A DNA stretch of 64,000 bases. Origin: Chloroflexota bacterium (GTDB taxonomy: Bacteria; Chloroflexota; Anaerolineae; Anaerolineales; Villigracilaceae). The position numbers and the translations under genes were made by a program. Of this stretch, positions 1 to 64,000 are shown piece after piece. The stretch covers positions 1 through 64,000 of the forward strand of contig JACRBJ010000060.1 of NCBI GenBank assembly GCA_016234555.1, in the 5' to 3' direction. The notes beneath the pieces are model-generated. The model saw only the letters and a program-made list of their open reading frames with translations, made no database searches and was not told the origin of the DNA. The stretch's first letter is position 1. Every line of letters begins with the position of its first letter.

Positions 1-100
1 AAATTCACGTGTTCCGGGCGCTGATCTAACCCCTGCTAGACACCGACGACCTGCTAAACCGCTTTCAGACTGAAAAATCGAGCACTCCCCCTTGCTCTCC

Positions 101-120
101 GTCTGAAAATCAGACTTTTT
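101..120 (+). terminator. possible rho-independent terminator
   Basis: A 6-bp stem (GTCTGA / TCAGAC) with an AAA loop is followed directly by five T. The stem is short, so this is only a candidate; it would end a transcript entering from the left. The rest of bases 1-206 shows no gene. Confidence 0.35.
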
Positions 121-206
121 CGACAGTCTCGTTGGGCGTTTCCTTGCAAACTTTGGCTGTTTAGCAAATCTGCGACAATATCTTCCCGTATTTAGGAAAA
201 GATTCA

Positions 207-908
207 ATGGCATATCAATTGGCTGCTGTCCTCTTTACATTATCATCTATTACCTTTGCGACAATTACATATACAATCATACATGCATATCTACGCCATA
301 AGAAAGGCGGGGTTATCCCCGAAAATGTGAAGTGGATTTCTCTCTTTTCTGGAATTATTTTGTCAGTACTATTTTCTTTTGGAGTCATGTTTTGGCTGGT
401 CAAACAAACTGAAGATGTCTTCAAGCAATTTGATGAAACAGAGTTCATCAAAACCCATTATGCGGGAGTTGATTGTTCATCGCTAAAAGGATCTGTTTTT
501 CGAGCTAACGATGATATGTCCAGATCCGCTCAGTCTGTATGCTTAGCCGAAAGAGCTTGGTTTGAAAATAATATCAACTTTTGCTACCATACGGGTAATC
601 CTAACAACAACTGCTTGACTTGGATGGCGATTAAATTAGGAGATCTGAAAATCTGTGAAATGCAAAAACCATATTATGACCCTGATTCTTCTTTTTTCGA
701 TGTCGGATTCGGAGGGTTAATACTTGAGGAAGAAAAGCCGCGCGCATGGCTTTATAGGTGCTACTGGATTTACGCTAGAATGCGAGACGAATCAGCAGTT
801 TGTGATTTAATTCCATTTGCGCGTGAATCCTCAAAACAAACCGAGTGCATAAAACCCTCAACGGATGGCGACACATATTTGGAATTCAAATATGCGCCTA
901 TTTGGTAG
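207..908 (+). CDS. membrane protein of unknown function, Cys-rich outer part
   Basis: Not recognised. The 233-residue product has two hydrophobic segments, about residues 5-27 and 43-65, and then a soluble part of about 165 residues. The soluble part carries several spaced cysteines, which fits disulfides or metal binding outside the membrane. The start is supported by an AGGAAAAG-type ribosome site about 7 nt before the ATG. The gene is visibly AT-richer than hisS or the suf genes and lies beside an IS110 element, so it may belong to a transferred patch. No catalytic motif is visible. Confidence 0.65.
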   Translation: MAYQLAAVLFTLSSITFATITYTIIHAYLRHKKGGVIPENVKWISLFSGIILSVLFSFGVMFWLVKQTEDVFKQFDETEFIKTHYAGVDCSSLKGSVFRANDDMSRSAQSVCLAERAWFENNINFCYHTGNPNNNCLTWMAIKLGDLKICEMQKPYYDPDSSFFDVGFGGLILEEEKPRAWLYRCYWIYARMRDESAVCDLIPFARESSKQTECIKPSTDGDTYLEFKYAPIW

Positions 909-1058
909 GAAGTCAATTGTTGCTAATTTGCTTTGAAAATGAGTGAATTTCTTGTTTCAGCCAACGAGTCTTCAAGTCAACCCCGCCCAACAAAGCGTGC
1001 AGCAACTGTCTTGAAAGTCAAGAGCAAAACCCTCCTTTAAAGGGAAAACCAGTCCGTC

Positions 1059-2290
<1,232 letters not shown>

Positions 2291-2295
2291 ATCAA

Positions 2296-2321
2296 AAGAC
2301 CCAGACTTTTTTATCTGGGTC
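2296..2321 (-). terminator. terminator of the hisS-tRNA-His unit
   Basis: On the minus strand AAGACCCAGA pairs with TCTGGGTCTT across an A-rich loop, followed by TTGATTTT. It lies 10 nt past the tRNA-His 3' end. Confidence 0.75.
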
Positions 2322-2330
2322 TTCTTGAGG

Positions 2331-2403
2331 GGAGCCTGATGGGTTTCGAACCCACAACATCTACATCCACAGTGTAGCGCTCTGCCATTGAGCTACAGGC
2401 TCC
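2331..2403 (-). tRNA. tRNA-His (GTG anticodon)
   Basis: The 73-nt cloverleaf is complete. The acceptor arm GAGCCTG pairs with CAGGCTC, the D stem is GCTC/GAGC, and the anticodon stem CTACA/TGTAG holds the loop CTGTGGA, which gives anticodon GTG. The T stem is GTGGG/CCCAT around TTCGAAA. The extra G at position -1 opposite C73, the identity mark of tRNA-His, is encoded. CCA is not encoded. It lies 27 nt after the hisS stop on the same strand, ahead of a shared terminator, so co-transcription with its own synthetase is likely. Confidence 0.97.
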
Positions 2404-2430
2404 GTACTGGAAACGGGCGTTATTTTACCA

Positions 2431-3714
2431 TTAGGATGCATCACCCGCAAGGATTTTTTTGATGGCTTCAGCGGTGGACTCGCGCTTAACCACGACCTGC
2501 TCGCCGCTGACCAGATTCTTCACCGCCACCTGACCGTTCGCCGCCTCGTCTGGTCCCACCGTGACGACGATCCGTGCCTTCATCTTGTCCGCAAATTTGA
2601 ATTGCTTTTGCAGTTTGACCGCGTCGGGGTAGCAAATTACCTTCAAGCCTGCGCTGCGGAGTTCAGCCGCCAAAGAGAAGGATTCGCTCAACAGGCTTTT
2701 GTCGAAGACCGTTACGAGGACAGGCGCAGGGCTGGGGATAAATTCTGGAACGAGTCCCAACTCCTGCAAGACGATCCCGATGACCACGTCGCCCATCGCA
2801 AACCCGGTGGCTGGAAGCGGCTGTCCGCCCACGTCGGCAAGCAGGTTATCGTAGCGTCCGCCGCCGAGGATGGCACGCTTCAAGGAGCCGCTGGTCTCGA
2901 AGGCTTCAAAGACCGTGCCCGTGTAATACAAAAGTCCGCGCGTGATGCTGGGATCGAACTTGACGTATTCCTTCACGCCCAGCGCTTCGAGAGCCACAAA
3001 GAGGCGTGTCAGTTCCTCGTCCTTTTTCCACAAATCAAAGTTATCTAGGACAGCCCGCAAGCCGTCAAGCTGCGCTTGGGACAGACCAATCTCAAGGGCG
3101 TAGGTATCCCAATTGGCGGGAGTCATCTTCGAGCGGCGGTCCACCAGTCCCAAAACATCCACACGCTTTTCCTGTGGGATGCCCAAAGCAGCGAACTCCG
3201 CATTCATCAGCTTGCGGTTGTTGACAAAGACTGTTGCCTGTTGAGGAGTGAGGCCAACCGACTTCATAAATGTGACGCCGATGGCAATGACTTCTGCGTC
3301 CGCTTCAGGAGAGTCGACCCCGAGCATGTCCACGTTCCACTGGAAGAACTCACGGGTGCGACCCTTTTGCGGTTGTTCGTAGCGCCAGAACGGACCAAAC
3401 GACCACCAGCGGACAGGGAAAGTCAACTCGCCCTGCTTTGCGGCAATCATGCGCGCCAAGCTGGGAGTGAGTTCGGGGCGCAGGGTGACAAAATCCCCGC
3501 CGCGGTCGGTGAAAGTGAAAGACTGCTTCTTGACCAGTTCCTCGCCAGACTTCGCCGCATACAGGTCAATCGGCTCGATGAACGGCGCGTCCCATTCCTG
3601 ATAACCGAACGAGGTCGCGGCTTCGCTCATCTTTTTGTAGATGAAATTGCGCAGCGCCATCTGCTCGGGATAGAATTCTCGTGTGCCTTTTACTGCTTGT
3701 ATCTTGTTCGCCAT
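2431..3714 (-). CDS. hisS: histidyl-tRNA synthetase
   Basis: Class II synthetase that charges tRNA-His with histidine in the cytoplasm. The 427 residues match the usual bacterial length. It opens with the family's AVKGTREFYP, motif 2 is seen in FGPFWRYEQPQKGRTREFFQ, the histidine-specific loop in RGLLYYTGTVFE, and motif 3 in GGGRYDNLL. A C-terminal anticodon-binding domain follows from about residue 330. A GGAG site precedes the ATG, and a TAAAAT box 19 nt upstream gives a short leader. The next gene downstream is tRNA-His itself. Confidence 0.97.
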   Translation of the reverse strand: MANKIQAVKGTREFYPEQMALRNFIYKKMSEAATSFGYQEWDAPFIEPIDLYAAKSGEELVKKQSFTFTDRGGDFVTLRPELTPSLARMIAAKQGELTFPVRWWSFGPFWRYEQPQKGRTREFFQWNVDMLGVDSPEADAEVIAIGVTFMKSVGLTPQQATVFVNNRKLMNAEFAALGIPQEKRVDVLGLVDRRSKMTPANWDTYALEIGLSQAQLDGLRAVLDNFDLWKKDEELTRLFVALEALGVKEYVKFDPSITRGLLYYTGTVFEAFETSGSLKRAILGGGRYDNLLADVGGQPLPATGFAMGDVVIGIVLQELGLVPEFIPSPAPVLVTVFDKSLLSESFSLAAELRSAGLKVICYPDAVKLQKQFKFADKMKARIVVTVGPDEAANGQVAVKNLVSGEQVVVKRESTAEAIKKILAGDAS

Positions 3715-3810
3715 GGTGACTCCAGTGCGCGGATTTTATCACGAGTTCAGCGCCAGAGAATTGATTTCAGAGAGGTCGATGAGCGGACATTTTTATGCGA
3801 TAATACGGGC

Positions 3811-4722
3811 ATGGATACCGAACCATCATATCTTGCGCTTTATCGAGGCGGGGAACTGGGACGTCGTGCCGGGCAGGCGGTTGCTGGTCTAGAGCGTTGC
3901 AGTAATTGTCCAAGACGGTGCAACGCAAACCGAGTTAAAAGGCAGTTGGGGACATGCAAGATTGGCAGGTATGCGCGGGTAAGCAGTTATTTTCCGCATC
4001 ACGGCGAGGAGAATTGCCTGAGCGGACGCATGGGCAGCGGCACGATATTCTTCGCGCAATGCAACCTGCGTTGTGTCTTTTGCCAAAACTATGACATCAG
4101 CCAAAGCGGGGACTTTCCCGAAGCTCCGCCACAACGTCTGGCGGAGATGATGCTGGAATTGCAAGGGTTGGGATGCCACAATATCAACCTTGTCACACCG
4201 AGCCACGTTGTCGCGCAGATACTGGAGGCATTGCCGCTGGCTGTGGAACATGGCTTGAGACTTCCCCTTGTTTTCAACACATCAGGCTTTGACTCAGTCC
4301 CAACCCTGCGCCTGCTGGACGGCGTCATCGACATTTACATGCCCGACTTCAAAATGTGCAGCGAAGTCTTCTCGCTGAAATATATACTGGCGAAGGATTA
4401 CTTCAAAATAACCCAAGCCGCATTGCAGGAAATGCACAGGCAGGTCGGCGACCTAGTGCTGGACGAGAACGGCATCGCAAAACGTGGACTGCTGGTGCGT
4501 CACTTGGTCATGCCAGGCGGCGTGGCTGGTACCGAGCAAGTGATGAAATTCATATCGCGCAAACTTTCGCCAAACACGTATGTCAACCTAATGGCGCAAT
4601 ATCACCCTGCCTGGAAAGTGGACTCAATACGCTTCGCCGAGATTAACCGCCGCCCCACCGCGGAAGAATATCAACAGGCTTTGGAGTTAACTCATAAAGC
4701 GGGGATACACCGCCTGGCTTGA
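3811..4722 (+). CDS. PflX-like radical SAM protein
   Basis: Radical SAM iron-sulfur enzyme of the COG1313 group, homologous to pyruvate formate-lyase activases but of unproven target. The cluster motif CNLRCVFC gives C84, C88 and C91. Upstream lies a second Cys set, C30, C33, C37 and C49 in CSNCPRRCNANR...GTC, typical of this subgroup. The reading frame stays open about 735 nt further upstream, over hisS, but that part is antisense noise. I place the start at 3811, where a TGCGATAAT extended -10 box ends 6 nt before the ATG, which suggests a leaderless mRNA. No pfl gene is nearby. Confidence 0.85.
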   Translation: MDTEPSYLALYRGGELGRRAGQAVAGLERCSNCPRRCNANRVKRQLGTCKIGRYARVSSYFPHHGEENCLSGRMGSGTIFFAQCNLRCVFCQNYDISQSGDFPEAPPQRLAEMMLELQGLGCHNINLVTPSHVVAQILEALPLAVEHGLRLPLVFNTSGFDSVPTLRLLDGVIDIYMPDFKMCSEVFSLKYILAKDYFKITQAALQEMHRQVGDLVLDENGIAKRGLLVRHLVMPGGVAGTEQVMKFISRKLSPNTYVNLMAQYHPAWKVDSIRFAEINRRPTAEEYQQALELTHKAGIHRLA

Positions 4723-4779
4723 ACCCCAAAATTCACCGATTGAATTTTGATTTCCCTTTGGTATAATTCAATAAAATTT

Positions 4780-4839
4780 GTAGGGGCGACCCGTCAGAAT
4801 GTAAATCCGCTTCGAACACACCGGGCGGGTCGCCCCTAC
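4780..4839. repeat. GTAGGGGC-type hairpin repeat
   Basis: GTAGGGGCGACCCG (4780-4793) and its exact complement (4826-4839) form a 14-bp stem around 32 nt. It sits directly upstream of the ribosome site of the next gene. Related hairpins with the same ends lie at 13419 and 56879. Confidence 0.8.
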
Positions 4840-4855
4840 TTCAAGGAGAGAATCA

Positions 4856-5656
4856 ATGAAAATCAACTATTCGGAACCCAGCAAAGACCTTTTAATGCGT
4901 ATCGACATCCACGAGAAATACGGCTCAGCCAACATCGACGTCTGGACGAACGACCTGCTCAAACCGCAGGCGGGCATGAACATCCTCGACGTGGGCTGCG
5001 GTGCGGGAAAGCTGTGCTTCTTGTTCAACGATTACGTCAAAGGTGGCGCGAAGATCACGGGAGGAGATTTCTCCGAGGAATTGCTTGACAAGGCTCGCGA
5101 GAAGAATAAAGCCTTCGGCGCAGACATCAACTTCCAGTTTTTGGATTTCAACGAGAAATTCAAGTTCACCGACAACACCTTCGACCTTTGCACATCCGCC
5201 TTCGCCATCTACTACGCCTCGGATTTGGACTTCACTTTTGGCGAGGCGCACCGCGTCCTCAAGCCAGGTGGGCGGCTCTTCGTCTCGGGTCCGCTGCCCG
5301 AAAATAAGCAGATGTTCTACGACATCATCAAGGAAGCCACCAACGCCACCATCCCGCCCATGCCCGGCTCCTCACGTTTCAAGGGCGACATCTTCAACAC
5401 CATCAGCAAAATCTTCGCCAAGGCCGAACTGCACAAGTTCGAGAACCACCTCACCTTCCCCGAGGTCGCACCGTTCATCGATTACGTTCGCGCCTCGTTG
5501 AGCGAAGACCGCAAGCTGTGGACATCCATGTTCAACGGCAAGGATGAGTACGAAGCGCTGATTGGTAAGATTACCGACGTGGCTACACGCTGGTTTAAGC
5601 GTGATGGCAAGCTGGTCATGACCAAGGTGGTCGGCGGGATTCTCGCCACCAAATAA
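4856..5656 (+). CDS. class I SAM-dependent methyltransferase
   Basis: Cytoplasmic methyltransferase of 266 residues. SAM-binding motif I is MNILDVGCGAGK at about residues 41-52, an acidic strand-2 end follows in GGDFS, and a post-motif region RVLKPGGRLFVSGPL lies near residue 140. This is the UbiE/Methyltransf_11 pattern; the substrate is unknown. AAGGAGAG precedes the ATG. It starts a tight run of four genes (gaps of 2, 3 and -4 nt) with a cyclase-family protein, a PIG-L deacetylase and a DinB-like protein, which suggests one pathway for a small molecule. The GTAGGGGC hairpin lies in its leader. Confidence 0.85.
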   Translation: MKINYSEPSKDLLMRIDIHEKYGSANIDVWTNDLLKPQAGMNILDVGCGAGKLCFLFNDYVKGGAKITGGDFSEELLDKAREKNKAFGADINFQFLDFNEKFKFTDNTFDLCTSAFAIYYASDLDFTFGEAHRVLKPGGRLFVSGPLPENKQMFYDIIKEATNATIPPMPGSSRFKGDIFNTISKIFAKAELHKFENHLTFPEVAPFIDYVRASLSEDRKLWTSMFNGKDEYEALIGKITDVATRWFKRDGKLVMTKVVGGILATK

Positions 5657-5658
5657 CC

Positions 5659-6321
5659 ATGAACAGGAAGCTGATCGACCTCAGTCACATCGTCGAGCAT
5701 GGGCTGGTCACCTACAAAGGGCTGCCCGCGCCCATCCTTTGCGACTATCTCTCGCGGGAAGACTCGCGAAGTCACTACTCAGGCGGCACGGAATTCCACA
5801 TCGGCAAGATCGAAATGGTGGCAAACACGGGAACCTATGTGGACAGCCCCTTCCATCGTTTTGCAGATGGCATCGACCTGTCCGAACTTCCGCTTGAGTC
5901 TCTGGTTGACCTGGAGGGAGTTGTCGTCCGCGCGCAAAGCGTGGGACGTGCAATTTCCGCAACAGCGTTCAAGAATGTAAACGTGAAGGGCAAGGCTGTG
6001 CTTGTCCACACCGATTGGTCGCGTCACTGGTTGACAGACCAATATTACGAAGGTCACCCGTTCCTGACAAAAGACGCGGCGGAATTACTCGTCGAAGCAG
6101 GGGCAGCCTTCGTCGGAGTCGACACCTACAACATCGACGACACCACAGACGGGACACGCCCCGTCCACACGATTCTGCTTGGGAATCAAATCCCCATCTG
6201 CGAGCACATGTGCAGGTTCGACCTGCTCCCTGACAGCGGATTCAGATTTCACGCGGCTCCCGTCAAGGTGAAGGCGATGGGGACATTTCCCGTAAGGGCT
6301 TACGCGGTATTGGACAAATAA
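5659..6321 (+). CDS. cyclase-family protein (kynurenine formamidase-like fold)
   Basis: The 220-residue product opens with LIDLSHIVEHGLVTYKGLP, typical of the cyclase/KynB family of metal-dependent hydrolases. The family signature HxGTHxDxPxH appears as NTGTYVDSPFH at residues 56-66. D62, P64 and the last histidine are kept, but the first two histidines are Asn and Tyr. Zinc binding must therefore differ from kynurenine formamidase, so I do not assign that activity. It starts 2 nt after the methyltransferase stop and is probably translated with it. Confidence 0.8.
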   Translation: MNRKLIDLSHIVEHGLVTYKGLPAPILCDYLSREDSRSHYSGGTEFHIGKIEMVANTGTYVDSPFHRFADGIDLSELPLESLVDLEGVVVRAQSVGRAISATAFKNVNVKGKAVLVHTDWSRHWLTDQYYEGHPFLTKDAAELLVEAGAAFVGVDTYNIDDTTDGTRPVHTILLGNQIPICEHMCRFDLLPDSGFRFHAAPVKVKAMGTFPVRAYAVLDK

Positions 6322-6324
6322 CCA

Positions 6325-6957
6325 ATGAACTTCTTCGGTAAAAGGGTACTTTTTCTTGGCGCACACCCCGATGACATCGAGATCGGATGCGGCGCCTTGA
6401 TTCACCACATCGTCAAGCAGACGGAAATTTTGTGCGTTACGCTTTCAGACAATCAGAAAAATCCTGATCTGAAAAATGTCAAAGATGAACACCTGCGTTC
6501 GATGAAAGTGCTGGGCGTGCCCGATGAAAAGGTGGTCTTTGGACCTTTCACCACACGCGTCTTCCCCGATGCGCGACAGGAAATCCTTGAGTATTTTCTG
6601 GATTTACGCAAAACCTTCCAACCCGATCTGATCTTCGTCCACTCGAAGCAGGACGTCCACCAGGACCATCTCACGATGACCGACGAGGCCCTGCGCGCCT
6701 ATCGCGGGATCACCGTCCTCGGTTTTGACGTTGTCCGCTCCTCGTACGGATTCTTCCCGCACTTTTTGGTGGAAGTCACCGAGGAGGATGTACGGAAGAA
6801 AATCGAAGCCCTTGCGGAATACGAAACATACCGCGACAGATACTATTTCAACAGCGAACTGACCCGCTCGATCATGGTGCGACACGGCGCGGTGGCGGAA
6901 ATTCCCTTTGCCGAAGGCTTTGACATTTTGAGGATCGTCGGAAAGTTCGAAAAATGA
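6325..6957 (+). CDS. PIG-L (LmbE-like) deacetylase
   Basis: Zinc-dependent N-deacetylase family, usually acting on N-acetylglucosaminyl or related groups. The family motif AHPDDIEIGCG lies at residues 13-23 and supplies metal ligands. A second cluster, HSKQDVHQDH, lies near residue 105. At 210 residues the length is normal. It overlaps the next gene by 4 nt (ATGA). With a methyltransferase and a cyclase upstream, a role in tailoring a small molecule is plausible, but this is an inference. Confidence 0.88.
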   Translation: MNFFGKRVLFLGAHPDDIEIGCGALIHHIVKQTEILCVTLSDNQKNPDLKNVKDEHLRSMKVLGVPDEKVVFGPFTTRVFPDARQEILEYFLDLRKTFQPDLIFVHSKQDVHQDHLTMTDEALRAYRGITVLGFDVVRSSYGFFPHFLVEVTEEDVRKKIEALAEYETYRDRYYFNSELTRSIMVRHGAVAEIPFAEGFDILRIVGKFEK

Positions 6958-7466
6958 AATTCACTGAAATCTATCAGGAACTGGTCAACAGCACGGGAGT
7001 CATCCGCGCCCTGACGGCGAACGTCTCGCAGGAGGAAGCCCGCTCCAAGCCGACGCCTGAAAGCTGGTCCATGCTGGAGGTGGTCTGCCATCTCCACGAC
7101 GAGGAGCGCGAAGACTTCCGCGAGCATCTCGATTTCATTCTTCATCGGCAGGAAAGGGAAACCTGGAAGGAAATCGACCCGCAAAGTTGGGCGGCATCTC
7201 GAAAGTATAACGAGCAGAATTTTGTCGAAACTCAAATGAAGTTCCTCGAAGAACGGGAAAAATCCCTGGACTGGTTGATCGACCTCTCCCGCGCCGACTG
7301 GGACGTCACCTGCACGACACCGTTTGGCGTCATCTCGGCAGGCGACATCCTCGTCTCATGGGCGGCGCACGACAACCTGCACATCCGTCAACTCGTCGAA
7401 TTGAAACGTCATCAGATCGAAACCACCTCCCGTCCATACAAAATTGACTACGCGGGAGATTGGTGA
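6954..7466 (+). CDS. DinB-family protein
   Basis: Four-helix-bundle protein of 170 residues in the DinB/YfiT-like superfamily, whose members bind a divalent metal through three histidines. Histidines are visible in VCHLHDEE near residues 46-48 and in AAHDNLHIRQL near residue 142. The helix leading into WSMLEVVCHLHD is the common entry of the family. Members include thiol-dependent transferases, but no specific activity can be assigned. The ATG overlaps the previous stop, so it is the last gene of the four-gene run, followed by a strong terminator. Confidence 0.82.
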   Translation: MKFTEIYQELVNSTGVIRALTANVSQEEARSKPTPESWSMLEVVCHLHDEEREDFREHLDFILHRQERETWKEIDPQSWAASRKYNEQNFVETQMKFLEEREKSLDWLIDLSRADWDVTCTTPFGVISAGDILVSWAAHDNLHIRQLVELKRHQIETTSRPYKIDYAGDW

Positions 7467-7480
7467 AAACAAAGAGCGGA

Positions 7481-7511
7481 AAGCTGGAGGGATACGCCTC
7501 CAGCTTTTTTT
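7481..7511 (+). terminator. rho-independent terminator
   Basis: AAGCTGGAGG pairs perfectly with CCTCCAGCTT over a 6-nt loop, and the stem runs into a T tract. It ends the methyltransferase-DinB operon. Confidence 0.9.
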
Positions 7512-7551
7512 ATTCCTTCGGATTCCGCCACACCCTAATTGACGCCTTTTG

Positions 7552-7581
7552 TTGACAATTATCGTCCTAAAACTATATAAT
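7552..7581 (+). promoter_or_regulatory. sigma-70 promoter of the STAND gene
   Basis: Perfect TTGACA (7552-7557) and TATAAT (7576-7581) with an 18-nt spacer. The start codon is 67 nt downstream of the -10 box. Confidence 0.85.
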
Positions 7582-7647
7582 GAACTTGACCGAGAAGAAT
7601 GCCGGCAAACTTTATAGGCAAGGGCTGTTATCACAACAAGAGGTCGT

Positions 7648-9942
7648 ATGGCAAACGTATCCATTAATGGCAATGTAACAGATAGTGTGATGGTATTCGG
7701 GAACAACAATTACGTTGTCAAGCTCGGGGATGTAAACGGCGGTGTGGTCAATATTATCAAACCGTCGGACAAACCAAAATATTCGGCGCGCCCAACCCCG
7801 GTGACGATCAAGCCGCGCGCTTTTCCCTCCCTGCTGGATCGTGAAAACGAATTCGAGACGATCAAAAAAGCGGCGCAGTTTTCCACGCCGGTCTCGGTGT
7901 GGGGACAGGCAGGCATTGGGAAAACATCCTTCATCCGTCACCTGACCCACGTCCTGGACATGGGGAACTTCACGAGCGGCATGGTTTACCTCAACGCCGC
8001 CGGGCTTGGGTATGAAGACCTGCTCCAGGCGTTGTTTGATTCATTCTTTGACAGCGCTTCATCCTACAAGCCGGCAACGGCGGAAATTCTCCATGCCCTG
8101 CAAGGCATAAAGGCTCTTATATTTCTTGACGATTTGCAGATTGGGCGGGATGAATCTGCCTCGATGCTGGATGCCGCCCCCGGCTCCCTTTTCCTGCTGT
8201 CGTCCACTGAGCGCAATTTATGGGGGGAGGGTGAAGCAATCCAATTACGGGGATTACCCGAAGGCGAGTCGCTCAAGCTATTCGAGAAGGAACTATCCCG
8301 TCCGCTCAGCGACCAGGAAAAACCGACAGCCATAAAAATCTGCTCCGCGCTCCAGGGGCATCCGCTTCAAATTTTACAGGCAGCCGCGCTTGCCAGGGAG
8401 AATGGAAAATCTCTGGAGAACCTGCTAGCCGAGATAAGCGGCGAAAAGACGGAAAACAAATCCATGGCGTATGTGGGGCTGGCACATCTAAGCGCCTCGG
8501 AAAAACAAATCCTTGCCCTGCTCGCAGCAGCGGGCGGACATATCGTCCCGCAGGAACATATAAACGGGATATTCAAGGGCGGCGCCAACCAAAAGGACCT
8601 CCAAAGATTGACCGCCCTTGGGCTGGTCCAATCGCACAGCCCGCGATATAGCATTTCAGATACCCTCGTATCCGCAATCTCCACCGCATGGGATATCACC
8701 TCCTGGCAGGATGTTTTGCTCAACCATGCGATCAACTGGTTGAGTCAGCAACCAGCCTCGGCGTTGGTGGAAGAGTCAAGCGGACTGCTGATCCACACCA
8801 TCAAATCCGCCGGTGAAAGAAAGAAATGGCGTGAGGTGATCCAACTGGGTCGCCTGCTTGAGAAGTTCATGGTCTACTACAAGCGCTGGCAGGCATGGAT
8901 GGACATCCTGAATTTAATCCTGACCGCCGCAAAAGCACTGAAAGACAGCAAGGTCACCGCCTGGGCGCTGCACCAACTGGGAAGCCGCGCCCTCTATTTG
9001 GGACATGCCAGCGAGGCAAAAGCATTCCTTACACAAGCGCTGAACATCCGCCAGGCACTCGGGGACAGGGCGGGAGTAGCCATCACCCAGCATAACATCA
9101 ATACCCTCAATGGGATCATCGCCCCGCTAAAAGGAAGTACATCTGGTTGTAGAAAATATCTCGGCTACGGATGCGGCGGCGCAATCGGGCTGGTCGTTCT
9201 GGCTATCATGGCATGGATCGGGTTCAACTTAATCACGCCAAACACGCCTCCCACAAAAATGATTCCCACTCGTCCGACAATAACCAGGACGAACACATCC
9301 TCACCCACTCCCTCGGTTACCCCCACTGACACTCCAACAGCGACCATGACGCCAACCGAGACCTTTACGCCAACAGCAACCCCGACCCCGGTTTTGCTCT
9401 ACGATTTTGTAGTAAATGCAGACGACGCGTACTGGTACCAAGACGGCAGCGGAGAGAGTGTGGTGGAACTTAAGTTCCTGACCGAGCCGCTTGAGCCAAA
9501 CCCCGAGTTCTACCTCTCCAACGTGAGCGACGGTTACGGATATGCCGGCTGGGATTTTGACGTGCCCATGGTCAAGGAGAGAAATAGAAAACAGGTAATT
9601 CTGGCTTATCCATATTATCAGTATCATCAGATCATCGGGGAGTACACACCGTTTTTCGACAAGCCGCATCCGGATGCCTATCTCGAAGTAAAGGTCGGCT
9701 ACAAGGATGTCCCCGCGGACGACCCGGTGGGCGTGACATTTAGGATCTATCTCAACGAAAAGCTTGTCTTCGAAGAATCGTCCACGCTGGAAAAGAGGCC
9801 GGTCATATATATCCCAAATACTCCGGTCAATGTTTTTGAGGGAGTCAACGTCTTCAGGCTCGAAGTAGATGCCGCCGATGGTGTGGCTACACAAGACTAT
9901 CCGCTCTGGGCTGTTGTGAAACTTTGGGATAGAAAACCATAG
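7648..9942 (+). CDS. membrane-bound STAND NTPase with extracytoplasmic beta domain
   Basis: Signalling ATPase of 764 residues. Residues 1-36 are a short Gly/Asn/Val-rich beta segment (NGNV...GNNN...NGGVVN) seen at the front of many bacterial STAND proteins. The NTPase core has Walker A GQAGIGKT (86-93) and Walker B ALIFLDD (156-162), followed by a winged-helix-like and TPR-like helical part to about residue 480. A single membrane helix lies near 511-531, then a Pro/Thr-rich linker (about 532-584) and a C-terminal beta-rich domain of about 180 residues. The core should face the cytoplasm and the C-terminus the outside. It has its own promoter and terminator. The ligand and output are unknown. 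Confidence 0.8.
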   Translation: MANVSINGNVTDSVMVFGNNNYVVKLGDVNGGVVNIIKPSDKPKYSARPTPVTIKPRAFPSLLDRENEFETIKKAAQFSTPVSVWGQAGIGKTSFIRHLTHVLDMGNFTSGMVYLNAAGLGYEDLLQALFDSFFDSASSYKPATAEILHALQGIKALIFLDDLQIGRDESASMLDAAPGSLFLLSSTERNLWGEGEAIQLRGLPEGESLKLFEKELSRPLSDQEKPTAIKICSALQGHPLQILQAAALARENGKSLENLLAEISGEKTENKSMAYVGLAHLSASEKQILALLAAAGGHIVPQEHINGIFKGGANQKDLQRLTALGLVQSHSPRYSISDTLVSAISTAWDITSWQDVLLNHAINWLSQQPASALVEESSGLLIHTIKSAGERKKWREVIQLGRLLEKFMVYYKRWQAWMDILNLILTAAKALKDSKVTAWALHQLGSRALYLGHASEAKAFLTQALNIRQALGDRAGVAITQHNINTLNGIIAPLKGSTSGCRKYLGYGCGGAIGLVVLAIMAWIGFNLITPNTPPTKMIPTRPTITRTNTSSPTPSVTPTDTPTATMTPTETFTPTATPTPVLLYDFVVNADDAYWYQDGSGESVVELKFLTEPLEPNPEFYLSNVSDGYGYAGWDFDVPMVKERNRKQVILAYPYYQYHQIIGEYTPFFDKPHPDAYLEVKVGYKDVPADDPVGVTFRIYLNEKLVFEESSTLEKRPVIYIPNTPVNVFEGVNVFRLEVDAADGVATQDYPLWAVVKLWDRKP

Positions 9943-9962
9943 TAATCTTGATTTCAAGCCAC

Positions 9963-9996
9963 AAAGTGGAGTTGAGATTTCTCAGCTCCACTTTTT
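9963..9996 (+). terminator. rho-independent terminator
   Basis: AAAGTGGAG pairs with CTCCACTTT around a loop that can itself pair (GAGA/TCTC), and then five T follow. It separates the STAND gene from the WD40 gene, so the two are not simply one operon. Confidence 0.85.
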
Positions 9997-10095
9997 ACAT
10001 TTTGGCGGCTTGGAATCAATAAGGTGGTTATAATCCAAGCGCTGCATCACCTACAGTACCCATCATGAATGTAAAGAGGGTATGGAGACAGAGAC

Positions 10096-12492
10096 ATGGC
10101 AAAGAAACAAGACAAGACTATTGAATATATTCAAGACGGACGGGAACACAAACAACAGAGTCACCGGTTTTTGATTGGCGCATTATCCACGATAATTGCA
10201 CTGCTGGTTTTGGCTGTCATCGTACTAGGCTATCAATCCAGCAAAAACGCCCGTCAAGCCGATGAAAACGAGCAATTGGCGCTGCGAAACGCGCAGATTG
10301 CAAACACAGCCCAGGCTGCCAGAGCCCTTGCAATTTCCGATGAAAGGGAAGCAAGGGAACAAGCAAATCGATCTTTTCCGCACCAACTGGCGCTGCAGGC
10401 ACAGTCGATCAACGCAGCCAGAAGTTCGGAACAAATGGTCTCCACTCTGCTCGCCATCCAGTCGTTGAGGATATTTCCCACCAGTGAAGGTGTCCAGGTA
10501 TTGCTAAACAATAACTTTGCCGCGCGTCCCCTTATCCGCGTAGCCCATGATTATAGTGTCAACACCGTTAATTTCAGCCCCGATGGTAGATATGCGGCAT
10601 CGGGAAGCGATGACCGCAGCATTCGCGTGTGGGAGACAAGCACGGGTAGGGAAATTATACGTATGACCCATGATGGTCCCGTGGCCTTTGTCGCCTTTAG
10701 CCGCGATGGTAAATATGTGGTGTCGGGAAGCCATGACAACACCGTCCGCGTTTGGGAGGTAAGCGCTGGGAATGAAGTTGCTCGCATGACCCATGGCGAG
10801 CGAGTCATCTCTGTCGCCTTCAGCCCCGATGGCAAGTTTGTGGTCTCAGGAAGTTACGACAAAACTGCCCGTGTTTGGGAAGCAAGCACTGGGAAAGAAA
10901 TCTCCCGCATGACCCACGACGATGTTGTTAACTCTGTCGCCTTCAGCCCCGACGGCAAGTATGTAGTCTCAGGTAGTAACGACAACACCGCCCGTGTATG
11001 GAAGGCAAGCAACGGGAGGGAGGTCATGCGCATGACCCATGATTTTTTTGTAGTCTCGGTCGCTTTCAGCCCTGACGGCGGGTTCGTGATCGCGGGAACT
11101 CATGGCAACACTGCCCGCGTATGGAAAGTAAGCAATGGGAAGGAAGTCGCACATGTAACCCATGATGGCGGCGCATCCACTGTCGCTTTAAGCCCCGATG
11201 GCAAATACGTAGTTTCTGGAGGTTATGACAAAACCGCCCGTGTCTGGGAAGCGAATACTGGAAAAGAAGTTGCGCACATGACCTTCGATAGTAGTGTGAC
11301 CGCTGTCTCATTTAGTCCCGATGGCAAGTATGTGGTCTCCGGAAGTTTGGATAAAACCGCCCGTGTTTGGGAAGCAAGCACGGGGAAGGAAATCGCCCGC
11401 ATGACCCACGATGACGCTGTCAGCTCTGTCGCCTTTAGTCCTGATGGCAAGTTTGTGATTTCGGGAAGTCGGGACAAAACTGCCCGCATGTGGGAGACAA
11501 ACATCGCAAAGGGAATTATCCACATGACCCACGATGGTCCAGTATCCTGTATCACCTTCAGCCCCGACAGCGAACTGGCGGTTTCGGGAAGCGTGGATGG
11601 CGCCGCCCGCGTTTGGGAAACTGAAACGGGTAAAGAAGTCGCGCGCGTGATGCATGATGGTCCTGTGTACTCAGTTGCCTTCAGTCCCGACGGTAAGTTT
11701 GTAATCTCAGGCAGTTTTGACAAAACTGCCCGGATCTGGGAAGCAAGGACGGGAAAAGAAGTTGTCCGTCTACCATATGATGGCTGGATGCCCCCGGTCG
11801 CCTTCAGTCCTGATGGCAAATACGTGGTTTCAGGGAGTTACGACAATACAGCTCGTGTGTGGGAGGCAGACACCGGGGAGGAAGTTGCGCGCATGACTCA
11901 TGATAGCGCGGTGACCACTGTCGCCTTCAGTCACGGCAGCAAGCATGTGGTCTCGGGAAGTTTTGACGAAACCGCCCGCGTCTGGGAGGCGAACAGCGGG
12001 AGAGAAGTCGCCCACATGACCCATGATGATATTGTGCTTTCTGTCGTCTTCAGTCCCAATGATAAATATGTGGTCACGGGCAGCAATGACAATACCGCCC
12101 ACGTCTGGGAGACAAGCACCGGAGAGGAAGTTGCCCACATGATCCATGATGGTCCTGTATATTCCGTCGCCTTCAGCCCCGATGGCAGGTATGTGATTTC
12201 AGGAAGCTATGACGATACCGCCCGCATCTGGAAAGCAAGCAACGGAGAGGAAGTCGCCCGCATGCTTTATGAGTATAACGTGACTTCTGTCGCCTTCAGC
12301 CCCGACGGCAAGTATGTAATTTCGGGCAGCGATGATGGTACTGTTCGTGTGGCGACATGGCAGGTGAACGATCTAATCACAAATGCCTGTGCCGTGATGC
12401 CACGCAACCTTACTCGTATGGAATGGGAACAATATATCGGCAACATCTTCCCTTATCAGGCAGTGTGCCCCAACTTGCCGATTGAGCCATAG
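10096..12492 (+). CDS. membrane-anchored WD40-repeat protein
   Basis: Residues 1-24 are basic, 25-47 form one membrane helix, and about 48-120 form an Ala/Gln/Glu-rich helical stalk. Residues 151 to about 756 hold 15 WD40 repeats of about 41 residues, with the pattern SVAFSPDGKYVVSGS-D-TARVWE and a THD in place of the usual GH. Residues 757-798 form a C-terminal cap ending RNLTRMEWEQY...CPNLP, a tail common on STAND-WD40 fusions. The protein thus resembles the C-terminal half of such a fusion without its NTPase; a STAND NTPase is the next gene upstream. Fifteen repeats fit two seven-bladed propellers plus one. The binding partner is unknown. Confidence 0.85.
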   Translation: MAKKQDKTIEYIQDGREHKQQSHRFLIGALSTIIALLVLAVIVLGYQSSKNARQADENEQLALRNAQIANTAQAARALAISDEREAREQANRSFPHQLALQAQSINAARSSEQMVSTLLAIQSLRIFPTSEGVQVLLNNNFAARPLIRVAHDYSVNTVNFSPDGRYAASGSDDRSIRVWETSTGREIIRMTHDGPVAFVAFSRDGKYVVSGSHDNTVRVWEVSAGNEVARMTHGERVISVAFSPDGKFVVSGSYDKTARVWEASTGKEISRMTHDDVVNSVAFSPDGKYVVSGSNDNTARVWKASNGREVMRMTHDFFVVSVAFSPDGGFVIAGTHGNTARVWKVSNGKEVAHVTHDGGASTVALSPDGKYVVSGGYDKTARVWEANTGKEVAHMTFDSSVTAVSFSPDGKYVVSGSLDKTARVWEASTGKEIARMTHDDAVSSVAFSPDGKFVISGSRDKTARMWETNIAKGIIHMTHDGPVSCITFSPDSELAVSGSVDGAARVWETETGKEVARVMHDGPVYSVAFSPDGKFVISGSFDKTARIWEARTGKEVVRLPYDGWMPPVAFSPDGKYVVSGSYDNTARVWEADTGEEVARMTHDSAVTTVAFSHGSKHVVSGSFDETARVWEANSGREVAHMTHDDIVLSVVFSPNDKYVVTGSNDNTAHVWETSTGEEVAHMIHDGPVYSVAFSPDGRYVISGSYDDTARIWKASNGEEVARMLYEYNVTSVAFSPDGKYVISGSDDGTVRVATWQVNDLITNACAVMPRNLTRMEWEQYIGNIFPYQAVCPNLPIEP
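10546..12363 (+). repeat. 15 tandem 123-bp units encoding WD40 blades
   Basis: Each unit encodes one blade, and the units are close to identical at DNA level over long stretches (GTCGCCTTCAGCCCCGATGG recurs with few changes). Such similarity suggests recent amplification or conversion between units. Confidence 0.85.
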
Positions 12493-12532
12493 AGGACAGG
12501 GGCACTAATGTTCGAACTTGATAGCCGAATCA

Positions 12533-12562
12533 AAAAAGCGCTCCGAGAACCGGGCGCTTTTT
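12533..12562. terminator. bidirectional terminator
   Basis: AAAAAGCGC (12533-12541) pairs with GCGCTTTTT (12554-12562). The stem has A and T runs on both sides and lies between the convergent WD40 and Rieske genes. Confidence 0.85.
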
Positions 12563-12581
12563 CAACGCGAGCAGAAGTTTT

Positions 12582-12929
12582 CTACTCCTTCGGTATTCCC
12601 ACAAAAATATTCCCATCCCTGACCTGAACCGGATACGCGGGGATGTCCACCACCGCCGGCATGGACATGGCTTTGCCCGTCCGCACATCGAATTCCGCGC
12701 CGTGACGCGGGCAAACGACATGATTTCCTTCCAAGTCTCCATCTCCCAGCGGACCGCCATCATGGGTGCAGACATCGCCAATGGCAAAGAACTGTCCCGC
12801 GATGTTGAAGATGACAACCGGCTTGTCGCCGACTTCGACAAACAGCCGCTCGCCATTCGGGAGTTCGGAGGCGGGGGCGATTTCTACAAATTCAAGGTTT
12901 TCTGTGGGTTGGGTTGTGTAGTTGAACAT
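12582..12929 (-). CDS. Rieske [2Fe-2S] ferredoxin-like protein
   Basis: Small electron carrier of 115 residues. The cluster ligands are seen as CTHDGG and, after about 16 residues, CPRHGAEFD, the Cys-His/Cys-His Rieske set of NirD/dioxygenase-ferredoxin type. It is the last gene of the suf cluster on this strand, so it is a likely client or an electron partner of the SUF system. I chose the ATG at 12929. A TATACT box ends 6 nt before it with no ribosome site, so this gene probably also has its own leaderless transcript. The alternative start 10 codons upstream adds residues unlike the family. Confidence 0.88.
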   Translation of the reverse strand: MFNYTTQPTENLEFVEIAPASELPNGERLFVEVGDKPVVIFNIAGQFFAIGDVCTHDGGPLGDGDLEGNHVVCPRHGAEFDVRTGKAMSMPAVVDIPAYPVQVRDGNIFVGIPKE

Positions 12930-12951
12930 GGGAAAAGTATACAGGGAAAAG

Positions 12952-13006
12952 GTAGACAAGTAAACAGGTACACAGGATTCGCGCGCCCACCTGTCTACCT
13001 GTCTAC
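12952..13006. repeat. octamer tandem array in inverted arrangement
   Basis: The left arm reads GTAGACAA-GTAAACAG-GTACACAG. The right arm (12988-13006), read on the other strand, gives GTAGACAG-GTAGACAG-GTG. The two arms can pair imperfectly. It fills the gap between sufU and the Rieske gene. Confidence 0.65.
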
Positions 13007-13013
13007 ATTACCA

Positions 13014-13409
13014 TCACTCCACCAGCGAGTCGCTGGCTTCCTTCATCCCGTAGACTCCCGCCTTCAAGACCTTCAACGAGAGCAGGGCGCATTTCAAGCG
13101 GACAGGTCCGAGGTCAATGCCAAGCAATTCGAGGACGGAGTCTTTGTTGAGCTTCTTCACTTCCTCCAGCGGCTTGCCGATGACGGATTCGACCAACAGG
13201 TCGGCGGAGGCTTGTGAGATGGCGCAGCCGTGACCGTCGAAGCGGGCGTCGGTGACAAGGCCGTTCTCGTCCACCCGCAGGTCGATCTGGATGTGGTCGC
13301 CACAGAGCGGATTGTTGTCCGCAAATGAAATATCGTGCGGGTCGAGTTTTCCGCGATAGGAGGGGTTTTTGTAATGCTCGATGATGACTTCGCGATAGAG
13401 ATCGTCCAT
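13014..13409 (-). CDS. sufU: SufU iron-sulfur assembly protein
   Basis: IscU-fold partner of SufS, known in Gram-positive bacteria as a zinc-containing sulfur acceptor. The 131 residues carry C36 in NNPLCGD, D38, C62 in GHGCAIS and C107 in RLKCALL, the three-Cys plus Asp metal site. The stretch between the second and third Cys is longer than in IscU, as in SufU proteins. It lies just after sufS, its functional partner, separated by a GTAGGGGC hairpin. Confidence 0.95.
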   Translation of the reverse strand: MDDLYREVIIEHYKNPSYRGKLDPHDISFADNNPLCGDHIQIDLRVDENGLVTDARFDGHGCAISQASADLLVESVIGKPLEEVKKLNKDSVLELLGIDLGPVRLKCALLSLKVLKAGVYGMKEASDSLVE

Positions 13410-13418
13410 AATGATTCC

Positions 13419-13465
13419 GTAGGGGCAGGATTCCCCTGCCCAGGGCGGGGAGACCCCGCCCCTAC
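13419..13465. repeat. GTAGGGGC-type hairpin repeat
   Basis: The ends GTAGGGGC / GCCCCTAC enclose two inner hairpins, GGCAGG/CCTGCC and GGGCGGGG/CCCCGCCC. It lies between sufS and sufU. It shares ends with the copy at 4780 and the inner GGGCGGGG stem with the copy at 56879. Confidence 0.8.
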
Positions 13466-13469
13466 AAGT

Positions 13470-14696
13470 TTATCCAAACATCTTCTTGACTTTATAAATC
13501 CCGTTCACAAGCAGATCCACCTCTTCCTTCGTGCTGTACAAATAGAAGGAAGCGCGGCTGGTGGCGGGGATTCCAAATTTTTCGTGCAGGGGCTGGGCGC
13601 AGTGATGTCCAGCGCGGACGGCGATTCCGTCCTGATCCAGAATCTGCGCCACATCATGCGGGTGGACTCCTTCGAGCGTGAACGCCGCAACGCCGCCTTT
13701 TTTGTCCGCCGAGGGACCGAACACCTTCACGCCGGGGATTTCCTCCAGCCGTTCCAGGGCATATTCGGTGATCTCGTGTTCGTGCGCCGCGATCTTGTCC
13801 ATGCCGATGGCGGAGAGATAATCCACTGCCGCGCCAAAACCGACCGCCTCAGCAATGGCGGGAGTCCCAGCCTCGAATTTGTGCGGCAGGGAATTTGGGC
13901 GGAATGAACGCAGTTTAACTTCCCGAATCATGTCGCCGCCGCCAAGGAAGGGAGGCATGGCTTCGAGCAGATCGACCTTGCCGTACAACGCGCCAATGCC
14001 AGTCGGTCCGCACATCTTGTGAGCCGAAAAGGCATAGAAATCCGCATCGAGAGCCTGCACATCCACTTGCAAATGCGGGACGGACTGGGCGCCGTCCACC
14101 ACTGCAACCGCGCCCGCATCATGAGCAAGGCGGATAATCTCGGCGGCGGGATTAACCGTCCCGAGGACGTTGGACATGTGTGTAAACGAGACCAGCTTCG
14201 GGCGGCGGTCAAGAAGCAATTTGTATGCCACCAAATCCAACAGCCCATCCCCCGTCACGGGGATGAAATCCAGCTCAATGCCGCGTTCAGATTGAAGCAT
14301 GTGCCAGGGGACGAGGTTGCTGTGGTGTTCCATCTCGGTCAGGATGACGAGGTCGCCCTGCTTTAAATTTGCCCGCGCCCAGGTATACGCCACCAGATTG
14401 ATCGACTCGGTTGTGTTGCGCGTGTAGATCACCTGCCGCGCCGATTCGGCATTGATGAATTTTGCGATCCGGTCACGCGCGCTTTCATACAGCGCGGTGG
14501 ATTCCTCGGCAAGCGTATGCACGCCGCGATGGATGTTCGCATTCGACTTGCGATAGAAATCGTCCATCGCCTGAATCACCTGCACGGGTTTTTGCGACGT
14601 GGCGGTGGAATCCAGATAGGTCACGCGCACGCCCGGGCGTACTTCGCGCTCAAGGATGGGAAAATCTTTTCGGATTTTTGCTACATCAAGTTTCAT
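13470..14696 (-). CDS. sufS: cysteine desulfurase SufS
   Basis: PLP enzyme that takes sulfur from cysteine, leaving alanine, and passes persulfide to SufU. At 408 residues it is a normal group II desulfurase. The PLP lysine is K227 in SAHKMCGPTG, the aspartate and glutamine of the cofactor site are in VVDGAQSVPH, and the catalytic cysteine is C366 in RAGHHCAQP. The operon order SufC-B-D-X-S-U places the sulfur donor next to its acceptor. Confidence 0.96.
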   Translation of the reverse strand: MKLDVAKIRKDFPILEREVRPGVRVTYLDSTATSQKPVQVIQAMDDFYRKSNANIHRGVHTLAEESTALYESARDRIAKFINAESARQVIYTRNTTESINLVAYTWARANLKQGDLVILTEMEHHSNLVPWHMLQSERGIELDFIPVTGDGLLDLVAYKLLLDRRPKLVSFTHMSNVLGTVNPAAEIIRLAHDAGAVAVVDGAQSVPHLQVDVQALDADFYAFSAHKMCGPTGIGALYGKVDLLEAMPPFLGGGDMIREVKLRSFRPNSLPHKFEAGTPAIAEAVGFGAAVDYLSAIGMDKIAAHEHEITEYALERLEEIPGVKVFGPSADKKGGVAAFTLEGVHPHDVAQILDQDGIAVRAGHHCAQPLHEKFGIPATSRASFYLYSTKEEVDLLVNGIYKVKKMFG

Positions 14697-14711
14697 GGGA
14701 TATGGCTCGAA

Positions 14712-15284
14712 CTAATAGTCCGGAATGAAGTCCTTCTTTTCCTTCGCCAATTTCCTGCCCGGCACGGGGCGGATGTGTTCCGAGTTCAGGGGGTACCACA
14801 AAATCCGGTCGGGCACCATCCAGCCGTCGGTAAGGTAAACATTGGAACGGAACTGAACCGCCACCATTTTGTAATCCACCTGCACCACGATTCCCTTCAC
14901 CCAGCCGCGGATTCGCTCGCGGCTTTTCTCGTGATCGCAAAACACCTCGACTGTGTCGCCCACCTGGAATTCATGCTCGACGCCGGGCGCCTTCATGTAG
15001 GAAAACTGATTGGAGCGCTGCGAACGTTTGACAACCGGTTTCCGCGCCAACAGAGGGTTGATCACACGCTTCACCACCGTCGGGGTTGGCTGAACGGGCT
15101 GGCTGGCCGGAGCCTTGACAGGCGTCTTTGCCACACCCGACGCTTCGATGGACTTCCTTTTCGCCGATGCCTTTTCGACCAACTTACGCGCGGGCTTTAA
15201 TTTCGGATTCGATTTGGGTTTCAATTTTTTGACAACCCTGGGTTTAACCGCCGCCTTTTTTTTGATATTCGATTTGACTGCCAT
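14712..15284 (-). CDS. unknown basic protein inside the suf operon, SH3-like C-terminus
   Basis: Not recognised as a SUF component. About 105 N-terminal residues are rich in Lys, Pro and Ala and probably disordered, as in DNA- or RNA-binding tails. The C-terminal 85 residues contain VGDTVEVFCDHEKSRERIRGW and then GIVVQVDYKMVAVQF, which looks like a small SH3/Tudor-type beta barrel. It is transcribed between sufD and sufS with the same orientation and a 15-nt gap to sufS. Its place in the operon suggests a link to iron-sulfur assembly or simply co-regulation. Confidence 0.75.
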   Translation of the reverse strand: MAVKSNIKKKAAVKPRVVKKLKPKSNPKLKPARKLVEKASAKRKSIEASGVAKTPVKAPASQPVQPTPTVVKRVINPLLARKPVVKRSQRSNQFSYMKAPGVEHEFQVGDTVEVFCDHEKSRERIRGWVKGIVVQVDYKMVAVQFRSNVYLTDGWMVPDRILWYPLNSEHIRPVPGRKLAKEKKDFIPDY

Positions 15285-15386
15285 AACTCACATCCTGTTT
15301 TGGATTTTAGAGACGCCCTCCGCCTCTTTATTTACTGATGGTTGATTCCTACCCGTCGGCTTGATTCTCGCTGACAGCTCTCCATT

Positions 15387-16718
15387 TTACCCTGACAATT
15401 TATCCTGAATGGCTTGCTGGAACCTTTCGCGCACGCCCTCGAACGGGATGCGTTGCATAATCGGGTCGAAAAAGCCTTCGACGACGAGTCGCTCCGCATC
15501 CGCCTGTGGGATGCCGCGACTCTTGAGATAGAAGAGCGGCTCCTGCTCGAGTTTTCCGACCGTCGCGCCATGTGTACAGCGGACATCGTCGGCGAGAATT
15601 TCCAGGCCGGGGATCGAGTCCGCCCGCGACTGGTCGTCCAGCACAAGGTTTCGATTCGCCTGATAGCCGTCCGTCTTTTGCGCACCGGGCGCAACGTAGA
15701 TCATGCCCTGCCACACGGAGCGACTCTTCCCCTTCAACGCGCCCTTGAACAACAGGTCGCTGGTGGTGTGCGGGGCAAGATGATTCTGCTGTGTGTCATG
15801 GTCGAGGTGCTGGGAACCGTCGGTGAAATAAAAGCCCGACATGCGTCCCTGCGCCCCTTCGCCAGCCAGATCGAGGTCGGAGAAATTCTTGGTCAGCCGC
15901 GACCCGACCGCGCCGAAGATCCAGTCGATGTTACCGCCGCGTTCGACGCGCGCGCGCTCGTGAGAGAAGTTCCACACGTGGCGTCCCCACGACTGCAATT
16001 CCACAAAGCGCAGGTTGGCATTTTGACCGACATGGATTTCCACCACCCCGGCGTGCATTGCGTGACCGGGTTCATCGGGCGAAGCGGCTTCATGGACATA
16101 GGTGACCGAAGCGCCATCATCCACGTTGATGATCAGGTGGGAGAAATGAGCCAGGTCGGTGCCGGGACCCCATAACACGGAATGAAGCGGAGTCTCCACC
16201 TGGACATTGCGCGGGACATGCAGCAAAACCCCGTTGCCCGCCAGCGCCGACGCCAGCGCCGCAAACTTTCCATCCTCAGGCTTGACGATCCTGCCAATCA
16301 GCTTTTTGAGCAGTTCGGGATGATCGCGTTCGGCAGTGCGGATGTCGGTGAAAATCACGCCTTTCGAGACAAGGGCGGGGTCAAGTTGGACGCTTGAACC
16401 GCCCGGCAGAAGGGTGATCTGTCCGCCGTGCTGTTCGCCGGTCAACGGCTGGAGCAGGTTTTCAGGAACGACGGGCAAATCTTCAAACGCGCCTTTTCCG
16501 GGAATTCGAAAATCAGATGCGGGCAGCAATCGCAGATCGGTGCGACGCCAGACTTCATCGGTTGTGATGGGCATGGCAAATTTCGTAAACACGTCCCACG
16601 CCTGGGCGCGGACATCCTTCAATGCGTCCGCGGGAATGGACTCAGCCGTGAAGGGAAATTCCCTTGCGGCAGAATCGCGTCGGGTTCGGGTGACTGATAC
16701 TTTTGGTTTCTCTTGCAT
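15387..16718 (-). CDS. sufD: SufD, SufBCD scaffold component
   Basis: Part of the SufBC2D scaffold that builds Fe-S clusters. The beta-helix core typical of SufB/SufD is seen in the middle, and the conserved C-terminal part reads DVRCTHGATVGKLEQEPLFYL-SRGI, then a VVEGFF segment. I chose the ATG at 16718 (443 residues), with GGAG 9 nt before it; the frame stays open to 16784 but that part runs through a heptamer repeat array. It follows sufB and precedes the unknown basic protein. Confidence 0.94.
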   Translation of the reverse strand: MQEKPKVSVTRTRRDSAAREFPFTAESIPADALKDVRAQAWDVFTKFAMPITTDEVWRRTDLRLLPASDFRIPGKGAFEDLPVVPENLLQPLTGEQHGGQITLLPGGSSVQLDPALVSKGVIFTDIRTAERDHPELLKKLIGRIVKPEDGKFAALASALAGNGVLLHVPRNVQVETPLHSVLWGPGTDLAHFSHLIINVDDGASVTYVHEAASPDEPGHAMHAGVVEIHVGQNANLRFVELQSWGRHVWNFSHERARVERGGNIDWIFGAVGSRLTKNFSDLDLAGEGAQGRMSGFYFTDGSQHLDHDTQQNHLAPHTTSDLLFKGALKGKSRSVWQGMIYVAPGAQKTDGYQANRNLVLDDQSRADSIPGLEILADDVRCTHGATVGKLEQEPLFYLKSRGIPQADAERLVVEGFFDPIMQRIPFEGVRERFQQAIQDKLSG

Positions 16719-16731
16719 GTGAGCTCCAGAG

Positions 16732-16782
16732 GTCAAAGGTTGAAAGTCAAAGGTCGGAGACTTTCGACCTTTGACTTTTGAC
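16732..16782. repeat. heptamer tandem array forming a hairpin
   Basis: The left side reads GTCAAAG-GTTGAAA-GTCAAAG-GTCGGAG. The right side on the other strand reads GTCAAAA-GTCAAAG-GTCGAAAG. A perfect 13-bp stem (16743-16755 with 16766-16778) results. The array fills the sufB-sufD gap. Confidence 0.8.
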
Positions 16783-16783
16783 A

Positions 16784-18211
16784 TTAACCGATTGACCCCT
16801 CCATTTGAAGTTGAATTAACCGGTTCATTTCCACCGCGTATTCCATCGGCAGTTCCTTGACCAGCGGCTCGATGAAGCCCGCCACCACCATGCTTGTGGC
16901 TTCCTCTTCGGAAAGTCCACGCGACATGAGGTAGAAGAGCTGCTCTTCACCGACTTTCGAGACCGAAGCCTCGTGACCAATGGTGACATCGTCCTCGTCG
17001 ATTTCGATGGACGGATATGTGTCGGAGCGGGATTGCGGGTCGAGCAGGAGCGCATCGCAAACCACGTTGGATTTGACGCCCTTCGAGCCTTTGTAGACCT
17101 TGACCAGTCCGCGATAGGATGCCCGTCCGCCGTTCTTTGAAATGGACTTGGACGTGATCTTGCTGGTGGTGTTCGGCGCAAAATGCACCATCTTGGAGCC
17201 TGCATCCTGAATCTGTCCCTTGCCGGCAAACGCCATCGAAAGCATTTCGCCGTGCGCGCCCGGTTCCATCAAATAGCAGGAGGGGTATTTCATGGTCAGC
17301 TTCGAGCCGAGGTTCGAGTCGACCCATTCGTGGGTGGCATTCGCAAAAACCATGGCGCGCTGGGTCACAAGGTTGAACACGTTGGTTGACCAGTTTTGGA
17401 TGGTCGAATAGCGCGAGCGTGCGCCTTTCTTGACCACGATTTCGATCACGCCAGAGTGGAAGGAATTGCTGGTGTATTGAGGAGCGGTGCAGCCCTCGAC
17501 GTAATGCACAGAAGCACCTTCATCCACGATGATAAGTGTGCGTTCAAATTGACCGACATTGGCGGTATTCAAGCGGAAATATGCCTGCAAAGGCAAATCC
17601 ACTTTGACGCCTTTGGGGACATAAACGAACGACCCACCCGACCAGACAGCGGAATTCAGCGCGGCAAATTTATTGTCCTCAATCGGAATGACCGTCCCGA
17701 AATACTCCCTAAACAAGTCGGGATATTGCTTGAGTCCATCTTCGATGGAGAGGAAGATGACGCCCTGTTTTTCCAAATGTTCCAAAATGGAGTGGTACAC
17801 CATCTCGGACTCATACTGAGCGCCCACCCCAGCCAGGAATTTCTGCTCAGCTTCGGGGATGCCCAATTTGTCAAAGGTGTTTTTGATGTCCGAGGGGACA
17901 TCATCCCAATTCTTTTCGCTCTTCTCGGTCGGCTTGACGTAGTAAAAAATATTGTCGAGGTCAAGCTCGTTGAGTTCAGGCCCCCAGGTTGGCATGGGAC
18001 GCGCAAGGTAATGCTCAAGCGCCTTCAGGCGAAAATCGAGCATCCATTGCGGTTCGCCCTTCATGCGTGAAATGTTTTCCACAACCTGGCGATTCAAACC
18101 TCTTTCGGATTTGAACACATAGTTATCGTCGCGGTCATGGAAACCGTACTTATAATCGCCAATCTCTTCGAGGATTTTAGCATCCTCGTTTGCTTTTGTA
18201 TCTTCAGCCAT
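16784..18211 (-). CDS. sufB: SufB, Fe-S scaffold protein
   Basis: Main scaffold of the SufBC2D complex. The 475-residue product is highly typical: [11 protein letters not shown] near the start, [27 protein letters not shown], and the C-terminal [20 protein letters not shown] with SRGL-EEA. I chose the ATG at 18211, which has GGAG about 7 nt before it, over an upstream TTG. It lies between sufC and sufD, the usual order. Confidence 0.97.
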
Positions 18212-18258
18212 TGGATTCTCCGTGATCAAACTCTAAAGGGGAAACTCGTTACGACTTC

Positions 18259-19035
18259 CTATCCTTCGGGAACAACATCGTACTTTTCGCGCACCCAATC
18301 ATAACCATGCTCTTCGAGGTGCAAAGCCAGGTCGGGACCACCCGATTCGACAATGCGTCCATCCAGCATCACGTGGACAAAATGCGGCTTGATGTAGTTC
18401 AACAGGCGCTGATAATGGGTAATGACCAGCACCCCAAGCTCGGATCCAGAAAGGGCGTTGACACCCTCCGAGACGATGCGCAGGGCATCGATGTCCAGTC
18501 CTGAATCGGTCTCGTCGAGAATGGCGATCTCAGGCTTGAGGGCAGCCATCTGCAAAATTTCGGCGCGCTTCTTTTCGCCACCCGAAAAACCGTCGTTGAG
18601 ATAACGCCCGGCGAAGGCATGATCCATCTTGAGCGTGTCCATCTTTTCCTTGAGCATCTTGCGGAATTCGGGGATGGGCATCCCCTTGTCGTCGGGGTTG
18701 ATGGCGCGGCGGCGGGAATTCAACGCCGAGCGCAGAAAGTTGGCGACGGTCACGCCCGGGATGGCAACCGGGTACTGAAACGCGAGGAAAATCCCCTCGC
18801 GGGAGCGTTCGTCCGGCTCCAGTTCCAAAATATTTTTATCTTTGAAAACCACCTCCCCCGCGGTGACGGTGTAGTTGGGATGCCCCATCAAAGTATAGGC
18901 AAGGGTCGATTTTCCCGTGCCGTTCGGTCCCATGATGGCGTGGACTTCGCCTTGCTTTATGGTCAGAGACAGACCCTTGAGAATTTCCTTGTCTTCGATG
19001 CTGACATGCAGGTTCCTGATTTCAAGTTGCGACAT
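18259..19035 (-). CDS. sufC: SufC, Fe-S assembly ATPase
   Basis: ABC-type ATPase that drives conformational change of SufB/SufD; soluble, not a transporter. The 258 residues hold Walker [10 protein letters not shown] (36-44), the signature [13 protein letters not shown], in which the SUF-specific GGEKKR is clear, and Walker [17 protein letters not shown] lies before the ATG. It is the first gene of the operon, about 67 nt behind a consensus promoter that faces sufR. Confidence 0.97.
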
Positions 19036-19108
19036 GCTTTTAGACTCCTGAAGATAGCCATTTCTGGCGTTTTTATACCATTTTATAGTACTTCGTCAAT
19101 TCTGCAGC

Positions 19109-19137
19109 ATTATAGCAGGGTCAGGTGAAATTGTCAA
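19109..19137 (-). promoter_or_regulatory. promoter of the sufCBD operon
   Basis: On the minus strand TTGACA (19137-19132), 17-nt spacer, TATAAT (19114-19109): a full consensus pair. The predicted leader is about 67 nt. Confidence 0.88.
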
Positions 19138-19162
19138 ATATTTATGATATTTTTCTAGTATA

Positions 19163-19191
19163 TTGACAAACTCCGGGGAGACGGGTATACT
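19163..19191 (+). promoter_or_regulatory. promoter of sufR, leaderless
   Basis: TTGACA (19163-19168), 17-nt spacer, TATACT (19186-19191). Only 7 nt separate the -10 box from the ATG, so the mRNA should begin at or next to the start codon. The 25 nt between the two back-to-back -35 boxes (19138-19162) are AT-rich and the likely place for control of both promoters. Confidence 0.85.
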
Positions 19192-19198
19192 TTCGGGC

Positions 19199-19828
19199 AT
19201 GAAATCAACGCGAGACAAAATCCTGCAAACCCTGCTGGAGAAACCCCGTTCCACGATTAATGCGCTGGCTGAGGCTGTGGGCATCAATCCCATCTCCGTG
19301 CGTCACCACCTGACCAACCTCCAAATGGAGGGATTGGTGGAGGGACAGGAGGAGCGGCACGGCGTCGGGCGTCCGCGCCTGGTTTACATCCTTACCGACG
19401 AAGGCATGGAACGCTTCCCCACCCGCTACATGCAATTGACCACCCGCCTGTTGTCGCAGATGAAAGACAGCATGCCCGGCCCCGTGGTGGCGAATCTATT
19501 CAACCAGATCGCAGAGGACCTTGCAAGCCAGTATGCAAGCGATGTGCAAAACCTGACCATGGAAGAGCGCCTTGATTTCGTCAAACAGATTTTGGCACAT
19601 GAGGGCTTTACAGTTCAGTGGGAGAAAAAAGGCGGACAGTACGAAATTCACGAGATTTCCTGCCCATACTATCAGGTTGGCGCAACCCACCCCGAAGTCT
19701 GCACTGTTGACCAGACCCTGATCTCCAAGATGCTGGCGGTTCCCGCCAACAAGGTGCAGTGCATCCTCAGCGGCGCGGCACATTGCACGTACGTCATCCA
19801 ACCCCAAAATCCAAAGGAAGTAAAATGA
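19199..19828 (+). CDS. sufR: SufR-type iron-sulfur transcription regulator
   Basis: Winged-helix regulator of 209 residues. The DNA-binding domain (about 1-70) contains INALAEAVGINPISVRHHL and a wing ending GVGRPRLVYILT. The C-terminal half carries four cysteines, C155, C168, C188 and C196, in the spacing of SufR/YfiR-like proteins that bind an Fe-S cluster and sense assembly status. It is divergent from sufC and shares its control region, the usual arrangement for repression of the suf operon. The ATG directly follows a promoter with no ribosome site. The next gene overlaps its stop. Confidence 0.92.
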   Translation: MKSTRDKILQTLLEKPRSTINALAEAVGINPISVRHHLTNLQMEGLVEGQEERHGVGRPRLVYILTDEGMERFPTRYMQLTTRLLSQMKDSMPGPVVANLFNQIAEDLASQYASDVQNLTMEERLDFVKQILAHEGFTVQWEKKGGQYEIHEISCPYYQVGATHPEVCTVDQTLISKMLAVPANKVQCILSGAAHCTYVIQPQNPKEVK

Positions 19829-20172
19829 GCGACTCTGAAACCAGGGAAGTCCAATGGACCATTCACCAGACCCACCCCGAACGCGTGGAGGAAGTCCGCG
19901 CAAAACTGTCGGAGGTGGTCGACCCCGAAATTGGCATGAACATCATTCAGTTGGGACTGATCCGCGACGTGAGCATCGAGAACGGCATCGGACACCTCAA
20001 GATGATCCTGACCACGCCTTTCTGTCCATACGGGCCGGCAATGATCGAAATGACCAAAGCCAAGGCGGTGGAAGGACTTAACATGCCGGTCAACATCGAA
20101 ATGGGACTGGACGTATGGGACTTTTCGATGATGGAGGACCCGTCCGCGCTGGATTGGGGAATGTATTCGTAG
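19825..20172 (+). CDS. MIP18-family (DUF59) Fe-S assembly protein
   Basis: The 115-residue product has the family motif VVDPEIGMNI with DPE at 33-35, and the conserved cysteine C67 in TTPFCPYGPAM. MIP18/SufT proteins help mature Fe-S enzymes. The ATG overlaps the sufR stop (ATGA), so the two are translated together, which ties it to the SUF system. It is a single-domain form, followed by a strong terminator. Confidence 0.9.
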   Translation: MSDSETREVQWTIHQTHPERVEEVRAKLSEVVDPEIGMNIIQLGLIRDVSIENGIGHLKMILTTPFCPYGPAMIEMTKAKAVEGLNMPVNIEMGLDVWDFSMMEDPSALDWGMYS

Positions 20173-20198
20173 ACAGCGATACAGCTTCAGCTAAGCAG

Positions 20199-20237
20199 AA
20201 AAAAAGACGCCATCCGCTTGGATTGGCGTCTTTTTTT
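20199..20237 (+). terminator. rho-independent terminator
   Basis: GACGCC-A-TCC pairs with GGAT-TGGCGTC (one bulge), flanked by seven A and seven T. It closes sufR-MIP18 and may also act for the opposing XRE gene. Confidence 0.9.
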
Positions 20238-20262
20238 GCGTCACCTGCAAGAGGCTGGATGT

Positions 20263-20883
20263 TTATGCTTCATTCTCCCCATTTTTCCAATGCGTTGTGT
20301 GGGGCTGATCGCCTTCGCCAAAGCATGAAATAATAATCAGCGCCGTGGTGACTGTGGCGCCTGGATTCTTCCACCGATGCTTTAGCCTCGATTCGAACAG
20401 CAGGCTGTCCCCTGGGTCAAGGTTGAAAAATTGTTTGTCGACAAAGTATTCCAGCCTGCCGCGCAGACAGAACACGAACTCATGTCCAGAGTGGACAATG
20501 TTGCGCGGACCACTCGATGCGCCCGATTCCAGAGTGACTATGAATGGCTTGATGTGACCGACAAAATACTCCCCACCCATCCCCTCGAAAATTCCGCGCG
20601 TAAAAGGCATGCGGGAACGCTCGTCCGACTTCAAAAAGATGACCTGTTTTTTGGCGCTTTCCTCGCCGAAGAAGGCGGTGATGGAGACCCCCAGCGCATC
20701 CGCCAGCTTGTACAGGGTGCTGACCGAGGGGGATGTTTTACCGCGCTCGATCATGCTCAACGCATTGGCGGAGAGTCCGCTTTTGATGGCAAGCGCGCGC
20801 ATCGAAATCCCTCGCGCTTCGCGCAGGTCCCGCAGGCTGGTTGCCACATTGACAGATGGCGCCTCACGCATAAAGGTTTCCAT
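20263..20883 (-). CDS. XRE-family regulator with cupin domain
   Basis: Transcription regulator of 206 residues. The helix-turn-helix (about 15-70) contains ISMRALAIKSGLSANALSMIERGKTSPS. The C-terminal half is a single cupin barrel with SGHEFVFCLRGRLEYF and LDPGDSLLFES, which usually binds a small ligand. AGGAG lies 7 nt before the ATG at 20883. The family controls amine, amino acid or stress functions. It lies downstream of the tpl cluster beyond a terminator, so it may control that cluster or act elsewhere. Confidence 0.88.
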   Translation of the reverse strand: METFMREAPSVNVATSLRDLREARGISMRALAIKSGLSANALSMIERGKTSPSVSTLYKLADALGVSITAFFGEESAKKQVIFLKSDERSRMPFTRGIFEGMGGEYFVGHIKPFIVTLESGASSGPRNIVHSGHEFVFCLRGRLEYFVDKQFFNLDPGDSLLFESRLKHRWKNPGATVTTALIIISCFGEGDQPHTTHWKNGENEA

Positions 20884-21003
20884 GGTCATCTCCTGTTCGC
20901 AAATCTCTAAAGGTTGCTTACTGTTGACGGAAGAATAACACAAAAATCATCACGCGGGGATGCAAAATTTTCTCCAACTCGTAAATGCTTTCCCATGCAA
21001 ACC

Positions 21004-21046
21004 AAAAGACCTCCGAGCTGCTTTGTGCGAATCTCGGAGGTCTTTT
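21004..21046 (-). terminator. terminator of the tpl cluster
   Basis: A 14-bp perfect stem, AAAAGACCTCCGAG with CTCGGAGGTCTTTT, over a 15-nt loop. The T run on the minus strand fits the gene that ends at 21068. Confidence 0.88.
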
Positions 21047-21067
21047 CAATTACCAACTTATCGAAAC

Positions 21068-22330
21068 CTACTTGTGCAAATTCTTCGCCGCGACAAAACT
21101 TAGCCCCTTCTCGGTGAGCGCCCAGGCGGTGCGGTTACAGGCGTCCACCTTGTCGAGGTAGTTGATTCGCAGGTTGTCCCAGTCGCCGCTGGCAATGACC
21201 TCGTCCTTCGCGCGGAAGTAGTCGAGGATGTCGGAGAGATGAGCGCGGGTCACGTCCACTTCGGGGTCGCCGCCTTCGTGCTTGGCGGCGATGTTCGCCA
21301 CGTGGTCAGCCAGTTCAACCAGTTCGGCGCGGCGGTTGTACGGCTGGATGACGATGCTCTTCTGCGGCTCGGTGATGTGATGCTCGAAGCGCACCACCTT
21401 CTCGAAGTCCAACGCTTTGCGGAAGTCGGCAGTCAACTCCAGGGTCTTGTTATTGACCGAGTTCGACCAGTTGAAACCGATCAGCGGACTGGTTCCGTCG
21501 TCACGGCTGAGTAATTTCGCCATGGTCATGATCCACAGCGCGTGATAGGGATTGTCCGAACCGAAGAAGACTGAGATCTTGAACTGGATGTCCACGCCGA
21601 TGCGATAAAGCAGGAAGCCGAGCAGGATCGTCCCCGCATTGAAGTTCAACACGTGCTGGACGCCGTAATTGGTGTAGTAATACAGGAACTCGTCCAGCCA
21701 TTGCAGGGCATGTTCGTTAGGCTGACCGATGCCGCCGAAGTAACCGGTGATGGTGGCAGGTCCACCGAGGTGCGGGTTCGAGCCGTCGGTGCCTTTGGTG
21801 TCCAACGTCTCGACGAAGGACGCGCCAATTATGTCCAGCGCGGCAACGATGGCGGGCAGGTCGCCGTCTGCTTCGGATTCCTTCATCTTGCGGACAGCGA
21901 TGAAGCGCCCAGGGACGAGGGTCTTGTTCGTGATAGCTTGCTCCGCCATGGCACGCACCCAGGGGAAATATTGCAAGGCGGAGACTTCGAGCGTGACCGC
22001 GGATTTGTCCTTGAACTTCATCTTGTCCGCGGCAGCGCCCAGCACCTTGCGGCGATAGTCCTTGACCGGGATGAACGCGCCCTTGTCCCGTTGCTGAATC
22101 AGCCAATTCAAGTCCTTGATAGCTTCGGGTTGGCGCTCCTGCACGATCTTGAAGAGGTTCTCCATCTTGCGCGCCTGTTTGTGTTTGCGGTTGATCTCCT
22201 TCGGCGTGCCATATTTGGCGACCACCTCGAAGAAATCCTTCATCACCTGCGAGTTGGGGTCGAGCAAAACGGAATTGAATGCCTTGAGCTTATCGGGTGA
22301 AATCTTGAGCAGTTTCTGGGTCTCGTTCAT
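21068..22330 (-). CDS. unknown 420-residue protein of the tyrosine phenol-lyase cluster
   Basis: Not recognised. The protein looks soluble, with no signal peptide. The middle part holds well-formed motifs, ETLDTKGTDGSNPHLGGPAT and GYFGGIGQPNEHALQWLDEF, then FFGSDNPYHALWIMTMAKLL, all likely core or active-site segments. The last third is helical and charged. AAGGAG precedes the ATG. It follows the PanB-like gene after a 52-nt gap that holds a hairpin and ends at a strong terminator, so it probably works with tyrosine phenol-lyase and the PanB-like enzyme. The dense motifs and intact length suggest an enzyme, with no activity assigned. Confidence 0.75.
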   Translation of the reverse strand: MNETQKLLKISPDKLKAFNSVLLDPNSQVMKDFFEVVAKYGTPKEINRKHKQARKMENLFKIVQERQPEAIKDLNWLIQQRDKGAFIPVKDYRRKVLGAAADKMKFKDKSAVTLEVSALQYFPWVRAMAEQAITNKTLVPGRFIAVRKMKESEADGDLPAIVAALDIIGASFVETLDTKGTDGSNPHLGGPATITGYFGGIGQPNEHALQWLDEFLYYYTNYGVQHVLNFNAGTILLGFLLYRIGVDIQFKISVFFGSDNPYHALWIMTMAKLLSRDDGTSPLIGFNWSNSVNNKTLELTADFRKALDFEKVVRFEHHITEPQKSIVIQPYNRRAELVELADHVANIAAKHEGGDPEVDVTRAHLSDILDYFRAKDEVIASGDWDNLRINYLDKVDACNRTAWALTEKGLSFVAAKNLHK

Positions 22331-22344
22331 TTTTTCTCCTTATT

Positions 22345-22376
22345 TGCTCTGTCGGGAGCTAAGCCCCCGACAGAGC
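22345..22376. repeat. intercistronic hairpin
   Basis: An 11-bp perfect stem, GCTCTGTCGGG with CCCGACAGAGC, in the gap after the PanB-like gene. No T run follows, so it is more likely an mRNA processing or stability element than a full terminator. Confidence 0.75.
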
Positions 22377-22382
22377 AGCCTA

Positions 22383-23240
22383 CTACTTCAGCATCTTTAC
22401 CAACTCATCGTACTCTTCATCTGGCATGCCAAACCAATTCTCTTTGGCAGGGAAGGTCTTCTCGGTAACTTCCTTGACGTAACCGTTGAGTCCCTCGCGG
22501 ATGACCGCGCCCGCGTCAGCAAAAACCTTCGCCATCTTGGGTTTGAACTTGGGATAAAGAGCGAAGGCGTCATGGTAAATCAGCAATTGTCCGTGTGCAT
22601 CAAGTCCAGAACCAAGCGACATGATGATGCAATTCTCCGCACGCTCGGTGATGAGTTTGCACAGGCGGTCTGGGACAAGCTCGAGCAGGATGCAGAATGC
22701 TCCAGCCTTTTCCAACGCCTTGGCATCGTCCACGATCTTCTTCGCCAACGCAGCGGACTTGCCCTGCAGTTTGAATCCGCCCAATGAGCTGACAGACTGC
22801 GGCGTGAGTCCCAAATGCCCAATGGCAGGGATACCCGCGTCCACAATACCCTTGATGCGGTCAGCCATTGCCGCGCCGCCTTCGAGCTTGATGCAGTCAC
22901 AGCCTGCCTCCGCCATGAAACGTCCTGCATTGCGGATGGCGGATTCAACCGAGGGTTGATAGGTCATGTAGGGCATGTCACCCACCAGCCAGACATTGGG
23001 TGCGCCGCGTCGAACCGCCGCCGCATGGCGAATCATGTCATCCATCGTCACGGGCAGGGTCGAGTCAAAGCCAAGCATGGTCATGCCGAGGCTGTCGCCG
23101 ACGAGGATCATGTCCACGCCCGCTTGGTCCTGCATATAGGCGGTGGGATAGTCGTAGCAGGTCAGCCAGGTGATGGGCTTTCCTTCCTCGACTTTTTTGT
23201 ACAAACCAGGTAACGTCATTTTCTTTCTTGGTTCAGTCAT
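22383..23240 (-). CDS. panB: PanB-like ketopantoate hydroxymethyltransferase
   Basis: PanB transfers a hydroxymethyl group from methylene-tetrahydrofolate to 2-oxoisovalerate on the way to pantothenate. The TIM barrel of 285 residues keeps the expected metal and catalytic residues: D49 in VGDSLG, D88 in VGDMPY, K118 and E120 in IKLEGG, H142 in GHLGL and E187 in LLELVP. The usual GIGAG loop before the GQ is replaced by GSGLDAHGQ. With tyrosine phenol-lyase and an unknown enzyme next to it, and no panC or panD, it may act on a related 2-oxo acid instead of in pantothenate synthesis. Confidence 0.85.
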   Translation of the reverse strand: MTEPRKKMTLPGLYKKVEEGKPITWLTCYDYPTAYMQDQAGVDMILVGDSLGMTMLGFDSTLPVTMDDMIRHAAAVRRGAPNVWLVGDMPYMTYQPSVESAIRNAGRFMAEAGCDCIKLEGGAAMADRIKGIVDAGIPAIGHLGLTPQSVSSLGGFKLQGKSAALAKKIVDDAKALEKAGAFCILLELVPDRLCKLITERAENCIIMSLGSGLDAHGQLLIYHDAFALYPKFKPKMAKVFADAGAVIREGLNGYVKEVTEKTFPAKENWFGMPDEEYDELVKMLK

Positions 23241-23265
23241 GAGTTCCTCCGATTAGTGAAATAAA

Positions 23266-23291
23266 GTAGGTCACGCATACACGTGACCTAC
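23266..23291. repeat. intercistronic hairpin
   Basis: A 10-bp perfect stem, GTAGGTCACG with CGTGACCTAC, over a 6-nt loop between tpl and the PanB-like gene. Confidence 0.75.
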
Positions 23292-23297
23292 AAGTTA

Positions 23298-25255
<1,958 letters not shown>

Positions 25256-25380
25256 AAAACGCCTTTCGTTTCAATAAAATTCCGTGTTTTTGGTGAAAGT
25301 TCAAATTAAATTATATATCAAACGGCGCATAATTTTCAATATTTGAAATAAGGGTGGTGAAATTTGAACATTTGGAAGGA

Positions 25381-25453
25381 ATATAATACCCACGGTCACA
25401 AATTGCGCTTTCCACCTTCAGAAAAAGCGCAATTTGTGACCGAGTGCGGTATA
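25381..25453 (+). repeat. 73-bp palindromic element, copy 1
   Basis: Arms CGGTCACAAATTGCGCTTT (25393-25411) and its exact complement (25424-25442) form a 19-bp stem. It is flanked by ATATAATACCCA on the left and AGTGCGGTATA on the right. Arms and both flanks recur in inverted orientation at 60496-60568; only the loop differs. The rest of the gap 25256-25569 shows no gene. Confidence 0.88.
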
Positions 25454-25569
25454 AAAAGTGTCGAGACATTCCCCGCTGCGATTGCCCACCCCTGTCAGCA
25501 GATTGAGTCCCCCGGCGCTTCATGCGCAGAGAAACGATGACGAAGGCTGTCTGAACCTTCTTTGCAGCC

Positions 25570-27369
25570 TTACCCAATCGGCGTAATGAGCGGAAGAATA
25601 ATCAAAAGAATAATGACCAGCAGAATGGTCAAGGGAATGCCCACACGCGCGTAATCGCGGAAAGTATATCCGCCCGCACCCATGACCATCACATTGACCG
25701 AGTGTCCCAGCGGCGACATGAACGCCATGGACGACGCCAGCGCCACGGCCATTGCCATGCTTCTCGGCTCCATCCCAGCCTGCTGGGCGGCGATGATCGC
25801 AATCGGGGCAACAACAGTGACTGCGGCTGCACCGTTGACAACCTGGGTCAACACCACCGTCAGAAAAACAAATCCTGTCAGCAAAACCAAATGTCCCGCG
25901 CCACCAAAAGATAAAAGAATGCCGTCTGCAAGCATGGCAGACGCGCCTGTTTTATTCAATGCAACGCCCACGGGAAGCATTCCCGCTACAAGGAATAAAC
26001 TGCGCCAGTCAACCGAGCGATAAGCCTGATCCATGTTTAGAGTGCGGATTAAAACCATTGCCACCGCGCCGCTCAACATGATCTCGGCAATATTGTCAGG
26101 GAAGATTACAGCCAGGATCAAAGTGACAGCCATGATCAGCGCGGCAAACCAGCCGCGCAACGTCATCCGTATGGACGGTACGGATTCCGCGAGAAGAATC
26201 AAGCCGGGTTCCGTCCGCAATAAGATCAAGCTTTTTTCAGTACCCTGAAGCAGCAAGCCATCGCCGAATTCAAGCGGCAAATCTGCAAGGCGGGTACGGA
26301 TGGAACGCCCGCTACGCCAGACGGCTAAAACCCGCGCGTTGAATTTTTGCTCAAAACGAATATCCTTCAACGTCTGGTGGGCAAGATGCGAACGCGGCGC
26401 AATGGCGGCTTCGATCAACTTCATATTTGGTGTGGAAAGGTAGTCCTGTTGCCATTCTCCCGACGGGAGGATGATCAAAATATCCATCAACGAGACTGGA
26501 ATACTATCCTCAGGGCGAGCCATGATCAAAAGAATATCTTCACCGTGCAGGATGGTTTTCGCCTCGATGGGCAACGTAAATCTTCCGCGCTGGATGGCGA
26601 TCACGTTGAGATGATATTTTTCACGCAGACCGCTTTTTTCAAGTGTGACGCCGTCCAGCCCTCCATCCTTGCGAACCTCCGCCCTGACCAATCTTTCTGC
26701 AAGTTGATAGGTATTGAGCAGATCATCCGATTCATCGCTCTCCTCGTGACGTTGGGCAGGGGATTGATTCGGCAACAACCTGCGTCCCCAAAAAATCATA
26801 AACAAAATTCCAGCAAACGCCAGAGGAAGCCCAATTGGAGCAAAATCCGTCAGCGTGAAACCTGGAAGTTTTGCGTCGCGCAGCAATCCGCTAACAATGA
26901 TGTTGGTTGTAGTCAGCAGTGTAGCCATGCCGCCAAGGATGGTTCCGAAAGCCAGAGGCATCAGCAATTTGGAGAGTGAAACTTTTGAACGACGCGCCAC
27001 TCCTGACAAAGAAGGAAACAACAAGGATGCGGCAGCAATATTGTTCATAAAAAGCGAAAGCGTTGCCGAAGCGGTCATCACACCGAAGATCAATCGCTTT
27101 TCCCCTTTGCCGAATAATTTGATGATGAACAAGCCCATGCGTTCGGTCAACCCGGAATGGCGCAGTCCTTCTGCAAGGGTAAACGCAGAGAACATGATGA
27201 CAACCGCCGAACGGCTGAAGCCAGAAAACGCTTCCTGGGGAGACAGGATGCCACTCAACCCCAACGCCAGCATCAACATTAAAGCCACAATGTCGGCACG
27301 CAGGATGTTACCCAGGAGCAGAAGTGCGGCAATTCCGAGAAACAGAAACGTTAATCCAATTTGTGACAT
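25570..27369 (-). CDS. SLC13-type permease with two RCK_C domains
   Basis: Membrane transporter of 599 residues in the divalent anion/Na+ symporter group (sulfate, dicarboxylate or similar). Hydrophobic helices occupy about residues 1-205 and 410-599, with the re-entrant motifs SLFMNNIAAASLL and later NGAAAVTVVAPIA. The central soluble part (about 215-400) holds two TrkA-C/RCK_C-like domains, the hallmark of this subfamily. Substrate cannot be fixed. It is the gene after tgt on the same strand, with a 35-nt gap. Confidence 0.88.
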   Translation of the reverse strand: MSQIGLTFLFLGIAALLLLGNILRADIVALMLMLALGLSGILSPQEAFSGFSRSAVVIMFSAFTLAEGLRHSGLTERMGLFIIKLFGKGEKRLIFGVMTASATLSLFMNNIAAASLLFPSLSGVARRSKVSLSKLLMPLAFGTILGGMATLLTTTNIIVSGLLRDAKLPGFTLTDFAPIGLPLAFAGILFMIFWGRRLLPNQSPAQRHEESDESDDLLNTYQLAERLVRAEVRKDGGLDGVTLEKSGLREKYHLNVIAIQRGRFTLPIEAKTILHGEDILLIMARPEDSIPVSLMDILIILPSGEWQQDYLSTPNMKLIEAAIAPRSHLAHQTLKDIRFEQKFNARVLAVWRSGRSIRTRLADLPLEFGDGLLLQGTEKSLILLRTEPGLILLAESVPSIRMTLRGWFAALIMAVTLILAVIFPDNIAEIMLSGAVAMVLIRTLNMDQAYRSVDWRSLFLVAGMLPVGVALNKTGASAMLADGILLSFGGAGHLVLLTGFVFLTVVLTQVVNGAAAVTVVAPIAIIAAQQAGMEPRSMAMAVALASSMAFMSPLGHSVNVMVMGAGGYTFRDYARVGIPLTILLVIILLIILPLITPIG

Positions 27370-27404
27370 GCGACCATTACCACCGCGCCCACGAATTCAT
27401 CCGA

Positions 27405-28523
<1,119 letters not shown>

Positions 28524-28622
28524 TCAATTATAAGGGGGTGAGCGGCAAATTGGAAATCGAGAAGTGTGCCATAATAAGGCATATCCGCCGCAAAAGCCTT
28601 GCGCCTTTTGCAAGAGGTTCCA

Positions 28623-29081
28623 ATGAAGCAAATAATTCTTTTACTCCCAACTCTGCTACTCACAGCCTGCGCCGCACTCCAACCCCCACCGTCCCCCACA
28701 CCGACAGCAAGTCCGCCCTACGTCATCAGGCGGGAGGAAAATCCGTACGAGCCAAAACTCGAAGATGTCAGCCTGAAACAGGATGGCGTGGTCCTGACCG
28801 CGGTGAGCCTTTCGGAGCGCTACGACATGACTCCCGTCCGGGCGGAACTTCATCTTCTGGGATCGATGCCCAGCGTGTGCAACGAGTTGCGCATCAAAGT
28901 CAACCCACCCAATGAGCAATATCAAATTAGCATTGAAATCTACAGCGTTGCCGACCTGAAATTGAATTGCGAGAACGTCTTTCAGCAGTTCAAGGTCAGC
29001 CTGCTGCTCGGTGAATATTCCCCCGGACAATACACCGTTTGGGTCAATGAAAATTTCGCGGGGAGCATGGCTTCGTATTAG
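28623..29081 (+). CDS. lipoprotein of unknown function
   Basis: The 152-residue product starts with a lipoprotein signal peptide and lipobox LLTAC, so it should be anchored at the outer face of the membrane. A Pro/Thr/Ser-rich linker (PPPSPTPTASPP) follows. The mature domain of about 110 residues looks beta-rich and has a pair of cysteines (SVCNE and LNCEN) that may form a disulfide. AGAGG precedes the ATG. No family assigned. It ends 6 bp from the convergent YbaK gene. Confidence 0.78.
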   Translation: MKQIILLLPTLLLTACAALQPPPSPTPTASPPYVIRREENPYEPKLEDVSLKQDGVVLTAVSLSERYDMTPVRAELHLLGSMPSVCNELRIKVNPPNEQYQISIEIYSVADLKLNCENVFQQFKVSLLLGEYSPGQYTVWVNENFAGSMASY

Positions 29082-29087
29082 CTTGAC

Positions 29088-29564
29088 TCATTCCTCCCTG
29101 CTGACGTTCCCAAACCTGGCGTTGACCAGCTTTGCGAGGTCGGCGACGGGGAGTTGGATATCCAACCCGCGCTGACCGCCCGAAATGTAAATCTGCCCAT
29201 ATCCCTGCGCGGCGGAGTCGATCACCACCTGAAAGCCTTTGTTGATCAACGCCAGCGGGGAGATGCCGCCCGCCTGCAAGCCGGTCAACTGCTCGGCTTC
29301 ACGTTCGGTGGGCAGGCTGACCCTCTTCTCGCCCAGGAACGCCGCCAGCAACTTCAAATCCACCACATGGGGACCTGGAATCACAACCAGCACCGGCTTC
29401 TTTTTCTCGCGCACGATCACAATCGTCTTGAAAACCTGATCGGGCAAAACGCCGATATGTTGAGCGGCTTCCACTGCGCCAAGTTTTTCCGCAGGCAGCT
29501 CATGAGCAGTGTATGCCACCTTGCGAGCATCCAGAAATCTTGTAACGTTATTTGTGATGGTCAT
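29088..29564 (-). CDS. YbaK/EbsC-type aminoacyl-tRNA deacylase
   Basis: Trans-editing protein of 158 residues that removes misplaced amino acids, typically Cys from tRNA-Pro. The conserved lysine lies in VFKTIVI near residue 46, followed by VLVVIPG, and the later GGISPLAL and GQIYISGGQRGLDIQL segments complete the active site. I placed the start at the ATG at 29564, which lacks a clear ribosome site; a start 7 codons earlier is possible. Confidence 0.9.
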   Translation of the reverse strand: MTITNNVTRFLDARKVAYTAHELPAEKLGAVEAAQHIGVLPDQVFKTIVIVREKKKPVLVVIPGPHVVDLKLLAAFLGEKRVSLPTEREAEQLTGLQAGGISPLALINKGFQVVIDSAAQGYGQIYISGGQRGLDIQLPVADLAKLVNARFGNVSREE

Positions 29565-29608
29565 GGGATTTAAAACCTTGTACAATTAATAACATAAAGG
29601 AGGCAGCC

Positions 29609-29959
29609 ATGCCAGAGTCAGAATCCGAACGACTGAAAAAACTCCGCCAGCGGCAACTCGCCGACCGTGACCCGCTGGTCAAGCAGCGCCAATTCCAGCG
29701 CGACAGTGCAGTCAAGGAAAAGCGAATGCAAAAGCCCTTTTCCTTCAAAAAAGCCTGGGACGACATTCCCCACAGCATCAAAGTCCCGTTTTACGGACTT
29801 ATCACGGGAGTGCTGGCGATCGTCATCCTGCCCAACTTTTGGAACTCGCCATACGCAATTTTCGCAGGTTTGGGAATCACGCTGGCGCTTATCATTTTCG
29901 GGTTCATCACGGGGAACTCTCTCGACCTGCGCGACGACATTAAAAAGCACATCAAATAA
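29609..29959 (+). CDS. small membrane protein of unknown function
   Basis: The 116 residues begin with about 55 charged residues (probably a helical, cytoplasmic tail), then two membrane helices at about 60-77 and 82-102, and end with a short charged tail. A strong ribosome site, AAAGGAGG, precedes the ATG. No family recognised. It lies 51 nt before the rel gene on the same strand. Confidence 0.72.
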   Translation: MPESESERLKKLRQRQLADRDPLVKQRQFQRDSAVKEKRMQKPFSFKKAWDDIPHSIKVPFYGLITGVLAIVILPNFWNSPYAIFAGLGITLALIIFGFITGNSLDLRDDIKKHIK

Positions 29960-30010
29960 CGCCACCCAACCGCAAGGCGGGATTCTTTTGGACGGTGTAA
30001 AATAAGCGCC

Positions 30011-32233
30011 ATGAAATCAGCCGTCACCGCCATCCCGCTCGAAAAACTCCTCGAGCAGCTCCCTGAAAATTATAGTGTCGCAGAACGCGCGCTGGTGGAG
30101 CGCGCCTATTGGGTGGCGGAGGAGGCTCATCAGATGCAAAAACGTCATTCGGGCGAGCCATACATCAACCACTGCCTCGCAGTTGCCAGCATACTATCCG
30201 AGTTGAAAGTGCCTTCGGAAGTCATTGCGGCGGGACTCCTGCACGACACCGTGGAGGACACCAGCATCACGCTCACAGACATCCGCAGCGAATTTGGAGA
30301 CACCATCGCCGCCCTCGTCGACGGCGTGACAAAACTAACCCACCTTCCGCGCGTTTCACGCGGCGACCAACATGCCGAAAAAAATGATGACAACGGTCAC
30401 GAAGAAGTACCCACCGCCCCCGCCTCGCTTGGGCGCAGAGAGGACATCGTTGCGGAAACCCTGCGTAAAACCTTCCTTGCCATGGGCGAGGACGTGCGCG
30501 TCATGTTCATCAAACTGGCGGACCGCCTACACAACATGCGCACGCTCAGCCACATGCCGGAACACAAGCGCAAGCGCATCGCGCAGGAAACGCTGGACAT
30601 TTTCGCCCCCGTCGCCAACCGCCTCGGCATCTGGCAAATCAAGTGGGAGCTGGAAGACCTCGCCTTTCGTTACGTAAACCCCGAAAAATACAAGGAGATT
30701 GCGGCGCTCCTCACCGAAAAAAGACCCGACCGCGAAGCCCAACTCGAAACCATAAAAGAGAATATGGTGAAACTTCTGGCGCAAAACAATATCAAAGCCG
30801 AAGTCAGCGGACGTCCCAAGCACATTTACTCGATCTACAGGAAAATGCAAAAGAAGGACAAAGCCTTCGACATGGTGCGCGACGTGCGCGCCGTGCGGCT
30901 GATCGTGCCTGACGTGCCGTCCTGCTACGCCGCCCTGGGCGTGATCCACACCACCTGGCGACCCATCCCCGGCGAGTTTGACGACTACATCGCCGCGCCG
31001 AAGGACAACAATTACCAATCCCTGCATACCGCCATCTTCTACGACGACAAGCGCCCCCTCGAAGTGCAGATCCGCACCTCGGAGATGCACCTCAACGCCG
31101 AATACGGCATCGCCGCGCACTGGCAATACAAGGAAGGCTCAAAGCACACCGACAAAAACTACGAAAAGTTGATCAACTCCCTTCGCACTAAAATGGAATG
31201 GGGATCCGACGTGCACGACGCAAATGAGTTTGTCGAGTCCCTGCGCAGCGATGTGTTTCGGGATCGCGTTTATATTTTCACCCCCCGCGGCGACATCATC
31301 GACCTGCCCTCCGGCGCCACGCCCATCGACTTTGCCTACCACGTCCATACCGACATTGGTCACCGCTGTCGCGGCGCGCGCGTCAACGGAAAACTTATCC
31401 CGTTGTATCAGGAACTGTACACCGGCGACCGCGTTGAAATCCTGACCGCCAAACGTGGCGGACCCAGCCGCGACTGGCTAAATCCCAACCTGGGGCTGGT
31501 GCGCACACAGCGGGCGCGTTCCAAGATCAGGGTCTGGTTCAAGAAACAGGAGGATGAGCAAAACCTGGCGCAGGGACGCGACACGCTCGAAAAGGAACTG
31601 CAAAGGCTGGGACTGGCGGAAATCAATTTCGAGAAAATGGCGCGCGAACTCAATTACAAAACGCCAGAAGAAATGTTCATCGAACTGGGAAACGGCGACC
31701 TCTCCGTCAGCAAGGTCATCAAGCAGTTTTCTCAACACGAGGATGTGGAGGAAATTTTCGAGGTCACGCCTTCCGCCGCGCCGAGCACATCCACAAACGC
31801 CATCGAGGTGGTTGGGTTAAAAGGAATGCTTTCGAGCATGGCGCGTTGCTGCAACCCCATGCCGGGCGATCCCGTCGTCGGCTTCATCACCCGCGGGCGC
31901 GGCGCAACCATCCATCGCCAGGATTGCCCGAACATCCTGCAAACCCGCGACCGTGAACGCCTGCTCCAGGTGGGTTGGGGACACGTGGAACGCACCTACC
32001 CGGTGCCGATCAAGATCAAAGCCTACGACCGCCAGGGATTGGTCAGCGACATTTCCAACCTGCTTTCCGATGAAAACATCAACATTGCCGACGTAAAGGT
32101 AAACGTCAACCGCAGCATGGCTGATCTCCGCCTCACTATCGAAGTCAAAGACCTGACGCAGCTCAGCCGCATCCTCGCGCGCATCGAAAACCTGCCGAAT
32201 GTGATGGAAGCGCACCGGGTCAATCCGGGGTAA
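30011..32233 (+). CDS. rel: bifunctional (p)ppGpp synthetase/hydrolase
   Basis: Stringent-response enzyme of 740 residues. The hydrolase HD domain is intact: H54, H78-D79 and E82-D83 in LLHDTVEDT. The synthetase domain (about 240-375) ends with EVQIRTSEMH. The TGS domain contains VYIFTPRGDIIDLPSGATPIDF, and a zinc-finger-like CC and a C-terminal ACT domain (about 660-740) follow. All domains of long Rel/SpoT proteins are present, so both synthesis and breakdown are expected. A TAAAAT box ends 7 nt before the ATG with no ribosome site, so a leaderless mRNA is likely. Confidence 0.96.
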   Translation: MKSAVTAIPLEKLLEQLPENYSVAERALVERAYWVAEEAHQMQKRHSGEPYINHCLAVASILSELKVPSEVIAAGLLHDTVEDTSITLTDIRSEFGDTIAALVDGVTKLTHLPRVSRGDQHAEKNDDNGHEEVPTAPASLGRREDIVAETLRKTFLAMGEDVRVMFIKLADRLHNMRTLSHMPEHKRKRIAQETLDIFAPVANRLGIWQIKWELEDLAFRYVNPEKYKEIAALLTEKRPDREAQLETIKENMVKLLAQNNIKAEVSGRPKHIYSIYRKMQKKDKAFDMVRDVRAVRLIVPDVPSCYAALGVIHTTWRPIPGEFDDYIAAPKDNNYQSLHTAIFYDDKRPLEVQIRTSEMHLNAEYGIAAHWQYKEGSKHTDKNYEKLINSLRTKMEWGSDVHDANEFVESLRSDVFRDRVYIFTPRGDIIDLPSGATPIDFAYHVHTDIGHRCRGARVNGKLIPLYQELYTGDRVEILTAKRGGPSRDWLNPNLGLVRTQRARSKIRVWFKKQEDEQNLAQGRDTLEKELQRLGLAEINFEKMARELNYKTPEEMFIELGNGDLSVSKVIKQFSQHEDVEEIFEVTPSAAPSTSTNAIEVVGLKGMLSSMARCCNPMPGDPVVGFITRGRGATIHRQDCPNILQTRDRERLLQVGWGHVERTYPVPIKIKAYDRQGLVSDISNLLSDENINIADVKVNVNRSMADLRLTIEVKDLTQLSRILARIENLPNVMEAHRVNPG

Positions 32234-32306
32234 ATAATTTAAACTCGTGAAAATAGGGCGAAAGATATATCACTTCATATTTTGAAACTGATGCAGGAAC
32301 AACCAG

Positions 32307-34070
32307 ATGCCCCACAAAAAAGACAACCTGTTAAAAGTCTTGACAGTCCTACTCCTCCTTTTATCGGTGACACTACGCGTAATTGGTATTCCCCACACCA
32401 ACCATGACATGACAGTCTATAATCTACCGTGGTATCAAACAATTTATCAAGAAGGAATAGGAAAAGCGCTCGCAACCAATTTCTCCAACTACGCTCCACC
32501 ATATACTTATTTTCTTGCCCTTGCAACGCTTACCCACGACTTTATTCCGCCGCTCACCACTATAAAACTGATCCCCATCTTTTTTGACATACTTGGGGCT
32601 TTCTTTATCCATAAAATCGTCAAATTGAAATATCAACAAGGTGTTATGCCCTGTCTCGCGGCGGCGGTTTTTTTCGCGGCAGCCACTGTCGTTCTAAACA
32701 GCGCCTATTGGGGTCAGGCTGATTCACTCTACACAACTTTCCTTTTAGCCTGCCTATACTTTCTTTTGACGGAAAGACCGTTTACGTCCATGGTGGCTTT
32801 TGGTATCGCATTTTCGATCAAGGCACAGGCTGTGTTTTTACTCCCCTTTCTGGGAGTTATGGCAATTCGAAAAAAAATCCGCTGGCTGTATTTTGGGATG
32901 ATTCCCATTGTTTACCTGCTGGCAATATTGCCAGTGGTGATTTTTGGCAGGCCGTTACCTGACGCATTGCTCATTTACGTAAAACAATCCAGCTCATATC
33001 CCGTACTCTCGATGGATGCGCCAAACATTTACATATTAATCCCAAATGAATGGTATTCGTCCATCATGCCAGTCGGAATCATCGCAACAATTATATTGAT
33101 TACATACTGGGTCTACTCCACATCACAAAGCAGGATGGATCTCGATGGAAAGCACATCGTTCTTATCGCTTTCATCTCCACGGCCCTGGTTCCTTTTCTG
33201 TTGCCCAAAATGCACGATCGTTATTTTTACCCGGCAGATGTATTATCCATAGTGCTTGCATTTTACTGGCCCGCACTATGGTTTATCCCGATACTTTATC
33301 AATTCTCGTCAGCTGGTGCAATTTCGGTCTTTCTCTTTGATGCGGACCCATCTTTTGTCGTTTTCGGTTTTTTGTTCAACACGTTCGCGCTCATGACTGC
33401 GCTGAGGGCACAGCGACTCACTGAAAACCACGACACGACAACCCCAAAAATCTCATCGGCTCTTTCCTGGCTGGTCACAATTATCACACCTCTCATCCTT
33501 CTTGGCGCCAGTATGGATTTGCTTCTCACGCCCGCCTTTATCAGAATCCAATATGCCATGCCGCATATCTTCGCCGACCAACGCGGCTTCGGCAAATCCG
33601 AGCGATTTAAATGGGCTACGCAATCCGTGGATTATCTGACCAACAGCAGGCAAACTCGATACCTGGATAAACTTGAATTTATTGATGGGACACCAGTCTT
33701 CGACGAACACGAAATCACTATTTTGGACAACGCAAAAAAAATGGCGCAAAAAATGTTCAAATACTGGCGTCTATCCCTGGCAACGCTTTTCATTTTTGGA
33801 CTGCTTGCCTGGGTTGGAGACTGGCTGCCAAAATTCCGTAATGGAGTAAGGCGGGGCGGATGGCTCACGATCGTGCTGGCGATCCTTCTCGCAATCGGTG
33901 GCGTTGTATTTTTTTGTGACTTCGACCCTGTCGGCTATTTTGAAGGTCCCAATACGTTATCGCAGTTATTCCCAATAGACTTTTGGTGGGCTTCATTTAT
34001 ATTTGTATTGTGCGTTCTCGGCGGAGGCGGTTTCCTGTTGACAAGAATCCCTGCCAACCTCCAGGATTGA
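32307..34070 (+). CDS. GT-C-type membrane glycosyltransferase
   Basis: The 587-residue protein has about twelve membrane helices. Motifs fit polyprenol-phosphate-sugar dependent GT-C enzymes: an early acidic loop after the first helix (NHDMTVYNLPWY), YWGQADSLYT near residue 135, and MHDRYFYP near residue 310. The active site would face outside the membrane. Substrate unknown. AGGAAC precedes the ATG. The gene is visibly AT-richer than rel upstream. Confidence 0.8.
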   Translation: MPHKKDNLLKVLTVLLLLLSVTLRVIGIPHTNHDMTVYNLPWYQTIYQEGIGKALATNFSNYAPPYTYFLALATLTHDFIPPLTTIKLIPIFFDILGAFFIHKIVKLKYQQGVMPCLAAAVFFAAATVVLNSAYWGQADSLYTTFLLACLYFLLTERPFTSMVAFGIAFSIKAQAVFLLPFLGVMAIRKKIRWLYFGMIPIVYLLAILPVVIFGRPLPDALLIYVKQSSSYPVLSMDAPNIYILIPNEWYSSIMPVGIIATIILITYWVYSTSQSRMDLDGKHIVLIAFISTALVPFLLPKMHDRYFYPADVLSIVLAFYWPALWFIPILYQFSSAGAISVFLFDADPSFVVFGFLFNTFALMTALRAQRLTENHDTTTPKISSALSWLVTIITPLILLGASMDLLLTPAFIRIQYAMPHIFADQRGFGKSERFKWATQSVDYLTNSRQTRYLDKLEFIDGTPVFDEHEITILDNAKKMAQKMFKYWRLSLATLFIFGLLAWVGDWLPKFRNGVRRGGWLTIVLAILLAIGGVVFFCDFDPVGYFEGPNTLSQLFPIDFWWASFIFVLCVLGGGGFLLTRIPANLQD

Positions 34071-34110
34071 ATACAGTAAAAAAACCGCCGCCTCGCGAAT
34101 CACTCTAAAC

Positions 34111-34215
34111 GTGGTCACTGACACCCAAACCGGGGCGGCGCCCACAGTGCCTCTGCCTAGGCAAAGCTGTGTGTGCTCATGACCAGCGGGAGGCCTAAAT
34201 TCGTGGGCTAACCAC
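34111..34215 (+). ncRNA. candidate structured RNA, possibly 6S-like
   Basis: Nested pairs GTGGT/ACCAC (34111-34115, 34211-34215), GCCCAC/GTGGGC (34140-34145, 34203-34208) and GCCTC/GAGGC (34149-34153, 34190-34194) make a long hairpin. It has a large bulge on the 5' side and an internal loop CTAAATTC on the 3' side. The distal part followed by GGAGGCCTAAAT recalls the GAGAAGCCTTAAAA region of 6S RNA. The gap 34071-34582 has no other gene-like signal. Only a covariance search can decide. Confidence 0.3.
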
Positions 34216-34285
34216 AAAGGTACAAAGTTGCAAAGCCACTAAGAATCCTTTTAGTCTTCGAGTCCTGGTGGCTTCGTGGTCAATC
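34209..34285. repeat. inverted array of 7-8-nt units
   Basis: ACCACAAAGGTACAAAGTTGC continues into AAAGCCACTAAG, and faces GGTGGCTTCGTGGT further on. The two arms are degenerate copies of the same short units in opposite direction. Confidence 0.5.
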
Positions 34286-34582
34286 AAAGCCCATTCTTTT
34301 AGACACTTCTGACTAGCGCACAATTTTCCAAAGCGCGGATGTCGTCATCCACATCGCAATTTTGACCGGGCAGCAAGGCTCGAAATCTGCTCTCACTGGT
34401 ACGGAAAGACGCTTTACTAATCATCCCCGCTGGTGTAAAATGCGTGCCTGCTGGTCGGGAAGGGATGGCTTTGCCCAGGTCTTTCCGCCCATTTCATGTT
34501 ATTTCACAGGCTGCAACGACCGTCATTTTGCCACCACGGTCATGCGCCTTACCAGACAAACTCAATTGTAGGAGGAAGCAAA

Positions 34583-34813
34583 ATGCCCCGTATCAAATGT
34601 CACTACATAGATTGCGTCTTCGTGGACGAAGGTTACTGTTCCGCTGCGGCAGTGGAGCTTGACCCCGATACCGGATGCAATACCTATTCCGCCTCGGAGG
34701 AAAGCATCGCAAAGGAGGATGACTGGGACGAAGAAGAGGAGACCGAAGAGTGGGATGAGGAAGAAAGTGACGAGGAAGACGACGACTGGCTGGATGAAGA
34801 GGACGAGTTTTAG
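34583..34813 (+). CDS. DUF1540-like Cys protein with acidic tail
   Basis: The 76-residue product has four cysteines spaced as in DUF1540 (IKCHYIDCVF, then GYCSAAAV, then TGCNTY), which fits a small metal site. The last 35 residues are almost all Glu, Asp and Trp. GGAGGAAG lies 6 nt before the ATG. Function unknown. Confidence 0.78.
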   Translation: MPRIKCHYIDCVFVDEGYCSAAAVELDPDTGCNTYSASEESIAKEDDWDEEEETEEWDEEESDEEDDDWLDEEDEF

Positions 34814-34845
34814 TTCGATTCCTTCCTGACTGAAAATTGGTCGAT

Positions 34846-34882
34846 ACAAAAAAGCCTTCTCTGTACGGGATGGCTTTTTGTT
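34846..34882. terminator. bidirectional terminator
   Basis: ACAAAAAAGCC pairs with GGCTTTTTGT between the convergent DUF1540 and TrmH-type genes, giving T runs in both directions. The right arm reaches the TrmH-type stop. Confidence 0.7.
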
Positions 34883-35657
34883 ATTCCGCCAGCGCGTATC
34901 GATACAATAAGACTCCCGCCGCGACGGCAAGGTTGAGCGAACTGACACGTCCCTGCATGGACAGGGAAACCGTCACATCACAGGCTGTAGTTTGAGAGGA
35001 TGAAAGTCCCTTTTGCTCATTGCCCAAAACCAAAATCCAGGGGACTTGCGGGACAAGAGTCTGGTAGTCCACGTCGGCTTTGGCGGACGTGCCGATGAGT
35101 TGATACCCTCCCTTGCGCGCCCAGGCAACAAATTCATCGAAGCCGGTTTGCGCCACCGTCTTCCAGAACAAAGTCCCCATGCTGGCGCGGACAACTGTCG
35201 GGTGGTACAGTTCCACGCCGCCGTCGAGCAGGAAAAGGACATCAGCACCGACAGCATCCATCGTGCGGAGAATGGTCCCAACGTTGCCCGGATCCTGCGG
35301 CGAGACAAGCGCCACCGCGCGCCTGCAAGGTCTGAGTTCAGCCAGTTCTGTCTGCCTTTGCCGAACCACCGCAAGGATACCCTGTGGATTCTCTTTGTCA
35401 GCCAGGGATTCCATCACGGCAATGGAAACAGCCTGGGGCGGAAGTTTGAGACGGGAAAGCAGGCTCCGCGCGAAGGAACTGGTCAGCAATTCGGGAGCAT
35501 ACAAAACAGATTCGATTCCCCATCCCGCTTCGATTGCCTCGCCCACGTGATGAATTCCCTCCACGAGAAATAAACCTGTCTCGGATCGGGCTTTCCTTTG
35601 ATGCAGGGAACGCGCGCGCTTGACCAGGGGATTTGACAGGCTGGTAATCGTTTCCAT
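34881..35657 (-). CDS. TrmH/SpoU-family RNA 2'-O-methyltransferase
   Basis: SPOUT-fold enzyme of 258 residues that methylates ribose in rRNA or tRNA. An N-terminal substrate-binding domain (about 1-95) is followed by the knot domain with DPGNVGTILRT, VLGNEQKGLS and SLNLAVAAGVLLY. The exact nucleotide target cannot be told. A TAAAAT box ends 6 nt before the ATG and there is no ribosome site, again a leaderless pattern. Confidence 0.92.
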   Translation of the reverse strand: METITSLSNPLVKRARSLHQRKARSETGLFLVEGIHHVGEAIEAGWGIESVLYAPELLTSSFARSLLSRLKLPPQAVSIAVMESLADKENPQGILAVVRQRQTELAELRPCRRAVALVSPQDPGNVGTILRTMDAVGADVLFLLDGGVELYHPTVVRASMGTLFWKTVAQTGFDEFVAWARKGGYQLIGTSAKADVDYQTLVPQVPWILVLGNEQKGLSSSQTTACDVTVSLSMQGRVSSLNLAVAAGVLLYRYALAE

Positions 35658-35810
35658 GCGCGTATTTTATCACCTGACCACCGCTCCCGCCGCCGTCCCC
35701 AGCGGCATAGGATACAGCTATAATTTTTGCCTTTCCCCTTCCCTGCCTTTTGAGTACACTCGGCTAAAGTTTTTCACCAGGCAGTTTGAATTTTAGACAA
35801 AGGATATTCA

Positions 35811-36491
35811 ATGACAACCCTGACACAAAAGGACTCCCAAACACTTTACTGGCAATACGCCTTATGGCTGGCAATTTTTACCGTTTTATACAACGTAGCC
35901 GAAGGATTAGTCTCCATCTTCTTCGGGATCAGCGATGAAGCATTGACCCTCTTCGGCTTCGGCGCGGATTCGTTCATCGAGGTCATGTCGGGTATCGGGA
36001 TTCTCGCCATGGTGCTTCGCATCCGCCAAAACCCCGACACCTCCCGTTCGCAGTTCGAGATCAGCGCCCTGCGTGTGACGGGTACGGCGTTCTACCTACT
36101 TGCCGTGGGACTCGGCGCGAGCGCAATTTACAACCTTTTCACGGTACACAAACCCGAAACCACCCTGCCCGGGCTGATTATTTCCATCGTCTCCATCGCG
36201 ATGATGTGGCTGCTGGTCGCGGGTAAACGCAAGGTCGGGCGGACGCTCAACTCGGTTCCCATTCTTGCAGATGCGAACTGCACACTGGTCTGCATCTACA
36301 TGTCGGTGCTGCTGCTGGCGGCAAGCCTGATCTACGAACTGACGGGCTTCGGCTTCATCGACAGCATCGGCGCATTGGGCTTGATCTACTTTTCGGTCAA
36401 GGAGGGACGCGAAGCCTTCGAGAAAGCCAGCGGCATCGAGTGCGATTGCGAAGACGAGAATTGCCATGAAAATTCTGACAACCACCTGTAA
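35811..36491 (+). CDS. CDF-like cation transporter, membrane domain only
   Basis: The 226-residue protein has six predicted membrane helices in the arrangement of cation diffusion facilitators. The helix-2 metal site is seen as FGADSFIEVMSG, and helix 5 as ILADANCTLVCIYMS, where classical zinc exporters have HxxxD. The metal or role may therefore differ. The long C-terminal domain is missing; instead there is a short Cys/His/acidic tail (CDCEDENCHE) that could bind metal. Confidence 0.78.
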   Translation: MTTLTQKDSQTLYWQYALWLAIFTVLYNVAEGLVSIFFGISDEALTLFGFGADSFIEVMSGIGILAMVLRIRQNPDTSRSQFEISALRVTGTAFYLLAVGLGASAIYNLFTVHKPETTLPGLIISIVSIAMMWLLVAGKRKVGRTLNSVPILADANCTLVCIYMSVLLLAASLIYELTGFGFIDSIGALGLIYFSVKEGREAFEKASGIECDCEDENCHENSDNHL

Positions 36492-36576
36492 TGAATGCGC
36501 GCTTTTCAGCCTCATGCGATTACGGTTATAATACCGACCGATATGAAAAATCCACTCAAATAAAAAGGAGGGTTTA

Positions 36577-37644
36577 ATGAACACGACTTCAGCTTCATAC
36601 GTGCTCAAGCCCCTTTCGCTTGCCGAAATCCTCGACCAGGCAATCCGCCTCTATCGCAATAACTTTTTCAAATTCATCGGCATTCTGGCGATCCCCTACA
36701 TCCCGCTGATCGTCCTCCAGGGCGCCATGTCAGTATTGGTGGCGAGTTCCACGGTCGATATGTTGAACGCCCCAACCCCCGCCTCAGATCCTTTTATGTT
36801 GTTTCAAAATCCGAATTATTGGGTCGGGATGCTTGGCTCGATTTTTGGGAGCATCTTACAGTTTATTTTGGTGCAGGGCGTGGCAACCGCCGCGCTGACC
36901 CGCGCCGTGGCTGATAACTACATGGGAAGATCAACCGGCATCCTCGAAGCCTACCAAAAACTGGGAAATTCCTGGGCGCGCCTGCTTTTGACGCTGTTGT
37001 TGGCAATCGTTGTCGTGGTCATCATTTCCATATGGTTGCTAATTCCCTGTGTGGGATGGTTCACCGGGCTGGGCATGCTGGCATTCGCATCCCTTGTTGT
37101 CATTCCACTGGTCGCGCCCGTGATCGTTTTGGAAAAACACGGAGCAACGACATCCCTGCGCAGAGCCTGGGACCTTGGACGCAACCGTTTCTGGTGGATC
37201 ATCGGCTTTGTTTTCGTCCTCTACCTTTTCAGTCAAATTGTGGTCACAGGACCGACCGTTTTGATTAGTTACATTTTCAGTTTCGTCGCTGCCAGCAATC
37301 CAGAGTCACTGGAACAGTACACCCTCCTATCCACGGTCATCCAGACTCTTGTGACCATGATCTTCAGCCTGCTGTACCTGCCACTCCAACTAACCGCCAT
37401 GACTGTTGTCTATTTCGACCTGCGCGTCCGCTCGGAAGGGCTTGACCTGGCGCTTCAATCGACTGAGGCGGCTGGCGGCGAAGCCGGATCGAGCTTCCTG
37501 CCCGAGATCACCCCGGCGCCGCAGGGCAGCCTCGTCACCGGTACAGAGATTGGATATTTTGCCCTGCTTTCGATTGGCGCCGCCGCCATATATTTCATCC
37601 TCGTTGGAGTGCTTGCAGGAGCCATGCTGGCTTTCTTGCCGTAA
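36577..37644 (+). CDS. multi-pass membrane protein of the MoxR/DUF58 cluster
   Basis: The 355 residues begin with LKPLSLAEILDQAIRLYRNN, the amphipathic entry of DUF975/glycerophosphodiesterase membrane-domain-like proteins, followed by six to seven helices. AAAGGAGG lies before the ATG. Its stop overlaps the next start by one base, which makes it first in a five-gene run with DUF4129, DUF4350, MoxR and DUF58 proteins. Function unknown; probably part of a membrane complex. Confidence 0.8.
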   Translation: MNTTSASYVLKPLSLAEILDQAIRLYRNNFFKFIGILAIPYIPLIVLQGAMSVLVASSTVDMLNAPTPASDPFMLFQNPNYWVGMLGSIFGSILQFILVQGVATAALTRAVADNYMGRSTGILEAYQKLGNSWARLLLTLLLAIVVVVIISIWLLIPCVGWFTGLGMLAFASLVVIPLVAPVIVLEKHGATTSLRRAWDLGRNRFWWIIGFVFVLYLFSQIVVTGPTVLISYIFSFVAASNPESLEQYTLLSTVIQTLVTMIFSLLYLPLQLTAMTVVYFDLRVRSEGLDLALQSTEAAGGEAGSSFLPEITPAPQGSLVTGTEIGYFALLSIGAAAIYFILVGVLAGAMLAFLP

Positions 37645-38627
37645 TGAAAATCCCCATTAAACGATTGTCTCTTCTTCTGGGTGTGATAGCCTTCCTTGCC
37701 GGAGGGCTATCTTCCGTTCTGGCAATGAGATACGTCCCTGCACCAGTTTCGGAAGCGGAATACTGGAATCTGGTGGACGAGTCCCGCCGCGCAGCCGCTG
37801 AACTGAAAGGGAAAACAGAGGACGAGGTCAAAGCTGGGCTGGCGGTTTTACTGTCGAAGTGGCAACCAGCCCCCTCGGTCCGCCTGGGAGATGGACAGGT
37901 CGTCCAATTGGACAGCAGCCATATCGTGTCCACGCTGACGGATCAGAAAACCGACATCGACCGAATTCTGAAAATCTTCGACGCGCTGCAAGAGGCTCAC
38001 CAAAAATATCCTTCGCAGGTTTTCACGACCGAAAGCCTGGTTCCGCTTCGGGAGATTTTATCGCGCCCGGAGTTCCGATGGCAGAAGGCAGGGGCAAACC
38101 CGGTCAACGATTTCTTCAACTGGCTTTGGAACAAATTCCGCGAATTGCTGGGGAAATTATTCGGCAATCGCGACGGCGTCATAGAGATCGACCTGTCGCC
38201 GCTTTATTTTCTGGCGATCATTGCCCTGACCGTTGTCCTGTTTCTTGTGCTGCGTACCGTGTTCAGGGATTTCCTCAGCGAAGTCCGCGTTGCCGACGAG
38301 AATGCCGGCGAGGAATTGCTGACCGCGGAGGCGGCGTTCGCAAAGGCGCAGAACCTTTCGCGCGGCGGCGACTATCGCACTGCGGTGCGTTTTCTGTACC
38401 TGTCGTCCCTGCTCCTGCTCGATGAGCGCGGGCTGCTTCGCTACGACCGCTCGAAGACCAACCGCGAATATTTACGAAGCGTTTCATCGTCGCCCGAACT
38501 GCAACAGCCGCTGAGCGAGGTGATCGAGGTCTTCGACGACGTTTGGTACGGCTATCATCAGGTGGACGAAGAGAAGTTCAAGCATTACAGCGACCGCGTG
38601 GAAGAACTCAAGGAGAGGAAGTCATGA
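37644..38627 (+). CDS. DUF4129-domain membrane protein
   Basis: The 327-residue product has an N-terminal membrane anchor (about 7-27), an extracytoplasmic part to about residue 180, a second helix (about 192-212) and a cytoplasmic DUF4129 domain. That domain contains AQNLSRGGDYRTAVRFLYLS, LRYDRSKTNREYLR and FDDVWYGYHQVDEE. DUF4129 is a regular companion of MoxR ATPases, transglutaminase-like and DUF58 proteins in membrane-linked protein quality or envelope systems. It overlaps both neighbours (1 and 4 nt). Confidence 0.88.
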   Translation: MKIPIKRLSLLLGVIAFLAGGLSSVLAMRYVPAPVSEAEYWNLVDESRRAAAELKGKTEDEVKAGLAVLLSKWQPAPSVRLGDGQVVQLDSSHIVSTLTDQKTDIDRILKIFDALQEAHQKYPSQVFTTESLVPLREILSRPEFRWQKAGANPVNDFFNWLWNKFRELLGKLFGNRDGVIEIDLSPLYFLAIIALTVVLFLVLRTVFRDFLSEVRVADENAGEELLTAEAAFAKAQNLSRGGDYRTAVRFLYLSSLLLLDERGLLRYDRSKTNREYLRSVSSSPELQQPLSEVIEVFDDVWYGYHQVDEEKFKHYSDRVEELKERKS

Positions 38628-39769
38628 AGCTCTCCCGCGATACCTGGCTCGCGCTTGGGCTGTTCCTTTTGCTGGCACTGGTGACCATCGTCGCCGGTGT
38701 TCAGGGCAGCAACAAGGATGTCGCCTCCTATTTAAGCACATCGCCCGCGCCATACGGGACCCTGGCGCTCAAACTCTGGATGAACGAGCTTGGCATCCAA
38801 ACCATCGACGAGTCGCCGGCGACTTTCGAACTTCCTGAAGAGGCAGACATCGTTTTCATCATCCAGCCCATCATGGACATCACCGAAAGCGAGTGGAAGC
38901 GTTTGGATGGATGGGTCGATGACGGCGGCACGCTGGTCCTCGCTGGAAACGGGTTCTTTTCGTTCCAGGGATTTGGACATTATTCATTCGACGCCTCCCT
39001 GCTGGATGCGCCAGCCGAAACGTTGAGCGTCCAGACGCCGCTTTTATCCTCCCCACAGTTGGCGACCCCGATCCCGGTCAAAGCCGACTTCGGGCTTCGG
39101 TCAGACGAGGCTGATTTCGTCACCCACCTGGCGGTGAACAACAAGCCGGTGCTGGTTTCCTTCGACCAGAAGCAGGGACGGGTGATCCTCTCGACCGCAG
39201 CGTATCCCTTTTCGAATCTCGGTTTGAAGGATGAAGCCAACGCAAAACTGGTCCTGAACCTGATTGCGCTTTCCGCGCGGAAGGCTCGGACGGCATGGCT
39301 GGATGACTGGCACCACGGCATTCGGGGGAACAACATCATCGGACCCGACCAATGGTTGAGAAATACGCCGGGCGGTCATGCCGTTTTGTTCATCTTCGGC
39401 GCGGTCTTTTTTGGATTGTTGCTGCGCGGACGTGCCTTCGGTCGCCCGGTGCCACTGCCCAGCGAGATCAAACGTCGCGGACCACTGGAACACGTCACCG
39501 CCATTGCCAACCTAAACCGCAAGGCGGGTCACCGCGAAGCCGTGCTGGGACAATATCACCACCGCCTGAAACGCCACCTCGGACGGCGCTACCGAATCGA
39601 CCCGTCTCTGCCGGACAAGGAATATCTCGAAACCCTGGCGAAGTTCAATCCAGAGCTGAACACCGCCGCATTGTTCGACCTGCTGAAACGTCTCAAGCAA
39701 AAAAACATCGGCGAGCATGAAGCCGTAAAACTCTCAGCCGAAGCCTCGAAGTGGCTGAACAATGGATAG
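38624..39769 (+). CDS. DUF4350-domain protein
   Basis: The 381-residue protein has an N-terminal helix (about 8-27), a soluble domain facing outside with GTLALKLWMNELG and WVDDGGTLVLAGNG (the DUF4350 fold, related to class I glutamine amidotransferase-like folds), a second helix near residue 250 and a cytoplasmic helical tail. AAGGAGAGG lies before the ATG at 38624, which overlaps the DUF4129 stop (ATGA). Part of the MoxR/DUF58 operon. Confidence 0.87.
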   Translation: MKLSRDTWLALGLFLLLALVTIVAGVQGSNKDVASYLSTSPAPYGTLALKLWMNELGIQTIDESPATFELPEEADIVFIIQPIMDITESEWKRLDGWVDDGGTLVLAGNGFFSFQGFGHYSFDASLLDAPAETLSVQTPLLSSPQLATPIPVKADFGLRSDEADFVTHLAVNNKPVLVSFDQKQGRVILSTAAYPFSNLGLKDEANAKLVLNLIALSARKARTAWLDDWHHGIRGNNIIGPDQWLRNTPGGHAVLFIFGAVFFGLLLRGRAFGRPVPLPSEIKRRGPLEHVTAIANLNRKAGHREAVLGQYHHRLKRHLGRRYRIDPSLPDKEYLETLAKFNPELNTAALFDLLKRLKQKNIGEHEAVKLSAEASKWLNNG

Positions 39770-39772
39770 CTT

Positions 39773-39829
39773 CTGGAGTCGGACGGCTTGCCGTCCAGAA
39801 AATACCATCAACAAGCTGATGGACTCCGG
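39773..39829 (+). repeat. cloverleaf-like intergenic hairpin cluster
   Basis: CTGGAGTC and GACTCCGG enclose two hairpins, GGACGG/CCGTCC and CCATCA/TGATGG, so a three-way junction is possible. It lies between the DUF4350 gene and moxR. Confidence 0.6.
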
Positions 39830-39853
39830 AAAATGTAAACAGGAGCAAGCAAC

Positions 39854-40810
39854 ATGAATGTAACAGACATCAAACAAATCTACGAAAACCTGCGTGCGGA
39901 AGCGGGAAAGGTTTTGGTCGGGCTGGACGACCCCTTCGAGCTGCTGATCGTCGCCCTGTTCAGCAATGGGCATGTTCTGCTGGAAGGCGTGCCCGGCACA
40001 GCCAAGACCCTGATGGCAAAGACCCTGTCCTACATGGTGCAGGCAAACTTCACCCGCGTGCAATTCACGCCTGACCTCATGCCGTCCGACATCCTTGGCA
40101 CGAGTGTCTTTGATATGAACACTGCCCGCTTCTACCTGAAGAAGGGACCTGTTTTTACGCAGTTCCTGCTTGCCGACGAAATCAACCGCGCCCCCGCGAA
40201 AACCCAGTCGGCTTTGCTCGAAGCAATGGAGGAACGGCAGGTTAACCTCGAGGGTGAACGGCATATCCTCGACGCGCCCTTCATGGTGATCGCCACGCAA
40301 AATCCCATCGAATACGAAGGCACGTATCCACTGCCCGAAGCGCAGCTCGACCGCTTCATGTTCAAGGTGCTGGTTCCGTATTCGCCCACGGAGGTGGAAG
40401 TGGAAATCCTGCGCCGCTATCATCAGGGATTCGACGCGCACGACCTCGAAGCGGCTGGACTCAAAAAAGTGATTGCCGCCGCGGACGTGGTCGCCATCCG
40501 CAAGCTGATGCAGCAGGTGACGGTGGAGGAAGGGATTTTGAACTACGTCGCAAATATCAACGCCGCCAGCCGCCGCTCCTCCGACCTCGTGCTGGGAGCA
40601 AGCGCCCGCGCCGCAACCCACGTTTTGCTCGCCTCGAAGACTTTTGCCGCCCTGCAGGGACGCGATTATGTCACGCCGGACGATGTCAAGTTCATCGTGC
40701 CAGCCGTCTTCCGTCACCGCATTTTGCTCAAGCCCGAAGCGGAGATCGAAGGCTTGAACGCGGACGCGGTCATCCAGAGAATTTTGGGCATGGTCGAGGT
40801 TCCGCGCTAG
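39854..40810 (+). CDS. MoxR-family AAA+ ATPase
   Basis: Chaperone-like ATPase of 318 residues. Walker A is GVPGTAKT (45-52) and Walker [11 protein letters not shown] (from about 105), followed by [12 protein letters not shown], sensor 1 ATQNP in the [20 protein letters not shown] segment, and a lid domain. MoxR proteins act with von Willebrand-type partners, here the DUF58 protein that starts 2 nt downstream. AGGAGC precedes the ATG. Confidence 0.94.
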
Positions 40811-40812
40811 CC

Positions 40813-42123
40813 ATGATCCCGACCAACTACGGCATCCTGATCCTTTTGTTCGCCGCACCCATGATTGCGCTTGGGGTGTGGCTGGATGCATTGGAATGGA
40901 TCGGCTGGGGCTACGCGGCGCTGGTTCTGCTCCTGTACTATCTGGACTGGCGACTGGCTGGAAGCGTGGAGCGCTTCGAGATGACGCGTACGCACGACAC
41001 AAAACTCTCGCTGGGCGTGGACAACCCGGTCACCGTCAGCGTGAGGAACCGCTCCCGACGCGGGACCAGCTTCACAGTCCGCGATGAGGCACCGGAGCAA
41101 TTCAAGATCGAGACTCGCACACTGGATGGCAAAGTCCTGCCGATGGAAACCTGGCAGGGGACTTATCATCTGCAACCGCTGCGACGCGGCGACTATCAAT
41201 TTGGCGACATCACCCTGCGCTGGTTGGGTCCGCTCAAATTGGTGATACGACAGGGGAAGGTGAAAGCCGCCGGTCCCGTGAAGGTTTACCCGAACCTGAT
41301 GGACGTCCGCAAATACGATTTGCTTTTGCGGCGCAACCGCCTGCAGGAGATCGGCTTGCGGAACACGCGCATGTTCGGCGACGGGACGGAGTTCGAGCGC
41401 CTGCGCGAATACCTGCCCGACGACGAATATCGTCGCATCAATTGGAAAGCCACCGCAAGACGACATCGCCCGGTGACGGCGCAATACCAGACGGAGCGCA
41501 GTCAAAGCGTGATGGCTGTGCTGGACACGGGACGCATGATGCAGTCTCCCGTCGCGGACATCGCCAAGCTGGATTACGCCGTAAACGCGGTTTTACTGCT
41601 TGGATATGTCGCCACCGGCAAAGGCGACCGCGTGGGCGTGATGAGCTTCGCGGACGACGTGCTCCACTACCTTGCCCCCCGGCAGGGACGTGGACAGTTC
41701 TATCGCATGTTGGAAGTTTTGTACGGCGTGGACGCGCAGCAGGTGGAACCAAACTACCGCAAGGCGTTGACCTACCTAGCGGTGAAGCAGCGCCGCCGCG
41801 CCCTGATCGTCATCTTCACCGACCTGAGCAGCGGCGCGAGTATGGACTCACTCGTGGCACAGGTCTCCCTGCTGGCGCGCACCAGCCTGCCGCTGGTGGT
41901 GACAATTAGCGACCCCGATGTCCACAAGGCTTCGGAGCAGAGACCGCACGATTCGCTCAGCATGTACCAGCGCGCCATCGCCGCCCAAATGCTCGACGAG
42001 CGCCGCATCGTTTTGGACACACTCCGCAAGCGCGGCATCCTCACACTGGACGTCCCCGCCAACCAGCTTTCCATCGCGGTCATCAACAGGTATTTGGAGT
42101 TAAAGGGAAGGACTCTGCTATAA
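40813..42123 (+). CDS. DUF58 protein, VWA-like MoxR partner
   Basis: The 436-residue product starts with two membrane helices (about 7-45), then a beta-rich extracytoplasmic or membrane-near domain, then the DUF58 signature FGDGTEFERLREYLPDDEYR with INWKATARR, and a VWA-like domain with VMAVLDTGRMM in place of the usual DxSxS metal site. It is the last gene of the cluster and is followed by a 17-bp terminator. Confidence 0.92.
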   Translation: MIPTNYGILILLFAAPMIALGVWLDALEWIGWGYAALVLLLYYLDWRLAGSVERFEMTRTHDTKLSLGVDNPVTVSVRNRSRRGTSFTVRDEAPEQFKIETRTLDGKVLPMETWQGTYHLQPLRRGDYQFGDITLRWLGPLKLVIRQGKVKAAGPVKVYPNLMDVRKYDLLLRRNRLQEIGLRNTRMFGDGTEFERLREYLPDDEYRRINWKATARRHRPVTAQYQTERSQSVMAVLDTGRMMQSPVADIAKLDYAVNAVLLLGYVATGKGDRVGVMSFADDVLHYLAPRQGRGQFYRMLEVLYGVDAQQVEPNYRKALTYLAVKQRRRALIVIFTDLSSGASMDSLVAQVSLLARTSLPLVVTISDPDVHKASEQRPHDSLSMYQRAIAAQMLDERRIVLDTLRKRGILTLDVPANQLSIAVINRYLELKGRTLL

Positions 42124-42203
42124 CTTGGTTTTCTCGACCAAACGTGTCATCCAACATCAGGTCGCAGGCGCGGAAAACATCCGCCATGCCGCAGACATTA
42201 TCC

Positions 42204-42245
42204 AACGCAAAAACATTCCTGGACAACTAGGAATGTTTTTGCGTT
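42204..42245. terminator. bidirectional terminator
   Basis: A 17-bp perfect inverted repeat, AACGCAAAAACATTCCT with AGGAATGTTTTTGCGTT, between the convergent DUF58 and LRR genes; the stem itself carries the A and T runs. Confidence 0.88.
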
Positions 42246-42249
42246 GCGA

Positions 42250-45243
42250 CTACGGCGTCGTGTACTCGATAATTAACTGCGGTGGATTTGTCGCGTCGTC
42301 CCCGCTGTAGAATGAGATGAAGTCCGCAACCTTGTCGTTATCATCATCCTTCGTAAAGCGGATGCGGAATTGGGTCACACCATTCACGTTGACATACTTG
42401 AAGTTGGCTGGATTCAAAACCAGTTGATACCAACCCGCTTCCCCGTCAACAGGGATAAAGTTACCCAGGCTGCGCTTTGGATATGCCACTGCTTGAAAAT
42501 CCGTATTCTCCAGCGGACTCTTGCCGAAAATGCCGTTCTTCATCTCTGCGAACAGGGAACCGTGGGTTGAAAATGGATCAGTGCCTGCGGTAACATCCGC
42601 CAGCTTGATCTTCAAGGTTGCTTCGATAACAGTCGCATCGTTTGGCAGGCTGGACGTATCGAAATACAGGAGCGAGCGATATTGCCTGTTCTTGGCATTA
42701 TCGCCGACAAGCAGGTGTCCGCTGTTGTCCTTTGCATTGGCGCGGCTGCTGTACTCGGAGGACTCCAATGTCCAGCCGTCGTTGGTAGCGGAAGAGAAGA
42801 AGGAGGTTGTACTTAGAGTATAGGTCTCGCCGCTTGTAAAAGGCAGGTTCGCAAGCGGATTTCCATCCAAATCGGTGATTGTCGCTGTGACGGGGACATC
42901 CAAACGAATCATACCCGCCCCGCTGCCCGCGTTAACTTTGACAACATAGGTCGCGCCTGAGCCATTCACATCCGTGATGGATGCGCCGCTGATACCGGGG
43001 CTGGTTACGAGAGTGAAGTCGTCAAACTGGGGACTAACCATATCCACACCAATCACAGGCTCCGAGAAAGTCACCGTGAAACTTGTACTTTTGTGGCTGG
43101 CGCGTACGGCGGTTACGCATGGCACTATTTTAAGATCCAACTGATATTCCGGTATGACACCTTCGTAAACATAGGTCTTCAGATAATATTCCCCGGCAGG
43201 CAGTGCATTGAGACAGGTTCGTGCAAGGCGCGAGTAAAGGAAATCTCCGCCGTCGTTATCGTATCCAACGAGATTGTGATTGGCATCATACAAGGCGATT
43301 TCCGTATCATATCCATCCACGCCCGAGGTTTCCAGGACGACATTGGAGGGGGCTGTGAGGGTGAATTTAACATGGTCTCGGTCACCCATGGGGAAAATGG
43401 AATGGGTCTGGGAAACGCCGGGGATAATTGTTCGGGCAGATGCAAAGTCATTATCGGACTCATACGCGTCATAACGCGCTCCAACACCCTGAACAGTAAA
43501 GATATAGGGATTCTTGTCTGCGTCATCGTTGGCGATACTGATGATGGCGGTGTGCAAACCGAGGGATTTGGGCGAAAAGCGAATCCTAAACCTGGTCGCA
43601 GCGCCAGGTTGTACTTCGGAAGCGGGCTGGGGCTGGGTCCTGACTGAAAAGGAGGGATCGCCACTGATGGTTACAATTGGACCGCCTGTCAGGCGCAAGG
43701 GCTTTATGCTGCCATTATTGAAAATATCGAAGTCGAATCCACGTGCCTTATCGATGCCAACGCCGCCAAAGTTGGTCCCTTCGGCAAAGGAGGGTGTTGC
43801 GTCACCAACTGGCACAACAATGGCGCTACCTATCCGCTTGACGCTCATATCCTGATCGCAGATATTCCAGTTGGGCGCGAATTGGCTCAAGAACGTAATG
43901 ACATCTGCATCGTTGGAAGTCAAGCCGGCACATTGGTCAAACTTAAAATAATATAAACCGGTTAGGTTGGTAATCGAGGTGGGAAATTCTCCGCTTAATT
44001 GGTTTTTATCCAACTCCAGATGCTGAAGATGTGTAAGATTGCCGATTTGAGATGGAATAGAGCCACTCAATTGATTGTAAGTCAAGTTCGCCCATTGCAG
44101 ATTTGCGAGGTTGCCAATTTGAGGTGGAAGGGAACCGGTCAATTGGTTGTTGTGCAAGCTCAACATTGTAAGATTTGTCAGATTCCCGATTTCAGTTGGA
44201 ATGGAACCGCTCAGTTGGTTGTCACTCAATCCCAGAATACCAAGATATGTCAAATTACCCAATTGCGGCGGAATGGAACCGCTCAAGTGATTGTTATACA
44301 ATCCCAGCCAAGAAAGATTTGACAGGTTACCTAGCGATACCGGAATTGAACCATTCAACTGATTCGAACCCAATTGCAGGCTACTAAGATTCGTCAGATT
44401 GCCCAGTTGTAATGGGATGGGACCGCTTAGTTGGTTTGCCTCCAAATCCAAACCAAGAAGATATGTCAGATCACCCAATTGCAGCGGGATGGGACCGCTC
44501 AATTGATTGATGCTCAAGTCGAGGTATTCAAGGTTTGTCAGGTCACCCAACTGCGACGGAATCGAGCCGCTTATTTGATTATTCGTCAATGACAAGTCAG
44601 TAAGATTTGTCAGATCACCTAACTGTATTGGGACAATGCCACTCAACTGATTGCTGCCCAAATCCAGCCATTCAAGGCTTGTCAAGTTGCCCAATTCTGG
44701 CGGGATAGAGCCACTCAATCGATTACCGCTCAAATCCAGCTTTATGAGACTTGCTAGATTACCTAACTCTTGCGGAATGAAACCGTTTACATCGTTGTCC
44801 CCAAGATGCAGCAATGTAAGATTTTCCAGATTGCTCAATTGTATTGGGATGGCACCGCTGATCTGGTTGTTCCACAGATTCAATGATGCAAGACTCCCCA
44901 AATTACCCAACTCCGGCGGGATGGGTCCGTTCAGCCCGTTTTCTTCGAGCACAATGGAGGTTACGTATCCACCATCGCAAGTCACTCCATGCCAATCGCA
45001 GGGCGTATTTGTTTGCAGCCAGTTTGTTTTATTCCACCAAGTTACACCATTTGTACTATCGTACAGCGCAGTCAACGCCTCACATTCCATCTGCGGAATT
45101 TCAGTTTGAGCCGCGCAATTTGTGAACGGCGCCGTCAATGGTTTTGCTGAAGCTAACTGAGCGGGGATTGAAAGTATGTCTCCCGTGACCACCAGAATTA
45201 ACAACATACGAACGATCCACTGCAGCGAGAGTTTTGTTTTCAT
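42250..45243 (-). CDS. secreted plant-type LRR protein with PPC and DNRLRE domains
   Basis: Surface or secreted protein of 997 residues. A signal peptide (about 1-30) is followed by an LRR cap with PCDWHGVTCDGGYVTS, and then about 14 leucine-rich repeats of 24 residues with the pattern GSIPPQLGNLTNL, the layout of plant receptor ectodomains. Next come a choice-of-anchor/ASH-like beta domain (about 470-600), a PPC domain with SDNDFASARTI and DRDHVKFTL, an Ig-like domain and a C-terminal DNRLRE-type domain ending FISFYSGDDATNPPQLIIEY. GGAGGAAC precedes the ATG at 45243. A binding or adhesion role is likely. Confidence 0.87.
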   Translation of the reverse strand: MKTKLSLQWIVRMLLILVVTGDILSIPAQLASAKPLTAPFTNCAAQTEIPQMECEALTALYDSTNGVTWWNKTNWLQTNTPCDWHGVTCDGGYVTSIVLEENGLNGPIPPELGNLGSLASLNLWNNQISGAIPIQLSNLENLTLLHLGDNDVNGFIPQELGNLASLIKLDLSGNRLSGSIPPELGNLTSLEWLDLGSNQLSGIVPIQLGDLTNLTDLSLTNNQISGSIPSQLGDLTNLEYLDLSINQLSGPIPLQLGDLTYLLGLDLEANQLSGPIPLQLGNLTNLSSLQLGSNQLNGSIPVSLGNLSNLSWLGLYNNHLSGSIPPQLGNLTYLGILGLSDNQLSGSIPTEIGNLTNLTMLSLHNNQLTGSLPPQIGNLANLQWANLTYNQLSGSIPSQIGNLTHLQHLELDKNQLSGEFPTSITNLTGLYYFKFDQCAGLTSNDADVITFLSQFAPNWNICDQDMSVKRIGSAIVVPVGDATPSFAEGTNFGGVGIDKARGFDFDIFNNGSIKPLRLTGGPIVTISGDPSFSVRTQPQPASEVQPGAATRFRIRFSPKSLGLHTAIISIANDDADKNPYIFTVQGVGARYDAYESDNDFASARTIIPGVSQTHSIFPMGDRDHVKFTLTAPSNVVLETSGVDGYDTEIALYDANHNLVGYDNDGGDFLYSRLARTCLNALPAGEYYLKTYVYEGVIPEYQLDLKIVPCVTAVRASHKSTSFTVTFSEPVIGVDMVSPQFDDFTLVTSPGISGASITDVNGSGATYVVKVNAGSGAGMIRLDVPVTATITDLDGNPLANLPFTSGETYTLSTTSFFSSATNDGWTLESSEYSSRANAKDNSGHLLVGDNAKNRQYRSLLYFDTSSLPNDATVIEATLKIKLADVTAGTDPFSTHGSLFAEMKNGIFGKSPLENTDFQAVAYPKRSLGNFIPVDGEAGWYQLVLNPANFKYVNVNGVTQFRIRFTKDDDNDKVADFISFYSGDDATNPPQLIIEYTTP

Positions 45244-45583
45244 ATGTTCCTCCATTGGCTCGGTCAAGCAGACTTCAAAGATAGGCTATTGTATCCCCGC
45301 AAAGGGATATCACCCTGATAATGTGAAAGTTTACTGCTTTCTTCAACAGGTACAAGTGATAAAAGTCATTTTTCCCCCCAAGCGATTCATCCGCATCCCC
45401 CATCCCCTGCCTCCCACCTGTTGCCGCTATAGGCTGCCTCACCCACCAGGAGCCTAAAGATGGCTTTTGCAAAGTCCAATTTGTATCGCTCTAAGGGAGG
45501 CTTTTTGCAATCAAAGGGTCTCGTATTTTTTGTGCAGCATGACATTTTGTCAATCACGCCCCTCGAAATGGTATGATTGCCGC
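45244..45583. other. intergenic gap between divergent genes
   Basis: 340 bp between the LRR gene and the GT39-like gene. I see one short hairpin, TATCCCC/AGGGATA-like at 45292-45309, and a TATGAT box (45572-45577) that ends 6 nt before the downstream ATG. A short open frame on the minus strand (45387-45596) resembles no known protein. Confidence 0.5.
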
Positions 45584-47194
45584 ATGACCTCGACACAAAA
45601 GCGCGTCTTCGTTTCCCTGCTCCTCATCAGCCTCGTTTATTTCGTCGTTTTCATCTTCCCCAACAACACCGGCGCAAAAGACGAGATGATGATCTCGCTC
45701 TTCGAGCCGGATGAGTTCGCACAGTATCCCGTCGTGACCCAGATGCTGGAACCCGACGGTTCGCGCAACCAGACCATCTACAACTTCATCGCCTACGGAC
45801 ACTATTATTACGGCTCGCCGTTTTATGTCTCCAGCGCCCTGCTCCTCCTGCCGCTCAAACTCACGCAAAACCCCGCCGACACGCAACTGAACATGCTGCT
45901 CCTGCGACAGTTCATCAGCATCCTGCCGATGCTCGGCGCGCTGCTGCTCCTCACCCACCTCCAGACCAAATTCAAATCCCCGCTCAAATCCATCGGCTTG
46001 TTCGTCTTCCTGCTCTCGGTCTCCGCCGTGGTGGAAAACAATCTCTGGTGGCATGTGGACAGTCTGGCGGTCCTCTTCGTCGTCCTGACCTTGTTCCTGC
46101 TCGACAGGGATGACGGACGCTTCGGGCTGGACTTTGCCCTCGCCGCCATCTCGACCGGACTGGCGACTGGGACGAAAGTCATCGGGCTTTTCTTCGTGCT
46201 GACGATTCCCACCTACCTGCTGGTTGGGATCATCTCGAAGAAGCTCACCTTGCGGACGGCGATTCTGAAAGGCATCCTGTTCGTCAGTATCATGGCGGCG
46301 GCGATCGTGATTTCGAATCCATTCCTGCTGCTGGAAAATCAGCGCGTGGAAATGATCAAGACCCTCACGCGGCAGTCCCGCTCCATGTCCGAAGGCTGGA
46401 CACTAACCTACGCCAAAGGTCCCGCTTCGTGGCTGCACATCATCGAGGAACTCTATGGGCAGCTAGTCTTCCTTGCGCTGGCTTTTGCCGCCCTGCTTCT
46501 TGGCATCTGGCGCGGAGAGAATCGTACCCGTCATCTGCTGATCTTAACCTGGGCGCTGCCGCTGGGATTGTACGTGCTGTTCACCATTGCCATCAAACCG
46601 ACGCATTTCTTCCTGCCCATCCTGCTTCCCGTTTACAGCAGTCTGGTCGTGTTCTTCGAGTTCCCACCGTTCAACGCGGACAAACCGCGCAAACCCGTCT
46701 CCTGGCTTTGGGGCGGACTCATTTTCGCAGTCATCCTCTATCAGTTCGTTGCCTACGTCAACAAGGATGTAACACTTTACCGCGAAGTGCTCACACGCGA
46801 AGAAAATGAAAAATCCCTCGTCTTCTACGAAGTGCTGGAACAGGATTATCTCCCGCGCATCCAGACCGATGAACAACTAAAAGTCTTCCGCGACGTGCGC
46901 ATGTACTTCCCCGAAAGTCCGCGCTGGATCGTTCGCACCTACTGGAACAGCAAATACAGCACCATCGAAAAGATCAAACCCGACATCATCATCCTCTGGT
47001 CACAGCGCATTCTCGATTACACCAGCGAAAGCGCCCAGCAAAACGCCGTGGACCCCGAATCCTTCCAGGACACCTTCACCTTCTTCGTGGACGCAGACAG
47101 GGACCAACTCCGCGGCTATCGGCTGGTCTACCGCGACGGCGAGGGATTGATGTTTGTCACAGAGTCACTCTACGAACAGTTCTTCAGGGAATAG
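45584..47194 (+). CDS. GT39-like membrane glycosyltransferase
   Basis: The 536-residue protein has about ten to twelve membrane helices in the first 400 residues and a soluble tail. The acidic loop after helix 1 (LFEPDEFAQYPV) and the WHVDSLAVLF segment near residue 155 fit the protein-mannosyltransferase/ArnT-like GT-C class, which uses lipid-linked sugars outside the membrane. I placed the start at 45584 because hydrophobic sequence begins there and a TATGAT box lies 6 nt upstream. Substrate unknown. Confidence 0.82.
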   Translation: MTSTQKRVFVSLLLISLVYFVVFIFPNNTGAKDEMMISLFEPDEFAQYPVVTQMLEPDGSRNQTIYNFIAYGHYYYGSPFYVSSALLLLPLKLTQNPADTQLNMLLLRQFISILPMLGALLLLTHLQTKFKSPLKSIGLFVFLLSVSAVVENNLWWHVDSLAVLFVVLTLFLLDRDDGRFGLDFALAAISTGLATGTKVIGLFFVLTIPTYLLVGIISKKLTLRTAILKGILFVSIMAAAIVISNPFLLLENQRVEMIKTLTRQSRSMSEGWTLTYAKGPASWLHIIEELYGQLVFLALAFAALLLGIWRGENRTRHLLILTWALPLGLYVLFTIAIKPTHFFLPILLPVYSSLVVFFEFPPFNADKPRKPVSWLWGGLIFAVILYQFVAYVNKDVTLYREVLTREENEKSLVFYEVLEQDYLPRIQTDEQLKVFRDVRMYFPESPRWIVRTYWNSKYSTIEKIKPDIIILWSQRILDYTSESAQQNAVDPESFQDTFTFFVDADRDQLRGYRLVYRDGEGLMFVTESLYEQFFRE

Positions 47195-47288
47195 GTTCAC
47201 GCCAATATTTTTCTAACAAAACTCTTACCGCCACATCGATGCGAGCGATATAAAATTTCCTCAAAACTTTACATCTTAGGAGGCAACC

Positions 47289-49157
47289 ATGACTGGCACA
47301 AGTGATTCATCCCAGCAATTTTCGTTCAAAGCGGAGACAAAGCAGCTACTTAATATTCTGGCGCATTCCCTCTACAAGGATCGGGAAGTGTTCCTGCGGG
47401 AGTTGCTCTCGAACGCATCCGACGCGCTCAACCGCCTGCGCTTCGAGATGGTGACCAACCACAACGTCCTCGACCCCGGTGCGGATTTGAAGATTCACAT
47501 CACCGCCGACAAGGACTCGCGCATGCTCACCATTCAGGACACGGGCATCGGCATGACGCGCGACGAAGTCATCGAGAACCTCGGAACCATCGCCCAATCT
47601 GGCGCACGGAAATTCCTGGATGCCACCAAAGACCAAAAGGTGGATTTCTCCCAGGTCATCGGTCAGTTTGGGGTGGGATTCTATTCCGTGTTTATGGTCG
47701 CGGAATGGGTGCGGGTGACATCCCATTCATTTGATCCGCAAGCCGAAGCGGTGAGTTGGTACGCCACGGGTGATGACAACTATCAGATCAGCAAATCAGA
47801 TATGAGCCAGCGCGGGACAAAGGTCGAGATCAAACTCAAGGAGGATGCCGCCGAGTTTGCCGAGGAATATCGCATCAAGAACGTCATCCACAAACATTCG
47901 GATTACATCGGCTTCCCCATTTACGTCGGCGAGAGCAAGGACGCGGTCAACAAGCAGACCTCGCTCTGGCGCACCTCGAAGCAGGAAGTGACCGAGGAAC
48001 AGTACAAGGAGTTTTACCGCCAAACCACTTTGGATTTCGAGGAGCCGCTCACCCACATCCACATGTCCACCGATGCGCCCGTGCAGTTGTATGCGCTGCT
48101 CTTCATCCCCAGCAAAGTGGAACGCGGAGTCTTTTCCCTGCGAAAAGATGATGGCCTGAAACTGTATTCGCGCAACATCCTGATTGACGAATACAACAAG
48201 GACTTGCTGCCCGAATATTTGCGCTTCGTACAGGGCGTGGTGGACTCCGAAGACCTGCCGCTCAACGTCTCGCGTGAAACGGTCCAGTCCAGCGGGCTGA
48301 TGCCGAAGTTGAAGAAGGTGCTGACCAATCAGGTCATCAAGGAGTTGGAAAATCTCGCCAAAAACAACGTCGACAAATATCACACTTTCTGGCAGGAGTT
48401 CGGCGTTTATTTGAAGCAAGGGGTCGCCGCCACACCCGCCGACTCAGACAGCATCAACCCGCTGCTGAGATTCAAGACCAATCTCAATCCCGAAGCTTGG
48501 TCGTCTCTCGAGGAATACATCTCGCGCATGAAAGAGGAACAGAAGGAGATTTACTACATCGTCGGCGAGGACCCAAAGTCCGTGTTGCGCAGTCCGCATC
48601 TGGATTACTTCCACTCGCAAGGCACGGAAGTGCTGTTGTTGACCGACCCGATGGACTCATTCATGCTGATGGGCTTGCACAAGTACAAGGACTTCGAGTT
48701 GAAGAACGTTGCCCAGGCAGATGTGGACACCGGCAAAAAGCCCAAAGAGGAGACCGAAGCCGAAAGAATACCGGAATCAGATTTCGGCGGGCTGGTGGAG
48801 CAGTTCAAGAAGGTGCTGGGTGAGCGCGTGACGGACGTCCGCGCCAGCAACAGGTTGGTTCAATCGGTGGCGCGCCTGGCAGATGCCGACGCCAACGTCA
48901 ACCCCGAACTCCAGCGGGTTTACAAATATCTCGGACGTGATTACGAAATCCCAAAGAAGGTGCTGGAACTCAACCCCACGCACAACATCCTGAAAAACCT
49001 GCTCAAACTGGACTCGGGTTCGGAGTTGCAAAACATCATCATCGAGCAAATCTACGACAGCGCCCTGCTGGTGGAGGGACTGCATCCCGACCCGTCGAGC
49101 ATCGCGCCGCGCGTGCAGCAGATCATCGAAGCGGCGCTGACGCAAAAGGCTGGTTAG
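47289..49157 (+). CDS. htpG: HtpG, Hsp90-type chaperone
   Basis: ATP-dependent cytoplasmic chaperone of 622 residues. The N-terminal GHKL ATPase domain has FLRELLSNASDALNRLR, DTGIGMT and GQFGVGFYSVFMVA. The middle domain has DSEDLPLNVSRE and the C-terminal dimerisation domain lies from about 500. AGGAGGCAACC precedes the ATG. Length and motifs are normal, and a terminator follows. Confidence 0.97.
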   Translation: MTGTSDSSQQFSFKAETKQLLNILAHSLYKDREVFLRELLSNASDALNRLRFEMVTNHNVLDPGADLKIHITADKDSRMLTIQDTGIGMTRDEVIENLGTIAQSGARKFLDATKDQKVDFSQVIGQFGVGFYSVFMVAEWVRVTSHSFDPQAEAVSWYATGDDNYQISKSDMSQRGTKVEIKLKEDAAEFAEEYRIKNVIHKHSDYIGFPIYVGESKDAVNKQTSLWRTSKQEVTEEQYKEFYRQTTLDFEEPLTHIHMSTDAPVQLYALLFIPSKVERGVFSLRKDDGLKLYSRNILIDEYNKDLLPEYLRFVQGVVDSEDLPLNVSRETVQSSGLMPKLKKVLTNQVIKELENLAKNNVDKYHTFWQEFGVYLKQGVAATPADSDSINPLLRFKTNLNPEAWSSLEEYISRMKEEQKEIYYIVGEDPKSVLRSPHLDYFHSQGTEVLLLTDPMDSFMLMGLHKYKDFELKNVAQADVDTGKKPKEETEAERIPESDFGGLVEQFKKVLGERVTDVRASNRLVQSVARLADADANVNPELQRVYKYLGRDYEIPKKVLELNPTHNILKNLLKLDSGSELQNIIIEQIYDSALLVEGLHPDPSSIAPRVQQIIEAALTQKAG

Positions 49158-49165
49158 AAAATTTC

Positions 49166-49197
49166 AAAGCGGCTGTACTGAACAGCCGCTTTACTTT
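49166..49197 (+). terminator. rho-independent terminator
   Basis: AAAGCGGCTGT pairs with ACAGCCGCTTT (11 bp, 5-nt loop), then ACTTTT. It follows the htpG stop by 9 nt. Confidence 0.85.
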
Positions 49198-49288
49198 TAA
49201 GGCAATTACAGAATTGTATGCCGCTGGGGCGGCTTTTTCCGTATAATGTAAAAATGTTTCACCATCTGATTTTATGCAAGGATAAGAA

Positions 49289-52200
49289 ATGAAAATTTTT
49301 CGAGCGGCACCATTGTTCATCCTGGGGACCCTTCTGCTCAATATTTGTTTTGTCCCAAACCTGAAAGTACAGGCAGCCCCCGTTGCAGATGAAAATCCCT
49401 TTGCGGGGGCTGTGCGTTTTGAACGTCTCACCGTGGAGGATGGTTTGCCCAACGCCACCGTCCTGTCCGTGCTGCAAGACCAGCAGGGATTCATGTGGTT
49501 CGCAACAGAGGACGGACTCGCCCGCTACGACGGCTATTCCTTTACCACATTCCTGCACGATGCCGACAACCCCAACAGCCTGAGCAACAACAATACTTTC
49601 GCGCTGCTCGAAAGCGGTGATGGATTAATCTGGGTTGGAACAGACCCCGGCGGCTTGAATGTTTACGACCCGAAGACGGGCAAATTCAGCCTGTATCGTC
49701 ACGATGAAGCCAACTCCAACAGTCTCGCCAACGACAGCGTCTGGTCATTGCTGGAAGCCAAAGACGGCAGCATCTGGATCGGCACACGCGGCGGGTTGAG
49801 TCATCTTGACCGCGAGACAGGGACTTTCACAAACTACGTCAACGACCCGGAGAATCCCCGTTCGCTTGCCGGCACGGTTGTGTATCGGATTTACCAGGAT
49901 CGTTCCGAAACCATCTGGGTTGGCACTCGCAACGGCTTGCAACGATACGAGCCGGAGACAAACGACTTCACCAGCTTCCAGAACAACCCCGACGACCCAA
50001 CCAGCATCAGCAGTAACAACGTCTGGGCGATGCTGGAGGATAAGGAAGGCACATTCTGGGTGGGGACGCGCGGCGGCGGGCTTAACCGTTTCGACCGCGC
50101 CACAGGAAAATTCACCGCCTACCGGCATGATCCAAACGACCCGACCAGCATCGGCGACGACAGGCTTTGGAACGTTTACGAAGACCGCTTTGGCAACCTA
50201 TGGGTCACCTCTGAAAACGGTGGACTGATTTTGTTCGACCCTGAAACAGAAAAGTTCAGGTCATTCAAGCACGACCCCAACAACCCCTTCACCATCAGCC
50301 ACAGCGACACCTTCTGGATCACCGAGGACAGTTCCGGAGTCATGTGGGTCACCACCCGTTACGGCGGTGTGAACAAACTCTACCCGGCGCTATGGCGCTT
50401 TGGGTTGTATCGCAACATCCCCGGCGACCCAAACTCATTGAGTTCCAACAGCGTTTACTGTTCACTTGCGGAGAAAAACGGCATCGTCTGGATTGGCACC
50501 TTTGGCGGCGGGCTCAACCGCCTGGACCGCAAAACAGGCAAAATGACCGTTTTCAAAAATGATCAAAATGACCCCGCCAGCATTTCGAGCGACAAAATCT
50601 ATTATCTCTTCCGGGACGGGAAAGGCGTCCTCTGGGCGGCAACTTCAGGCGGCGGTCTCAACCGCATGGACCCGGTCACCGGCAAATTCACGGCATACAA
50701 ATTTTCGACCGACACCCCCAAGGTGATCGGGAGCAGTTTCCTGACAGTGATCGACTCCGCCGGAAACGGGAGGCTATGGGTCGGCACGCTCGGCTTCGGG
50801 CTGGATTTGTTCAACCCGAAAACGGGCGAAATGGACAAGGAATATTTCAACGACCCGGAGGATTCAAACTCCCTATCGGAGGATACGATTTACGACATCG
50901 CCGTCGAGGAATCCGGGCGGGTGTGGATTGCCACCGCCCGGGGCGGACTCGACCTCCTCGACCCGGCAACTGATACGTTTACCCATCACCTGAACGACCC
51001 CGACGACTTGAACAGCATCCTCAGCGACACGGTGCACGCGATTTACCTTGACGAAGAAAACGGCATGGTCTGGGCTGGCACGTCGAACGGCTTGAGTGGT
51101 TTGAACATTGTCTCCGGGCAGTGGCAAAATTACACAACGGACGATGGTCTGCCAAACAACAGGATCGTGGGCGTCCAACCGGGGAAAAACAACGACCTGT
51201 GGCTAAGCACCAGCAAGGGCATCAGCAACCTTTCGCTTGAGATGGGGACCGTCCGCAATTACGACGCCCGCGACGGATTGCAGGGCGACCAGTTTGCGAT
51301 TGCCAGTTCCCAACTCGGACCCGACGGTGAAATCTTCTTCGGCGGACCCAACGGTTTGACCTTCTTTGACCCTGCCGCAATCACCGACAATCCCTACCTC
51401 CCCCGCGTGGCTTTCACAGATTTCCAGTTGTTCAACGAGACAGTCCCCATGGGGAGTGAACTCCTGCCATCGCCCATCGCAAAAACAAAGAAGATTACCC
51501 TGACGCACGACCAGTCGGTTTTTACGTTGAAGTTTGCCGCGCTAAGTTACCAGCATTCCAGAAAAAACCTGTATCAATACAGGATGCAGGGATTCGACAA
51601 GGATTGGTCGCCGCTGCGCTCCAAGCAGGAGGCGACCTACACCAATCTATCACCCGGCACGTACACGTTCATGGTGCGGGCTACGAACAATGACGGCATC
51701 CCCAACGAAGTCCCAACCATCCTTGAAATCGAAATCCTGCCACCCTGGTGGGGGACGTGGTGGTTCCGCACCCTGGCAGCGCTGACAGGCATCTTCATTG
51801 TTTTAAGCGGGGTTCAGCTTCGCATCAACAGCATCCGCAGGATCAACCTTGATTTGGAAGACCGGGTCAGACAGCGCACGCGGGAATTGCAGGAAACGCA
51901 GGAGAAACTGCGCGAGCAATCCGTCCGCGACGCGTTGACGGGTCTCTACAACCGTCATTACCTCCGCGAAAGACTCGACGCCGAATTCAGCCGCGCCCTG
52001 CGCAAGAGCCATCCCATCGCGTTTCTATTGATGGATTTGGATCACTTCAAGGAAATCAACGACACATACGGGCATCAGGCGGGAGACCAGGCTTTGACCG
52101 CGGTGGCAAATGTCATCGCAACCCATACCCGCCAGAGCGACATCGCCTGCCGCTACGGCGGCGAGGAGTTCATGGTCATCATGCCCGAAGTGGGCTTGGA

Positions 52201-52420
52201 CGACGCCCTTCAACGCGCCGAATATTTCAGAAAGAGTATCGCGGAACTGGAGATTGAGTCCAACGACAGGATCATCCACCTGACGATCTCGATTGGCATC
52301 GCCGTCTTCCTGACCCACGCCACGGACAGCGACGCGATCCTTTCCATGGCAGATGAAGCCATGTACCAGGCAAAGCAAAGCGGGCGAAACAAGGTGGTGG
52401 TTTACTCGTCAGATAGCTGA
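49289..52420 (+). CDS. sensor diguanylate cyclase with beta-propeller and Y_Y_Y domain
   Basis: Makes cyclic di-GMP from two GTP. A signal peptide (about 1-29) leads to about 14 two-component-regulator propeller repeats (WVGTRGGGLNRFDRATGKF type) forming a periplasm-type sensor, then a Y_Y_Y domain with TYTNLSPGTYTFMVRATN, one membrane helix (about 827-849), a coiled coil and a GGDEF domain. The active site is GGEEF (957-961). The product-inhibition site RxxD is present as RQSD (948-951), five residues before it. There is no histidine kinase part, unlike most proteins with this sensor. It could supply the ligand for the riboswitches at 60.7-60.9 kb. Confidence 0.93.
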   Translation: MKIFRAAPLFILGTLLLNICFVPNLKVQAAPVADENPFAGAVRFERLTVEDGLPNATVLSVLQDQQGFMWFATEDGLARYDGYSFTTFLHDADNPNSLSNNNTFALLESGDGLIWVGTDPGGLNVYDPKTGKFSLYRHDEANSNSLANDSVWSLLEAKDGSIWIGTRGGLSHLDRETGTFTNYVNDPENPRSLAGTVVYRIYQDRSETIWVGTRNGLQRYEPETNDFTSFQNNPDDPTSISSNNVWAMLEDKEGTFWVGTRGGGLNRFDRATGKFTAYRHDPNDPTSIGDDRLWNVYEDRFGNLWVTSENGGLILFDPETEKFRSFKHDPNNPFTISHSDTFWITEDSSGVMWVTTRYGGVNKLYPALWRFGLYRNIPGDPNSLSSNSVYCSLAEKNGIVWIGTFGGGLNRLDRKTGKMTVFKNDQNDPASISSDKIYYLFRDGKGVLWAATSGGGLNRMDPVTGKFTAYKFSTDTPKVIGSSFLTVIDSAGNGRLWVGTLGFGLDLFNPKTGEMDKEYFNDPEDSNSLSEDTIYDIAVEESGRVWIATARGGLDLLDPATDTFTHHLNDPDDLNSILSDTVHAIYLDEENGMVWAGTSNGLSGLNIVSGQWQNYTTDDGLPNNRIVGVQPGKNNDLWLSTSKGISNLSLEMGTVRNYDARDGLQGDQFAIASSQLGPDGEIFFGGPNGLTFFDPAAITDNPYLPRVAFTDFQLFNETVPMGSELLPSPIAKTKKITLTHDQSVFTLKFAALSYQHSRKNLYQYRMQGFDKDWSPLRSKQEATYTNLSPGTYTFMVRATNNDGIPNEVPTILEIEILPPWWGTWWFRTLAALTGIFIVLSGVQLRINSIRRINLDLEDRVRQRTRELQETQEKLREQSVRDALTGLYNRHYLRERLDAEFSRALRKSHPIAFLLMDLDHFKEINDTYGHQAGDQALTAVANVIATHTRQSDIACRYGGEEFMVIMPEVGLDDALQRAEYFRKSIAELEIESNDRIIHLTISIGIAVFLTHATDSDAILSMADEAMYQAKQSGRNKVVVYSSDS

Positions 52421-52421
52421 G

Positions 52422-53495
52422 TTATGCAATGAACATCGCATCGCCAAACGAGTAGAAGCGATATCCCTCTTTGATCGCGGTCTGGTAAGTTTGCAAAATT
52501 CTTTCCCGCCCGGCAAAGGCGCTGACCAGCATGATGAGCGTGGACTTGGGCAGGTGGAAGTTGGTAATCATCGCATCCACGACTTTGAACTGATAGCCGG
52601 GGAGGATGAAGATGGAGGTAGGACCAGTAAAAGAATTGACGACTGACGGCTGACGATTGACGATTGAAGCAGATTCAAGCGTGCGGACAGAGGTGGTGCC
52701 AACGGCAATCACCCGTCCGCCGTTTTGTTTGGTCGCGTTGATCAAGTCCGCGGTTTCCTGCGGGAGTTCGCACCATTCGGTGTGGATTTTATGCTCTTCG
52801 GGATTTTCCTCGGTAACGGGGGCGAAGGTGTCCAAGCCGACATGCAGAGTGACGTAGGCGGTCTTGACGCCTTTTTGTTTTAACTCGTCCAACAATTGCG
52901 GCGTAAAGTGAAGTCCAGCCGTGGGTGCAGCGGCGGAACCGACATCACGTGAGTAAACAGTTTGGTAGCGTTCGGGGTCGCCTAGTTTTTCGTGGATATA
53001 CGGTGGCAGGGGAACGTTTCCCACGCTGGAGAAATATGGTTCGATGGGTTCGGAGAATCGAATCAGCCGCTCGGAGCCTTCAAGGATTTCAAGTATCTCC
53101 GCTTGGACTGAAAAGTCTCCTGACTTTTCTCGATGACGGGTCCCCTTCGGGGATGATAAGTCATCGGACTCCACAATCACTTTTTTCCCCACGCGAAGTC
53201 CCTTTCCACCGACAAGAGCTTCCCAAGTCAACGAGTCATGACGACGCAGGAGGAGAAGCTCCACGCGTCCACCTGTTTCTTTTTTGGCGAAGATTCTTGC
53301 CGGGATGACCCGAGTCCGATTGAGGACAAGTAAATCGTCAGGAAACAGAATCAGGCTGAGGTCACGGAAGGTCTTGTGCTCCACATCCCCAGTGGCGCGG
53401 TTTAAAACCAGCAGTCGGGACGAATCGCGCGGCTCGGCGGGAGTCTGGGCGATGGACGATTCAGGCAGGTGGTAGTCGAAGTCGGAAGTTTTCAT
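52422..53495 (-). CDS. queA: QueA, tRNA ribosyltransferase-isomerase
   Basis: Builds epoxyqueuosine on tRNA by transfer from SAM. The 357 residues fit the family: start MKTSDFDYHLPESSIAQ, then PRDSSRLLVL, DVGSAAAPTAGLHF, HVGLDTFAPV and the C-terminal NFHLPKSTLIMLVSAFAG. The ATG at 53495 matches the conserved N-terminus; earlier in-frame starts do not. Near residue 277 the gene carries a tandem heptamer array (52637-52667) that encodes a VNRQPSVVNS segment absent from typical QueA. It faces the beta-CASP gene and converges with the diguanylate cyclase gene, one base apart. Confidence 0.95.
   Translation of the reverse strand: MKTSDFDYHLPESSIAQTPAEPRDSSRLLVLNRATGDVEHKTFRDLSLILFPDDLLVLNRTRVIPARIFAKKETGGRVELLLLRRHDSLTWEALVGGKGLRVGKKVIVESDDLSSPKGTRHREKSGDFSVQAEILEILEGSERLIRFSEPIEPYFSSVGNVPLPPYIHEKLGDPERYQTVYSRDVGSAAAPTAGLHFTPQLLDELKQKGVKTAYVTLHVGLDTFAPVTEENPEEHKIHTEWCELPQETADLINATKQNGGRVIAVGTTSVRTLESASIVNRQPSVVNSFTGPTSIFILPGYQFKVVDAMITNFHLPKSTLIMLVSAFAGRERILQTYQTAIKEGYRFYSFGDAMFIA
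52637..52667 (-). repeat. heptamer tandem array inside queA
   Basis: TGACGAC-TGACGGC-TGACGAT-TGACGAT-TGA, four units of 7 nt. As 7 is not a multiple of 3, gain or loss of one unit would shift the queA frame. Confidence 0.85.
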
Positions 53496-53560
53496 CTTGT
53501 ATCCCGATGATAATGGATTAGAATCAAAAGTGGAAGCATCCCAAACGCGCGGAGGCAGAC

Positions 53561-54955
53561 ATGAAACTGACTTTTCACGGGGCGGCACAGACGGTCACTG
53601 GTTCGTTGCATCTGGTGGAAGTGAATGGCTCGCGGTTGTTGTTGGATTGCGGATTATTTCAGGGGAAACGCAAGGAAGCGTATGAAAAGAATCGGGATTT
53701 CCCTTTTGATGTTACAAATATAGACGCGGTGATTCTTTCGCACGCGCACATCGACCATTCGGGAAACCTGCCGAACTTGGTCAAGCAGGGATATTCGGGA
53801 CCCATCTATTGCACGCACGCCACCAAGGAACTGACCGACATCATGTTGCGCGACTCGGGTCACATTCAGGAACGGCAGGCGGAGAACATCAACTTCCACA
53901 AGTCAAAGCGCGGAGACGAACCTGTCGTGCCGCTGTACACCGAAGAGGAAGCAGAACAGGTGGAGCCGCTGCTGCAAGGCTGGGATTACAACAAGCCGAT
54001 TCCCGTTGCAGATGGGGCCGTGGCAACCTTTTACGATGCGGGTCACATCCTCGGTTCGGCGGCGATTTCACTGCGGCTGGAGGAGAAAAGGAACAAGAGA
54101 CATCTCTGGTTTTCGGGCGACATCGGGCGGCGCGGACTGCCGATCCTGCGCGACCCAATTCTTCCACCCGACGATGTGGATGTGCTGATGATGGAGTCGA
54201 CCTACGGCGACAAACCGCATCGCGGTCCCGAGGAAGCCTATCAGGAAATGAAGACCGTGATTCAGAAAACGCTGGATCGAAAAGGCAAGGTCATCGTCCC
54301 GTGCTTTGCGGTGGGACGCGTTCAGGAACTGGTCTATAACCTGAGCCGCATGTATGACGAAGGCGAACTGCCTGCCGTGCCAGTCTACGTGGATAGTCCG
54401 CTGGCGGTGAACGCCTCGAACATTTTCCGCAAGCATGAGGAATGTTACGATGAAGAGATGAAGGCGCTGGTGCATTCGGGTCACCCCGCGCTGGACTTCA
54501 AGTTGCTGACCTACATCACGGACCTCGAAGAGTCGAAGGAGCTAAACACGCGCAGCGACCCGATGATCATCCTCTCCGCTTCGGGCATGGCGGAGGCGGG
54601 ACGGATCGTGTATCACATCCGCTGGGGAATCGAGAACAAGCGCAACACAATCATGATCGTCTCGTGGCAGTCGCCCGAAACGCTGGGGCGCAGGCTGGCA
54701 GACCGCGAGACGAGCGTCAAGATCATGGGCGAGACCTATCGCTGCCGCGCCGAAATCGCCACCATCGGCGGACTCTCCGCCCATGCGGGTCAGGACTTTT
54801 TAGTCGAGTATGCCTCGGCGGTAAAAGGCAAGGCGGATGCCGTCTTTTTGGTCCACGGCGAGGAAAGAGGCGCACTGCCTTTGAAGGAAAAGTTGCGAGA
54901 GAACCGCGTGAAGCATGTGTATTATCCCATCCCACATTCAAGCGCGGAGTTGTAA
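53561..54955 (+). CDS. MBL-fold beta-CASP ribonuclease
   Basis: Metallo-beta-lactamase/beta-CASP protein of 464 residues, similar to archaeal and bacterial CPSF73-like RNases and distinct from RNase J. The zinc motif HAHIDH is at 61-66, with DAGHILGSA, WFSGDIGRRG and MMESTYGDK following. The beta-CASP insert has VGRVQELVY and DSPLAVNAS, and the last part has ILSASGMAEAGR and GLSAHAGQ. GGAGGCAGAC precedes the ATG. Expected role: RNA processing or decay in the cytoplasm. It is divergent from queA by 65 nt. Confidence 0.93.
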   Translation: MKLTFHGAAQTVTGSLHLVEVNGSRLLLDCGLFQGKRKEAYEKNRDFPFDVTNIDAVILSHAHIDHSGNLPNLVKQGYSGPIYCTHATKELTDIMLRDSGHIQERQAENINFHKSKRGDEPVVPLYTEEEAEQVEPLLQGWDYNKPIPVADGAVATFYDAGHILGSAAISLRLEEKRNKRHLWFSGDIGRRGLPILRDPILPPDDVDVLMMESTYGDKPHRGPEEAYQEMKTVIQKTLDRKGKVIVPCFAVGRVQELVYNLSRMYDEGELPAVPVYVDSPLAVNASNIFRKHEECYDEEMKALVHSGHPALDFKLLTYITDLEESKELNTRSDPMIILSASGMAEAGRIVYHIRWGIENKRNTIMIVSWQSPETLGRRLADRETSVKIMGETYRCRAEIATIGGLSAHAGQDFLVEYASAVKGKADAVFLVHGEERGALPLKEKLRENRVKHVYYPIPHSSAEL

Positions 54956-55051
54956 AAAATAAAACTCGACCTCGACAGTGTCGGTGTGAGTGGGCTTGGA
55001 CTTAGGAGGCAGCATTCAAGCTAAAAGTGTTAATAAAATAATTTAGATGCT

Positions 55052-56602
55052 TTATTCAATCATCTCACTAATGAAATTCGACGCTTTTCCAGCATATTGT
55101 TTCTTTCGATAATTATATATAAACTGAGATTTATCCAACTTGTTCACATATTTACCTTCCCACTCAACTTGGGAAATCATATATAGTTGACTCAGTGTAC
55201 GCGTCATACCCACAAACAGCAGCCTTCGCTGCGCCTCAATTGTATCCAGACCTTTTACCTTATTTGGCAACACGCCATCAACCATTCCCGTAATAAATAC
55301 ATAGTCAGCTTGCAATCCTTTGGATTTATGAATTGACATTACATTAACCGAGTCTTTTTCAAATTCGGCATTAGGGTTGATTTTCTTAAATACGCTCTTT
55401 AAAGACTCAGTTACATCCTCATAGTTTATGTGGTCATTAAATATCGCAAATTCATTATGAGAGGACATAAATTCCGCTATGTCAGGAGAATTTAATAGGT
55501 ATGCATTAAAGGGGGCTGGAAACATATCGACAACCAACTTAATTACTTTCTGCTCATCAAAATCTGACTGCAAAGCTTCTCTCATTATTTGGTTATACTT
55601 TTTCCTGAAGTGAGCCGTAAAAGATGTGTTGGCAATAAATGTCATGTTCAGAAGCTTTTCCTCGGTAAATATTGCCTTTAACCACCAAATTTTCATTATG
55701 TCGACCAAATCGATTTTGGATGTCCAAAAGTCGACGACCGTTATGCTCTCTGACTTCAACAATTCGATCAGGTTTTCAACATAATACTTTACTGGACTTA
55801 ATACAAGAATGCTGCCATGAGGAGCTTTCTTTTGAATATCTTTTATTTCAGACACAATAAATTTATTCGTTTCTTCTTGCGACATTATTTGCTTAAAGAT
55901 TATCTCACCAGCCCTCCCTGTCTTAAACCAAGGTTTATCGACTCGTCTGGAGTTTTTGCCAATCAGTTTCTTGGAATAGTCGACAACTTTATCAGGGCAC
56001 CGATAACATTTGTTTTCGTGCGATATTCTTTCAACGTCTTTACGATTAAATAATTCAATTATTCCTTCAGGAGCGGCATCTTTAAATCCATATATTGATT
56101 GATCATCATCGCCAAGAATTATGGTTTCCTTAGCATACTTGGACAATTCATATATCAATTCCCGCTCTGCCAAATTAAAATCTTGAAACTCGTCAACGAT
56201 CAGCAAGTCTAGATTGCCGATCTTTTCTTTACCATACTCAGGATTGGACACCAAAAATTTCTGGCATGATATTATCATCTCATCAAAAGTAATACAATTT
56301 AAGAAATAGCATAATTTTTCAAATTCAATATCATGAGCAGCAGAGTACCTTTCCAATATTGAAGTTTCGTGGAAATCATCTAGAATATGACGGTGAATTA
56401 AATGATTGATAACCAAAGCATAGCTATGCAATGTATAACAGCTAATGTTTTTGTGATCAGCAAAACTTTCGGTAAGGTCATTAACGGTCGCGTTAGTGAA
56501 AGACAAAACAAGAATGTTTTCAGCGTCCAAATAATTCTCTTTTATTATTGTCTTTACCTTTGTGGTTTTGCCAGTTCCAGGTCCCGCTAACAGCATTTTC
56601 AT
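55052..56602 (-). CDS. UvrD/Rep-like SF1 helicase, compact form
   Basis: The 516-residue protein is shorter than UvrD or PcrA (about 700). Motif I is GPGTGKTT (7-14), Ia is LSFTNATVNDL, II is DEFQD (137-141), III is GDDDQSIYGF (164-173), V is VMSIHKSKGLQADYVF and VI is RRLLFVGMTRT, so the ATPase core is complete. The frame opens with motif I only 6 residues from the start. GAGGAAGCA precedes the ATG. The gene is clearly AT-richer and uses other codons than its neighbours, a sign of transfer. No GajA-like nuclease gene is adjacent. Confidence 0.9.
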   Translation of the reverse strand: MKMLLAGPGTGKTTKVKTIIKENYLDAENILVLSFTNATVNDLTESFADHKNISCYTLHSYALVINHLIHRHILDDFHETSILERYSAAHDIEFEKLCYFLNCITFDEMIISCQKFLVSNPEYGKEKIGNLDLLIVDEFQDFNLAERELIYELSKYAKETIILGDDDQSIYGFKDAAPEGIIELFNRKDVERISHENKCYRCPDKVVDYSKKLIGKNSRRVDKPWFKTGRAGEIIFKQIMSQEETNKFIVSEIKDIQKKAPHGSILVLSPVKYYVENLIELLKSESITVVDFWTSKIDLVDIMKIWWLKAIFTEEKLLNMTFIANTSFTAHFRKKYNQIMREALQSDFDEQKVIKLVVDMFPAPFNAYLLNSPDIAEFMSSHNEFAIFNDHINYEDVTESLKSVFKKINPNAEFEKDSVNVMSIHKSKGLQADYVFITGMVDGVLPNKVKGLDTIEAQRRLLFVGMTRTLSQLYMISQVEWEGKYVNKLDKSQFIYNYRKKQYAGKASNFISEMIE

Positions 56603-56638
56603 TGCTTCCTCACTTTATAGCTGATACAACTTATCTTG

Positions 56639-56866
56639 TTATTTTTTCAGCAATTTCGCAACTATATTTACTACAACTGTCAAAATCACCGAGACCAAAA
56701 TCGAACTGGTGACGGGGAAATAAAACGAGCCGTTCTCCCCTTCGATGCGGATGTCACCGGGCAGGCGTCCAAGCGGGATGCCGAACTTCGCAGCGAGATA
56801 CACTCCCCCGCCGGTGAGGAAGAGGGCAATTCCAGCAAGCATCAAGTAACGGGCGATGGTTTCCAT
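56639..56866 (-). CDS. DUF2905 membrane protein
   Basis: The 75-residue product has two membrane helices (about 5-27 and 50-70) around the signature LGRLPGDIRIEGENGSFYFP, which defines DUF2905. The family is widespread and often encoded next to ruvB, as here (43 nt after the ruvB stop). Function unknown. Confidence 0.9.
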   Translation of the reverse strand: METIARYLMLAGIALFLTGGGVYLAAKFGIPLGRLPGDIRIEGENGSFYFPVTSSILVSVILTVVVNIVAKLLKK

Positions 56867-56878
56867 GAATAATTACAT

Positions 56879-56905
56879 GTAAGGGCGGGGTAACCCCGCC
56901 CTTAC
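56879..56905. repeat. GTAGGGGC-type hairpin repeat, variant
   Basis: GTAAGGGCGGGG (56879-56890) pairs with CCCCGCCCTTAC (56894-56905) over a 3-nt loop. Shares the GGGCGGGG core with the copy at 13443. It lies between ruvB and the DUF2905 gene. Confidence 0.8.
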
Positions 56906-56909
56906 GGAT

Positions 56910-57929
56910 TTACAACAGCCTTGGCTGCCCTTCCTCCGTGTAGGTGTATCCCAAATGCTCGTACGCGGATTTGGTGGCGACGCGTCCCTGCGGGGTGCGG
57001 TCGAGGAAACCGAGTTGCAGAAGATACGGCTCGACCACGTCCATGATGGTGTCCTGTTCCTCGCTGATGGACGCGGCGATGGTGTTCAAGCCAACAGGTC
57101 CGCCGCTATATTTTTCGATGATGGTCTTGAGCACGCGGCGATCCACGTCGTCGAGACCAAGGGGGTCAACCTGTAACAAGTCCAGCGCTTCCTTGGCGAC
57201 CTTCTGCGTGATGACCCCGTCCGCGCGGACCTGGGCAAAGTCACGCACGCGGCGCAAGAGACGCAACGCCACACGCGGAGTCCCACGGGCACGGCGCGCC
57301 ATTTCGGTGATGCCTTCTTCTTCCGCCTGCACTTTCAACATGGCAGCGGCGCGGGAGACGATGGATTGCATGGCGGGGAGGTCATAATAATCGAGGCGAT
57401 AGACCGCGCCGAAACGCGCCCGCAGCGGAGCAGTCACCAGCGCAAGGCGGGTTGTAGCACCGACAATGGTGAAACGCGGCAGTTTCAAGCGGATGGAACG
57501 TGCCGAAGGCCCCTTGCCGATGACGATATCCAGTGCGAAATCTTCCATCGCGGGATACAGCACCTCCTCGACAGCCCTGCCAAGGCGGTGGACTTCGTCA
57601 ATGAAGAGCACGTCACCAGCCCGAAGGTTGGTCAGAATGGCGGCGAGGTCGCCTGCACGTTCGATCACGGGTCCAGCCGTGACCTTGACATTGACTCCCA
57701 TCTCGTTGGCAAGGACGTGCGCGAGGGTGGTCTTCCCCAAACCAGGAGGTCCGTAAAAGAGGACATGGTCCAACGCCTCGCCGCGATGTTTGGCGGCGTC
57801 GATCAGGATGGATAAATTCTCCTTGACCTGGTCCTGCCCGATCAGGTCACTCAGTTTCTCGGGACGCAGGGCGTTGTCCACGCGGTCATCGGGTTTGGCT
57901 TCGGGGTCAAGGGGTCGAGATTTTGTCAT
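56910..57929 (-). CDS. ruvB: RuvB, Holliday junction helicase
   Basis: AAA+ motor of branch migration, working with RuvA in recombination repair. The 339 residues carry [19 protein letters not shown], Walker [10 protein letters not shown] (60-68), FIDEVHRL, the sensor VGATTR, and the C-terminal winged helix with [15 protein letters not shown] and [14 protein letters not shown]. The ATG at 57929 has TATAAT (57941-57936) ending 6 nt upstream and no ribosome site, so it is probably leaderless; an earlier in-frame start lies inside the promoter. No ruvA or ruvC in the window. Confidence 0.97.
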
Positions 57930-57995
57930 AGTGGAATTATACCGTCCTTCGACTGTGCTCACATCGTCCCGATGGTTTTTCGGGAGGACGAATGG

Positions 57996-59024
57996 TTACT
58001 GACTTTCATTTGTCATCAACCTGAAGAAGTATTCGATGTGTCGCTCCGCAAACTCGACAATCACGACATCGGGCTTTTCGGTTTCGATGAGTTTCAAGTA
58101 GTCTGGGAACTGGGTCTTCTCGTAATGCGAGAAAATAACGCGGCTGAATTGGGGTTCAAGGAATTGGTTGAGACATTCAGGGTAAAACGAATCATGAATG
58201 ACGAGAGCAGTTGGCAAATCCACTTGGGAGTTTACGGCAACTTTGATTGCGTCAGTGTTGTCATAGTCTTCGTGGGCGATGGAGCCAATCGGAAATTTGG
58301 GCGTGAGGGTGACAGACTCTTCTTGAAGCGACAGCCCCATAACGCCCGCAATGTCCAACGTGGAATCGGACATCGTCCCGAATTCGTAATCAGCTAAGGG
58401 GTGAGTCTGCACATCGGGATGCAAAACACTAATCTGTGCGAGAAGTTCATTCGAGGCATGGTATGCGCCGAGACAATTCCAGTGCGCGTCAGACTTGTAA
58501 TAGATTTGTGAAGACCTGGCGACATCCATGAAAAGCGGACGAAGGTCAATCAGATTGATTTCAGTTTTTTTCTGGAGGTAATCTGTCAGTTGATCCAACC
58601 GCGAAGTCTGTCCAATGACAGGGATTTCGTCAGGCATATGCTGGGGATAGATCGTGTTCTTGTCGGGCGGAATGATGAGCCACAGCGTCCCGCCATTTTG
58701 AGCAGTGCTTTGATCGAGCTTGTTCAGGAGTTCGCCAAAGTATTCCAAACGGCTTGGTCCCATAAGTTCGGTCTTCTGGTAATCGTGGATACTGTAATCT
58801 CCCGTATAAAACAGCCAGCCATCCTTGCCGACCAGTCCACCGTTGAAGATGCTGTCACCAGCCGCAAAGCGAAAGGCGTTGAAATTCCGAATCAACGCCA
58901 TGCGCCAGCGAAAGTCTTTGAAAATAGCATCAAGGCTCAGGCTTGGGATAGCCAGTTGAAAGAGAAGGATGGAGAAAAAGAGAATCGAGAAGATTCCCGA
59001 ATAGATTTTAGATGTCCTAGTCAT
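57996..59024 (-). CDS. AlgJ/AlgX-like SGNH O-acetyltransferase
   Basis: The 342-residue protein has one N-terminal membrane helix (about 8-27) and an SGNH-like domain outside. Motifs: DGWLFYTGDYSIHDY, LWLIIPPDKNTIYP, the Asp/His pair in YKSDAHWNCLGAY, and the nucleophile serine in VIHDSFYPECL, where the family usually has GDSF. Such proteins move acetyl groups onto exopolysaccharide with an MBOAT partner. That partner is the preceding gene: one base separates its stop from this ATG. The operon is read from the triple riboswitch leader. Confidence 0.87.
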   Translation of the reverse strand: MTRTSKIYSGIFSILFFSILLFQLAIPSLSLDAIFKDFRWRMALIRNFNAFRFAAGDSIFNGGLVGKDGWLFYTGDYSIHDYQKTELMGPSRLEYFGELLNKLDQSTAQNGGTLWLIIPPDKNTIYPQHMPDEIPVIGQTSRLDQLTDYLQKKTEINLIDLRPLFMDVARSSQIYYKSDAHWNCLGAYHASNELLAQISVLHPDVQTHPLADYEFGTMSDSTLDIAGVMGLSLQEESVTLTPKFPIGSIAHEDYDNTDAIKVAVNSQVDLPTALVIHDSFYPECLNQFLEPQFSRVIFSHYEKTQFPDYLKLIETEKPDVVIVEFAERHIEYFFRLMTNESQ

Positions 59025-59025
59025 G

Positions 59026-60405
59026 CTAAAACGTCCCATAGATTCCAGGCTGGAAGGCGGCATTCGCAGTGGATGCGATGGATGCCAGAAGGAGAAAAAC
59101 CAGCCACAGGTCATATACAATTTGGCGGGGAATTACAAAACGGTCACGGGCGAATCGATCCACTTGTTTCTGAAACCAGCCACCGACAGGAAACGAGAAC
59201 AACACTCCAGCCGCGAGTGCCAACACGAAGGTCGGCTCGATGATCGGCAGCGGACTGGTCAAGCCAAACGGCAGGATTTTGTATCCCGTCATGTCGCCCA
59301 CAAGTCGCCGCACGAAATCCAGCGCAAAGTCAGGAGTTGGCGAGCGGAAGAATACCCAGCCAACCAGAATCACGCCCAGAGCATAGATATGCTGGATGGG
59401 CGCCCAAGCCGTCCGCAACTTTCGCCCCCACGAAGTAGATTCAAATATCAGCGCGGAGCCGTGAATCAGCCCCCAGATGAGGAAGTTCCGCGTTAAGCCG
59501 TGCCAAAGTCCCGTGAGGGCAAAGACAATCAGAATGTTGATTTGCTGACCAAGCCACTTCAGCCGCCGTCGTTCGAGCGGATAAAAGACATAATCGCGGA
59601 ACCAACTTGAAAGGGAGATATGCCAGCGCCGCCAGAAGTCGCCGATATTTTTGGAGAGGTAGGGAAAGTTGAAATTTTCGATGAAGCGGAGTCCAAGCAT
59701 CCGCCCGACGCCGATCGCCATGTCGGTGTAGCCCGAAAAATCGAAGTAGAGTTGCAGTGCATAACTGAGAATCACCAGCCAGGCAATGTGCGGAAGAATA
59801 ACAGGCGAATCGAGATTGAAGATCGGCATGACCACTTTGGCAAGGGTATCGGCGATCAGGGCTTTTTTTGCAAAGCCGCGAATGAAACGGCGGATGCCTT
59901 CCGCGACATCTTCAGGCGTGACCTGAATGTTCTGGATTTGCTCCCGCAACTGACGATAGCGGGTGATGGGTCCAACGGGGATCTTCGGGAACAACAGCAG
60001 ATAAAACGAAAAGGCGAGGATATCTTTCTCGTATTCCGATTCCTTGCCGTACACCTCGACCAGATAGGCAATCGCCTGAAAGGTGACATAGGAAAGCCCA
60101 AGCGGATATTTGACTCCCGTCCACAGTTTGAAGCCGACCAGCAAGGCGACGTTGACCAGAATCCCCATCCAGAGCAAAAAGAAGGAGAGTCTTCCTCCGC
60201 GCCAGTGGTTGATTCCCCGCCCAAGCAGGTAGGCAAACAGGGTCAGACCCGCCACCAACGGGACATAGGTCAGGTTGCCCCAGGCGTAAAACAGGAGGCT
60301 ACCGACAATGCCAAGGGCAAGTTTTATCCGCTGTGGTGAAAAATAATACGCGGCGATAAAGAGCGGCAGGAAAAGGAAAAGAAAAATGGGGGAATTGAGT
60401 TCCAT
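59026..60405 (-). CDS. AlgI-like MBOAT acyltransferase
   Basis: Membrane-bound O-acyltransferase of 459 residues and about ten to twelve helices. It passes acetyl groups across the membrane for polysaccharide acetylation. Motifs: FPKIPVGPITRYRQL, YFDFSGYTDMAIGVGRMLG, NFPYLSKNIGDFWRRWHISL and the catalytic histidine in ALTGLWHGL. The start at 60405 matches the family; upstream in-frame sequence runs through the 73-bp palindromic element and is not coding. It is first gene behind three tandem GEMM riboswitches, so its expression should follow a cyclic dinucleotide. Confidence 0.93.
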   Translation of the reverse strand: MELNSPIFLFLFLPLFIAAYYFSPQRIKLALGIVGSLLFYAWGNLTYVPLVAGLTLFAYLLGRGINHWRGGRLSFFLLWMGILVNVALLVGFKLWTGVKYPLGLSYVTFQAIAYLVEVYGKESEYEKDILAFSFYLLLFPKIPVGPITRYRQLREQIQNIQVTPEDVAEGIRRFIRGFAKKALIADTLAKVVMPIFNLDSPVILPHIAWLVILSYALQLYFDFSGYTDMAIGVGRMLGLRFIENFNFPYLSKNIGDFWRRWHISLSSWFRDYVFYPLERRRLKWLGQQINILIVFALTGLWHGLTRNFLIWGLIHGSALIFESTSWGRKLRTAWAPIQHIYALGVILVGWVFFRSPTPDFALDFVRRLVGDMTGYKILPFGLTSPLPIIEPTFVLALAAGVLFSFPVGGWFQKQVDRFARDRFVIPRQIVYDLWLVFLLLASIASTANAAFQPGIYGTF

Positions 60406-60495
60406 AAAATTCAACCACCCTTGTTGCGGGATTCCTGTTGCAGGGGCGACAGGCGGCAGGGTTGGCTCATGGACGGGGATTATACCCTGCGGCAC

Positions 60496-60568
60496 TATAC
60501 CGCACTCGGTCACAAATTGCGCTTTCCGTCCTCTAAAAAAGCGCAATTTGTGACCGTGGGTATTATAT
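60496..60568 (-). repeat. 73-bp palindromic element, copy 2
   Basis: The same 19-bp arms as copy 1 (60507-60525 and 60538-60556) and the same flanks in inverted orientation (TATACCGCACT on the left, TGGGTATTATAT on the right). The loop differs. It sits in the leader between the riboswitch array and the MBOAT gene. Confidence 0.88.
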
Positions 60569-60635
60569 GTAACAATAAACCGCCTCCACCCATCAGCACC
60601 CACAGGGCAAGAGAGCTGGTGAACTCCAGAATCAA

Positions 60636-60666
60636 ACAGGGATGATCAACGTTCAATCATCCCTGT
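60636..60666 (-). terminator. terminator-like hairpin downstream of the riboswitch array
   Basis: ACAGGGATGAT pairs with ATCATCCCTGT (11 bp, 9-nt loop). On the minus strand it is followed by TTTGATTC, a weak T run. It begins 15 nt after aptamer 3 and is the obvious expression platform. Confidence 0.65.
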
Positions 60667-60680
60667 AAAAAGATTGCTCT

Positions 60681-60768
60681 TCGGCAGTCTGGCAATCATG
60701 ATCACGAAAAAATAATTTTGTGATTTTAGACCCATGACTTTGCGCCATCAGGTTTTCCTGATTTTGCC
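60681..60768 (-). promoter_or_regulatory. GEMM-I riboswitch, aptamer 3 (leader-proximal to the gene)
   Basis: Minus strand: AAAGGCAAAA opens, P2 is ATCAGG/CCTGAT over an AAAA loop, then the conserved GGCGCAAAGTCATGGGTCTAAA, a P3 stem ATCAC/GTGAT with a long loop, and the closing GACTGCCGA. All conserved blocks of the c-di-GMP-I class are present. The base before the GCAAA core is G, as in c-di-GMP binders. Confidence 0.88.
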
Positions 60769-60770
60769 TT

Positions 60771-60853
60771 TCGGTAGCCGGTCAATCCTGACCACGCTTT
60801 CGCGTTGGTTTTAGATCCCTGACTTTGCGTCACCGTCTTTTGGCGGTTTTGCT
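60771..60853 (-). promoter_or_regulatory. GEMM-I riboswitch, aptamer 2
   Basis: Minus strand: AAGCAAAACC opens, P2 is ACCGCC/GACGGT over AAAA, then GACGCAAAGTCAGGGATCTAAA. P3 is ACCAACGC/GCGTGGT with a GAAA loop, and the closing block is GGCTACCGA. Only a 2-nt gap separates it from aptamer 3. The base before the GCAAA core is A. Confidence 0.88.
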
Positions 60854-60856
60854 TTT

Positions 60857-60934
60857 GTCGGCAGTCTGGCGGTCCTGGCTCAGTTCAGCTTTAGACCCAT
60901 GACTTTGCGCCACCGGGTTTCCCCGGTTTTGCTC
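60857..60934 (-). promoter_or_regulatory. GEMM-I riboswitch, aptamer 1 (promoter-proximal)
   Basis: Minus strand: GAGCAAAACC opens, P2 is ACCGGG/CCCGGT with the typical GAAA tetraloop, then GGCGCAAAGTCATGGGTCTAAA. P3 is GCT/AGC inside GGTC/GACC, and the closing block is GACTGCCGA. The base before the GCAAA core is A. Confidence 0.9.
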
Positions 60935-60951
60935 TTTCTCGGAGCAATTTT

Positions 60952-60980
60952 ATTATTGCACGCGAAGATTAAAATTTCAA
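60952..60980 (-). promoter_or_regulatory. promoter of the riboswitch-MBOAT-AlgJ unit
   Basis: On the minus strand TTGAAA (60980-60975), 17-nt spacer, AATAAT (60957-60952). The predicted RNA start near 60945 is about 10 nt before aptamer 1. Confidence 0.7.
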
Positions 60981-60995
60981 TCACTCAGTTGTTCT

Positions 60996-61034
60996 AAAAA
61001 TCAGCACTTCCGCCGCCAAGAACTGCAGCGGAAG
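60996..61034 (-). terminator. terminator of the efflux operon
   Basis: On the minus strand CTTCCGC pairs with GCGGAAG, followed by TGCTGATTTTTAG. It begins 10 nt after the adaptor gene stop and isolates the riboswitch unit from it. Confidence 0.7.
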
Positions 61035-61043
61035 CATCATTTG

Positions 61044-62156
61044 TTATTGAAAAGTCACTTCAACCGTCATGCCCCATTTCAAGCGCGGATCGGGGTTCTT
61101 GACGGTGATGCGCACGGTGTAAAGGATGTCGCCGCCCTGCTGGGTGTACGCCTGACCGATTTCCGTGATGGTCCCGTTGAGGGTCAATTCGGGGAGGGCG
61201 TCGGGGACGAGGGAGACGGGCTGCCCCTCGCTGAGTTTCACCACTTCAAGCTCGGTCACGTCGGTGGTTTCCACAATCCACTGGCTGAAATCCGCCACGC
61301 TGGCAGCGCGGGTATCGGGAGTCACCTGCTCGCCCGCCTTCACGTTGACCTCTGCCACGACCCCGTCAAACGGGGCGGTGATGATGTAGTTCGAAAGCGT
61401 ATCCTTCGCCGCGTCGAGGTTGGCTTTGGCAAGCGCCAGTTGCTCGGCGTTGGGACCGTCGAGGCTGATCTCGTACTGGTGTTTGGCTTCAGCTTCGGCG
61501 GCAAGGGCGTCATCGTAGGCGGCGCGGATCTCGTCGCGTTCACGAGTTTCCTTTTCCAGGTTACGCAGCGCCTCGTTCAAATCCTCCTCCGCCCTTTCGA
61601 GGTCATCCTTGGCGTCCTTGCGCTTGGAATTATCCTCGTCGAGGTCCTTGAATTTGTCGAATTCCTCCTGCGCGTCCTTTAGGTCTTCGCGGCGGTCTTC
61701 GACAGTGGCTTTGCGATCATCGATGGTCTCCTCGATGTTATCCACATTGAGGTCTTCCCATTCCTTTTCGGCGTCGGCGCGGACGATTTGGGCATCCATA
61801 TAAGCCTGCCAGAGTTTGGCGCGGTCGCCGCTCTCGTTGCGGAGGAGGGTGTCGTAGGCATTCTGGGCAATGACCACTTCAGCCTCCGCCCCACCCGCAT
61901 TCGTCAGGCGGACAAGGACATCTCCCGCCTTGACCGAGTCGCCCGCGCTGACCAAAACTTCCTCCACCACGCCGCGTGCCTGAAAATACAAGTCAGCACC
62001 GAGGATGGGTTCGAGACGACCCTCCGCCACCACCTGATCGGGAGAAACCTCAGCCGCTTGCGTCGGAGTTGCCACTGTGGGTTGTATTCCACACGCGGAA
62101 AGGAACAAGGCAAGGGTGACAATCAATGTAACGAAACACAGGATGTTTTTTTTCAT
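61044..62156 (-). CDS. HlyD/RND-type efflux adaptor lipoprotein
   Basis: The 370-residue product has a lipoprotein signal with lipobox LSAC. The biotinyl-lipoyl-like halves are QARGVVEEVLVSAGDSVKAGD near residue 60 and APFDGVVAEVNVKAGEQVTP near 265. Between them lies a long charged coiled coil (about 100-245). The C-terminal part is beta-rich and ends LKWGMTVEVTF. Such adaptors join ABC or RND pumps. It follows the permease after 43 nt; an ATPase should lie nearby, probably beyond the window. Confidence 0.9.
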   Translation of the reverse strand: MKKNILCFVTLIVTLALFLSACGIQPTVATPTQAAEVSPDQVVAEGRLEPILGADLYFQARGVVEEVLVSAGDSVKAGDVLVRLTNAGGAEAEVVIAQNAYDTLLRNESGDRAKLWQAYMDAQIVRADAEKEWEDLNVDNIEETIDDRKATVEDRREDLKDAQEEFDKFKDLDEDNSKRKDAKDDLERAEEDLNEALRNLEKETRERDEIRAAYDDALAAEAEAKHQYEISLDGPNAEQLALAKANLDAAKDTLSNYIITAPFDGVVAEVNVKAGEQVTPDTRAASVADFSQWIVETTDVTELEVVKLSEGQPVSLVPDALPELTLNGTITEIGQAYTQQGGDILYTVRITVKNPDPRLKWGMTVEVTFQ

Positions 62157-62172
62157 GGGAACCTTCTAGAAT

Positions 62173-62200
62173 TTACAAGTTACGATTTGTGATTTACGAT
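62173..62200. repeat. heptamer tandem array
   Basis: Exactly four units: TTACAAG-TTACGAT-TTGTGAT-TTACGAT. It lies in the gap between the permease and adaptor genes and touches the permease stop codon. Confidence 0.75.
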
Positions 62201-64000
62201 TATTCATACGCCAGCACTTCGCGGATGGTTAATCGCGCGGCGCTTCGGGCGGGGATAATCGAGCCAAGCACCGAAAGTAAAAGTACCAATCCAAGCCAGA
62301 TGGCATAGCCCAAAAATGTAAAAACCACTTTGATCGGCGTTTGGAACACCGCCGTACTGACTATGTCCGAAAGCCCATACGTGAATGGAATGGATACCAC
62401 GATCGCCAGCACGAAGGAGATAAAACCAATGGTCAACCCCTCGGCGATGACGGTTCGCATCACGGCGCGGTCATCGGCGCCGACGGCGCGCATGATGCCG
62501 ATCTCGCGCGTGCGCTCCATGACGTTCATGCCCATCGTGCCGGTCAACCCCATCGCGCCGACGATGGCGGTGAGAACCGCCATGATGAGCAGGAAAATCA
62601 CGAGGATGTCCAAACTCTCCGAAGCAGTATCCATTGTGGACAAGCCCGATTCCGCCTTCCGCACTTTAAATCCCCGCTCGCGGAAGTAGTCGTCCAGCCT
62701 TTCAGCCATCATATCCTGATATTCGCGGTCATGCTGGTCGGCCACAAAGCGGAAGGAATAGGCGCGATTCGCAAGGTGTGTGACCTGCGAAATATATTCG
62801 TACGGCACGTACGCCACAATTCCCTGCTGGTCGACAAACTTGAAGATGCCGACCACTTCCCACGACTCCTCGCGCCCATCAATTTTGATTTGGAGACGGT
62901 CGCCGGGTTTCAGCTTTGGAAATGGGACAAGCGCGGCTTCGCTGATTGTAAGTTTGCGGACATCGTCCTTGCGAATCCAACGCCCCTGAGTGAGCAGCGG
63001 AGAGACCAGCTTGCTCTCGGCAGGCGGCGCAAAGACAAAGGCATTCTCCGCAACCGAGCCGTCGGGATAAAGCAGTTCGATGCTGGTAAACTGCCAGCCT
63101 TCCACGTATTTCACGCCATCCACCTGCAAGCCAAACTGTTCCACTTCGCGCAGGCGGTAGGGCTCATCAAAATTGACCGTCACGTCGTCGCGGAAGTAAT
63201 TTTGAATGTTGCCGATGTAGTCATGCAAAGTCACGCGAACGTTGAAAACGGCGATGAAGATCGCCCCGCCCATTGTCAGCGTGAAGAGGGTCAATGCCAG
63301 GCGCCCATGACGGCGGAAAGTATTTCTTAGGGACAGGATGAACGGGCGCGGAAAATGAACACCACGGTGAGCGAACATGCGCGTGAGGTAGATCAGTAGG
63401 GCGTCGAGCCACGAGACGCGCTCCTGCTTGTGAGGCTTGCTCTCGTCGCCAGCCACGTCGCTGCTGAGCGCGCGCAGCACGGTGATACGCGACCCGCTGA
63501 TGACGGGGGCAAGTCCCGCGATGATCGGCACCAGCAGTCCCACCGCAATTTGAATGAAAAAAGCCATCGGTACAATGCGATAGCCAAGCAGCCTAAACCG
63601 AAGGGTATCTGCAATGAACGAAGACAGCCAGTATGCGCCCACCCCGCCCCCTGGGACCGCAATCAACAAAGCCAGGATGGCAAAGGCCATGATGAGCGTG
63701 AAGTACATCGAAAAGACCTGGTTCCTTCGTCCGCCCACCAGCTTGATGACGCCGATGTGCCGCAGGTGCTGGCTCAACAGGGCGTTCAGCGTGTTGGCAA
63801 TCAACGAACTTGAAAGGAAGACGATCAACACCCCCAACGCCAGCAGGATGCCAAGGATGGCGTTGACCGTATCCCCAAGCGGATGTTTATGCGTTTCGGA
63901 GGAACGGATGCGGCTCACAGTCACGCCATTCTTTTCGAGTTTGTCCTTCAAGTCCCCGCCGACATCGCGGATGTGATTAATATTCTCCCCGTCTTCGGCA
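62200..64000 (-). CDS. MacB/FtsX-type ABC transporter permease (5' end cut by window)
   Basis: The frame is open to the window edge without a stop, so the N-terminus lies beyond 64000; at least 599 residues are visible. An FtsX domain with ALGVLIVFLSSSLIANTLNA and HLRHIGVIKLVGGRR lies first, then a soluble part (about 240-430 of the visible protein), and a second FtsX domain with NVMERTREIGIMRAVGADDR and IPARSAARLTIREVLAYE. Two FtsX domains fit large lipoprotein or macrolide-type exporters. It is transcribed ahead of the HlyD-like adaptor. Confidence 0.92.
   Translation of the reverse strand, partial: AEDGENINHIRDVGGDLKDKLEKNGVTVSRIRSSETHKHPLGDTVNAILGILLALGVLIVFLSSSLIANTLNALLSQHLRHIGVIKLVGGRRNQVFSMYFTLIMAFAILALLIAVPGGGVGAYWLSSFIADTLRFRLLGYRIVPMAFFIQIAVGLLVPIIAGLAPVISGSRITVLRALSSDVAGDESKPHKQERVSWLDALLIYLTRMFAHRGVHFPRPFILSLRNTFRRHGRLALTLFTLTMGGAIFIAVFNVRVTLHDYIGNIQNYFRDDVTVNFDEPYRLREVEQFGLQVDGVKYVEGWQFTSIELLYPDGSVAENAFVFAPPAESKLVSPLLTQGRWIRKDDVRKLTISEAALVPFPKLKPGDRLQIKIDGREESWEVVGIFKFVDQQGIVAYVPYEYISQVTHLANRAYSFRFVADQHDREYQDMMAERLDDYFRERGFKVRKAESGLSTMDTASESLDILVIFLLIMAVLTAIVGAMGLTGTMGMNVMERTREIGIMRAVGADDRAVMRTVIAEGLTIGFISFVLAIVVSIPFTYGLSDIVSTAVFQTPIKVVFTFLGYAIWLGLVLLLSVLGSIIPARSAARLTIREVLAYE

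Follow-up and report, generated by a model that had tools for sequence, protein, structure and literature searches.

The window, the whole stretch of 64,000 nt analysed here, carries on its minus strand three class I c-di-GMP aptamers (RF01051; A1, A2 and A3) arranged head to tail. In the 51 complete units of this kind that we collected, the aptamers are accompanied by covarying helices, a promoter-like element and a terminator-like hairpin, and the conserved unit is independent of the identity of the gene that follows it. We lean, at slightly better than even confidence, towards the reading that the triple unit is an independent RNA gene of ~315 nt, consisting of its own promoter, three aptamers, a shared closing helix (P0) and a terminator, and acting by binding c-di-GMP. 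The more specific proposal, that it is a stand-alone, constitutively terminated sponge or buffer with three sites for c-di-GMP, vertically inherited in a family of Anaerolineales, is made tentatively and below even confidence. The parts of the unit in the window are as follows:

60981-60996, minus strand: upstream element TAGAACAACTGAGTGA, a possible operator, just 5' of the -35
60952-60980, minus strand: promoter-like TTGAAA-17-AATAAT, with TG before the -10
60942-60948, minus strand: 5' strand of P0, ATTGCTC (core GCTC, 60942-60945), from RNAalifold and pair counts
60858-60932, minus strand: c-di-GMP-I aptamer A1
60771-60852, minus strand: c-di-GMP-I aptamer A2, hidden in full-window scans
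60681-60767, minus strand: c-di-GMP-I aptamer A3
60673-60679, minus strand: 3' strand of P0, GAGCAAT, from RNAalifold and pair counts
60628-60666, minus strand: terminator-like hairpin (60666-60636) with T-rich tail

Three aptamers, one of them hidden from wide scans

Searching the full window with RF01051, for which the gathering score is 35 bits, returned A1 (60857-60943, 73.6 bits) and A3 (60680-60778, 70.8 bits), both on the minus strand, and a relaxed E-value over 60100-61100 again returned only these outer two. The middle aptamer, scanned by itself, matched at 60770-60863 with 60.2 bits, and a search of the complete genome reported all three. A2 is missed in the wider scans most likely because the 87-position model reaches, with both its 5' and its 3' flank, into the neighbouring matches. 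The sequence-only reading had named three GEMM-I (c-di-GMP-I) aptamers here, and this is borne out by three scores above the gathering score. The check that it proposed, three RF01051 matches over 60600-61000, succeeds with A2 alone and genome-wide but yields two matches in a wide scan, where it would wrongly look refuting because A2 is hidden. Chance is ruled out by the scores together with the conservation of the arrangement in 51 units.

Trimmed to GCAAA..CCGA, the window aptamers are joined by CAAAA (A1-A2, 5 nt) and AAG (A2-A3, 3 nt). The rest of the host genome (5.8 Mb, 101 contigs) holds four more RF01051 matches, namely a pair on contig C56 and singles on C58 and C95. G20, A47 and C92, which we take to be the ligand-contact letters (Vc2 numbering), are present in all three window aptamers; an A at position 20 favours c-AMP-GMP. 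Across the units these letters are kept in 43/43 copies of A1, 43/43 of A3 and 38/43 of A2, the exceptions being A47 to G in L203, L204, L207 and L209, and C92 to T in L102. A2 is the least regular of the three and may be drifting or changed in affinity; at two inner P3 positions, 29 and 36 of the 42 aligned units respectively depart from the standard. Each aptamer is predicted to bind c-di-GMP.

Occurrence and inheritance of the triple unit

The triple unit is present in 42 of the 57 genomes of the genus, in one of them (G019) cut by a contig edge, and also in nine family members from other genera and in record DYKI01000135.1 (L075), whose upstream genes match those of other units. The 51 complete units are therefore 41 from the genus (without G019), nine from the other genera, and L075. 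A search pattern for the A2-A3 junction matched a single time in each of 39 genomes out of 400 from the order (30 of the 45 sampled genus members and nine in other genera of the family), with none in the reversed control. Because a second linker of 3 nt and a start resembling that of A3 are built into this pattern, only the first linker, A1, P0, the promoter and the hairpin count as independent findings for these 39 matches. A custom covariance model, free of the junction assumption, found nine more units among 24 genus genomes, 15 of the 24 being pattern negatives, and a search for MBOAT orthologues through the 57 genus genomes yielded eight loci with the triple leader. The nine covariance-model units and the MBOAT loci were thus found without the junction pattern, and the genus total of 42 comprises 30 from the pattern, nine from the covariance model, and G078, G079 and G029 from the MBOAT search. 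In 15 of the 57 genus genomes no unit was detected, and six of these gave no match at all to the custom aptamer model.

All 51 complete units carry three aptamers. The first linker is 5 nt in 47 units and 4 nt in four, and the second 3 nt in 50 and 2 nt in one. For 146 of 153 aptamers, the nearest aptamer from another species is the one at the same position, which argues that the triple is old and has been inherited as a triple.

A wider contig scan gave at least 110 stretches, and among the 80 loci kept the tight arrays were only of this type, ten complete and one (L080) cut by a contig end. An array in G056 (L265), from another family of the order, has a degenerate, ghost-like A1 (318-399, minus strand, 29.5 bits) and flanks CGCTC/GAGCG that make a P0 by eye, and inspection by eye found no clear terminator there. 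In G174, likewise from outside the family, a two-aptamer array is flanked by GCACTC/GAGTGC (P0 by eye) and has a strong hairpin-plus-T terminator; the co-directional gene ~460 nt downstream is presumably of glycoside hydrolase family 3. Three weak aptamer matches in a Clostridiales MAG (L088, 1814-2106, minus strand) are loosely spaced, 41-43 nt apart.

Promoter, closing helix and terminator

In the 50 units with enough flank, the best match picked by script was in every case a TTGAAW-like -35, a spacer of 16-17 nt and a WATAAT-like -10, the layout seen in the window; TG precedes the -10 in 43 of the 50. The -10 ends 18-21 nt upstream of A1, and the transcript therefore probably begins at or beside P0. 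In the scan that gave the promoter-like element and the hairpin of the window unit, promoter-like sites numbered 3 against 0.5 in shuffles, and terminator-like sites 8 against 1.1. Of 50 units, 48 retain TAGAAC..TG in the element just upstream, including cases such as the window unit in which this element is outside the hlyD coding sequence.

Applied to eight leaders, RNAalifold proposed unprompted a helix between GCUC before A1 and GAGC after A3, which we call P0. Our alignment comprises 42 of 43 units, L218 being left out for its missing 5' flank, and does not include eight units found later. Taken as six pairs, P0 is 93.3% paired across the 42 units; two pairs are invariant and four of the six have changed on both sides (GC to AU in two units, CG to UA in one, UA to CG in three, UA to GC in one). 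The outermost, sixth pair is unpaired in 11/34, and a trial seventh outer pair was paired in only 53.3%. The clearest variants are TGCACTT/AAGTGCA (L209), GCACTC/GAGTGC (L208) and CGCTC/GAGCG (L204). For the full structure, 92.0% of cells are paired against 85.1% in shuffles, and covariation is 0.278 against 0.143 in shuffles and at most 0.087 in slid structures. Since related sequences can beat shuffles without any structure, more weight falls on the slid structures and on the single pairs that changed on both sides. In 33 of the 51 units the 5' GCUC has two possible partners, a GAGC where A1 begins and the GAGC that follows A3.

The terminator-like hairpin has changes on both sides in 11/11 pairs across the 42 units. 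Folding of the 42 units predicts it with a mean probability of 0.97 (lowest 0.65), and structures denied the hairpin are 14-27 kcal/mol less stable, a figure that describes equilibrium folding of the terminated RNA and not co-transcriptional competition. The T tract is modest, with five T in nine in the window unit. With the promoter-like layout in 50/50 units and the hairpin in all 42 tested, the unit has its own promoter and terminator at the level of sequence only.

A palindrome, AGAACANNTGTTCT, occurs at five perfect sites in the genome, and with at most one mismatch in 18 places against seven for the reversed control. The five perfect sites (L242-L246, near position 1501) resemble the conserved half element TAGAAC..TG upstream of the RNA promoter, and several of them overlap promoter-like sequence. 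A LexA/SOS role for TAGAACA..TG was considered; two genes adjacent to sites were translated, and neither was recognised as an SOS gene.

Genes around the unit

Downstream of the unit in the window we annotated the following:

60507-60556, no strand assigned: dispersed palindromic repeat between the unit and MBOAT, from its genome copies
60479-60484, minus strand: promoter-like TATAAT, 79 nt before the MBOAT ATG
59026-60405, minus strand: MBOAT (AlgI/DltB-like) O-acyltransferase gene, PF03062, 76 bits
57996-59120, minus strand: AlgX/AlgJ-like SGNH acetyltransferase gene, PF16822, 76.1 bits; open reading frame as listed, overlapping the MBOAT end
56910-57929, minus strand: ruvB, with its own TATAAT (57936-57941) close to the ATG

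The promoter-like sequence, the terminator-like hairpin and the MBOAT and AlgX/AlgJ-like genes that the sequence-only reading had noted around the aptamers are all present (60980-60952, 60666-60636, and the two Pfam matches above); its statement that the aptamers drive a polysaccharide acetylation operon fares poorly. Across the 51 units, ruvB follows in 31, MBOAT in eight, a response regulator and then ruvB in four, and an amidohydrolase at 438 nt in one; two units run into a contig end and five have no evident co-directional gene. Moreover, a perfect TATAAT stands 37-80 nt before the MBOAT ATG, between hairpin and gene, at 8/8 loci. Given the changing neighbours, the intervening promoter-like elements and the lack of an evident expression platform (below), we set the acetylation-operon reading aside; MBOAT is probably a neighbour and not the target of the triple unit, and some c-di-GMP-dependent read-through into it is possible.

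The MBOAT orthologue of G036 has no triple leader, and the G036 unit precedes ruvB instead. At four of the eight MBOAT loci the sequence from this TATAAT continues to CATGAGC.AA, resembling the start of ruvB in some relatives where ruvB is adjacent to the unit (CATGAGCAAACC, L064), which would fit an insertion of the MBOAT cassette at the 5' end of ruvB. Wherever ruvB was found, adjacent to the unit or not, TATAAT-N4-9-ATG precedes it (43/43); with TATAAT only 4-9 nt before the ATG, as at 57929-57941 in the window, ruvB looks leaderless. By eye, the four response-regulator genes have their own TATAAT or TGCTATACT elements. The palindrome at 60507-60556, about 50 nt long, recurs at ~25 places in the genome (strands merged) and is REP- or MITE-like; it was not seen at the same place in the triple leaders of seven relatives. 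Its large hairpin, considered as an attenuator, was rejected as being this dispersed repeat.

The five units without a co-directional gene (L209, L230, L234, L075 and L210) all come from draft genomes, and L230 and L234 are alike in sequence, which leaves four independent cases at most. By Pfam, the convergent gene is a molybdopterin-binding one of the xanthine-dehydrogenase type in L209 and a DnaJ gene in L230 and L234, where the contig ends less than 1.4 kb from A3 in both. In L075 a polyprenyl synthetase gene converges at 903 nt, past a 233-aa frame that starts 15 nt after A3, has no Pfam match and was treated as dubious. L210 has convergent frames without a Pfam match above the cut-off, with ruvB 1.8 kb further on. 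L230 also has a single c-di-GMP-I aptamer (5769-5848, minus strand), which precedes its convergent DnaJ-domain gene by ~160 nt. On the upstream side, the nearest long frame ends in an HlyD-type tail (GMT.E..) in 40/51 units by eye; among the rest, L205 and L206 have guaB (named from sequence), L209 a histidine kinase gene and L208 a CarD-like gene.

Search for an expression platform

Ordinary c-di-GMP-I aptamers of the genus are often followed by a run complementary to their 3' strand, the longest run having a mean of 5.9 nt and at least 6 nt in 18/37; this set is 37 of 42 non-triple aptamers, four being left out as outside the genus and one as lying at a contig edge. For the 3' strand of A3 in 43 units the corresponding mean is 4.6 nt against 4.8 in shuffles, that is, at chance, with 6 nt or more (scores 6 or 7) in 6/43. 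The two groups differ (one-sided Mann-Whitney p = 4e-5, not corrected for relatedness), and, as 19/37 ordinary aptamers also have 5 nt or fewer, the measure separates groups and not single cases. Folding of the 42 units found no competing antiterminator, the hairpin being predicted regardless. By these tests, which are imperfect, no expression platform is evident in the sequence.

A short helix between the 3' flank of A3 and the T-rich tail alternates between AAUC/GAUU and AACC/GGUU in many genus members and by eye is absent in most units from outside the genus; its columns 321/368 hold UA in 10 units, CG in six, UG in three and AU in one, are unpaired in 10 and have a gap in 12. As the AAUC/GAUU helix overlaps P0 by two to three letters, ligand-modulated termination is possible. 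A pairing by eye of GUCAU in A3 with an arm of the hairpin, as an anti-terminator, was abandoned, since relatives such as L043 do not conserve it.

Interpretation of the unit

In the reading that we favour, a dedicated promoter would transcribe an RNA made almost wholly of aptamer. As the 3' end of A3 emerges, P0 would form and close the three aptamers into one domain; this step would also free A1 in the 33 units where the 5' GCUC could first pair with the GAGC at its start. The hairpin would then end transcription, and the RNA, presumably released free and with P0 holding its aptamers together, may serve as a sink or buffer for c-di-GMP, taking up about three molecules per RNA. The very tight binding of c-di-GMP by class I aptamers would suit a sink, whose effect would depend decisively on how abundant the RNA is in the cell. 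With little sequence left for base-pairing and no constant target, binding of c-di-GMP itself would be the simplest function, and the acetylation operon would be a later neighbour of an older RNA unit.

Against a stand-alone RNA speaks that a co-directional gene follows in 44 of the 51 units, with the hairpin lying ahead of it. The same fact supports an attenuation riboswitch acting in cis, in which the three aptamers feed one terminator that controls MBOAT-AlgX here and other downstream genes elsewhere. MBOAT (eight units) and response-regulator genes (four) suit c-di-GMP biology and could plausibly gain from such control, and the overlap of P0 with the AAUC/GAUU helix is a conceivable switch. 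We nevertheless regard this explanation as unlikely, because the unit stays constant while its neighbours change, 5/51 units have no evident co-directional gene, and the most frequent neighbour, ruvB (31/51), has a TATAAT close to its ATG in 43/43 cases; folding found no competing antiterminator, and no aptamer-complementary segment rises above chance.

If the RNA is free, it might instead act in trans, refolding with c-di-GMP so as to expose or hide a segment for pairing with mRNAs or for protein binding. The layout is like that of stand-alone sRNAs, and the alternative 5' pairing offers a possible refolding step in 33/51 units, but that pairing is absent in the other 18, and beyond the aptamers, P0 and the hairpin there are only short linkers and variable loops, with no conserved seed by eye. 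We give this explanation a rather small share of our belief. That the unit is a functionless remnant of a former riboswitch, stranded between hlyD and ruvB, appears very improbable: the target gene is not constant and no unit was detected in 15/57 genus genomes, as a relic might suggest, yet pairs have changed on both sides throughout, and the contact letters, linkers and promoter-like element are near-invariant. There is a real chance that the triple unit is a free-standing c-di-GMP-binding RNA.

Comparison with described arrays

The sequence-only reading noted that tandem pairs are known and called triples unusual; it missed natural triples already in the literature. One report describes Bc3-5 of Bacillus thuringiensis, a triple-tandem c-di-GMP-I riboswitch in the 5' UTR of cspABCDE, whose Bc3, Bc4 and Bc5 are presented as three independent elements with their own predicted terminator each (PMC4759541). 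The window unit likewise has three c-di-GMP-I aptamers in a row, but it has no terminators between them; it has one terminator and a shared closing helix, and the gene that follows varies. In the 51 units only 4-5 and 2-3 nt separate the aptamers, so that there is no Bc3-5-type platform per aptamer. A 2022 survey counts 347 doublets and 12 triplets of c-di-GMP-I, apparently classed under multiple expression platforms (PMC9481103). A 2025 survey places c-di-GMP-I triplets before yebA in Bacillota (PMC12452182). Triple arrays are therefore known, and what differs here is a closed unit with one P0, one terminator and no constant gene; the parts of these three papers open to us describe no platform-less, single-platform, closed or stand-alone c-di-GMP-I array.

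The tandem glycine riboswitch, as covered in the 2022 survey (PMC9481103), resembles the window unit in that several aptamers for one ligand share one downstream element; it belongs to another class and is cis-regulatory, with a dual aptamer and one platform, whereas the window unit has three aptamers and a long-range closing helix. The raiA/ModT RNA is, as here, a stand-alone conserved structured noncoding RNA, the window RNA being built instead from aptamers of known ligand. Rli55 and EutX are trans-acting, riboswitch-controlled sRNAs in which one aptamer controls a protein-binding site; they share with the window RNA an aptamer within a regulatory RNA, but the latter has no visible second domain. 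Among the matches listed in the literature, largely non-subscription papers, there was no RNA sponge or stand-alone c-di-GMP array, and by title or abstract none of the papers listed for Chloroflexi concerned this subject; for Anaerolineae no paper was listed.

An aptamer in a natural riboswitch is usually taken to be a cis-acting switch for the gene that follows. If the favoured reading is right, this would suggest that bacteria also employ aptamers in free RNAs that bind a ligand, in this case a signal central to lifestyle, and the unit would be an RNA counterpart of the protein sponges for cyclic nucleotides, with its riboswitch aptamers held together by a single closing helix.

A middle aptamer can escape standard Rfam scans; in scans that drop overlapping matches a triple unit would pass as a spaced doublet, and some published doublets with a gap of ~80-90 nt may be triples that went unrecognised. 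The idea of a hidden middle aptamer in every doublet of the genus was rejected for the ordinary ones: the C56 pair has a hairpin between its aptamers, and other ordinary doublets carry aptamer-complementary terminators. By eye, the ordinary doublets L001, L009, L014, L018, L019, L021, L022, L032 and L033 have a terminator-like hairpin after their first aptamer and, after the second, a leader of the type GAGCC..GGATGCTC..AAGGAG with the look of a translational platform.
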